The notes below the pieces were generated by a model. The model did no database searches, had not been told where the DNA came from, and worked only from the letters and a program-made list of their open reading frames with translations. A DNA stretch of 33,880 nucleotides, from the NCBI GenBank assembly GCA_017477845.1, contig JAFUTR010000001.1, positions 1 through 33,880 on the forward strand. The letters are read 5' to 3'. The translations under genes and the position numbers were made by a program. Below, piece after piece: positions 1 through 33,880 of the stretch; position 1 is the first letter of the stretch; every line of letters begins with the position of its first letter. Origin of the DNA: Bacilli bacterium. Lineage in GTDB: Bacteria > Bacillota_I > Bacilli_A > RF39 > UBA660.

Positions 1-334
1 CCTTTTAAATCTAAATAATCTTCTCCTTTATTTAATTCATCACTTAATATTTTAGAAGAATACATACTATTTTTAATTACTAATTTTTCATAATAATATG
101 CATTCATCTCAAGAGATATTATATTATTTTCTACACTTACTATTATATCTGTTTTATAGATTTTATCTTCTTTATTTGATATTTTTAATTCTTCACTTGT
201 GTACTTTTCTCTTTTTAGTGTTTCTTCATTATTCCTGTTATCAAATGAATAAGACGTGCTTTATAATTAATTGTGCATAAATGCTTTGAAAATGACATCA
301 TTTGTTAGTTTTAAAATTAAAAAATATCATTCAT
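1..334 (-). pseudogene. Rpn-family PD-(D/E)XK nuclease/transposase relic (frameshifted, runs off left edge)
   Basis: Read on the minus strand, three frames give consecutive pieces of one Rpn-like protein (PDDEXK_2 family, 'recombination-promoting nuclease/putative transposase'). From an ATG at 334 comes MNDIF, then in another frame LILKLTNDVIFKAFMHN. A further frame gives NYKARLIHLITGIM, and a third gives NNEETLKREKY and onward to the window edge. This last frame carries the nuclease-like strand pair KTDIIVSVENN / ISLEMNAYYYEKL and the typical ending LNKGEDYLDLKG. Junctions fall near a T-run at about 320, near 270 and near 237. The D...ExN arrangement fits a PD-(D/E)XK core with Asn where Gln is usual. 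Known intact members are genomic-recombination nucleases. Here at least three frame breaks make a functional product unlikely. Family assignment is from memory of the motif pattern. Confidence 0.62.
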
Positions 335-416
335 TTTTATAAAATAATAAAAATTAACTTTTTTATCAATATTATTTCACTTTTAAAATTTAGGCATAAA
401 ATACTACAGGTGAAAT

Positions 417-1160
417 ATGAATACTAATAATTTTTATTATGAAAAATATGGTAACGGTGAAAAAGTAATTATAATACTTCCAGGATGGGGAGATAATAGA
501 AAAACTTTTGATTTATATATAAATTCATTAAAAGATAAGTTTACAATATATATTTTTGATTATCCTGGATTTGGAAAAAGTACATTTCCAAATAAAGAAT
601 TAACCATTTACGACTATTCAAATTATATTAAGAATTTTATAAAAGAAAAGAACATTTTTAGTTTTTATATAATATGTCACTCTTTTGGATGTAGAATTGC
701 CACAATTTTAATTGGAAAAGATAGATTAAATGTAGAAAGATTAATAATAATAGGTGGAGCTGGAATAAGAAGAAAAAGTTTAAAAAGAATTTTCAAAACT
801 TATAAATATAAATTACTTAAGAAATTAAAAGTATTAATACCTAAAAAAAGAAGACAAAAATACTTGAATAACTTACTTATGAAATATGGATCAACAGATT
901 ATAAAAATCTTAATAATTTACAAAGAAAAACATTTATAAATATAATTAATGAAGATTTAAGAAATCTATTCAAATATATATACTGCCCTACTATTCTTAT
1001 ATGGGGAGAAAAAGATTATGAAACGCCTTTAAAAGATGCTAAATATATGAATAGGAAAATAAAAGATTCTGCTTTAATATCACTAAAAAAAGGAACACAC
1101 TTTGTTTATTTAGAGTATCCCTTTTATATCATTAAAATTATTATTAATTTTTTTAACTAA
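417..1160 (+). CDS. alpha/beta hydrolase, paralogue of the hydrolase at 16681-17406
   Basis: A 247-residue single-domain alpha/beta hydrolase with no signal peptide, so cytoplasmic. The oxyanion-loop region reads LPGWGDN (residues 21-27). The nucleophile elbow is CHSFG (Ser89), where the family usually has GxSxG, so the first Gly is Cys. Asp200 (WGEKD) and His228 (KGTHF) complete a plausible triad. The cap region is unusually Lys/Arg-rich. It starts at ATG 417 behind AGGTGA. It converges with aspS, leaving only 2 bp between the stops, and stands alone on the plus strand. It resembles the second hydrolase in this window along its whole length (IYDY, HSFG.RI, NEDL, CPT.LIWG, GTH.YLE), so the two are paralogues. 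Substrate is unknown; esterase, lipase or peptidase are all possible. Confidence 0.85.
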   Translation: MNTNNFYYEKYGNGEKVIIILPGWGDNRKTFDLYINSLKDKFTIYIFDYPGFGKSTFPNKELTIYDYSNYIKNFIKEKNIFSFYIICHSFGCRIATILIGKDRLNVERLIIIGGAGIRRKSLKRIFKTYKYKLLKKLKVLIPKKRRQKYLNNLLMKYGSTDYKNLNNLQRKTFINIINEDLRNLFKYIYCPTILIWGEKDYETPLKDAKYMNRKIKDSALISLKKGTHFVYLEYPFYIIKIIINFFN

Positions 1161-1162
1161 TA

Positions 1163-2902
1163 TTATTTTATTTTTATTCCTAATTCATCAAGTTGTTTTT
1201 GTGATACTTTTCCTGGAGCTTCATTCATCAAATCCTGTGCACTAGCAGTCTTAGGGAATGCTACTACATCTCTTATATTATCAGTTCCAGCAAGTATCAT
1301 TACAAGTCTCTCAAGTCCAATTCCAACACCACAGTGAGGAGGGGCTCCATATTTAAATGCCTCAAGGAAGAAACCAAATTTTTCTTTTGCTTCTTCTAAA
1401 GTAAGTCCAATAGCTTCAAATACTTTAGCTTGAGTTTCACTATCATGAATTCTAACAGAACCAGAAAGTAATTCATATCCATTAAGAACAAGGTCATATG
1501 CTCTTGAATAGCAATTTTCTTTATCAGTTAAAAGTTTATCCATATCTTCTTTTCTTGGTGAAGTAAACGGGTGATGTGCTGCCACAAATCTATTTTCTTC
1601 TTCTGAATATTCAAACATCGGAAAATCAGTAACCCACAAGAAATTATATTTATCACTTGGTATTAAATTATTTTCATGTGCGAGTTTAACTCTTAAAGCT
1701 CCTAAAGCTGTTTTAGAAATAACTTTTTTATCTGCTACTATAAATACCATATCATTATCTTGTAATTCTAACTTTTCAATTATTTCTTTTTTCTCTTTTT
1801 CATCTAAAACTTTAACAATAGATCCTGTTAATTCTTTATTGTTATATTTTAAATAAGGAAGAGCTTTTGCTTTATAAATTTTAACAAATTCTGTTAATTT
1901 ATCTATTTCTTTTCTTGAAACAGTTGAGGCAAGTCCTTTTAAAACAATAGCATTTATTTCTCCACCTTGAGAAATAATATTACTAAATATTTCAAAATAA
2001 GTATGACTGAATATATCAGTTATATTTTTTATTTCCATATCGAATCTAGTATCAGGCTTATCACTTCCAAAACGATCAATACATTCATTATAAGTAAGTC
2101 TTACAAAATCATCTAAATCAACATTTTTAATTTCTTTAAATAATTTTTTCATAAGACCTTCAACAGTAGCCCAAATATCTTCTTCACTTGAAAAACTTTG
2201 TTCAATATCTATCTGAGTAAATTCAGGTTGTCTATCAGCTCTTAAATCCTCATCTCTAAAACATCTTGCTATTTGGAAATATTTTTCCATTCCACCAATC
2301 ATTAATAATTGTTTAAAAATTTGAGGAGACTGTGGAAGTGCATAGAAATGCCCATTATTAATTCTAGAAGGTACTAAGTAGTCTCTTGCTCCTTCTGGAG
2401 TTGGAACACAAAGAATTGGTGTTTCAACTTCAATAAATCCATTATCTGATAAGTAATTTCTTGTAATCATAGTAACACGATGACGAAGCATTAAATTGTT
2501 TTTTAAACTCTCACGTCTTAAATCTAAATACCTATATTTAAGTCTAGTATCTTCAAGTGCAGTAGTAGAGTCACTTATTTCAAAAGGTATATCAATAGAT
2601 TGATTTATTAATTCTAAGTAACTTACTATTACTTCTATTTCACCTGTTGATATTTTATAATTTTTATTTTCTCTTTCACTTATTTCTCCAACTACTTTTA
2701 TAACTGATTCACTTTTTAATGAAGTAGCTATATTATAGTATTCATTTTCAGGTCTTACTACTAATTGTATTATTCCTGATCTATCTCTTAAATCAATAAA
2801 TACAAGTCCACCTAAGTCTCTTTTCTTTTGAACCCATCCATATAGTTCTACTTTTTCTCCTACGTTTTCTAATCTAAAACTTGCATTATCAAATTTTTTC
2901 AT
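1163..2902 (-). CDS. aspS: aspartate--tRNA ligase
   Basis: Class II aminoacyl-tRNA synthetase that charges tRNA-Asp in the cytoplasm. At 579 residues it has the usual bacterial AspRS length. The N-terminal OB-fold anticodon domain (about residues 1-105, with YGWVQKKRDLGG) is followed by the catalytic core. The core holds motif 2 (FRDEDLRADRQPEFTQID) and motif 3 (GVGIGLERLVMI). The bacterial GAD insertion lies between them, at roughly 290-410. Its ATG overlaps the hisS stop by one base (TAATG), so the two are translationally coupled and share the T-box leader upstream of hisS. Whether this enzyme also charges tRNA-Asn cannot be read from the sequence. Confidence in identity is high. Confidence 0.97.
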   Translation of the reverse strand: MKKFDNASFRLENVGEKVELYGWVQKKRDLGGLVFIDLRDRSGIIQLVVRPENEYYNIATSLKSESVIKVVGEISERENKNYKISTGEIEVIVSYLELINQSIDIPFEISDSTTALEDTRLKYRYLDLRRESLKNNLMLRHRVTMITRNYLSDNGFIEVETPILCVPTPEGARDYLVPSRINNGHFYALPQSPQIFKQLLMIGGMEKYFQIARCFRDEDLRADRQPEFTQIDIEQSFSSEEDIWATVEGLMKKLFKEIKNVDLDDFVRLTYNECIDRFGSDKPDTRFDMEIKNITDIFSHTYFEIFSNIISQGGEINAIVLKGLASTVSRKEIDKLTEFVKIYKAKALPYLKYNNKELTGSIVKVLDEKEKKEIIEKLELQDNDMVFIVADKKVISKTALGALRVKLAHENNLIPSDKYNFLWVTDFPMFEYSEEENRFVAAHHPFTSPRKEDMDKLLTDKENCYSRAYDLVLNGYELLSGSVRIHDSETQAKVFEAIGLTLEEAKEKFGFFLEAFKYGAPPHCGVGIGLERLVMILAGTDNIRDVVAFPKTASAQDLMNEAPGKVSQKQLDELGIKIK

Positions 2903-4266
2903 TATTCTTCCTCCTCATGATGACAGTGACAATGTCCTTTATGGTTTTCACAATCACATTCGCAATCATCACTATATTCTTCAAAATCAATATCTTCGTC
3001 ACTTAAATGTTCATCTAAATAATATAGTAAATAATCAACACTAACTAATTCTTCTTCTTTTGTTTTATTATTTTTAATTTTTATTTCATCATTTTTTAAA
3101 TCTTCATCATTTAATAATATTAAGTATTTGGCATTTAATCTATCTGCTTGTTTAAATTGTGCTTTTAATCCACGTCCTGTATATTCTGTATCTGTTTTAA
3201 ATCCATTAGCTCTTAAGTAGTTAACTAAACTTGCTGCATATTTTTTCTCTGTGTCAGATACATACATAACAAATATTTCTAAAGATTCATCTATTGGAAG
3301 TTTTACTTCTTCTAAATCAAGTGCTTGAATAATTCTTCCAATTCCGCAGGCAAAGCCAATACATGCAGTCTCTGGTCCATCTAATGTATCAACAAGTCCA
3401 TTATATCTTCCACCACCTGCAAGCACATTATTAGAACCAAATCCTTCTACACTTGCTTCTATTTCAAATACTGTATGATTATAGTAATCAAGTCCTCTTA
3501 CTAACTTAGTATCAACTTCATAATCTATTTCTAGTTCATTTAAATACTCTTTAACACTTTCAAATCTTTTTTTACTTTCTTCATTTAGATAATCTATTGT
3601 TTTAGGAGCATTTTTTAATAAGTCATTATCTTTATCAACTTTACAATCTAATATTCTTAAAGGGTTTTTTAAAAGACGTTCATTACAATCTTCACATAAT
3701 TCTTTTATATGTGGTTTAAAATACTCAATTAAGGCTTTTCTATAATTATCACGTGATTCTTTATCTCCTAAAGAATTTATTTTTACTTTAACTCCTTTAA
3801 GTCCTAGTATTTGTAAAAGCATAACAGGAATAGATATTACTTCTGCATCAATTAAAGGATCATCGCTTCCTAAAACTTCTACTCCAAATTGAGTAAATTC
3901 TCTATCTCTTCCAGACTGAGGCCTTTCGTATCTATACATTGTTCCATTGTAAAACAATTTAACTGGTTGATTTGCATCTCCATACATTTTATTTTCTATG
4001 TAACTTCTAACAATTCCAGCTGTTCCTTCAGGTCTTAGAGTTATTTTTCTTTCTCCTCTATCAACAAAGTCATATGTTTCTTTAGTAACTACATCTGTGC
4101 TTTCTCCAATTCCTCTATGAAATAGTTCACTTGATTCAAAAATTGGAGTTCTAATATAGTTATAGTTATATTTTTCCATTAAGTTGTCTATTATTTTATT
4201 AACATATTGCCATTTTTTTGCAGTTGATCCATATAGGTCTAAGCATCCCTTTTGTTTACTTATCAT
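2902..4266 (-). CDS. hisS: histidine--tRNA ligase with Cys/His/Glu-rich C-terminal tail
   Basis: Class II HisRS, 454 residues. It has TLRPEGTAG, motif 2 (NGTMYRYERPQSGRDREF), the HisRS signature LVRGLDYYNHTVFE and a motif-3 region GFACGIGR. The start is placed at ATG 4264-4266 behind TAAGGAGGATAAA. The longer reading frame, beginning at 4338, would run through the T-box terminator and is rejected. After the anticodon-binding domain comes an acidic linker and then an unusual end (residues 435-454). This end holds five Cys and five His followed by four Glu (CECDCENHKGHCHCHHEEEE), and it looks like a metal-binding tail that is not part of standard HisRS. The gene is first in an operon with aspS and is controlled by a tRNA-sensing leader. 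Confidence 0.96.
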   Translation of the reverse strand: MISKQKGCLDLYGSTAKKWQYVNKIIDNLMEKYNYNYIRTPIFESSELFHRGIGESTDVVTKETYDFVDRGERKITLRPEGTAGIVRSYIENKMYGDANQPVKLFYNGTMYRYERPQSGRDREFTQFGVEVLGSDDPLIDAEVISIPVMLLQILGLKGVKVKINSLGDKESRDNYRKALIEYFKPHIKELCEDCNERLLKNPLRILDCKVDKDNDLLKNAPKTIDYLNEESKKRFESVKEYLNELEIDYEVDTKLVRGLDYYNHTVFEIEASVEGFGSNNVLAGGGRYNGLVDTLDGPETACIGFACGIGRIIQALDLEEVKLPIDESLEIFVMYVSDTEKKYAASLVNYLRANGFKTDTEYTGRGLKAQFKQADRLNAKYLILLNDEDLKNDEIKIKNNKTKEEELVSVDYLLYYLDEHLSDEDIDFEEYSDDCECDCENHKGHCHCHHEEEE

Positions 4267-4480
4267 TTTATCCTCCTTAATATAAAAAGATGGCCTCCAA
4301 TAAGGATGAGTTGCCTCATGGTGCCACCTTAATTCCATAATAAATTATGCTCTTTGTGGTAACGCTTCTAGCGATTCTTTTTTAACAGCAAGTGTCTTTC
4401 AATAATATCTCTTAAGTATTTCCATCTACCATACTCTTTCTATAAAGAATTTATTATTTACTTTTCTTGCCAAAGACACA
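4267..4480 (-). promoter_or_regulatory. T-box riboswitch leader of hisS-aspS
   Basis: The minus-strand leader shows the T-box layout. A long Stem I is closed by GTGTCTTT (4472-4479) and AAAGACAC (4392-4399). The antiterminator T-box core AAGGTGGCACC lies at 4320-4330. The competing terminator pairs GGTGGC (4323-4328) with GCCATC (4289-4294), followed by five T. A nested GNRA hairpin, ATGAG-GCAA-CTCAT (4306-4319), sits inside it. The ribosome-binding site of hisS follows the T-run, which fits transcription attenuation. The variable base in the UGGN bulge is C, which pairs with a G73 discriminator. Bacterial tRNA-Asp has G73, whereas tRNA-His has C73, so the leader should sense tRNA-Asp. A GAT triplet in the 3' side of Stem I is a candidate specifier. 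Confidence 0.85.
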
Positions 4481-4483
4481 TTT

Positions 4484-4512
4484 ATATTACAACAATAATT
4501 AAGTTTTTTCAA
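4484..4512 (-). promoter_or_regulatory. sigma-A-type promoter of the hisS-aspS leader
   Basis: TTGAAA (4507-4512), a 17-bp spacer, then TAATAT (4484-4489) on the minus strand. Transcription would begin around 4477, at the 5' arm of T-box Stem I, which is where a T-box leader should start. Confidence 0.55.
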
Positions 4513-4537
4513 GTTTTTTTATTTATTTCATCTAACA

Positions 4538-5398
4538 CTAATTTTTAAATACTTTTAGTGGTTTAATCTTTGTAATATCTTTATCATATACTTTATAAAT
4601 TGCAATTACATCATTATTTTTATTTTTAAATCCAACTATATTTTCTGCATAGTAATTATCAAGTATTGCTCCATTCATTATTTTTCTTTCAAGTTCTTCA
4701 TCACACGGTACAAATATTAGTCCTTTTAATGCTTTTTCAATAGGTACTGGTTTTGCTTTGCCACTTTCTATTTTTTCGAGTGTAACAGCATCATTTATAT
4801 CAAAATTACCTTGTTTAGTTCTTCTTAACTCTTTCATTGTACAAGGTATTTCTAATTTTTCTCCAATATCTCTAATAAGGCTTCTAATATATGTTCCTTT
4901 ACTAACTAAAGCTTTAAAAGTGAATTCATCATGTGAAATATTTAATAGTTCAATTTCAATAATTTCAACTTCTCTTTTAGGAAGGGTTACATCAATACCA
5001 TCTCTTGCATATTTGTAAAGTCTTTTCCCATCAACTTTAACAGATGAATACAAAGGTACTTCTTGTAAGTATTTACCTTTAAATGAATTGATAATATTAG
5101 ATAATTTAGTTGAATCTAGAAAGTAATTATCTTTTTCTTTAACTATTTTACCAGTAACATCAAGTGTATCAGTAAGTATGCCAACTTTTACTGTAGCAAT
5201 ATATTCTTTAACATCTTCATTTAAGAATTCTAAAATCTTTAGCCCATTTCCAACTGCAACAACTAAAACACCAGTAGCAATAGGATCAAGAGTTCCAGCA
5301 TGACCTACTTTTCTTGTATTTAGAATACTGCAAACTATATTAACTACATCTCTACTAGTAATACCTTTAGGTTTATCAATAATTAATAGTCCATTCAT
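4538..5398 (-). CDS. truB: tRNA pseudouridine(55) synthase
   Basis: TruB converts U55 of elongator tRNAs to pseudouridine. The protein has 286 residues. It opens with NGLLIIDKPKGITS and holds the catalytic-Asp motif GHAGTLDPIATGVL. Further TruB motifs are YSSVKVDGKRLYKYAR and SKGTYIRSLIRDIGE. The start is set at ATG 5396-5398, preceded by TTAGGTGAT. An upstream in-frame extension to 5485 is hydrophobic and AT-driven, with no ribosome-binding site, so it is rejected. The gene is alone on its strand between the T-box promoter and a plus-strand unit. The usual partners rbfA and ribF are not in this window. The C-terminal PUA-like part is short but present. Confidence 0.95.
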   Translation of the reverse strand: MNGLLIIDKPKGITSRDVVNIVCSILNTRKVGHAGTLDPIATGVLVVAVGNGLKILEFLNEDVKEYIATVKVGILTDTLDVTGKIVKEKDNYFLDSTKLSNIINSFKGKYLQEVPLYSSVKVDGKRLYKYARDGIDVTLPKREVEIIEIELLNISHDEFTFKALVSKGTYIRSLIRDIGEKLEIPCTMKELRRTKQGNFDINDAVTLEKIESGKAKPVPIEKALKGLIFVPCDEELERKIMNGAILDNYYAENIVGFKNKNNDVIAIYKVYDKDITKIKPLKVFKN

Positions 5399-5492
5399 AT
5401 TATCACCTAAGATAATAATATCATTTCCCAAAAAAAAATTCATTAATTTTAAAAAAAAATATAAAAAAGTGATATATTTTATCATTACATGC

Positions 5493-5566
5493 TATAACGT
5501 AAGAGGAATGCTTAATAAACATTTCTTGGTTGCTGATTTTAAGTTTATTAAAATCAATTTTTTTTA
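5493..5566 (+). ncRNA. candidate short RNA with own promoter and terminator
   Basis: The 5399-5655 gap between truB and the next gene is not empty. An extended -10 (TGCTATAAC, 5490-5498) has a weak -35-like GTGATA about 18 bp upstream. Downstream is a plus-strand intrinsic terminator: GATTTTAA (5535-5542), loop GTTTA, TTAAAATC (5548-5555), then a T-run (5558-5566). A transcript of about 60 nt would result. No convincing peptide is encoded, because the only ATG with an AAGAGG nearby is spaced too tightly. The terminator is clear; the RNA itself is inferred. Confidence 0.3.
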
Positions 5567-5597
5567 TAATTTATGCAAATATATAAGCATGTACTCT

Positions 5598-5626
5598 TTG
5601 ACTTTTTTTACATTTTGTGATATAAT
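5598..5626 (+). promoter_or_regulatory. strong sigma-A promoter
   Basis: TTGACT (5598-5603), a 17-bp spacer and a perfect TATAAT (5621-5626). Transcription should start near 5633, about 20 nt before the ribosome-binding site of the gene at 5656. Confidence 0.8.
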
Positions 5627-5655
5627 AGCAGCCAACAAATGGGGTGGTAGTGAAA

Positions 5656-6525
5656 ATGATAAGTAATATGGAATTACAATATGTAAATAGCTTTGCTAGA
5701 AATGCTCCATATCCTGGAGACAAATATGCAGAACAAGTTATGGAAATGCTAATAGAAGCACACGAAATATTTAAAAATAAATATGAAGGGAAAAAATATA
5801 GTTTAATATTAAGTAACGGAGAAGAGTTTAACTTTGAATTAAAGAACAAGAACCTTTCTCACCTTCTAGGAATTGATTTTAAAAACTTAACAAATGAAAC
5901 AATGATATATGATACAAAAGAAATATTAGGATTTGATTATGAAGATAGGCTTACATCATATGATATCTTACAAAAAATAATTGAACATTGTGATGATATT
6001 ATTGCAAATGATAGAGATAATGATAAAACCAAAAGAATACTTAACTACTACAAAGTAATGATAAAATGTTCATGTTTTTCAAAATTATCAAGATTCGAAG
6101 ATTTTAATTTTGGATTTATGAATTTTGATAAAGAATATTGTAATCCACAACTTGCTTCTACATTCTCACCTAATTCTACTAAATATATATTTACTGAAAA
6201 TGATGAAGTATTAATTCCATACTATATGATGGGTTTTGTTCAAGATAATCAAGACTATAAGACATTTGTTCCTGAAACATTACTTGCTCCATATAATTTT
6301 GACCAAATAATCGAAAATCAAGAATTTTTATTACCAATACAACTATTAATTAATAATGAAGATATTTTATTGAAAAAAGAATCTACTGCAAGTGAAAAAT
6401 TAAAACTATTAAATCTATATAAAAAAATAATATTACAATATGGTACAACTGGAATATTTATAAATGTACTTAATGATTACGAATCTATATTAAAAGAAGA
6501 TAGTATTAAACATTTAAAAAGATAA
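5656..6525 (+). CDS. hypothetical protein, possible PBECR/BECR-fold nuclease-like
   Basis: A soluble protein of 289 residues with no signal peptide or membrane segment. It starts at ATG 5656 behind GGGGTGG; in-frame GTG codons at 5644 and 5650 are alternatives. The region KKYSLILSNGEEFNFELKN, then LSHLLGID, resembles PBECR4-like proteins (phage Barnase-EndoU-ColicinE5/D-RelE-like nuclease group) as I remember them. So does the later S-x-KYIF...YYMMGF...TFVPETLL...IENQEFLL stretch. This is a weak family guess with no catalytic residue proven. The gene has its own strong promoter and is followed 15 bp later by another unknown gene, then a terminator. That makes a two-gene plus-strand unit inside minus-strand housekeeping genes. 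Confidence 0.6.
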   Translation: MISNMELQYVNSFARNAPYPGDKYAEQVMEMLIEAHEIFKNKYEGKKYSLILSNGEEFNFELKNKNLSHLLGIDFKNLTNETMIYDTKEILGFDYEDRLTSYDILQKIIEHCDDIIANDRDNDKTKRILNYYKVMIKCSCFSKLSRFEDFNFGFMNFDKEYCNPQLASTFSPNSTKYIFTENDEVLIPYYMMGFVQDNQDYKTFVPETLLAPYNFDQIIENQEFLLPIQLLINNEDILLKKESTASEKLKLLNLYKKIILQYGTTGIFINVLNDYESILKEDSIKHLKR

Positions 6526-6540
6526 AATAAGGGGGATTTT

Positions 6541-6996
6541 ATGTTAGAAACAGAATTAAGTCAAAAATTAAGAATTTTCTTTAAAAGAGTTGAAAATATG
6601 TATGGTGATGAAATAGCTTTTGCTACAACTGTAGAAGAAAATGATATTGCAGCATCATTAAATAAGAATTCAAATAATGAATTTAAAAAGTATAATAGTA
6701 CTCAAGTATTAAAAGAATTATTAAAAAATGAAGTATTATGTAATGATCAAGAAAACATAATGGTAAAAATAACAAAAGAATTGATAATGAAAGATAGTAT
6801 TGAAGAAATAGAAAGAATATTTGATTCAGTAGATTCCTTTAAATCAATACTTATTCACTCATATATCGATAATGCAAGAATTTCTTATGAAGAAAAATTT
6901 GCGAAAACAACAGATACTAATACCAATGACTATTTAAAAAAAATAGCAAGTTATAAAACTGATAACAATATATATCAAAAAAGAAACTTTTTATAA
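6541..6996 (+). CDS. hypothetical protein
   Basis: A 151-residue, mostly helical, soluble and highly charged protein that I do not recognise. It starts at ATG 6541 behind AGGGGGAT, 15 bp after the upstream gene, and shares its promoter. Its stop codon lies in the loop of a terminator. There are no cysteines beyond one and no membrane segment or signal peptide. The sequence has long stretches of Glu/Lys/Asn and a C-terminal Asn/Tyr-rich tail. Being co-transcribed with a possible nuclease-like protein, it could be a partner or an inhibitor, but nothing in the sequence proves that. Confidence 0.6.
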   Translation: MLETELSQKLRIFFKRVENMYGDEIAFATTVEENDIAASLNKNSNNEFKKYNSTQVLKELLKNEVLCNDQENIMVKITKELIMKDSIEEIERIFDSVDSFKSILIHSYIDNARISYEEKFAKTTDTNTNDYLKKIASYKTDNNIYQKRNFL

Positions 6997-7010
6997 GTTT
7001 CTTTATTTTT
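6977..7010. terminator. bidirectional terminator
   Basis: AAGAAACTT (6981-6989), a 5-nt loop, then AAGTTTCTT (6995-7003). On the plus strand it is followed by TATTTTT, and on the minus strand by six T. It serves both the plus-strand unknown gene (stop in the loop) and mutM (stop in the stem). Confidence 0.85.
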
Positions 7011-7824
7011 GGCATTTAGGACAATAATAAGTTCCTCTTCCACCTACTTTAATTTTAACTATAATAGACTTACAAAAGTGACAAGGTTCTTTTTCTCTTT
7101 GATGAACATTCAAATTATTTTGAAAGCGTCCAGTTACTCCTTCTTCAGACGTATAACTTCTAATTGTTGTTCCACCCTCTTCTATTGCCTTATCTAAAAC
7201 TTTTATTGTATTTTTAATAATATCTTCTCTATTCTTATCAGTTAAATCCTTTGCACGAGTTAAAGGATTAATATGGGACAAAAAAAGTATTTCATCTGCA
7301 TAAATATTTCCAATACCAGTAATTATACTTTGATCTAGTAAAACACTTTTTATAGGTAGTGTTTTTTTCATATACTTCTCTTTTAAATAATCACTAGTTA
7401 ATTCTTTATCCCAAGGTTCAAGTCCTAATTCAGTATATGGTTTCATACTATAGATTTTATCTTTCTCTATAAGCATTACTTTTCCAAATTTTCTTACATC
7501 GGCAAATCTTAACTCACTATCATCATCTAGACTAAATATTACATGTTCATGTTTTCCTTTTTCATCATTTTTTGTTCTAAAAAAGAATTTTCCTTCCATT
7601 CTTAAATGAAATAATAAATAATAATTATCAAGAGACATTACAATCCATTTTCCTCTTGTAGTAATATCATGAATTGTCTCATTTTTTATTCTTTCTTTAA
7701 AAAGTGGAATAGATGGATAATCAATCATATTATCGTGATACACATCTACATTTAATATTTTTTTACCAATTAATTTTTTTTCTAATTTTCTAGCAACTGT
7801 AATTACTTCTGGTTTTTCTGGCAT
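7003..7824 (-). CDS. mutM: formamidopyrimidine-DNA glycosylase
   Basis: Fpg/MutM removes 8-oxoguanine and formamidopyrimidines from DNA and nicks the abasic site. It has 273 residues, the normal length. The N-terminal catalytic Pro2-Glu3 is present in MPEKPEV; the usual Leu4 is Lys. Other family features are THE/RGKW-like TTRGKWIV, RFADVRKFG, and TGIGNIYADEILF of the helix-two-turn-helix. The C-terminal zinc finger is CHFC...CPKC, with the DNA-contact Arg in GGRGTYYC. It follows polA by 8 bp, as in other Bacilli where polA-mutM is a conserved pair, and ends in a bidirectional terminator. Confidence 0.95.
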   Translation of the reverse strand: MPEKPEVITVARKLEKKLIGKKILNVDVYHDNMIDYPSIPLFKERIKNETIHDITTRGKWIVMSLDNYYLLFHLRMEGKFFFRTKNDEKGKHEHVIFSLDDDSELRFADVRKFGKVMLIEKDKIYSMKPYTELGLEPWDKELTSDYLKEKYMKKTLPIKSVLLDQSIITGIGNIYADEILFLSHINPLTRAKDLTDKNREDIIKNTIKVLDKAIEEGGTTIRSYTSEEGVTGRFQNNLNVHQREKEPCHFCKSIIVKIKVGGRGTYYCPKCQK

Positions 7825-7832
7825 AAACCCTC

Positions 7833-10460
7833 CTACTTAGCATCATACCAATCAGTTCCTTTATTTATATCTACTACTAATGGTACACTTAATTTATAAG
7901 TATTTTCCATAATATCTTTAACAATATTAGTAACAACTTCTTCTTCACTTTTTAAAACATTAAATACAAGTTCATCATGTACTTGAATAAGCATTTTACT
8001 TTTCAAATTTCTTTTTTCAAATTCATTATATATTTCAACCATAGCTTTTTTTAAAATATCAGCACTTGTTCCTTGTATTGGAGTATTAAGGGCCATTCTT
8101 TCTCCACTAGATCTAATCATATAATTTTTATTATTTAACTCTTCTATAATTCTTTTTCTATTCATAAGAGTTTTAACATATCCATTTTTATGTGCTTCAT
8201 CAATTGTTTCTTTCATATATTCACTAATCCTTGGATAAGTTTTCAAATAATCATCGATAAATTGTTTAGCTTTATAAACATCGATATTCAAATCTTCAGA
8301 AAGTCCAAAACTGCTAATTCCATAAAGTATTCCAAAGTTAACTGCTTTGGCTTGTCTTCTTTGATCTTTAGTAACAGATTCAAGAGGAACACCAAATATA
8401 TCACTAGCAGTCTTTTGATGTATATCATTACCGTTTTTAAACGCTTCTATTAAATTTTCAGCATTTGACATAGCTGCAAAAACTCTAAGTTCAATTTGTG
8501 AATAATCACTTGATAAAATAATTGAATCTTTTTCAGGATAAAAAGCTTTTCTAATTAACTTTCCATATTCAAGTCTTGCTGGAATATTTTGTAAATTAGG
8601 TTCACTAGATGAAAGTCTTCCAGTTCTTGTAAGTGTTTGATTAAATAAAGTATGTATTTTCCCATCAGATTTTATTTCATTAATAAGTCCAATAACATAA
8701 TTATTATTAAGTTTTGCAAGTGTCCTGTAATCTAATATTTTTTCAATAATTGGACTATATGGCGCTACTTTATCAAGTATTTCTTTACTTGTTGAATAAG
8801 AACTATCTTTAATCTTTTTAGGATAAGGAAGTTCCATCTTAACAAACAATATTTCTCCTAATTGTTTTGGTGACATTATATTAAAACTACAACCAGCAAG
8901 ATCATATATTTCTTTTTCTAAAGATGAAAGTTTTTCAGTTATTTCAGCACCCATTTTTTCTAAATATTCTCGACTTACGTTTATTCCAGTATGTTCCATA
9001 TCTGCTAAAACTTTAACTAAAGGCATTTCTATTTCATTAAATAAATAACTTTCTTCTTCTTTTTCTAAAGATTCTAAATAAAAATCTTTAGTATCATATA
9101 TAAACTTAGCTTTTTTACAAGCATTCTCTATTAATACTTTCTCATCTGGTATATTAATTTTTGTAACACTTCCAAACTCTTCTTCATAAAACATTACATC
9201 AGTACCATTATTTTTCATAAGATAACTAATATCATCTTTAACATTTTGGTTTAATAAGTATCCTGCTATCATTAAGTCATAATTACAATTATTAATTGTT
9301 AAGTTATTTTTCATAAGAACAACTAATAACTTTTTTAAGTCATATGTATATTTGTTATATTCATTTTCAAAAATTATTTCAGGATTATCAAATGCTACAT
9401 CACTTCTTATATAATAGCAGTTTTTTCCATCATATATTGAAAAACCTAATGCTTTAGCATCATGATAATTATAGCCAAGTAATTCAAGGTAAATTGAATA
9501 GTCTCCATTAAGTTTTAAATCTTTAATGTCATCTATTACTTTTACATCAAGGTTGTTCTTTTCTTTTTTAATTTCTTCTTTAGTATCTTCTTTTCTTATA
9601 TTTAATTTCTTTATTAAAGAATAGAATTCAAATTCTTCAAGTAATTCTAAATACTTTAGAGTATCATATCCCTTATATTTTATTTTTTCAAAATCAGTAT
9701 CTATTGGAACTTCAGTATAAATTGTAGCAAGATCATAACTTTGATAAGCTGATTCTTTCCCATCTTTTAACTTTTCTTGAAGTTTTCCTTTAATATTTTC
9801 TATATTTTCATATATATTGTCTAAAGTTTTATATTCTTGTAATAGATTTAATGCTGTTTTTTCCCCAATTCCTTTAACACCAGGAATATTATCTGAAGAG
9901 TCTCCCATAAGTGACTTTAAATCTACCATTCTAGGAGGTTCTATTCCATAAGTATTTATAAACTCTTGATGAGTCATTCTAATAGATTCTCCACCTGACT
10001 TTAATAGTTTTACTTCTACTTCATCAGTTATAAGTTGTAAAAGGTCCTTATCACTACTAATGATTACTGCATCATAATCATTATTGTTATTACATTTTTT
10101 AGCAAAAGTTCCGATTATATCATCTGCTTCATAGTTATCTATTTCATAATAAGTTATTCCCATAGCTTCAACTAGTTCTCTTGCTTTTGGTGCTTGTGCT
10201 TTTAACTCATCTGGTGTTGCACTTCTTCCACCTTTATAATCACTATATTTTTCATGCCTAAATGTTCTTCCTTTATCAAATGCGCACATGATATAAGTAG
10301 GTTTTTCTTCTTCTATTATTTTATTCATCATGTTAACAAGTCCATATAAAGCATTGGTAGGAAAGCCCTTAGAATTTTTCATGGTATTACCTGTGTATGC
10401 CGTTGCATAATAACTTCTAAATAATATGTTATTACCATCAATTAATAAAACTTTTTCCAT
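7833..10460 (-). CDS. polA: DNA polymerase I
   Basis: Family A polymerase, 875 residues, used in Okazaki-fragment maturation and repair. The N-terminal 5'-3' exonuclease domain (about 1-295) has LLIDGNNILFRSYYA, DNYEADDIIGT and GDSSDNIPGVKGIGEKTA. The middle domain is the degenerate 3'-5' exonuclease: the expected DxE is replaced by YLEL, so proofreading is probably absent, as in Bacillus Pol I. The polymerase domain shows motif A (DYSQIELRVFA), motif B (RRQAKAVNFGILYG) and motif C (QVHDELVF). The start ATG at 10458-10460 follows AGGTGA. mutM follows in the same unit. Confidence 0.97.
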   Translation of the reverse strand: MEKVLLIDGNNILFRSYYATAYTGNTMKNSKGFPTNALYGLVNMMNKIIEEEKPTYIMCAFDKGRTFRHEKYSDYKGGRSATPDELKAQAPKARELVEAMGITYYEIDNYEADDIIGTFAKKCNNNNDYDAVIISSDKDLLQLITDEVEVKLLKSGGESIRMTHQEFINTYGIEPPRMVDLKSLMGDSSDNIPGVKGIGEKTALNLLQEYKTLDNIYENIENIKGKLQEKLKDGKESAYQSYDLATIYTEVPIDTDFEKIKYKGYDTLKYLELLEEFEFYSLIKKLNIRKEDTKEEIKKEKNNLDVKVIDDIKDLKLNGDYSIYLELLGYNYHDAKALGFSIYDGKNCYYIRSDVAFDNPEIIFENEYNKYTYDLKKLLVVLMKNNLTINNCNYDLMIAGYLLNQNVKDDISYLMKNNGTDVMFYEEEFGSVTKINIPDEKVLIENACKKAKFIYDTKDFYLESLEKEEESYLFNEIEMPLVKVLADMEHTGINVSREYLEKMGAEITEKLSSLEKEIYDLAGCSFNIMSPKQLGEILFVKMELPYPKKIKDSSYSTSKEILDKVAPYSPIIEKILDYRTLAKLNNNYVIGLINEIKSDGKIHTLFNQTLTRTGRLSSSEPNLQNIPARLEYGKLIRKAFYPEKDSIILSSDYSQIELRVFAAMSNAENLIEAFKNGNDIHQKTASDIFGVPLESVTKDQRRQAKAVNFGILYGISSFGLSEDLNIDVYKAKQFIDDYLKTYPRISEYMKETIDEAHKNGYVKTLMNRKRIIEELNNKNYMIRSSGERMALNTPIQGTSADILKKAMVEIYNEFEKRNLKSKMLIQVHDELVFNVLKSEEEVVTNIVKDIMENTYKLSVPLVVDINKGTDWYDAK

Positions 10461-10477
10461 TTAAATCACCTATTAAT

Positions 10478-10486
10478 AGTATATCA
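10478..10486 (-). promoter_or_regulatory. extended -10 promoter of polA-mutM
   Basis: TGATATACT on the minus strand (TG at 10485-10486, TATACT at 10478-10483), about 10 nt upstream of the AGGTGA ribosome-binding site. No good -35 is seen at 17 bp, which extended -10 promoters tolerate. Confidence 0.45.
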
Positions 10487-10502
10487 AATTTAATAATTGT
10501 AA

Positions 10503-10532
10503 TAAAGAAAAAGAATAGATAAACTATTCTTT
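10503..10532 (-). terminator. topA terminator
   Basis: AAAGAATAG, loop TTTAT, CTATTCTTT, then TTCTTT on the minus strand. The topA stop codon TAG is the end of the left arm. Confidence 0.8.
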
Positions 10533-12548
10533 AACATAATCACATTCACTACATTTAACTTTATTGTTTTTTGTAACTAATAACTTACCACAATTAGGAC
10601 ATTTTTCACCTGTTGGAATATCCCATGTTGCAACTTTACATTTTGGATAATTATTACATCCATAAAATACTTTCCCTCGTTTACTTGTTTTTTCAACAAT
10701 CATCCCACCACATTCAGGACATTTAACTATTTCTTTAATTTCCTTTTGTTCTTTTTTTATATATTTACAAGTAGGATAATTACTACACGCAGTAAACTCT
10801 CCAAATTTTCCTTTTCTTATAACTAAAGGATTTCCACACTCTGGACAAATTTCCCCAGTTTCTTCTAAAGGCTTTTTTTCCATTTCTCCAAAAGCTTTTT
10901 GTACTAAAGGCTCAAATGAGTCATAAAATTCATGTAAAACTTTTATATTATCTTCTTTTTCTTCTGCTATTTTGTCTAGGTCATTTTCCATATTAGCAGT
11001 ATATTCAACATTAATAATACCAGAGAAGAATTCTTGTAATTTATCAGTTGTTTCTATTCCCATTTTAGTTGGTACGAACTTTTTATCAACAAGTTCAACA
11101 TATTCACGTTCTTTTATCGTATCAATAACAGTAGCATATGTTGAAGGTCTTCCAATACCAAGGTCTTCCATCTCTTTAATTAATTTTGCTTCTGTATATC
11201 TTGCTGGAGGTTGTGTGAAATGTTGTTCTTTTTCAATAGAAATAGCTTTCAAAATATCTCCCTCTACTAATTTAGGGAGTATCTTATCTTCACTATTTTC
11301 AAACTCCTTATATACTTTTAAATAACCATCAAATAGCAATACTTGACCTGTTGCTTTAAAGTCATAATCATTGTTTCTTACTACTATAGTAGTTGCATTT
11401 ACTTTAGCATCTGCCATAATTGATGCAAGTGCTCTATAATATATTAATTCATAAAGCTTATATTCGTCTTTAGATAAAAACTGTTTCATTTTTTCTGGAG
11501 TTCTAAATACACTTGTAGGTCTAATTGCTTCATGAGCATCTTGAACATTGTCTTTTTTCTTAGTTGTTTTTACATATCCTACATATTCTTTTCCAAACGT
11601 ATCATTAATATATTTATATCCTTCTTTAATAAATTGATCGCTAAGTCTAATAGAATCCGTTCTCATATAGGTAATAAGACCGACAGTTTCACTTCCAATA
11701 TCAATTCCTTCATATAGTTTTTGTGCAAGTGACATTGTTTTTTTTGCATTAAAACCTAGTTTATTAGATGCATCTTGCTGCATAGTACTTGTAATAAAAG
11801 GCGCTTTTGCTTTTTTATTTTTTTGTTTTTCTTCAATTTTAAGTACTTTAAAATCTTCCCCTAAAGAATTAATAACATTATCTGTTTCTTCTTCATTTAT
11901 TAGTTTTATTTCTTTTTCTTTGTAATTAAATAAACTTGCTTCAAAATCTTTAAACACACTTGTAACTGTCCAGTATTCTTCACTTACAAAATTTTCAATT
12001 TCACGTTCTCTATCCACAATTAGTTTAAGTGCAACAGACTGCACTCTTCCAGCACTTTTACCACCAGTTTTAGATTGCATTAATTTACTCAATCTAAATC
12101 CTATTATTCTATCAAGTATTCTTCTTGTTTCTTGACTTTTAACTAAATCATAATCAATTTTTCTAGGTTCTTTAAATGCTTCTATTACTTTATCCTTAGT
12201 AATTTCATGAAATAATACACGATCATAATCTTTTTCTTTTATCCCTAAAGCTTCTTTCAAATGCCAGCTTATTGCTTCTCCTTCACGATCAGGGTCGGTT
12301 GCAAGGTATACTTTTTCACTATCTTTAACTAATTTTTTTAAATCAGCAATTGTTTTTTGTTTTCCAGGAATAGGTACATAAGTAGGTTTAAAGTCATCCT
12401 GAACATCTACTCCCAATCCATATTTTCCAGTTGTAGCAAGATCTCTTATATGACCTTTAGATGAAACTACTTTAAATCCATTTCCTAAATATTTTTCTAT
12501 TGTTTTACTTTTACTTGGAGATTCAACTATTACTAAATTTTTAGTCAT
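10524..12548 (-). CDS. topA: DNA topoisomerase I (type IA)
   Basis: Relaxes negative supercoils through a 5'-phosphotyrosine intermediate. It has 674 residues. The TOPRIM domain starts at LVIVESPSKSKTIEKYLG and holds TDPDREGEAISWHL. The catalytic tyrosine is in ETVGLITYMRTDS. Three C-terminal zinc ribbons follow. Two are full four-cysteine topoisomerase fingers (CPECGN...CSNYPTC and CPECGG...CNNYPKC). The last is compact (CPNCG...CSEC). The start ATG at 12548 has a moderate GGAAGTGG ribosome-binding site. It has its own promoter and terminator, so it is probably monocistronic. The common neighbours dprA and gid are not present here. Confidence 0.97.
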   Translation of the reverse strand: MTKNLVIVESPSKSKTIEKYLGNGFKVVSSKGHIRDLATTGKYGLGVDVQDDFKPTYVPIPGKQKTIADLKKLVKDSEKVYLATDPDREGEAISWHLKEALGIKEKDYDRVLFHEITKDKVIEAFKEPRKIDYDLVKSQETRRILDRIIGFRLSKLMQSKTGGKSAGRVQSVALKLIVDREREIENFVSEEYWTVTSVFKDFEASLFNYKEKEIKLINEEETDNVINSLGEDFKVLKIEEKQKNKKAKAPFITSTMQQDASNKLGFNAKKTMSLAQKLYEGIDIGSETVGLITYMRTDSIRLSDQFIKEGYKYINDTFGKEYVGYVKTTKKKDNVQDAHEAIRPTSVFRTPEKMKQFLSKDEYKLYELIYYRALASIMADAKVNATTIVVRNNDYDFKATGQVLLFDGYLKVYKEFENSEDKILPKLVEGDILKAISIEKEQHFTQPPARYTEAKLIKEMEDLGIGRPSTYATVIDTIKEREYVELVDKKFVPTKMGIETTDKLQEFFSGIINVEYTANMENDLDKIAEEKEDNIKVLHEFYDSFEPLVQKAFGEMEKKPLEETGEICPECGNPLVIRKGKFGEFTACSNYPTCKYIKKEQKEIKEIVKCPECGGMIVEKTSKRGKVFYGCNNYPKCKVATWDIPTGEKCPNCGKLLVTKNNKVKCSECDYVKE

Positions 12549-12572
12549 GTAACCACTTCCATTTCATATTTA

Positions 12573-12601
12573 TTTATACTAATTATTAAATATTTTGTCA
12601 A
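12573..12601 (-). promoter_or_regulatory. sigma-A promoter of topA
   Basis: Perfect TTGACA (12596-12601), a 17-bp spacer and TATAAA (12573-12578) on the minus strand, about 25 nt upstream of the topA start. This is one of the best promoters in the window. Confidence 0.8.
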
Positions 12602-12623
12602 CACTATATATTATTATACATAG

Positions 12624-12645
12624 AAAAAGAAATTCCTAAGAATTC
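12624..12645 (-). terminator. weak terminator downstream of the transglutaminase-like gene
   Basis: On the minus strand GAATTC, loop TTAG, GAATTTC (one bulged T) and then five T. The stem is short, so this is only a likely terminator. The palindrome at 12674-12694 lies between it and the gene end. Confidence 0.35.
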
Positions 12646-12673
12646 CTCTATTTTCAAGAACTTTTATGTTTTT

Positions 12674-12694
12674 CAAATGTAAAGTTTACATTTG
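12674..12694. repeat. perfect 21-bp palindrome spanning a stop codon
   Basis: CAAATGTAAA, one central base, TTTACATTTG. The stop codon of the gene at 12686-13825 is in its centre. No T-run follows on either strand, so it is not a standard terminator. It could be an RNA 3'-end hairpin or a protein-binding site. Confidence 0.6.
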
Positions 12695-13825
12695 CAATTT
12701 CTTTTCTTCTTCAATTAATTCTTCTAATTCTTCATCTCTATCTTTAACAAATAATTCATCCTTTCTAAGAGAATAATTATCTTTCAACATTTTATTATAG
12801 TTTTCACTTTTATTTTTATATAATACATCGTTTATATTTATAATTTTATCAATATCTACTTTTTTTGATTTTTTTATTATATTATAAATATCTTCATAAT
12901 CTTTATCAAATGAGATTAACAATTTATCTTTTTCTTTTAATAATCTTGGAATTTTACAGTTATCAATTTTTTCTTTACTGTAATTATAATCATCTATCGA
13001 TAAAAATGATAATATTCCAGATAGTTTATCATTAAATGTTAATTTTTCCATAAATCCTAGTGGAATCATAAAAAAATTATAGTTAATTCTTCTAATATCT
13101 TCTTTTTTATATTCTTCTTTTGAAAGTGTATCCATAGATGGATCAAATAAATATATTCCATGAATATTATATTTAGAGTCATCTACTAATACTAATGTTA
13201 CGTATGAAGCATCACCATCTTGATTTGTCTTGCCAATAAAAGTTTTATATCCCATCTCAGTTAAAACATATGAAAATAATTTATTCATTCCATAGGAATC
13301 TGCACTGTTTTCTTGTACTATCAAAGGTAGTTGTATAATTTCTTCAGCAGTTTTGTAATCCATCATTTTAACAGAGTCATAAACTTTCATTATTTCTTCT
13401 ACACTAGAAAGATTGTTATCTATTAGTTTTTTAACATAGTTTTTTAGTACTCTAAATCTAGGTATATCTGTAAGTGTATAGTTATCACTTTCTTTTTCAT
13501 AAGGAATTTGCCATGTATCTGGATTTTCAAAATTAGAATTTAAAAAGTTTTCTTTTTCTTCATTAGATAGATTAAATAATACATATTTTTCTATATTGGA
13601 GTCATCAATATATTCGCTTATCGTTAAAAGATTTTTTATTGTTTCCATTGTTTTGATATCACAATCATCTTTAAAATATACTTGCTGTAAATTATTCAAA
13701 GAAAAAATTAAATTTTTGTATTCTTCTATTTCTATTGGTGTTAAAGAGTGATCTACCAATAAATTTTGGACATTAAAATACGCACATGTTTCACCTAATA
13801 CATCTGGCATTTCATTAAATTCCAT
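12686..13825 (-). CDS. transglutaminase-like fold protein, probably catalytically inactive
   Basis: A soluble protein of 379 residues, with no signal peptide. The stretch around residues 165-230 looks like a transglutaminase core: EEIIQLPLIVQENSADSYGMNKLFSYVLTEMGYK, continuing to an extracted SYVTLVLVDDS and YLFDPSMD. The positions normally held by Cys and His are not clearly conserved; only the Asp in FDPS is. A structural rather than catalytic role is therefore suggested. The C-terminus is a charged coiled-coil-like tail rich in Glu and Lys. The start is set at ATG 13825 behind GGGGAGTGG; an ATG 15 codons-bases upstream has no ribosome-binding site. It lies 39 bp after ddl and may be last in the murF-ddl unit. 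Confidence 0.6.
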   Translation of the reverse strand: MEFNEMPDVLGETCAYFNVQNLLVDHSLTPIEIEEYKNLIFSLNNLQQVYFKDDCDIKTMETIKNLLTISEYIDDSNIEKYVLFNLSNEEKENFLNSNFENPDTWQIPYEKESDNYTLTDIPRFRVLKNYVKKLIDNNLSSVEEIMKVYDSVKMMDYKTAEEIIQLPLIVQENSADSYGMNKLFSYVLTEMGYKTFIGKTNQDGDASYVTLVLVDDSKYNIHGIYLFDPSMDTLSKEEYKKEDIRRINYNFFMIPLGFMEKLTFNDKLSGILSFLSIDDYNYSKEKIDNCKIPRLLKEKDKLLISFDKDYEDIYNIIKKSKKVDIDKIININDVLYKNKSENYNKMLKDNYSLRKDELFVKDRDEELEELIEEEKKLQM

Positions 13826-13864
13826 ATAACCACTCCCCATAAATACAAAAATTTAATTTATTAA

Positions 13865-15049
13865 TTATTTTAGTTTCCCAAATTTTCCTTTAGCGCCTTT
13901 AAGTCCTGTGTAACCACTAAGGATATTAGAATCAAAGCTTCTTATTTTTTCATGATCTTTTTTATAATTTTTAATTGCAATATTTATCATATCATCAAGT
14001 AAAGTAATGAAATTCTTTCCAACTGCATCCCATAAATAGAATGCTAAACTTCCAGGACAAGAATTAATCTCATTTATATATACTTTTTTCTTCTTCTTAT
14101 CTACTAAGAAATCTATTCTTGATACTCCGCTAAGTCCAACATTTCTAAATGCTGACACGGCTATTTCTCTTACTTCTTCTTCAAGTTTTTCTGGTAAATC
14201 TGCTGGTATTTTTCTTGATGCACTTGCCATACCTTTAGAGCCTGTTTTCTTTCCTCCACCAATATATTTATCTTCATAAGTAAGTAAGCTGTTATCTGTC
14301 ATTACTTCTTCAATTGCACTTGTGCTAACTCTTTCATAGTTTCCTAACACACTTATATTAACTTCTGTTAAATTAACTATTTTTTCTTCTACTACTATTT
14401 TTTTATCATATTTTACGGCATCGAATATGGCATCTTTTAATTCTTTTTTATTTTCTACAGAACTTATTCCCACACTGCTACCTAAAGTTGCAGGTTTAAC
14501 AATCATTGGATAATCTATTTTACTTTCTATTTCTTTAACTACTTTATCCTCATCTTCTCTATATTCTGAGTCATAGAACCAATGGTATTTTGCAACTGGA
14601 AGATTAGCACATTCAAATACTTGTTTTTGAATAACTTTATCTTGTGAAATAGCACTTGCTAAAACATCACTTCCAACAAAGGGAATTCCAATTGTTTTTA
14701 AATATCCTTGTAATACTCCATCTTCTACATTTGTTCCATGAACAACAGGTAAAGCAATATCTATATCATTAACTATCTTTTTAAGAAGGCCTTTACTTTG
14801 CAAAACAAACATATTGTCTTTTCTATAAAGTACTACATTTTTAGTATATCTCTTTAATAAATCCATATCTTTATATGTTTCTATTTCTCTTAATACAGCT
14901 CCTGTATACCATTCTCCTTCTTTAGTAATATATATAGGAACTATTTCATATTTTTCATTATCAAGTTTATTCATCGCTTGAACAGCTGAAATAATACTTA
15001 CTTCATGTTCAACGGTTTCCCCACCAAAAATTACACCAACTTTTATCAT
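13865..15049 (-). CDS. ddl: D-alanine--D-alanine ligase
   Basis: ATP-grasp enzyme making D-Ala-D-Ala for the peptidoglycan stem peptide. It has 394 residues, slightly longer than the usual 350-370 because of a C-terminal extension of about 30 residues. The N-terminus VGVIFGGETVEHEVSIISA and the loop HGTNVEDGVLQGYL are typical of Ddl. ATP-grasp elements follow: VKPATLGSSVGI, VEEKI, SRIDFLVD and YINEINSCPGS. It starts at ATG 15049 behind AGGAGG, 9 bp after murF, whose product uses its dipeptide. Specificity for D-Ala rather than D-Lac is assumed from the overall Ddl pattern and not proven. Confidence 0.94.
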   Translation of the reverse strand: MIKVGVIFGGETVEHEVSIISAVQAMNKLDNEKYEIVPIYITKEGEWYTGAVLREIETYKDMDLLKRYTKNVVLYRKDNMFVLQSKGLLKKIVNDIDIALPVVHGTNVEDGVLQGYLKTIGIPFVGSDVLASAISQDKVIQKQVFECANLPVAKYHWFYDSEYREDEDKVVKEIESKIDYPMIVKPATLGSSVGISSVENKKELKDAIFDAVKYDKKIVVEEKIVNLTEVNISVLGNYERVSTSAIEEVMTDNSLLTYEDKYIGGGKKTGSKGMASASRKIPADLPEKLEEEVREIAVSAFRNVGLSGVSRIDFLVDKKKKKVYINEINSCPGSLAFYLWDAVGKNFITLLDDMINIAIKNYKKDHEKIRSFDSNILSGYTGLKGAKGKFGKLK

Positions 15050-15058
15050 TATATCCTC

Positions 15059-16669
15059 CTATTCAGTATAAGTATCAGGTAAATCATTTTCGAAAAGCGC
15101 ATACACATCCTTATTTTTATTTTTTAATCCATTTACAAGTGTATATGCCTCTTTCACATCATTTATTACTAATATTTTATCTTCTTTAAATTTTTCTTCA
15201 ATTAATCCACTCTTTATTGGAATAGTTCTTTTTTCTCCAACAAGAATTACGTAATCTGCAACATGGGCAATTTGTCTTCCAAACTCTTGATTGAGTTCTT
15301 TTTCACGTTTTCCTAACTCAATCATTCCAGGAGTTACTACTACTTTAACTCCATCCATCATATCAAGTACTTCAAGAGCACTTTTAGCACCAGTTGGATT
15401 AGAGTTATAAGCATCATCGATTTGATAGAAATTGCCAATCCTATTAATTGTAAGTCTATGTTCGACTGGTAATACTTTTTTAACTCCTTCTGTTAGTTCT
15501 TTGATTGAAAGACCAAATTCACGAGCTAAGGCAATTGATGAAAGGATATTATAAACATTATGTTTACCTAATAACTTAGTCTCAAAATGATATTTCTTTT
15601 TATCACCTTTAAACATTACGTCAAATTTAGTTCCCTTGCCATCACACTTTATATTAACAGCTCTAACATCTACATTTTCTTCTTCAATTCCAATCCAAAG
15701 AATTTTAGCATGATCTTTCTTTTTAATTACATATCCTTTTTGCTTTTTATCATCTTTATTTAAAACACCTACTCCATCACTTGGAAGATACTCAATTAAT
15801 TCCATCTTTCCATTTAAGATATTTTCTTCACTTCCAAACGTTTCAAGGTGTGCTGTCCCAATAGATGATATTATTCCATATTTTGGATTAACAAGCTTAC
15901 AAAGGGCATTTATTTCACCTTTAACGTATGCACCCATCTCAGCAATAAATATATCATCAAATTTTGTTAATTTATTATTTACTGTAATCATAAGTCCATT
16001 AAAAGTATTTAAACTTTTAGGAGTAGCAAGACAGTTATACTTAACATTTAAAATATCATTTAATATATTTTTACAACTTGTTTTACCATAACTACCAGTA
16101 ATACCTACTATTTTTAAATTTGGCATAGACTTCAGTTTATCTTTAGCACGTCGTTCAAATTTATGATAAATAATTCTTTCTAACGGATGATTAATAATAT
16201 TTGCTAAAAATACTATAAAGTAATTTAATGTTGCTAAAATAGCAAGCACTAAGAATAAAATATTTCTATCGATTATTCTTATAAAAAACAATATAAATGG
16301 TATTAGATAAATAATTATTAAAGTACATATTAACCTTTTAATACGTGCTGTGACAACTAAAGGTTTCTTATTTTGATCATTTCTTCTTTTTTCTTTATCA
16401 ACATATAAACTAACAACATACACAAGTATTAATACACAAATGAAAAACATTTCCAGTTTTTCTTGAAATGTAAAAAATAAAAATAATGAAAAGATAATCC
16501 CCCAAATATTAAGATTTAATAAAGTTTGATTAGGATTTTTTAGAACCCATTTAATAAAACGATTATTTTCATTATATAAATTCTGCTGTAACATATGCAA
16601 TGATTTCTTAGATGTATAAATAATATAAAAATAAATAAGTAATAATAAAAATGCCAATAAATATCTCAT
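15059..16669 (-). CDS. murF: MurF-type Mur ligase with N-terminal membrane domain
   Basis: UDP-N-acetylmuramoyl-tripeptide--D-alanyl-D-alanine ligase, 536 residues. The first 165 or so residues form about five hydrophobic segments, an extension that classic MurF lacks. They presumably tether the enzyme to the inner face of the membrane near MraY. The ligase part has the P-loop GITGSYGKTSCKN, then ATPKSLNTFNG, the family motif FIAEMGAYVKGEI, SSIGTAHLETFGS, and the C-terminal DDAYNSNPTGAKSALEVL and TPGMIELG. These Asn/Pro and TPGM features favour MurF over MurC, MurD or MurE. It is second in the hydrolase-murF-ddl unit; AGGAAGTGA precedes its ATG. Confidence 0.9.
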   Translation of the reverse strand: MRYLLAFLLLLIYFYIIYTSKKSLHMLQQNLYNENNRFIKWVLKNPNQTLLNLNIWGIIFSLFLFFTFQEKLEMFFICVLILVYVVSLYVDKEKRRNDQNKKPLVVTARIKRLICTLIIIYLIPFILFFIRIIDRNILFLVLAILATLNYFIVFLANIINHPLERIIYHKFERRAKDKLKSMPNLKIVGITGSYGKTSCKNILNDILNVKYNCLATPKSLNTFNGLMITVNNKLTKFDDIFIAEMGAYVKGEINALCKLVNPKYGIISSIGTAHLETFGSEENILNGKMELIEYLPSDGVGVLNKDDKKQKGYVIKKKDHAKILWIGIEEENVDVRAVNIKCDGKGTKFDVMFKGDKKKYHFETKLLGKHNVYNILSSIALAREFGLSIKELTEGVKKVLPVEHRLTINRIGNFYQIDDAYNSNPTGAKSALEVLDMMDGVKVVVTPGMIELGKREKELNQEFGRQIAHVADYVILVGEKRTIPIKSGLIEEKFKEDKILVINDVKEAYTLVNGLKNKNKDVYALFENDLPDTYTE

Positions 16670-16680
16670 AAATTCACTTC

Positions 16681-17406
16681 CTATATAAATGTTCTAATTA
16701 CATTACAAACAGGGTTAAGAAACTCCAAATATGCATAATGAGTTCCACCTTCATAGACAACAAGTCCTGCATCTTTAATAATTTTTTCTAACTTTTCAGC
16801 GTCTTCCAATGGTGCTTCATTATCATTATCTCCCCATATTAATAATGTTGGACATGAAATTTTTTCAGCGCAACTAGATAAATCTTCATTAACTGTATTA
16901 ACAAGTATCTTTCTCATTATAACAGATGCATTTCTGTAATCACGAGAACCAATATGTTTTTTAGCAAATCCTTCAAATTTATTAAGTATTGGAACTTTTT
17001 TTAATGATTTTAATAGTTTAACTTTAAAACTTACTTTCTCTATTTGTTTAAAACAAGGAGCACCCAAAAGTATTAATTTTTCAGTTTCATAACGTGATGC
17101 ATAAATAATTCCAATTCTTCCGCCAAATGAATGTCCAATTATAATAGGATTTTTGATTTTCAATCTATCAAGTAATTCTTTTACTATTTCACAATAATCA
17201 TAAATAGATATGGCAACTTTAGGTTCACTTGATGCTCCGTGACCTGGAAGATCAATAATTGTAATAGTAGCAATATTTTCTAACTTCTTTCCAATTGGAT
17301 TCATCATTTCAATATTTTGACCCCATCCATGAAGTAAAACTATATTTTTCTTACCCTTACCATATTGTATGTAATTTACATCTATATCTTTAACATTTGT
17401 TATCAT
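16681..17406 (-). CDS. alpha/beta hydrolase, first gene of the murF-ddl unit
   Basis: A cytoplasmic alpha/beta hydrolase of 241 residues with LLHGWGQN in the oxyanion loop. It has GHSFG with nucleophile Ser93, Asp195 (WGDND) and His223 (GGTHYAYLE). It starts at the second of two adjacent ATGs (17404-17406), which gives the better distance from AGGTG; 17409 is the alternative. A promoter lies directly upstream and murF starts 11 bp downstream. The setting suggests a role tied to cell-wall precursors or undecaprenyl intermediates, but the substrate is unknown. It is a paralogue of the hydrolase at 417-1160 and, unlike that copy, keeps the full GxSxG. Confidence 0.85.
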   Translation of the reverse strand: MITNVKDIDVNYIQYGKGKKNIVLLHGWGQNIEMMNPIGKKLENIATITIIDLPGHGASSEPKVAISIYDYCEIVKELLDRLKIKNPIIIGHSFGGRIGIIYASRYETEKLILLGAPCFKQIEKVSFKVKLLKSLKKVPILNKFEGFAKKHIGSRDYRNASVIMRKILVNTVNEDLSSCAEKISCPTLLIWGDNDNEAPLEDAEKLEKIIKDAGLVVYEGGTHYAYLEFLNPVCNVIRTFI

Positions 17407-17423
17407 CATTAACACCTAAAATA

Positions 17424-17452
17424 ATTATAGCAATTTTTAACTATATATTCAA
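17424..17452 (-). promoter_or_regulatory. sigma-A promoter of the hydrolase-murF-ddl unit
   Basis: TTGAAT (17447-17452), a 17-bp spacer and perfect TATAAT (17424-17429), with an upstream TGC making an extended -10. Minus strand, about 15 bp before the first ATG. Confidence 0.8.
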
Positions 17453-17480
17453 TTTTTTCTCCATTTTTTACATTATTTTT

Positions 17481-17512
17481 ACAAAAAAAGAGACTATATC
17501 AAAGAGTCTCTT
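17481..17512 (-). terminator. yqeG-yqeH terminator
   Basis: AAGAGACT (17505-17512 on the minus strand), 9-nt loop, AGTCTCTT (17488-17495), then a run of T. The yqeH stop codon lies inside the hairpin. Confidence 0.85.
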
Positions 17513-18501
17513 ACAAATACTTCTACGTTGTTAGATAAATATATATCACATATAGCTTTATCTACTATCTTAATAAACCCAAGTCCATTAATAACTAAAT
17601 CTTGATGATATCCCACTTCAATAGTTCTTTTACTTAAATTAGAAATCATTTCACTCTTATTTATATCTTTTCTTTCAATATCTAAATCATTTGACATAAA
17701 AAATGTAAAACTATTCTTATCTCCTTCTATATAGTTAATTCCAAACAAACCATCAATAACTAAAGATTGTCCTTTTTTTAACTGATAAGTAATAGGATCA
17801 ATTTCCTTTTTAGCATTTATCTTTTTAATCATATCGAAAGATACATAATTAACAATACTTCCTCTATCTACAAGTCCAGGAGTATCTATCAAAGTTAAAT
17901 CATCTGTTAATTTAATATTTATTTTATTAAGAGTAGTAGATGGAAGTGGAGAAATAGTAAGTTCATATTTTTCTTCTGAGTAATTCTGAACCATCTTATT
18001 AATAAGGGTACTTTTTCCAACATTAGTATGCCCCACTACATAAACATTCTTACTCGATTTATGTTTTTTAATCATAAAAAGAAGTTCATCCATATTATAA
18101 TTCTTATTTGCACTAATTATAATAATATCTTGGTAAACAAGTCCTAAATTAGAAAAATATTCCTTTATTTTTTCATCGTTAACACTTCTTGGTAAAATAT
18201 CTCTTTTTGTTAAAACAAGAATTAATCTATTAGTAATATAATTTCTAATCATTTTAATATCTTTTTCTATATTTAAAAGATCAACTACATATAGCACTAA
18301 GTCTTTAGTTTCATTAACACTTTTAAGTATTTCTATATACTCATCATTAGACTTAGTAGTAATTTGATAATCCCCATAATTTCTTAATTTAAAGCATCTT
18401 GAACAGATGTCATTAGAAATATCAGGAGTATATCCTTCATAAATCATATTTGAATCTTGAAGTTTAACTCCACATCCTATGCAATACTTTTCATTATCCA
18501 T
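17494..18501 (-). CDS. yqeH: circularly permuted GTPase YqeH
   Basis: Ribosome-assembly GTPase involved in 30S biogenesis in Bacilli. It has 335 residues. An N-terminal four-cysteine zinc finger (Cys7, Cys10, Cys33, Cys36) is followed by GTPase motifs in permuted order: G4 (LTKRD) first, then G1 (GHTNVGKSTLIN), then G3 (DTPGL). A C-terminal domain follows. The start is ATG 18499-18501, behind AAAGGTGA and overlapping the end of yqeG by 8 bp; the longer reading frame from 18537 is not needed. The yqeG-yqeH pair is conserved in Bacillota, while aroE and yqeI, which follow in B. subtilis, are missing. Confidence 0.95.
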   Translation of the reverse strand: MDNEKYCIGCGVKLQDSNMIYEGYTPDISNDICSRCFKLRNYGDYQITTKSNDEYIEILKSVNETKDLVLYVVDLLNIEKDIKMIRNYITNRLILVLTKRDILPRSVNDEKIKEYFSNLGLVYQDIIIISANKNYNMDELLFMIKKHKSSKNVYVVGHTNVGKSTLINKMVQNYSEEKYELTISPLPSTTLNKINIKLTDDLTLIDTPGLVDRGSIVNYVSFDMIKKINAKKEIDPITYQLKKGQSLVIDGLFGINYIEGDKNSFTFFMSNDLDIERKDINKSEMISNLSKRTIEVGYHQDLVINGLGFIKIVDKAICDIYLSNNVEVFVRDSLI

Positions 18502-19015
18502 AATATTCACCTTTTTTAAATAATCCACGCTTAGCAAGTACTTTTAATTTTCTATTTTCAAAGAATCTATTAAATCCAGTTACCTTCAATTCATCATTTG
18601 ACAAAGGATCAACTAAAACTGTATATATCCCATATCTATTACCACCTAAAACATCGGTCATAATTTGATCACCAATAATACACATTTCATCCTTAGAAAA
18701 ATTATATTTATTTTTGACTTTTCTAAATCCACGAGAAAATGGTTTCAAAGCAAATCTTACATATTCAACACCAAAACAATCAGCAGCAACAGATAATCTT
18801 TTCTTGCTCGTGTTATTAGATATTATAAATACTTTAAAGTTAATTTTCAACTTTTTTATAAGATCACATATTTCTTTTTTAGGAATAGACTTATGAACTT
18901 TAAGTGTTGTATTATCAAGATCAAACATCAAACACTTAATATTTTTTTCTTTTAAAGTATCATAATTTATATCCAAAATACTTTTCTTATACATCTTAGG
19001 TATATATTTATCCAT
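18494..19015 (-). CDS. yqeG: YqeG family HAD-type phosphatase
   Basis: A HAD-superfamily protein of 173 residues. The nucleophile motif is MFDLDNTT (Asp32, Asp34). Motif II is FIISNNTS. Motif III/IV is represented by KPFSRGFRK and CIIGDQIMTDVLGGNRYG. Family members (subfamily IIIA, YqeG/GEP4-like) dephosphorylate small phosphorylated molecules; the substrate of bacterial YqeG is not established. It starts at ATG 19015 behind GGAGAGGG and is coupled to yqeH by overlap. A terminator hairpin lies directly upstream and I see no promoter between them. Expression may come from read-through or from a promoter inside the upstream gene. Confidence 0.93.
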   Translation of the reverse strand: MDKYIPKMYKKSILDINYDTLKEKNIKCLMFDLDNTTLKVHKSIPKKEICDLIKKLKINFKVFIISNNTSKKRLSVAADCFGVEYVRFALKPFSRGFRKVKNKYNFSKDEMCIIGDQIMTDVLGGNRYGIYTVLVDPLSNDELKVTGFNRFFENRKLKVLAKRGLFKKGEYYG

Positions 19016-19033
19016 AAAACCCTCTCCATAAAG

Positions 19034-19056
19034 AAAACTTAGTTATTCTAAGTTTT
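19034..19056 (-). terminator. terminator of the deacetylase-cohesin unit
   Basis: AAAACTTAG, loop AATAA (contains the stop codon), CTAAGTTTT, then CTTT on the minus strand. A plus-strand reading also ends in a T-rich run. Confidence 0.7.
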
Positions 19057-20494
19057 TCTTTTTTTCTAATCTTTTAGTTTTTTCTAAGTCTTTTTCTTTT
19101 TTATCAATTTCTACAACAAGTTCTTTTTTTGTCTTTTTGTAATTAAGTAACATCTTTATAAAGATTATCAATAATACTATAAAGATAATTAATCCTAAAA
19201 TCAAGAAGAAATTAATTCTATTATCTTTTTTAAATAAAATTGTATAGTAGTTTTCAACATTTTTAGTTCCATCTTTAGCACTTACTGTTATTGTAACTTT
19301 TTCACCAGGTTTAAGTGTAGATAAATCAGTCTTATCAATTGTTGCTACTGCTTCATCTTCATTACTAACGACTGGTTTTATAACTAAAGAATCTTTATAT
19401 TTAGCTTTATATATTATTTCATAATCATATTTATCGTTTTCAAAATCAAGTGTTTCATCACAACCAAATAATTCTATATTTTTAAGTTTAGTATTAATCT
19501 CAGTATCAAGATTATTAATAATTAAGGTATAAACTTTTTCATCTTTGCTTTCACTAATAACTGTTATTTTAATTTCATTAGATCCAATTACAAGTGCATC
19601 TTTTTTATCAATTTTAACCGTTGCTTTAGAATCAGCTGGAGTTGCTACTATATCTATATCTTTAAGTTTATGAGTAGTAAATGTATAAGTTAGTGTATTT
19701 TTATCAAATTCAAATAATTTTGGATTAGAATTAATTATCAAACTTTGTAAGTCATTGTTAGTACCTCTATTATCTTGCCTAATTAATGTAACTTCATATT
19801 TTTTCTCATCACCTGAAGCACTAACAACAATTATTTCAAAATTGTTATCTCCATAATCAAGTGAAACACCTGTTCTTGGTTCATATTTATCCTTAAATGT
19901 TGCTGTTTTATCATTTAGTACTGCATCAAAGTTAGCAGTAGTAACAGTTGAATCAACCTGAATTGAGTAACTATATGTAGTTGGAGAAAAATTAGTAATT
20001 GTTTTCCCATTTAATTTCAAATCTTTTAAAGAGTTATCAGTAGATTTTATCTCTACTGTCGAAGTTACTTTTTCAAGTGTATTAATCATTTCATCTTCTT
20101 CATTTTTTGTAGTTCCTTCTAAATTTAAAACAGTACTATTTTTTGCTACATCTTCTTTTACTTTAAATTTCAAAGTTAATATAGTTGTTTCCCCAGTTAG
20201 TCCATTTCCATGAGTAAAATCAAGAGTTACTGGACTTCCTTTTGAAAACTCTGATACTTGTTTCCATCCATTTTTGTTTTCAATACTCAATAGCTCTAAA
20301 GCACTTGTTTCATAAGTAAAAGTTCCCTTAAAACCATTAATGGCAGTATCTGAGGTAACAGAAATACTTACTGATATTTCTTCTCCTTTACTAGTCATTT
20401 TTGGCGCATCTATCTTAGCTTTATTATTAGCTGCAAAAACATTTAAGGGAAAAACAAATAATAAAAGTAATAATAATATTTTTATTTTTTTCAT
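19043..20494 (-). CDS. surface protein with cohesin and cadherin-like beta-sandwich repeats, membrane anchored
   Basis: 483 residues. A signal peptide (about 1-21) ends FPLNVFA. A cohesin-like domain (about 24-150) has KGEEISVSISVTSDTAINGF and GLTGETTILTLKFKV. Three cadherin-like beta-sandwich (Cadherin-like, PF12733-type) repeats follow, each with a Leu-x-Leu-x-G start and a TYSYSI/TYTFT/KYDYEI strand (about 155-240, 248-330, 335-425). A C-terminal membrane helix (about 430-452) precedes a basic charged tail. It should therefore face the outside. Cohesin modules bind dockerins, but no dockerin or cellulosomal gene is seen here; a structural or adhesion role is more likely. It starts 8 bp after the deacetylase gene, with its ribosome-binding site AGGAGA. 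Confidence 0.82.
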   Translation of the reverse strand: MKKIKILLLLLLFVFPLNVFAANNKAKIDAPKMTSKGEEISVSISVTSDTAINGFKGTFTYETSALELLSIENKNGWKQVSEFSKGSPVTLDFTHGNGLTGETTILTLKFKVKEDVAKNSTVLNLEGTTKNEEDEMINTLEKVTSTVEIKSTDNSLKDLKLNGKTITNFSPTTYSYSIQVDSTVTTANFDAVLNDKTATFKDKYEPRTGVSLDYGDNNFEIIVVSASGDEKKYEVTLIRQDNRGTNNDLQSLIINSNPKLFEFDKNTLTYTFTTHKLKDIDIVATPADSKATVKIDKKDALVIGSNEIKITVISESKDEKVYTLIINNLDTEINTKLKNIELFGCDETLDFENDKYDYEIIYKAKYKDSLVIKPVVSNEDEAVATIDKTDLSTLKPGEKVTITVSAKDGTKNVENYYTILFKKDNRINFFLILGLIIFIVLLIIFIKMLLNYKKTKKELVVEIDKKEKDLEKTKRLEKKKNLE

Positions 20495-20502
20495 ATAATC
20501 TC

Positions 20503-22002
20503 CTAATTATTTATTCTTTGATGACAAATTATATTCTTGTTTAATACTTCAAATTTGTATCCATTATTTTTTCCATATTTTATTATTTCTTCAATTGCTG
20601 AAGCAGTAGTTTGTTTAATATCATGCATTAAAATTACGTTTCCTCTTGATTTAGATAAATTTCTTGTTACATTAGATATTTCTTCACTTACTTTTCCATT
20701 AAAGCTCGCACTTTTTAATCCACCTGCATCTCCACTAGAAATATTCCAATCAAAATATACATAACCATTATCTTCTACTTCTTTTGCAAGTTGTGTCATA
20801 ATTCCAGATTTATATTTTCTACTTACTGTGTTAGATACTCCTCCAGGAAATCTCAATAAGTCTGATTTTTTACCTGTTATTCTTTCTACTCTGCTTGCTA
20901 TTTTATTCATATCAGTCCAAAATGCTTCACTAGACTTGTATATATTTGCATAGTCATGACTACTTGAGTGAAGTCCAATAACGTGACCTTCATCAAACTC
21001 TCTTTTAATTAATGAATCAGGTCCTGCTGCTGTTACAAAGAAAGTCGCTTTTACATCATATTTCTTTAATACATCAAGTATTTTTGGAGTGTAATATGAG
21101 TTTGGTCCATCATCAAATGTTAAATAGATTACTCCAGCACTTCCACAAGTTAGGTTACCAGTACTAACAGGTGTCACTTTCTTTTCACTTACAACTACTT
21201 TTCTTGTTTTTGTAGCAGTATTTCCTTTTGTATCACTAACTGTATAGGAAAGTTCGTATGTTCCAAGTTTTTTTGTATCGACACTTCCTGATACTGTAAC
21301 TTTAGAAGTTAAATCTTCATCACAATTATCACTTACTGTATACAAAGGATCTGTAAAAGTAGAGTTTAATACAACGTAGTAAGTGTCTCCTCCCTTTAAA
21401 GTAATAACAGGAGCTTCTTCATCTATTCTATTTAAAACTCTTTTAGAAACACCTTCATTTCCGCTTGAATCTTTAACTTTATAAATAACTTCTGTATCAA
21501 AAGTCTCTACATTTACTTTATCTGTTAAATCTCCATCATAATTATCTAAAGCTGTGTAGCCTTCTTCTACATATTCTTTTGCTGGACAGACACTTATTTC
21601 ATTTTCTCCAACAATAGTAATAACAGGTTCTTTAGTATCAACTACTTCAATGTCTCTTTCAACTGTAGAAGTAAACTTATTCTTTCTTATCTTATATTTT
21701 AAATGATAAACTCCAAGTTTATTCTCATCAACTTTTCCTTCAATCCAGCTCTTATCAGTAATATTTTTGCCCAAATAAGTAGCTTTTACTCCAGGATCTT
21801 TATATTTATCACCATATTCTACTTTAATATATTTATCTCCAATTAAAGTAATTTTAGGAACAAATAAAAAGTAAATAAGTAAAACAAGAAGTATTATAGA
21901 AAGTAAGATAACACCTATAATAGATACTTTTTTCAAATACTTTTTCTGTTTTCTTTCAACTTTTTTTATTTTTCTTTCAGTCTCTAATTCATCTTGTTCC
22001 AT
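20503..22002 (-). CDS. membrane-anchored polysaccharide deacetylase (NodB domain) with Ig-like repeats
   Basis: 499 residues: a charged cytoplasmic start, one membrane helix (about 26-48), then extracytoplasmic DUF5011/HYR-like Ig repeats (about 52-122, 126-192, 196-272). Each repeat has the GD.Y.DPG or EEGYTALDNYDGDLT pattern. A NodB carbohydrate esterase-4 domain follows. Metal and catalytic motifs are TFDDGP (Asp297, Asp298), HSSSHDY (His345, His349), RFPGG and LMHD (His460). PgdA-type enzymes of this design remove acetyl groups from peptidoglycan N-acetylglucosamine and protect against lysozyme. Other CE4 substrates are possible. It has its own promoter and is followed by the cohesin-like gene. 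Two extra cysteines in the repeats could form a disulfide. Confidence 0.9.
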   Translation of the reverse strand: MEQDELETERKIKKVERKQKKYLKKVSIIGVILLSIILLVLLIYFLFVPKITLIGDKYIKVEYGDKYKDPGVKATYLGKNITDKSWIEGKVDENKLGVYHLKYKIRKNKFTSTVERDIEVVDTKEPVITIVGENEISVCPAKEYVEEGYTALDNYDGDLTDKVNVETFDTEVIYKVKDSSGNEGVSKRVLNRIDEEAPVITLKGGDTYYVVLNSTFTDPLYTVSDNCDEDLTSKVTVSGSVDTKKLGTYELSYTVSDTKGNTATKTRKVVVSEKKVTPVSTGNLTCGSAGVIYLTFDDGPNSYYTPKILDVLKKYDVKATFFVTAAGPDSLIKREFDEGHVIGLHSSSHDYANIYKSSEAFWTDMNKIASRVERITGKKSDLLRFPGGVSNTVSRKYKSGIMTQLAKEVEDNGYVYFDWNISSGDAGGLKSASFNGKVSEEISNVTRNLSKSRGNVILMHDIKQTTASAIEEIIKYGKNNGYKFEVLNKNIICHQRINN

Positions 22003-22027
22003 ATTAAACCTCTACTACTATAATTTT

Positions 22028-22056
22028 ATTATACTTTGTAAAATTAAAAAAGTCCA
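22028..22056 (-). promoter_or_regulatory. promoter of the deacetylase-cohesin unit
   Basis: TGGACT (22051-22056), a 17-bp spacer and TATAAT (22028-22033) on the minus strand. The -35 coincides with the right arm of the sigK terminator, so the two signals share DNA. Confidence 0.6.
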
Positions 22057-22069
22057 TACAAATAGGACT
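22045..22069 (-). terminator. sigK terminator
   Basis: AGTCC, 9-nt loop, GGACT, then six T on the minus strand. The sigK stop codon overlaps the left arm. The stem is short (5 bp) but the T-run is good. Confidence 0.6.
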
Positions 22070-22760
22070 ATTCTTTGTTATTTTTTATGAATTCTCTCAG
22101 TATTTTCATAAGTGCTCTTTTCTCAATTCTTGATACATAACTTCTAGATATTTTATAATCTTTAGCAATTTCTTTCTGAGTCATCTCATCTTTATTAAAC
22201 AAACCATACCTCTTACTTATTATTTCCATTTCTCTTGGTGTTAATACTTTAAAATACTCTTTTAACAGTTTAACATTATCTTTTTCTGATATTTCATCTA
22301 TATAATCTGGTGCAGGTATCTTTAAAATATCTAAAATAGTTATTTCATTACCTTCTTTATCAAATCCAATAGATTCATTTATTGAAATATTTTTATTTGT
22401 TTTATTATTACTTCTGAAATACATTAGTATTTCATTTTCTATACATCTTGCACAGTACGTTGTAAGTTTAGTACCATGGCTCTTTTTAAAACTATCGACA
22501 CCTTTTATAAGTCCAATTGTCCCAATACTTATAAGATCATCTTGATCAACATTTTTATAGTCAAACTTCTTTACAATATGCGCGACAAGCCTTAAATTAT
22601 GCTCAATCAAACTATTTCTAGCATCATTATCACCATCTAACATTTTCTTTATCATTAGATTCTCTTCTTCCTCACTTAAAGGATCAAGAAAAACATTATT
22701 TGAATAACTACAAGTAAATAGAAATAAACTTTTAAGTTTTCTAATTAAATTAAAAAACAT
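22068..22760 (-). CDS. sigK: pro-sigma-K, late mother-cell sporulation sigma factor
   Basis: 230 residues. A hydrophobic pro-sequence (1-18) ends FTCS and is followed by YSNNVF, matching the SpoIVFB cleavage context of B. subtilis pro-sigma-K (S|YVKNNAF). Cleavage would fall between Ser18 and Tyr19. Region 2 is unmistakably sigma-K-like: IEHNLRLVAHIVKKF, DLISIGTIGLIKG and TYCARCIENEILMYFR. IGFDKEGNEITILD follows. Region 4 carries QKEIAKDYKISRSYVSRIEKRALMK. Sigma-E is less likely because it has a different pro-sequence and ERNLRLV-type region. The gene is intact, with no skin-type insertion. Its ribosome-binding site is AGGAGGT, and it is next to a small zinc-ribbon gene and spoIVFB. A CATATAAT box upstream resembles a sigma-E -10, but in this AT-rich DNA that is weak. 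Confidence 0.93.
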   Translation of the reverse strand: MFFNLIRKLKSLFLFTCSYSNNVFLDPLSEEEENLMIKKMLDGDNDARNSLIEHNLRLVAHIVKKFDYKNVDQDDLISIGTIGLIKGVDSFKKSHGTKLTTYCARCIENEILMYFRSNNKTNKNISINESIGFDKEGNEITILDILKIPAPDYIDEISEKDNVKLLKEYFKVLTPREMEIISKRYGLFNKDEMTQKEIAKDYKISRSYVSRIEKRALMKILREFIKNNKE

Positions 22761-22797
22761 ATAACCTCCTAAAAAATTATATGTTTATAAGTATTAT

Positions 22798-23013
22798 TTA
22801 ATTATTAATTAAATGGAAAAGTCCAAAAGATATTATAGCTACAAGTATTAAAATAATTAATACTATCAAAAAAGTACTACTTTCTTTTTTGTTTCCTTCT
22901 ACAACTGCTTCAACTACTTCTTCATCATTTTTAACAGGATTTCCACATCCTTTACAAAAAGCATCTCCACTATCTAATGTATTTCCACAAAATTCACATT
23001 TTCTTTTTCTCAT
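22798..23013 (-). CDS. small zinc-ribbon protein with one C-terminal membrane helix
   Basis: 71 residues. The N-terminal four-cysteine zinc ribbon CEFCGN...CKGCGNP (Cys6, Cys9, Cys20, Cys23) is followed by an acidic linker. One hydrophobic segment (about 47-67) ends the protein. Such zinc-ribbon tail-anchored proteins are common in Bacillota and of unknown role. It starts behind AAGGA, has a promoter, and lies between spoIVFB and sigK, so it may be co-transcribed with sigK. Function is not known; involvement in pro-sigma-K activation is only a guess from position. Confidence 0.75.
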   Translation of the reverse strand: MRKRKCEFCGNTLDSGDAFCKGCGNPVKNDEEVVEAVVEGNKKESSTFLIVLIILILVAIISFGLFHLINN

Positions 23014-23035
23014 ATCATCATTCCTTTACTAGTTA

Positions 23036-23064
23036 ATAATATCATTATTAAAGTTTTTTTACAA
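23036..23064 (-). promoter_or_regulatory. promoter upstream of the zinc-ribbon gene and sigK
   Basis: TTGTAA (23059-23064, its last three bases are the spoIVFB stop codon), a 17-bp spacer and TATTAT (23036-23041), with TGA directly upstream of the -10 box. A near-perfect inverted repeat, TAATAAT-GAT-ATTATTA, covers the -10. Confidence 0.45.
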
Positions 23065-23796
23065 CTTATTAGAAAAATATTTCACCAAAATTTCTTTTTC
23101 ATTATAAATTTTATTATTAACAATAAATAAGTTATTTCTATACTTATACATATCTTTAATATTTCTAATTACTTTAGTTTTTCTAAATTTAAACTGGTAT
23201 AGATATCTTTCAAGTAAAAACTTATCAAATGAATAATTAATAAGTTTCAACTCATCAAATATTTTAAATAATAATAGAAATAAAGATATTATAATAATAA
23301 AAGAATAATAATTAAAATAACTATAAAAAAAAGAAAAAAGTAAAAATATAAATGATAAATAAATACATAAAGTTAAACTTTTTTTATAAGGAATAATTAG
23401 ATTAAGAAAACAAGATAATATTTTACTTCCATCAAGAGGAACTATTGGTAATAGATTAAAAAATAATAATAAATTACTAAATATTACTATATCTTTATCA
23501 AATCTAACTAAAAATAATGAAAGTATTATTTGAAATAGTGGTCCTGTGATAGTAACTAATAATTCTTGATATACTTTTCTATTTATATAATCATTAAATT
23601 TTATAATACCTCCAAGAGGATAGATATATATTTTATCTATTTTATATTTGAATAATAGTGCTGCTAAAAAGTGTCCAAATTCATGAAATATTATTAAACT
23701 CATATAAATTATTATTTTCTTAAAGTGACCTGTAAAAAAAGAAAGAAAAATAAACAAATACGTTAAAGAAGATATTTTAAATATATTCTTTATAAT
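23059..23796 (-). CDS. spoIVFB: SpoIVFB intramembrane metalloprotease, probably starting at ATT
   Basis: Site-2-protease (M50) that cuts pro-sigma-K in the mother-cell forespore membrane. The zinc site HEFGH (His38, Glu39, His42) lies in a membrane helix. It is followed by the conserved YPLGG and ELLVTITGPLFQ, and the third ligand motif NLLPIVPLDG (Asp122). Multiple hydrophobic segments and a cytoplasmic C-terminal domain follow, the expected SpoIVFB order. There is no ATG near the 5' end. The frame is open up to a TAG at 23797. ATT at 23794-23796 has GGAG 9 nt upstream and gives IIKNIFKISS before LTYLFIFLSFFTG, which restores the first helix. A TTG at 23757 has no ribosome-binding site and removes part of it. 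It overlaps the end of spoIVFA by 20 bp. Confidence 0.85.
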   Translation of the reverse strand: MIKNIFKISSLTYLFIFLSFFTGHFKKIIIYMSLIIFHEFGHFLAALLFKYKIDKIYIYPLGGIIKFNDYINRKVYQELLVTITGPLFQIILSLFLVRFDKDIVIFSNLLLFFNLLPIVPLDGSKILSCFLNLIIPYKKSLTLCIYLSFIFLLFSFFYSYFNYYSFIIIISLFLLLFKIFDELKLINYSFDKFLLERYLYQFKFRKTKVIRNIKDMYKYRNNLFIVNNKIYNEKEILVKYFSNKL

Positions 23797-24355
23797 CTAG
23801 TTCTTCTCCATTCTTCTTAAATACTATTATTAATTTATTATCGAGTACATTACCTACTATATCACCTTTTTTTACGTAATCATAAATATTTATATTTGAG
23901 TTAATTATATTGCAATACCAAATATTTACGTTATCTTCATCTTCCACAATTAAAACATTACCATATCCTTCTTTTTCTCCAATAAAGACTACTATCCCAT
24001 CTTTTAAGAAAGGGACTAAATAGTTATCATCAACAGTTAATATAACTCCGTCTTTATAGGAATTAGAGTCATTATACACTAAAGATTCTCCACTTACTAA
24101 AACATCTTCTTGAATGTCAACACTAGGAAATAAATTACCAAATAATGAAGTATATAAAGAGTTAATTTTAGCAAAGGAAAATGACTTATTAAAGACATGT
24201 TCATATATCAGTTTATCAAATCCATCTACTTTTTTTAAACATATCATAAATGTTAAAAAAAGAATAATACATATCATTATCTTAGTAACCAATCTCTTAA
24301 AAAAAATATTAATATTACTATCTTTAACTACTTTCTTCTTATTATATTTATTCAT
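23777..24355 (-). CDS. spoIVFA: SpoIVFA-like regulator of SpoIVFB
   Basis: 192 residues: a basic N-terminus, one membrane helix (about 23-40), then a degenerate M23/LytM-like domain. This has YKDGVILTV, DGIVVFIGEKEGYGNVLIVED, and VKKGDIVGNV. The metal-binding His residues of active M23 enzymes are missing. This matches SpoIVFA, which holds and stabilises SpoIVFB and is cut by SpoIVB or CtpB during engulfment signalling. The start is ATG 24353-24355; an overlapping GTG at 24364 with the mreD stop is possible. Neither has a clear ribosome-binding site, so translation probably depends on coupling. It sits between mreD and spoIVFB as in the B. subtilis region. Confidence 0.8.
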   Translation of the reverse strand: MNKYNKKKVVKDSNINIFFKRLVTKIMICIILFLTFMICLKKVDGFDKLIYEHVFNKSFSFAKINSLYTSLFGNLFPSVDIQEDVLVSGESLVYNDSNSYKDGVILTVDDNYLVPFLKDGIVVFIGEKEGYGNVLIVEDEDNVNIWYCNIINSNINIYDYVKKGDIVGNVLDNKLIIVFKKNGEELDYKEYI

Positions 24356-24360
24356 ATTAA

Positions 24361-24789
24361 TCACATTAATTTATACTGAAGTTTTTGTGATTTTAGAACC
24401 ATTCCTACTAAATAAATAATGATTAAATATAAATAGTTAATTACTAAACTAAATAAAACTTTAATAATTATAAAAGATATACTTAGTTTCTTAATAAAGT
24501 ATAAAAACAAATATAAAAATATATCATAAAAAGATAAAGATAGTAACAAAGTTATTAAACTATTTTTAATATTTCTATTACTTACATAATTAAAGAAATA
24601 ATAAATAGTTAAAAAGTAAAATAAATTATAGTAAAACATTCCATTAAAAATGCTGTAAATAAGTAGTAGAATTAATGATATTTTGATATTTTTTCTATAG
24701 TATAAAGAAAGAATAATAAATGTTATAAGAAACATAGAAGATATTGGAACTAAAAAATCAAGTATTAAAGAAATAATACCTAAAATCAT
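24361..24789 (-). CDS. mreD: rod-shape determining protein MreD
   Basis: A very hydrophobic 142-residue protein with about five membrane segments, shorter than the usual 160-175. It has the polytopic pattern of MreD and a position right behind mreC. MreD works with MreC and RodA/PBPs in lateral wall synthesis. Its ATG overlaps the mreC stop (ATGA), and its ribosome-binding site is AAGAGG inside mreC. Identification rests mainly on synteny and the hydropathy pattern, since MreD sequences are poorly conserved. Confidence 0.75.
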   Translation of the reverse strand: MILGIISLILDFLVPISSMFLITFIILSLYYRKNIKISLILLLIYSIFNGMFYYNLFYFLTIYYFFNYVSNRNIKNSLITLLLSLSFYDIFLYLFLYFIKKLSISFIIIKVLFSLVINYLYLIIIYLVGMVLKSQKLQYKLM

Positions 24790-25502
24790 TTTATATACCT
24801 CTTTAAGACTGATACAAATTTAATATTATTAATATCTTGACTTAATTTAACTTTAGCTGTTTTACCGACTCCTTTTAAATCTTTATCAAAACTTAAAATC
24901 TCACCAATTATTATTCCTTCTGGAAATATATCAGAAAGTCCACTAGTTAATACTTTATCTCCTATTTTTATATCATCACTATCATTAATTCCTTTTATTA
25001 TAAGTTCATTATTAACTGAATATAACACTTTATTATTATCATTTATTTTAACTGAAATAGAATCAATATCAGTAATTAATTTAACTGTCGATGTATTAAA
25101 AGAAGTATTTTTTATTTTACCTATTAAACCATTATCTCCCACTACTGCCATATTATCTCTAATTCCATCATTAAGCCCTTTATTGATAGTAAACTCAACA
25201 AACCAATAATTATTATTACGAAAAATTAAAGAAGCATTTATTCTTTTATAATCTTTCAAAGAATAATCAATTTCTAATAACCTTTTTAGTTCTCTATTCT
25301 CAGAGATTAATTCTTCGCTTGAATGTTCTATAATAAGCCCAGTTGTTGTAAATCTAGTCGGATAGTAAACCAAATCTTTTATTACTCCTCCAATATTTAA
25401 GTCATTTTTAAATTCAAAATATGAAAAAATAAGAGATAAAAAAATAAGCATCAAAATAAGTTTTTTCTTTGTTTTATTATCCCTCTTTTTCTTTTTTTTC
25501 AT
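24786..25502 (-). CDS. mreC: rod-shape determining protein MreC
   Basis: 238 residues: a Lys-rich cytoplasmic start, one membrane helix (about 12-30), a short coiled-coil (SSEELISENRELKRLLEID), then the beta-barrel periplasmic-type domain. That domain has NKGLNDGIRDNMAVVGDNGLIGKI and IKGINDSDDIKIGDKVLTSGLSDIFPEGI, typical of MreC. The start is ATG 25500-25502 behind AGGTGA. A GTG at 25511 overlaps the radC stop but is less likely. MreC links the wall-synthesis enzymes to the cytoskeleton. mreB is not in this window, although radC-mreC are directly adjacent, so the cytoskeletal gene has been lost from the block or moved. Confidence 0.88.
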   Translation of the reverse strand: MKKKKKRDNKTKKKLILMLIFLSLIFSYFEFKNDLNIGGVIKDLVYYPTRFTTTGLIIEHSSEELISENRELKRLLEIDYSLKDYKRINASLIFRNNNYWFVEFTINKGLNDGIRDNMAVVGDNGLIGKIKNTSFNTSTVKLITDIDSISVKINDNNKVLYSVNNELIIKGINDSDDIKIGDKVLTSGLSDIFPEGIIIGEILSFDKDLKGVGKTAKVKLSQDINNIKFVSVLKRYIK

Positions 25503-25507
25503 AAAAA

Positions 25508-26194
25508 TCACCTATTATTAATTTTCCCATTATCTTGAAAACTATAATAATTATTATTAGAAACAATAATGTGATCAATTATAGGTATTTTCTGAATGTT
25601 TCCTATTTCTACGAGTGCACTAGTAAAAGATATATCTTCTCTTGATGGTGTAACATCACCTGATGGATGATTATGAAGACAGACTATTGAAGATGCTGAA
25701 TACAAATAAGCATATTTAAATATTTCTCTTGGATGAGTTAAGCTTTTGTTCACTGTTCCAATAAACAATAGTTCTTTACCAACTAAATGCTGCTTATTGT
25801 TAAAATAAAGACAATAAAAAAGTTCTTGTTCTTTATCTCTAAACATGTATTTTGTATATTCATATATTTTTTTTGGATTATTAAAACAAATTTTCAAATT
25901 ACTGTCATCATCAACATATATTCTTTTAGATAATTCAAGCATTGCAACAATAACCATTGATTTTGATAGGCCCATTCCATTAATTAAAGAAAGTTTATTG
26001 ATAGTTGCATTTTTAATATTAGAAAGTGTTTTATACTCTTTCAAAATATTACTAGATAATTCTTTAACAGAAACATTTTTAGTACCACATCTTAATACTA
26101 TTGATAATAATTCTTCATTTGAAAGATTACTAGCGCCATATTTTAAAAGACGCTCTCTTGGTCTTTCTTCAAGAGGTATTTCTTTTATTAACAT
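25508..26194 (-). CDS. radC: RadC family protein (JAB/MPN domain)
   Basis: 228 residues. The N-terminal part has a helix-hairpin-helix-like region (RPRERLLKYGASNLSNEELL, NGMGLSKSM). The C-terminal JAMM metalloprotease-like motif is HNHPSGDVTPSREDI, with His174, His176 and Asp187. The biochemical role of RadC is not settled; the old DNA-repair name is historical. The start is ATG 26194 behind GGTGAT. Its stop is next to mreC, and the linkage radC-mre is conserved in Bacilli. It probably belongs to the radC-mreC-mreD-spoIVFA-spoIVFB operon with overlapping genes. Confidence 0.92.
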   Translation of the reverse strand: MLIKEIPLEERPRERLLKYGASNLSNEELLSIVLRCGTKNVSVKELSSNILKEYKTLSNIKNATINKLSLINGMGLSKSMVIVAMLELSKRIYVDDDSNLKICFNNPKKIYEYTKYMFRDKEQELFYCLYFNNKQHLVGKELLFIGTVNKSLTHPREIFKYAYLYSASSIVCLHNHPSGDVTPSREDISFTSALVEIGNIQKIPIIDHIIVSNNNYYSFQDNGKINNR

Positions 26195-26228
26195 TTTTAT
26201 CACCAATAATATTATTATTCAAAACTTT

Positions 26229-26660
26229 TTAATTTCCTAAAACAATCTCCTCATAATTAGATAAAATTACATCATTTATCGAAATTAGGTTCTCATCATC
26301 GTCAACTTCTGACAACAAAATGTCAAATTGTTCAAGATTACTCATAAACTCAATATTGTCTATTACTGTTGGTTTTATATAGCTTTCAATGTCTTGTTTT
26401 TTATAAATATCTTTTATTTTGGTTGCGTTGTTTAGCTTTGTAGTAATTCCTGCATAAACGTTATAAATACCATTTTCTTTTAAAACTAAATATTTACTTT
26501 CATCAACTTCAGGGTCATTATCAAAACTACCAATCTGAATTAGATAGGCGTTATACTCTGTAGCATCCAAATTCTCTTGATATTGTTTATAAACAGCCTC
26601 CGCAGAAATAAATCCTAGAACAATTGCAACAAGTAAAAGAATAAAATAATTACTTTTCAT
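26229..26660 (-). CDS. SPOR-like single-pass membrane protein, SpoIIB-like by position
   Basis: 143 residues. An N-terminal membrane segment (about 5-21) is followed by a SPOR-type region: AYLIQIGSFDNDPEVDESK and ENGIYNVYAGIT, the start and end strands expected for that fold. SPOR domains bind denuded glycan at division sites. In B. subtilis SpoIIB, a membrane-anchored SPOR protein acting in engulfment septal localisation, is encoded just upstream of maf-radC-mre. Here the position next to radC is the same. The protein is small and lacks the long linker of SpoIIB, so homology is an inference. It starts at ATG 26660 behind GGTGAT, and I see no terminator between it and radC. Confidence 0.6.
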   Translation of the reverse strand: MKSNYFILLLVAIVLGFISAEAVYKQYQENLDATEYNAYLIQIGSFDNDPEVDESKYLVLKENGIYNVYAGITTKLNNATKIKDIYKKQDIESYIKPTVIDNIEFMSNLEQFDILLSEVDDDENLISINDVILSNYEEIVLGN

Positions 26661-26707
26661 ATTATCACCAATAATAAGATATCAGATGGAAGAAGAAAAA
26701 AATGTCG

Positions 26708-26731
26708 AAAAAAAAGAAAGATTTCTCTTTC
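26708..26731 (-). terminator. terminator of the desulfurase-thioredoxin-CcdA unit
   Basis: GAAAGA (26726-26731 on the minus strand), loop GAAA, TCTTTC (26716-26721), then eight T. The GNRA-type loop makes this a strong terminator. Confidence 0.85.
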
Positions 26732-26732
26732 C

Positions 26733-27935
26733 TTAAAAATTCAACATCAACCATTCTGGTTTTAAAATTAATAAAAGTCCTACAAGAAGCATAATTATAC
26801 CAGATACTATTTTAGAATATTTTCCATACTTAGTACTTGTTGTACTCAATTCTAAAGTTGATACTGCAATAATAAATACTATCATATCATCAATCATATA
26901 AAATAATGTATATAAAAGCAAATATAAAATCTTTGCAATACCACTTACATTATTAACAGCCATAATCTCTGCAAAAGTAGCTGGGAAAACGCTTGAACAA
27001 GCAAGTTCAACTGCATTTACTGATATTGCTAGAATAACTACTCCACCTAATGCTAAGAAAATATTTTTCTCAGTTGTAAACTTCTTAATCCTATTAAATA
27101 TCTTCTTTCTTTTCTTCTCATCAACAACATGGCATCCAGCGTCTTCTTTTCTTTCTTTAAAGAATTTATAAACATTATAGATACCTACTAGTAGTGCAAC
27201 TACACCGATAATAGTTCTAATAACAGGAACTGAAATAAATGATAAGATATTAGTAATTCCTAGCATAAATAAGAAATACATTAAAGCTGAAGTAAATAAG
27301 AAAGTAAGTCCAATTATTAACATTTTCTTTCTATCATTCATACCAATTAACATATTTATCAAAAATAACAAAACCCACATTGCACATGGATTAAATCCAT
27401 CGATAAATCCTAGAATAATTGCTACTAATGATATTGATACATCTCTTTTATCAATTGTACCCAAAAGTGGTATATCTTCTTTATACTTGTCAGCTAGACT
27501 TTCTTCTTCAGTAATAATTTCAAGATACTCCTTTATCTTAGTTTCTATCTTTTTTCCAATGGCATCATTATATCCAAGATAAGTTTCTTCACCAATTACT
27601 GTATAAGGAACAGCAGCACTAACTTGATCTTTCATTAGTGTCTTAGCCACATACATATAGTTAAGATTATTTTGATCATACCATGTTTCGTAATCATAAA
27701 AATTAATCTTGTCTTTATATATATCTTTCAATAATTCAATAAACTTTTCTTCTTCTTTACAATGGGGACATCCTTCTCCACGAAAGAAATAAAAATTAAT
27801 CTTATCTTCTTCTATTTCTTTACCAAGTATTACTGCTAATTTATCGTTATAAGAGTTTGATATTGCATTAACAATTAAAGGAGATAGCAATAAAAGAAGA
27901 AGAAAGATATAGAATACTTTTCTACTTTTCTTCAT
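26733..27935 (-). CDS. CcdA/DsbD-like thiol-electron transporter with N-terminal CxxC domain
   Basis: 400 residues. A signal-type hydrophobic start (about 7-24) is followed by a small thioredoxin/glutaredoxin-like domain with FRGEGCPHCKEEEKF (Cys56, Cys59). A multi-span membrane domain follows, with DGFNPCAMWVL and ELACSSVFPATFAE, the two Cys that shuttle electrons in CcdA/DsbD. The domain order (CxxC domain outside, then the membrane domain) suggests that electrons are passed from cytoplasm to an extracytoplasmic thiol. The start is the ATG at 27933-27935, spaced properly from AAGGG; the ATG at 27944 overlaps it too closely. It overlaps the thioredoxin gene upstream. A strong terminator follows immediately. 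Confidence 0.85.
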   Translation of the reverse strand: MKKSRKVFYIFLLLLLLSPLIVNAISNSYNDKLAVILGKEIEEDKINFYFFRGEGCPHCKEEEKFIELLKDIYKDKINFYDYETWYDQNNLNYMYVAKTLMKDQVSAAVPYTVIGEETYLGYNDAIGKKIETKIKEYLEIITEEESLADKYKEDIPLLGTIDKRDVSISLVAIILGFIDGFNPCAMWVLLFLINMLIGMNDRKKMLIIGLTFLFTSALMYFLFMLGITNILSFISVPVIRTIIGVVALLVGIYNVYKFFKERKEDAGCHVVDEKKRKKIFNRIKKFTTEKNIFLALGGVVILAISVNAVELACSSVFPATFAEIMAVNNVSGIAKILYLLLYTLFYMIDDMIVFIIAVSTLELSTTSTKYGKYSKIVSGIIMLLVGLLLILKPEWLMLNF

Positions 27936-28197
27936 TAAAAACATCCCTTATTTCTTTTTCTAATTCTTCTTGTTTTTTCTCACCAATTATTCTTTTAATT
28001 TCTTTATCATCATCATCTAAAAAAATAATAACTGGTAAAATATTTCCAACATTATATGGTTTTGCTTCCTCTTCATTAAAATCTAAATCGTAATCGATAA
28101 ACTCGATATTAGGAAAGTTTTTCTTAACATCTTTATAATATTTATTAGTAATAATACAAGCAGGACACCATATAGCACTAATCTTAACTATTTTCAT
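27922..28197 (-). CDS. small thioredoxin-like protein
   Basis: 91 residues. The redox motif is AIWCPACII (Cys11, Cys14), close to the N-terminus, then IEFIDYDLD and a cis-Pro region LPVIIFLDDDD. It has no signal peptide, so it acts in the cytoplasm and is a good candidate electron donor for the CcdA-like transporter next door. It overlaps the cysteine desulfurase stop by 4 bp (ATGA) and the transporter gene downstream. It is shorter than classical thioredoxin (about 105 residues) and lacks its full N-terminal strand and helix. Confidence 0.85.
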   Translation of the reverse strand: MKIVKISAIWCPACIITNKYYKDVKKNFPNIEFIDYDLDFNEEEAKPYNVGNILPVIIFLDDDDKEIKRIIGEKKQEELEKEIRDVFNEEK

Positions 28198-29324
28198 CTA
28201 AGATCCACAAGCTTTCTGTAGCATTTATCAAATGCATCCATAAATAAATCTAGTTCTTCTTTTGTTGTAACATAAGAAATACTAATTCTTACACTTGATA
28301 AGGCACGGGCTTCATCATGAGTTAAAGCATAAACAGCCTTAGACATTTCTCCACCTTTAGAACATGCAGTCTGAGTAGAAATATAAACATCATACTCTTC
28401 AAGTGCATGCTGAAGTGTTTCAGGTTTTACCCCTAATACACTGATATTTAGAATTTGTGGTATTGAATAAGAATTACTATTTATTTTAACTTTATCATAT
28501 TTACTTAATCTATCTTTTAAATAACTATTATACTCTTCTATTTTTTTAATATTATTATCAAGATTTTCTGTAGCAAGACGTAATGCTTTAGATAAAGAAA
28601 CAATCAAAGGAAGTTGTGGAGTTCCACTTCTAAATATAGTAGTACTCTTTCCTCCATGAATTAGTGGCTCTAATTCTATTTTTTCTTTTTTAATTAAGCC
28701 CCCAATTCCTTTAATTCCAAATATTTTATGTGCAGAAAAAGATACTAGATCAACATTTTCTAGTGATACTTTTTCCTTACCAATACTTTGAGTCATATCC
28801 ACATGGAAAAAACATTTTGGATGTTTCTTTACTATTTTAGCAATTTCTTCGATAGGTTGTCTTATACCTATTTCACTATTAACACTGCAAATTGTTACAA
28901 GAATCGTATCATCTCGAATTAATTTTTCTAATGAATCAAGTTTAACAATACCAAATTCATCAGTTTCTACAAAATCAACTTCAAAATCTTGATATCTTTG
29001 TAAATAGCCAATTGGACCATAAATAGAAGAATGCTCAAATTCTGTAGTAATAATATGTTTACCACGAGTTTTATATCTATCTGCAATTCCTTTTATAGCC
29101 ATATTATTTGATTCACTTGAACCACTTGTATAAATAACTTCACTACTCTTAACTCCTAGAATATCAGCGATTTGTTTAGTCGAAGCATTAATAAGTTCAT
29201 TTGCCTTAACACCTAATTTATGTAGAGAATTAGGATTTGCAAAATAATCTATACTAGCTTTATTAAATGATTCTAAAACCTCTTTAGAAGTTGGTGTTGT
29301 TGCTGAATAATCTAAATATACCAT
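28194..29324 (-). CDS. cysteine desulfurase (NifS/IscS class)
   Basis: A PLP-dependent class V aminotransferase-fold enzyme of 376 residues. It transfers sulfur from cysteine to an enzyme Cys and releases alanine. The start MVYLDYSATTPTS, the PLP loop YTSGSSESNNMAIKG and HVDMTQSIGK are typical. The PLP Lys is in SFSAHKIFGIKG, and the active-site Cys is in TQTACSKGGEM. This short Cys loop fits the IscS/NifS (group I) type. It is co-transcribed with a thioredoxin and a CcdA-type transporter, but no IscU, SufU or MnmA is in view, so the sulfur acceptor is unknown. Its ribosome-binding site is AGGTGAT. Confidence 0.92.
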   Translation of the reverse strand: MVYLDYSATTPTSKEVLESFNKASIDYFANPNSLHKLGVKANELINASTKQIADILGVKSSEVIYTSGSSESNNMAIKGIADRYKTRGKHIITTEFEHSSIYGPIGYLQRYQDFEVDFVETDEFGIVKLDSLEKLIRDDTILVTICSVNSEIGIRQPIEEIAKIVKKHPKCFFHVDMTQSIGKEKVSLENVDLVSFSAHKIFGIKGIGGLIKKEKIELEPLIHGGKSTTIFRSGTPQLPLIVSLSKALRLATENLDNNIKKIEEYNSYLKDRLSKYDKVKINSNSYSIPQILNISVLGVKPETLQHALEEYDVYISTQTACSKGGEMSKAVYALTHDEARALSSVRISISYVTTKEELDLFMDAFDKCYRKLVDLR

Positions 29325-29332
29325 TTTATCAC

Positions 29333-29815
29333 CTACTCAATTATGTAATTATTCTCATCTGGAAATGAGGCCATAGTACCACAAAGTGGGTCATTTGGAA
29401 TTTCAATGGCATCTCTTACTCCAGGAAGATCCAAAATAACTCCAACTATTGTAGGAACTAAAATAAGTAAAACAAGTCCTATTGCTCTTGATACAATCTT
29501 GCTAGTTGCTTTTTTTAGAATTGAATCATCTTGAGCTAATATTCCTTGAGCAAAATCAAGTCCAATAAATAGTAGAAATGCAATTGGCCCAAGTATTCTA
29601 AAATAATTTAATATTTTATGAATAAATGCAATACCTTCACTTGTTAATAATCCTTCACAACTAACAGATCCTCCACCACTACTATCAGAATCTCTATAAG
29701 TAATTACAGTATTATCAAATTTATGCTTAACTCCTACTACTTTAGCTTCAACTTTAATTGTTGAAAAGAAAAGTAATATAGTTACTAAAATCATTATTAA
29801 AGATAACTTTTTCAT
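29333..29815 (-). CDS. small exported membrane protein, TrbC/VirB2 pilin-like in layout
   Basis: 160 residues. A signal peptide (about 1-25, ending KVEAK) is followed by a Gly/Ser-rich segment with Cys. Two hydrophobic helices joined by a short charged loop (about 80-95 and 112-130) and a short tail with a second Cys complete it. This layout resembles TrbC/VirB2-type pilins of type IV secretion, but no other secretion gene is in the window. The family is therefore only suggested. The start is ATG 29813-29815, behind AGGTGAAATGG; a GTG at 29824 is too close to the ribosome-binding site. It heads the unit with cysteine desulfurase, whose start lies 8 bp downstream. Confidence 0.6.
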   Translation of the reverse strand: MKKLSLIMILVTILLFFSTIKVEAKVVGVKHKFDNTVITYRDSDSSGGGSVSCEGLLTSEGIAFIHKILNYFRILGPIAFLLFIGLDFAQGILAQDDSILKKATSKIVSRAIGLVLLILVPTIVGVILDLPGVRDAIEIPNDPLCGTMASFPDENNYIIE

Positions 29816-29835
29816 CCATTTCACCTCATAGAATA

Positions 29836-29844
29836 ATTATAGCA
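29836..29844 (-). promoter_or_regulatory. extended -10 promoter of the pilin-like/desulfurase unit
   Basis: TGCTATAAT on the minus strand (TATAAT at 29836-29841), about 10 nt before the ribosome-binding site. No strong -35. Confidence 0.55.
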
Positions 29845-29854
29845 TTCTACTACT

Positions 29855-29889
29855 CAAAAAGAAAGTACTTAATAATTAAATTAAGTACT
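29855..29889 (-). terminator. terminator of the clostripain/zinc-ribbon unit
   Basis: AGTACTTAA, 8-nt loop, TTAAGTACT, then TTCTTTTT on the minus strand. The stop codon of the gene at 29888 overlaps the stem. Confidence 0.8.
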
Positions 29890-30448
29890 ATAAAAGTAAA
29901 AATATAATAACTATTATTTCAATAATAATCGTAATAATTAAACCTTTGATATTATTTTTACTATCAATTTCCAAAAGATTAATAATATCTTCTTCACTTT
30001 TTCCTTCATTATTTGAAATTATCTTATTAAGTCTCATTTTTCTATTTTCAATTAATAATCTATCAAAGTTAAAAACATAATAGAAATAAGTAACAATAGA
30101 ACCCATAATTATAAATAATACAGGAAAAAACATAAAACCTATTGAATCACTAATTATTCTTCCTCCTAGAATCAAAAGAAAATGTATTAATACTTGTGTA
30201 ATAAAACTGTATAAAGCTTCTTTATACATTTTCTTATATATTGCATAATGATATGTAAATGACATATACGGAAGTGATAATCTATCAATATGAAATTTTA
30301 ATTTTTTATTAGGAAAATAAATTTCCAATAAATCTATATCAAACATTTCAGTATATTTTTTTATATCATCACTTTCAAAAAGAATTCCACATCTAGGACA
30401 ATACTTAGAATTATCTAAAACACTTACATTACAATTTGGACATTTCAT
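29888..30448 (-). CDS. zinc-ribbon membrane protein, unknown function
   Basis: 186 residues. An N-terminal zinc ribbon (Cys3, Cys6, Cys18, Cys21; MKCPNCN...YCPRCG) is followed by a cytoplasmic segment and then three hydrophobic helices. The first two, about 88-105 and 107-128, form a hairpin; the last, about 168-186, ends the protein. It follows the clostripain-family gene by 5 bp, its ribosome-binding site AAAGGTAA being the end of that gene. The two are therefore co-transcribed. Zinc-ribbon membrane proteins are common in low-GC Bacillota; I cannot give this one a role. Confidence 0.75.
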   Translation of the reverse strand: MKCPNCNVSVLDNSKYCPRCGILFESDDIKKYTEMFDIDLLEIYFPNKKLKFHIDRLSLPYMSFTYHYAIYKKMYKEALYSFITQVLIHFLLILGGRIISDSIGFMFFPVLFIIMGSIVTYFYYVFNFDRLLIENRKMRLNKIISNNEGKSEEDIINLLEIDSKNNIKGLIITIIIEIIVIIFLLL

Positions 30449-30453
30449 AACTA

Positions 30454-32514
30454 TTAGTTACCTTTAATCTTTGAATAGTAAGAGTCATTATAAGAGTCAT
30501 GCATCTCTATCATTATATAATAGTCATCAAGATTTACTTTTTCATAGTCAAAAGTTAAATCGTTTGTTTTAAAATCTTTGCTATTACTCTTTTCAAAAGA
30601 ATAATCCCAAATCTCATTTAATTTATTTTTGTCTATCAAATCATATTTATTGGTAGTAATACTAATACTATCAAAATCATCAAGTTCAATAATACTAGAT
30701 TTTGGGTAGTCACCACTATCAAGTAAAATGCTAGTTATTTTCTTATCGTTTATATTAGCAATTATACTTAAATTATTATTGTCTTTTTCTACTTTTGCAT
30801 AAACTTTTTCTTTTCCATCTTCAACGAAAGAAGAAACTATTGTATTATTGACAGTTAACAATCCTTTATAGTTATATGTAAGAGTATTTTTATCAAGTGT
30901 TAAATCATCACTTTTCAAAACTAAATCATATTTATTATCTTTATCTTTTTTAAATAAATAAATATTAGAGTAAATGTATTTTTCTTTTTCTTCATCCGTT
31001 AATTCAATACTAATTTTATCGTTATTTACTACAACTTCATTCTTTAGTTCATTAATGTTTTTGCCAGTTTTACTTCTTATACTAAGTTTTGCACCACTTC
31101 TAATTTGATAAAAATTATTTATAAATTCAGTATATTTATTACTCCAAAGACTATTAAATAAATCAAGATGCAACTCAATTGCAGAATCACTTCCAAAATA
31201 TGGGAAATAAATTGATACTCCATTAGAGTGCTCATTTAAACTACTTGTATACATAACAAATTCATTTATTTCACTTAGCAAATCATCACAAGCACTAGTA
31301 TTATTTGAAAATGGTGTTAAGGATTCAACTAATTCATATAAGTCAACAGTGTCATAATCTCTTGTTTGACTAATACCATAAGTATGAAGTTTCATTCTTG
31401 AAAAAGAGACACTATAGTAATATTTATTTAAATCAATTGAATTAAAGAAAGCATCTACTTTTTTATTTAATTCATCTATTTTACTTAAATCAAATATTGA
31501 TAAAGTTGAATCAAGTTTATCTGTATGAGTAGAATTATATAGTTTCATAACACTATCAGATTGTTCAATAAAATGATATCCAACTTGATATGGTGTATCA
31601 CTAGTTTCTACCTTCTCAAGGAAATTAAATCTACTTAATAATTTAGATAAATATAATACTTCTTCACTAGCTACCATATAATTTGAATATTTACTCATAA
31701 CGTTTGCCATTTGAACATTTCCTGCTAAACAGTTATAAAAAATAGTCATTTCTAATTTTTCATCATTAAAGTTACTATTTTTAAGTGCTTTATCAAGTTC
31801 ATAAATACTTAAATAGTCACTACTTACTTCATCTTGTTCTATTCCAAGAGCACCTAATCCATGATTCCAAAAAATCAAATCATAATTTTTGGCAGGATAT
31901 CTATCATATACAAAATCTAAGAAATAAGATAAGTTTTCACTTGAACCCATACTTACAATATCTTTAGATTCTATTTTGGAAAATCCTTGACTAGTAAGTC
32001 TGTAAATTCCTATTTCATCTTTATTTACAAAGTTATGCCACTCATTAGCACCACCAACCATCAAAACCACATTATTGTTTTGTAAATCGATATTTTCTCC
32101 AACTATATCAGATAGACTAAATGTTCCTTGACTTGATTTAGACTCAAGATCAGATCCAACCATATAAATCATAAATGTTCTAGTTTTTCTATTTAAATAT
32201 TGATAAAACTTAATTGAGCCATACACTCCTCCAATAATAACTAATAATATTATTAAAGAAATAATTATTTTTTTCGTGTATTTTTTCTTTTTTGGAGGAG
32301 ATGATGAAAACTCTTCTTTATTCATATTATTATAGTTATTATTATTTAACATTTGATTTTGATAATACCCATTTTGATTATAAGGATTATATCCTTGATT
32401 ATATGAGTTTCTAAAATTCTGGTTTTGTGCATCAAAAGAATTATTAAATCCATTATTATAGCCATTATTTTGCCCATTGTTATAAGGGTTATTTTGTCCA
32501 TACTGATTATTCAT
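30454..32514 (-). CDS. membrane-anchored clostripain-family (C11) cysteine protease
   Basis: 686 residues. The first 69 residues are low-complexity, rich in Asn, Gln, Gly and Tyr; a basic stretch and a membrane helix (about 83-104) follow. The rest is outside. The C11 peptidase domain starts at RTFMIYMVGSDLESK. It has the catalytic His218 in FWNHGLG and Cys262 in FYNCLAGN, with MVASEEV just after, the caspase-like arrangement. The C-terminal part (about 510-680) looks like beta-rich accessory domains. The start is ATG 32512-32514, behind GGTGAT. An in-frame upstream start at 32574 lies in promoter DNA and is rejected. Clostripains cut after Arg or Lys; substrate here is unknown. Confidence 0.88.
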   Translation of the reverse strand: MNNQYGQNNPYNNGQNNGYNNGFNNSFDAQNQNFRNSYNQGYNPYNQNGYYQNQMLNNNNYNNMNKEEFSSSPPKKKKYTKKIIISLIILLVIIGGVYGSIKFYQYLNRKTRTFMIYMVGSDLESKSSQGTFSLSDIVGENIDLQNNNVVLMVGGANEWHNFVNKDEIGIYRLTSQGFSKIESKDIVSMGSSENLSYFLDFVYDRYPAKNYDLIFWNHGLGALGIEQDEVSSDYLSIYELDKALKNSNFNDEKLEMTIFYNCLAGNVQMANVMSKYSNYMVASEEVLYLSKLLSRFNFLEKVETSDTPYQVGYHFIEQSDSVMKLYNSTHTDKLDSTLSIFDLSKIDELNKKVDAFFNSIDLNKYYYSVSFSRMKLHTYGISQTRDYDTVDLYELVESLTPFSNNTSACDDLLSEINEFVMYTSSLNEHSNGVSIYFPYFGSDSAIELHLDLFNSLWSNKYTEFINNFYQIRSGAKLSIRSKTGKNINELKNEVVVNNDKISIELTDEEKEKYIYSNIYLFKKDKDNKYDLVLKSDDLTLDKNTLTYNYKGLLTVNNTIVSSFVEDGKEKVYAKVEKDNNNLSIIANINDKKITSILLDSGDYPKSSIIELDDFDSISITTNKYDLIDKNKLNEIWDYSFEKSNSKDFKTNDLTFDYEKVNLDDYYIMIEMHDSYNDSYYSKIKGN

Positions 32515-32529
32515 AATATCACCATAATA

Positions 32530-32558
32530 AGTATAACATGAAAAGTATAAGTTGAAAA
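32530..32558 (-). promoter_or_regulatory. promoter of the clostripain unit
   Basis: TATACT (32530-32535) with a weak TTTTCA (32553-32558) 17 bp away, minus strand. Its -35 overlaps the -35 of the plus-strand NUDIX promoter. Confidence 0.4.
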
Positions 32559-32580
32559 ATATTATTTTTTTCAATATAAT
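32552..32580 (+). promoter_or_regulatory. sigma-A promoter of the NUDIX gene
   Basis: TTGAAA (32552-32557), a 17-bp spacer and TATAAT (32575-32580), 10 bp before the AGGAGGT ribosome-binding site. Confidence 0.75.
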
Positions 32581-32597
32581 TACTCTAGGAGGTATTT

Positions 32598-33044
32598 ATG
32601 GTAGCATTACAAAATCATATTAATGGTGGTTGTGGAGTAATTGTTTTAAATGATAAAAATCAAATTCTCCTAGGGCTTAGAAATAGTGATGAAGAAAAAG
32701 CTGATAGTGAGTTACATGAAGAAGGAACATGGACTATGCCTGGAGGGAATATAGAATATGGAGAAACTTTTGAAGAAGCAGGTCGTCGTGAAGCTTTTGA
32801 AGAAACAGGTATAACTGTAAAAGATTTAGAAGTAATATGTGTTCAAACAGATAAAAATGAATTCGCTCATTATATTTCTGTTGGAATGATTGCAAGAAAG
32901 TTTGAAGGTACTCCACAAGCTATGGAGCCTGATGAAATAGTAAAATGGTGTTGGTTCGATTTAGATAATCTTCCTAAAAACATTTTTTCACCAAGTAAAA
33001 AGACAATTGATTGCTTTTTAAACCACAAGTTTTATATGGGATAG
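32598..33044 (+). CDS. NUDIX hydrolase
   Basis: 148 residues, cytoplasmic. The NUDIX box is complete, GX5EX7REUXEEXGU, reading GGNIEYGET then REAFEETGI. It cuts nucleoside diphosphates linked to another group, and the substrate cannot be told from the sequence. The domain begins GGCGVIVLNDKNQILLGLR and shows TWTMPGG. Such proteins are often MutT-, ADP-ribose- or mRNA-cap-like, and the short form here resembles the MutT/DATP-pyrophosphohydrolase size group. It starts at ATG 32598 behind AGGAGGT with its own promoter. It ends in a terminator that contains its stop codon and converges with the dedA gene. Confidence 0.9.
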   Translation: MVALQNHINGGCGVIVLNDKNQILLGLRNSDEEKADSELHEEGTWTMPGGNIEYGETFEEAGRREAFEETGITVKDLEVICVQTDKNEFAHYISVGMIARKFEGTPQAMEPDEIVKWCWFDLDNLPKNIFSPSKKTIDCFLNHKFYMG

Positions 33045-33059
33045 TATTATCCCTTTTTT
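33038..33059 (+). terminator. NUDIX gene terminator
   Basis: GGGATA, loop GTAT, TATCCC, then six T on the plus strand; the stop codon TAG lies at the stem-loop boundary. Confidence 0.85.
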
Positions 33060-33634
33060 ATTGCAAAAAATATTTTACTTAAAAGATAGATTATAAGTAA
33101 AAGAATAATTGGGATTTTAAGTTTATCCATTATTTCTTTTAAGATTGTCCAGTTACTGCCAAGAGAATATCCGAAATAGACAAAGACAAAAGTCCATGGA
33201 ATGCTTCCTATAATTGTATATATTAAAAATTTTGAAAAAGATAGTCTTGATATTCCAATTGGAAGTGATATTAATGTTCTAACAATTGGAATATTTCTTC
33301 CAACGCAAGACGCTATAAGTCCATATTTTTCATACCATTCATTAGACTTTTCTAAATCAGTTTCTTTCATAAAAAAGTATTTTCCATATTTTTTAATGAA
33401 TGGCTTTCCTCCAAAATACCCCATATAATAAATAATAATTGCACAAAAAACACTTCCAAAAAGTCCAGTTAAAAATGTTAAGAAAAAGTTAAATACACCA
33501 CGTGAAGCTAGAATTCCACCAGTTGCAAGAATTAGTTCACTTGGAATTATTATAATAACCGCTTCTAAAACCATACCTAAAAACATTCCTAAATAGCCAA
33601 AATTATCAATTAAATCTAAAACATAATTATTCAT
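33047..33634 (-). CDS. DedA family (SNARE-associated) membrane protein
   Basis: 195 residues with about five hydrophobic segments. DedA marks are FLGMVLEAVIIIIPSELIL near the N-terminus, FLTGLFGS, the signature GRNIPIVRTLISLPIG (conserved Arg-x(n)-Pro-x-x-Arg), and GSIPWTFVFVYFGYSLG. Some DedA proteins (UptA, DedA/YngC) recycle undecaprenyl phosphate or phosphatidylethanolamine across the membrane; the assignment to one of these cannot be made here. The start is ATG 33634 behind GGTGAAAT. An inverted repeat at 33673-33713 lies in its upstream region, so a leader effect on its expression is possible. Confidence 0.9.
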   Translation of the reverse strand: MNNYVLDLIDNFGYLGMFLGMVLEAVIIIIPSELILATGGILASRGVFNFFLTFLTGLFGSVFCAIIIYYMGYFGGKPFIKKYGKYFFMKETDLEKSNEWYEKYGLIASCVGRNIPIVRTLISLPIGISRLSFSKFLIYTIIGSIPWTFVFVYFGYSLGSNWTILKEIMDKLKIPIILLLIIYLLSKIFFAIKKG

Positions 33635-33665
33635 ATTTCACCATTATAATTATATTTTTTATAAT

Positions 33666-33713
33666 TAAAAAAATACTTATATCACCAATTTTATTATGAG
33701 ATGATATAAGTAT
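33666..33713 (-). terminator. 12-bp hairpin with T-run upstream of the DedA gene
   Basis: On the minus strand ATACTTATATCA, 17-nt spacer, TGATATAAGTAT, then seven T. Either the terminator of a minus-strand gene to the right or a leader hairpin of the DedA gene. The same DNA carries a plus-strand TGATATAAG extended -10. Confidence 0.6.
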
Positions 33714-33716
33714 ATC

Positions 33717-33846
33717 AAAAAAATCATAAACATCTAAAGTTATGGCTCAACAAGTTTTAGTGGGGTGAAAAATTACGCGTTCGCCCATATGGGAAAAGGA
33801 GAAAATGAATATTTTTTTAATATTCAAAAATTTTTCTCCTTTTTTT
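33717..33846 (+). ncRNA. candidate structured RNA or riboswitch-like leader, unassigned
   Basis: A GC-rich island in AT-rich intergenic DNA (33740-33793). On the plus strand GGGTGAA pairs with TTCGCCC across a 10-nt loop, using one U-G wobble; on the minus strand that position is a C-A mismatch, so the plus strand is favoured. A self-complementary CCCATATGGG follows. The strong terminator listed separately ends it. A possible extended -10 (TGATATAAG, 33702-33710) would start it near 33717. The resulting RNA is about 130 nt. I do not recognise a known family. There is nothing else gene-like in 33635-33793. Confidence 0.35.
33794..33846 (+). terminator. large intrinsic terminator, plus strand
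   Basis: AAAAGGAGAAAA (33794-33805) pairs with TTTTCTCCTTTT (33832-33843), with an inner GAATATT / AATATTC stem. A run of seven T (33840-33846) overlaps the right arm. It could work in both directions, but the T-run favours plus. Confidence 0.7.
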
Positions 33847-33880
33847 CATCTTTTTCATCGATTTTTAAAAAATTTCCACC
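33824..33880 (-). CDS. possible C-terminal end of a minus-strand gene running off the right edge
   Basis: The minus strand is open from the edge to a TGA at 33824-33826, giving GGNFLKIDEKDEKKEKNF, a Lys/Glu-rich tail typical of protein ends. Only 18 residues are visible, so no identity can be given. The stop would lie inside the hairpin at 33794-33843, as for most genes here. The frame may also be chance in AT-rich DNA. Confidence 0.3.
   Translation of the reverse strand, partial: GGNFLKIDEKDEKKEKNF

Follow-up and report, generated by a model that had tools for sequence, protein, structure and literature searches.

The 143-residue membrane protein encoded at positions 26229 to 26660 (minus strand) of the window is most probably a reduced SpoIIB-type engulfment protein of the RF39-like lineage. 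The window, which is the whole 33,880-nucleotide stretch of DNA analyzed here, is one contig from a genome of 1.56 Mb that comprises 61 contigs and is 96% complete. The original prediction of a minimal SpoIIB is supported by the SPOR fold of the protein, by the slot that its gene occupies, by a Spo0A box upstream of that gene, and by the joint loss of the gene with those encoding SpoIVFA and SpoIVFB.

Organization of the locus

The genes of the locus are located on the minus strand in the order SPOR, radC, mreC, mreD, M23, M50, zinc-ribbon protein, and sigK. The first of these encodes the SPOR-type bitopic membrane protein in the SpoIIB slot, which was recognized by means of a family profile, an AlphaFold model, and Foldseek. 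It is followed by radC (25508 to 26206; PF04002, 4.7e-41, and NF000642 above its cut-off) and by mreC (24786 to 25511; PF04085, 3.2e-36, and TIGR00219 above its cut-off). The hydrophobic protein encoded at 24361 to 24789 finds no match in a Pfam search and is a candidate MreD on the basis of its position and a family profile that is conserved across relatives. The next gene (23777 to 24364) encodes a SpoIVFA-type protein with a transmembrane segment and an M23/LytM domain (PF01551, 2.3e-10), and it adjoins the M50 gene in relatives as well. The M50 gene itself (23059 to 23757; PF02163, 1.1e-17) specifies a SpoIVFB-type intramembrane protease containing the HExxH and N...PLDG motifs, of which His 25, Glu 26, His 29, Asn 101, and Pro 107 to Gly 110 are invariant in 20 relatives in the family alignment. 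The RadC, MreC, M23, and M50 Pfam matches all exceed their cut-offs.

The intergenic spacing from the SPOR gene to the M50 gene is 22 bases, three successive 4-base overlaps, and 19 bases, and given this tight packing the six genes are read as one operon. Their coordinates and strand are as originally described, and so is the condensed order, from which maf, mreB, minC, and minD are missing at the locus. The only match to the MreB profile anywhere in the genome is a 618-residue frame that, judging from its length, is of the DnaK type and not MreB. The gene order is not a product of chance, since SPOR followed by radC, mreC, mreD, M23, and M50 is likewise observed in most genomes of the family.

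Farther downstream lies sigK (22068 to 22760, minus strand), which encodes a full pro-sequence. The protein scores 298.1 bits against NF004471 (cut-off 252) and 288.1 against TIGR02846, just below the cut-off of 298.65, and the SY step in its N-terminal pro-region is conserved across the genus. SigK is the substrate of SpoIVFB. The genome also carries Spo0A together with SpoIIP and SpoIID-domain proteins. These genes, the small size of the genome, and the reported retention of spoIIP in RF39 (PMC10868615) make it probable that this small gut bacterium, known only from metagenomes, belongs to the uncultured order RF39.

Sequence and structure of the SPOR protein

Taken alone, the window protein matches no SPOR or SpoIIB profile and no Pfam family, in keeping with the earlier statement that sequence alone would not identify it as SpoIIB. 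A separate spoIIB elsewhere had been named as evidence that would count against the assignment. The Pfam SPOR profile finds zero matches over the whole genome, and hence there is no second SPOR-profile protein. The profile search that had been proposed for the protein thus succeeds at the level of the family and fails for the window protein by itself: in an alignment of 32 homologues from relatives, Pfam SPOR is the commonest match, obtained for 16 members with E-values up to 1 and a best value of 1.7e-05. In a class-wide alignment 17 of the 30 members match, the best at 1e-09. When the family profile was compared with the PDB sequences, the top match was the SPOR domain of CwlC (1x60, E 0.0072).

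The AlphaFold model of the protein has a mean pLDDT of 91. It begins with a transmembrane helix formed by residues 4 to 32 and continues into a reduced SPOR domain (residues 38 to 98, approximately), with β-strands at 38 to 46, 58 to 62, 65 to 73, and 94 to 98 and the second SPOR helix at 76 to 88. Two additional α-helices, 103 to 118 and 122 to 139, complete the C-terminus. The SPOR topology that had been anticipated (β-α-β-β-α-β) is therefore found, with all four strands and helix 2 in place, but helix 1 is reduced to a loop. A Foldseek search of the PDB with this model placed 1x60 first (probability 1.00, E 0.013), and SPOR proteins also ranked at the top of a viral library. The 143-residue protein is thus predicted to consist of a single transmembrane helix and an extracytoplasmic SPOR domain. 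Only about three to five residues precede the transmembrane helix, such that a long N-terminal cytoplasmic region is missing.

SpoIIB from Bacillus subtilis is a single-pass protein with an extracytoplasmic SPOR domain and a long cytoplasmic region that is not known to be required. The protein described here, although likewise anchored by a single pass, is much shorter, lacks the long cytoplasmic region and SPOR helix 1, and bears a two-helix C-terminal piece. The missing cytoplasmic region weakens its case as a typical SpoIIB, but not as a protein that does SpoIIB-like work, and for this reason we refer to it as SpoIIB-type, a positional orthologue, which is short of a proven SpoIIB, the sequences compared being those of its own class.

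Within the first strand, Gln 42 is retained in 28 of the 32 family members and in 28 of the 30 class-wide sequences, whereas position 46, a phenylalanine here, is occupied by either tyrosine or phenylalanine in all 32 family members. These residues correspond to Gln 270 and Phe 274 in strand 1 of RlpA, which contact denuded glycan (PMC6895207). The strand-1 signature Gln-x-Gly-x-Phe/Tyr is also common to the window protein and to CwlC, its best match in both sequence profile and fold. CwlC, however, is a spore-release amidase with an enzymatic domain, whereas the window protein is membrane-anchored and has none.

A Spo0A box upstream of the SPOR gene

When the upstream regions of the family SPOR genes were lined up, the sequence TTCGACA was spotted. 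It is the reverse complement of the canonical Spo0A box, TGTCGAA. In the window it lies at 26703 to 26709 on the minus strand, where the plus strand reads TGTCGAA. This is 49 bases 5' of the SPOR start codon, and the copy is one of just two exact ones in 33.9 kb. An exact box is found no more than 120 bases upstream of the gene in 22 of the 32 family members, mostly between -49 and -51 or, nearer to the gene by roughly a turn of the helix, at -39/-40, and most of the members without one have near versions in the same place. By comparison, shuffled upstream regions contain it in a mean of 0.23 of 32 cases (maximum of 3), and control genes from the same loci in 1 of 174. Seven additional loci outside of the initial set contributed five more boxes. 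Other families show no enrichment (exact box in 1 of 21).

The box overlaps a possible -35 region and is followed by an A+T-rich, -10-like stretch. Given its resemblance to TTGACA, it could be read as a sigma-A -35 element, in which case the promoter would be silent with regard to sporulation and the gene might be a housekeeping one. We regard this as unlikely. The cytosine of TTCGACA is conserved from one genus to the next, the exact sequence is almost never found before control genes taken from these loci, and the spo0A gene of the same genome is preceded by an identical box, 90 bases upstream. Furthermore, one of the two box-less genes among the seven additional loci belongs to a genome, G144, that has no Spo0A. 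A scan for consensus promoters found 45 versus 53.6 expected. The conserved box at -49 predicts, from the sequence, that the gene would be expressed at the onset of sporulation.

Association with sporulation

Among 296 genomes sampled from the class, the family profile matched 55, Spo0A was found in 101, SpoIVFB in 94, and SpoIIP in 52. Spo0A is present in 54 and SpoIVFB in 53 of the 55 profile-positive genomes, as opposed to an absence of Spo0A from 195 of the 296. Outside of the family that includes the window genome, all 26 carriers have Spo0A and all 26 have SpoIVFB. Fisher tests give tiny values for these co-occurrences, although the genomes, being related, do not count as independent observations. 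One of the 55 matches (G253) proved on inspection to be an unrelated protein, leaving 54 carriers, a correction with no effect on the overall pattern. By these counts, the slot protein is restricted to sporulating lineages.

The losses are more telling than the co-occurrence counts. In G059, which has no SpoIIP, radC, mreC, and mreD are retained and the genes for the SPOR protein, SpoIVFA, and SpoIVFB have been jointly lost. Four genomes (G212, G116, G218, and G016) have radC but neither the SPOR gene nor SpoIIP. Placed on a tree of RadC, the seven genomes that have radC but lack the SPOR gene require approximately six changes, at least two of which are forced by well-supported branches. G144, in which the SPOR gene is kept, spoIVFA is lost, and spoIVFB is reduced to a stub, represents an intermediate in the decay of the locus. 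Five further SPOR-negative genomes lack radC as well, so that in these the SPOR gene may sit in an assembly gap. There are also exceptions: G198 has Spo0A, SpoIIP, SpoIVFB, and radC with no SPOR gene detected, G028 has sporulation genes and radC with no SPOR gene there, and in families f3, f5, f8, and f16 the SPOR gene is present and SpoIIP was not detected. SpoIIB is dispensable, and patchy in distribution even among spore formers (PMC7924749).

These patterns bear on whether the SPOR protein might be a general division or elongation protein, similar to FtsN or DedD, that works with MreC and MreD in vegetative cells and has sporulation genes as neighbors by chance. Its gene does share an operon with mreC and mreD, it occurs in the lineages just mentioned that lack a detectable SpoIIP, and FtsN, DedD, and DamX have the same layout of a transmembrane helix and a periplasmic SPOR domain. 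Indeed, 7 of the 30 class-wide members give weak matches to an FtsN profile (best 6.9e-05), although these probably reflect the SPOR domain itself. The genomic context and phyletic pattern of the window protein are, however, linked to sporulation rather than to division. In families f3, f5, and f16 the order SPOR-radC-spoIVFA-spoIVFB persists with the mre and min genes gone, in G059 the reverse is seen, and both the near-constant presence of Spo0A in carriers and the upstream Spo0A box run counter to a vegetative role, which we consider quite unlikely.

The SpoIIB slot in related genomes

In Bacillus, the poorly conserved spoIIB gene is found in the order folC-(comC)-spoIIB-maf (PMC7232415), and maf is followed by radC, mreBCD, and minCD (PMC4474612). 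The Bacillus protein, from both B. subtilis and B. anthracis (BA4688), likewise spans the membrane once and has an extracytoplasmic SPOR domain, and its gene, between folC and maf, heads the radC-mre-min-spoIVF cluster. As had been proposed, the 143-residue protein occupies this same slot: its gene stands at the head of the cluster and, in nearly all of the inspected carriers, the SPOR gene is directly 5' of radC. The window locus differs from that of Bacillus in the absence of maf, and neither maf nor mreB was seen in any inspected SPOR-radC locus.

The slot is occupied in seven further families of the class, eight in all. Matches to Pfam SPOR outside of the family lie directly 5' of radC in f8, f11, f13, and f19, and in f8 a folC gene, recognized by eye, is directly upstream of the SPOR gene. 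Intermediate states of the kind that had been sought were found. The locus L122 of family f13 reads SPOR-radC-mreC-mreD-minC-minD-spoIVFA-spoIVFB, with minC recognized by eye. This order is shared by L131 and L133, in which minD was detected. In f13 both minC and minD are present, and in f19 minD. A neighboring radC recurs across f8, f11, f13, f19, f3, f5, and f16, indicating that the slot itself is conserved beyond the family.

Across the eight families the slot proteins, with 15 to 26% identity, are recognizably homologous in their transmembrane helix, SPOR domain, and C-terminal helices. A modeled relative from f11 displays the complete SPOR fold, including helix 1, in addition to the C-terminal helices. 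That an independent, non-orthologous SPOR gene moved into the slot and came to work like SpoIIB in sporulation is highly unlikely, for although domain layout and sequence diverge strongly between families and the comparison covers sequences of this class, the same slot is filled by homologous proteins in eight families and both flanks, folC and radC, agree with the published Bacillus order, so that repeated independent insertion is the less economical explanation.

SpoIIB orthologues have been predicted from Pfam architecture in Turicibacter and in Erysipelotrichaceae bacterium I46 (PMC7924749). The f11, f13, and f19 loci are probably of the same kind, the f11 relative appearing Turicibacter-like. 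In contrast to that relative with its helix 1, the window protein escapes the Pfam-architecture approach. When the class-wide alignment was used to look for Bacillus SpoIIB in a phylum-wide sample, all matches came from the same class, and the f11 protein found no match among plasmids. An apparent homologue in G030 was a false positive, namely cysteinyl-tRNA synthetase.

Proposed function

The reading of the protein as SpoIIB-type suggests the following scheme. Upon starvation, phosphorylated Spo0A would activate the gene via the box at -49. The protein, anchored by its one N-terminal transmembrane helix with the SPOR domain and small helical C-terminus predicted to be exposed outside the membrane, would sit in the septal membrane. 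By analogy to known SPOR domains, it may bind to glycan strands of the polar septum from which the stem peptides have been removed. So bound, it would mark the septum and, on the B. subtilis model, help to concentrate SpoIID, SpoIIP, and SpoIIM for septal thinning and engulfment, with SpoIVFA from the same gene cluster presumably acting in parallel. Bacillus has two pathways, one dependent on SpoIIB and the other on SpoIVFA, by which septal targeting of SpoIID, SpoIIM, and SpoIIP can be achieved (PMC3533761).

Implications

In published surveys SpoIIB is scored as missing from a large number of spore formers, and the suggestion that engulfment acquired it late is repeated (PMC7924749). RF39 has been reported to retain spoIIP and is a predicted spore former, and the survey covering it makes no mention of SpoIIB (PMC10868615). 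With Turicibacter and I46 already credited with SpoIIB (PMC7924749), the idea is not wholly new at the level of the class. What is new is a reduced form missed by profiles in an RF39-like family, with constant synteny, co-loss with spoIVFAB, and a Spo0A box.

A broader proposal, for which we judge the chances to be even, is that SpoIIB would be an ancestral part of engulfment common to Bacillus and to the Erysipelotrichia/RF39-type lineages, and no late Bacillus addition. It would be directly controlled by Spo0A in the latter, and would have gone unseen because of its erosion to a 143-residue remnant of a transmembrane helix and a four-stranded SPOR domain. Here, both routes for targeting SpoIID, SpoIIM, and SpoIIP, namely SpoIIB and SpoIVFA, would share one minimal locus with SpoIVFB and its substrate, SigK. 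The presence of the slot protein in eight families, its loss together with sporulation, and the Spo0A box argue for an old protein and for failed detection as the cause of some of the recorded absences. The slot gene provides a concrete marker of sporulation potential for uncultured gut Bacilli, and its product a minimal natural SPOR protein, the engulfment role of which is open to testing in cultured relatives.

Genes flanking the operon

On the downstream side of the window operon, the gene sigK lies shortly 3' of spoIVFB, with a single zinc-ribbon gene in between (22068-23013). SigK is the known substrate of the SpoIVFB protease, and thus the protease and its substrate are encoded as neighbors. 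This proximity is kept within the window's genus; in those of the family's other genera that were inspected, sigK was not found beside spoIVFB. The window SigK has a full pro-sequence, and an SYSNN stretch is conserved. Positioned immediately 3' of sigK, and likewise conserved in the genus, is a gene for a polysaccharide deacetylase with three Ig-like repeats (20503-22002), possibly a wall enzyme of sporulation time.

The region 5' of the operon (26733-29324) encodes a thioredoxin-like/membrane fusion protein, a thioredoxin, and a NifS-type cysteine desulfurase. These genes are conserved at this position in the genus. Within the operon, mreC and mreD (24361-25511) are retained, although a genome-wide search for MreB yielded only a DnaK-type match.

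Altered loci and SPOR genes in relatives

The locus of genome G144 (L190, 2236-5008) is a decay intermediate, with SPOR, radC, mreC, and mreD intact, spoIVFA lost, and spoIVFB reduced to a stub. This genome has no Spo0A, and its SpoIIP match contains one in-frame stop. The G198 locus is split over two contigs (L184 and L176), one carrying radC-mreC-mreD and the other spoIVFA-spoIVFB; a SPOR gene was not found, despite the presence of other sporulation genes. Insertions of ∼5 kb break the operon in two further genomes, separating SPOR from radC in G002 (L044, 7438-12988) and mreD from spoIVFA in G017 (L056, 1956-6916).

G032 encodes a second SPOR protein, whose gene stands alone, away from radC; in G089, the SPOR gene that was detected is likewise a stand-alone one that does not adjoin radC (loci L043, 5579-6064, and L189, 6765-7247). 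Both stand-alone genes are preceded by the putative Spo0A box, TTCGACA, at -49. Exact boxes of this type additionally lie 54-77 bases 5' of membrane-protein genes in two other loci from relatives (L059, 15307-15332, and L061, 11339), and these genes are possible further targets of Spo0A.
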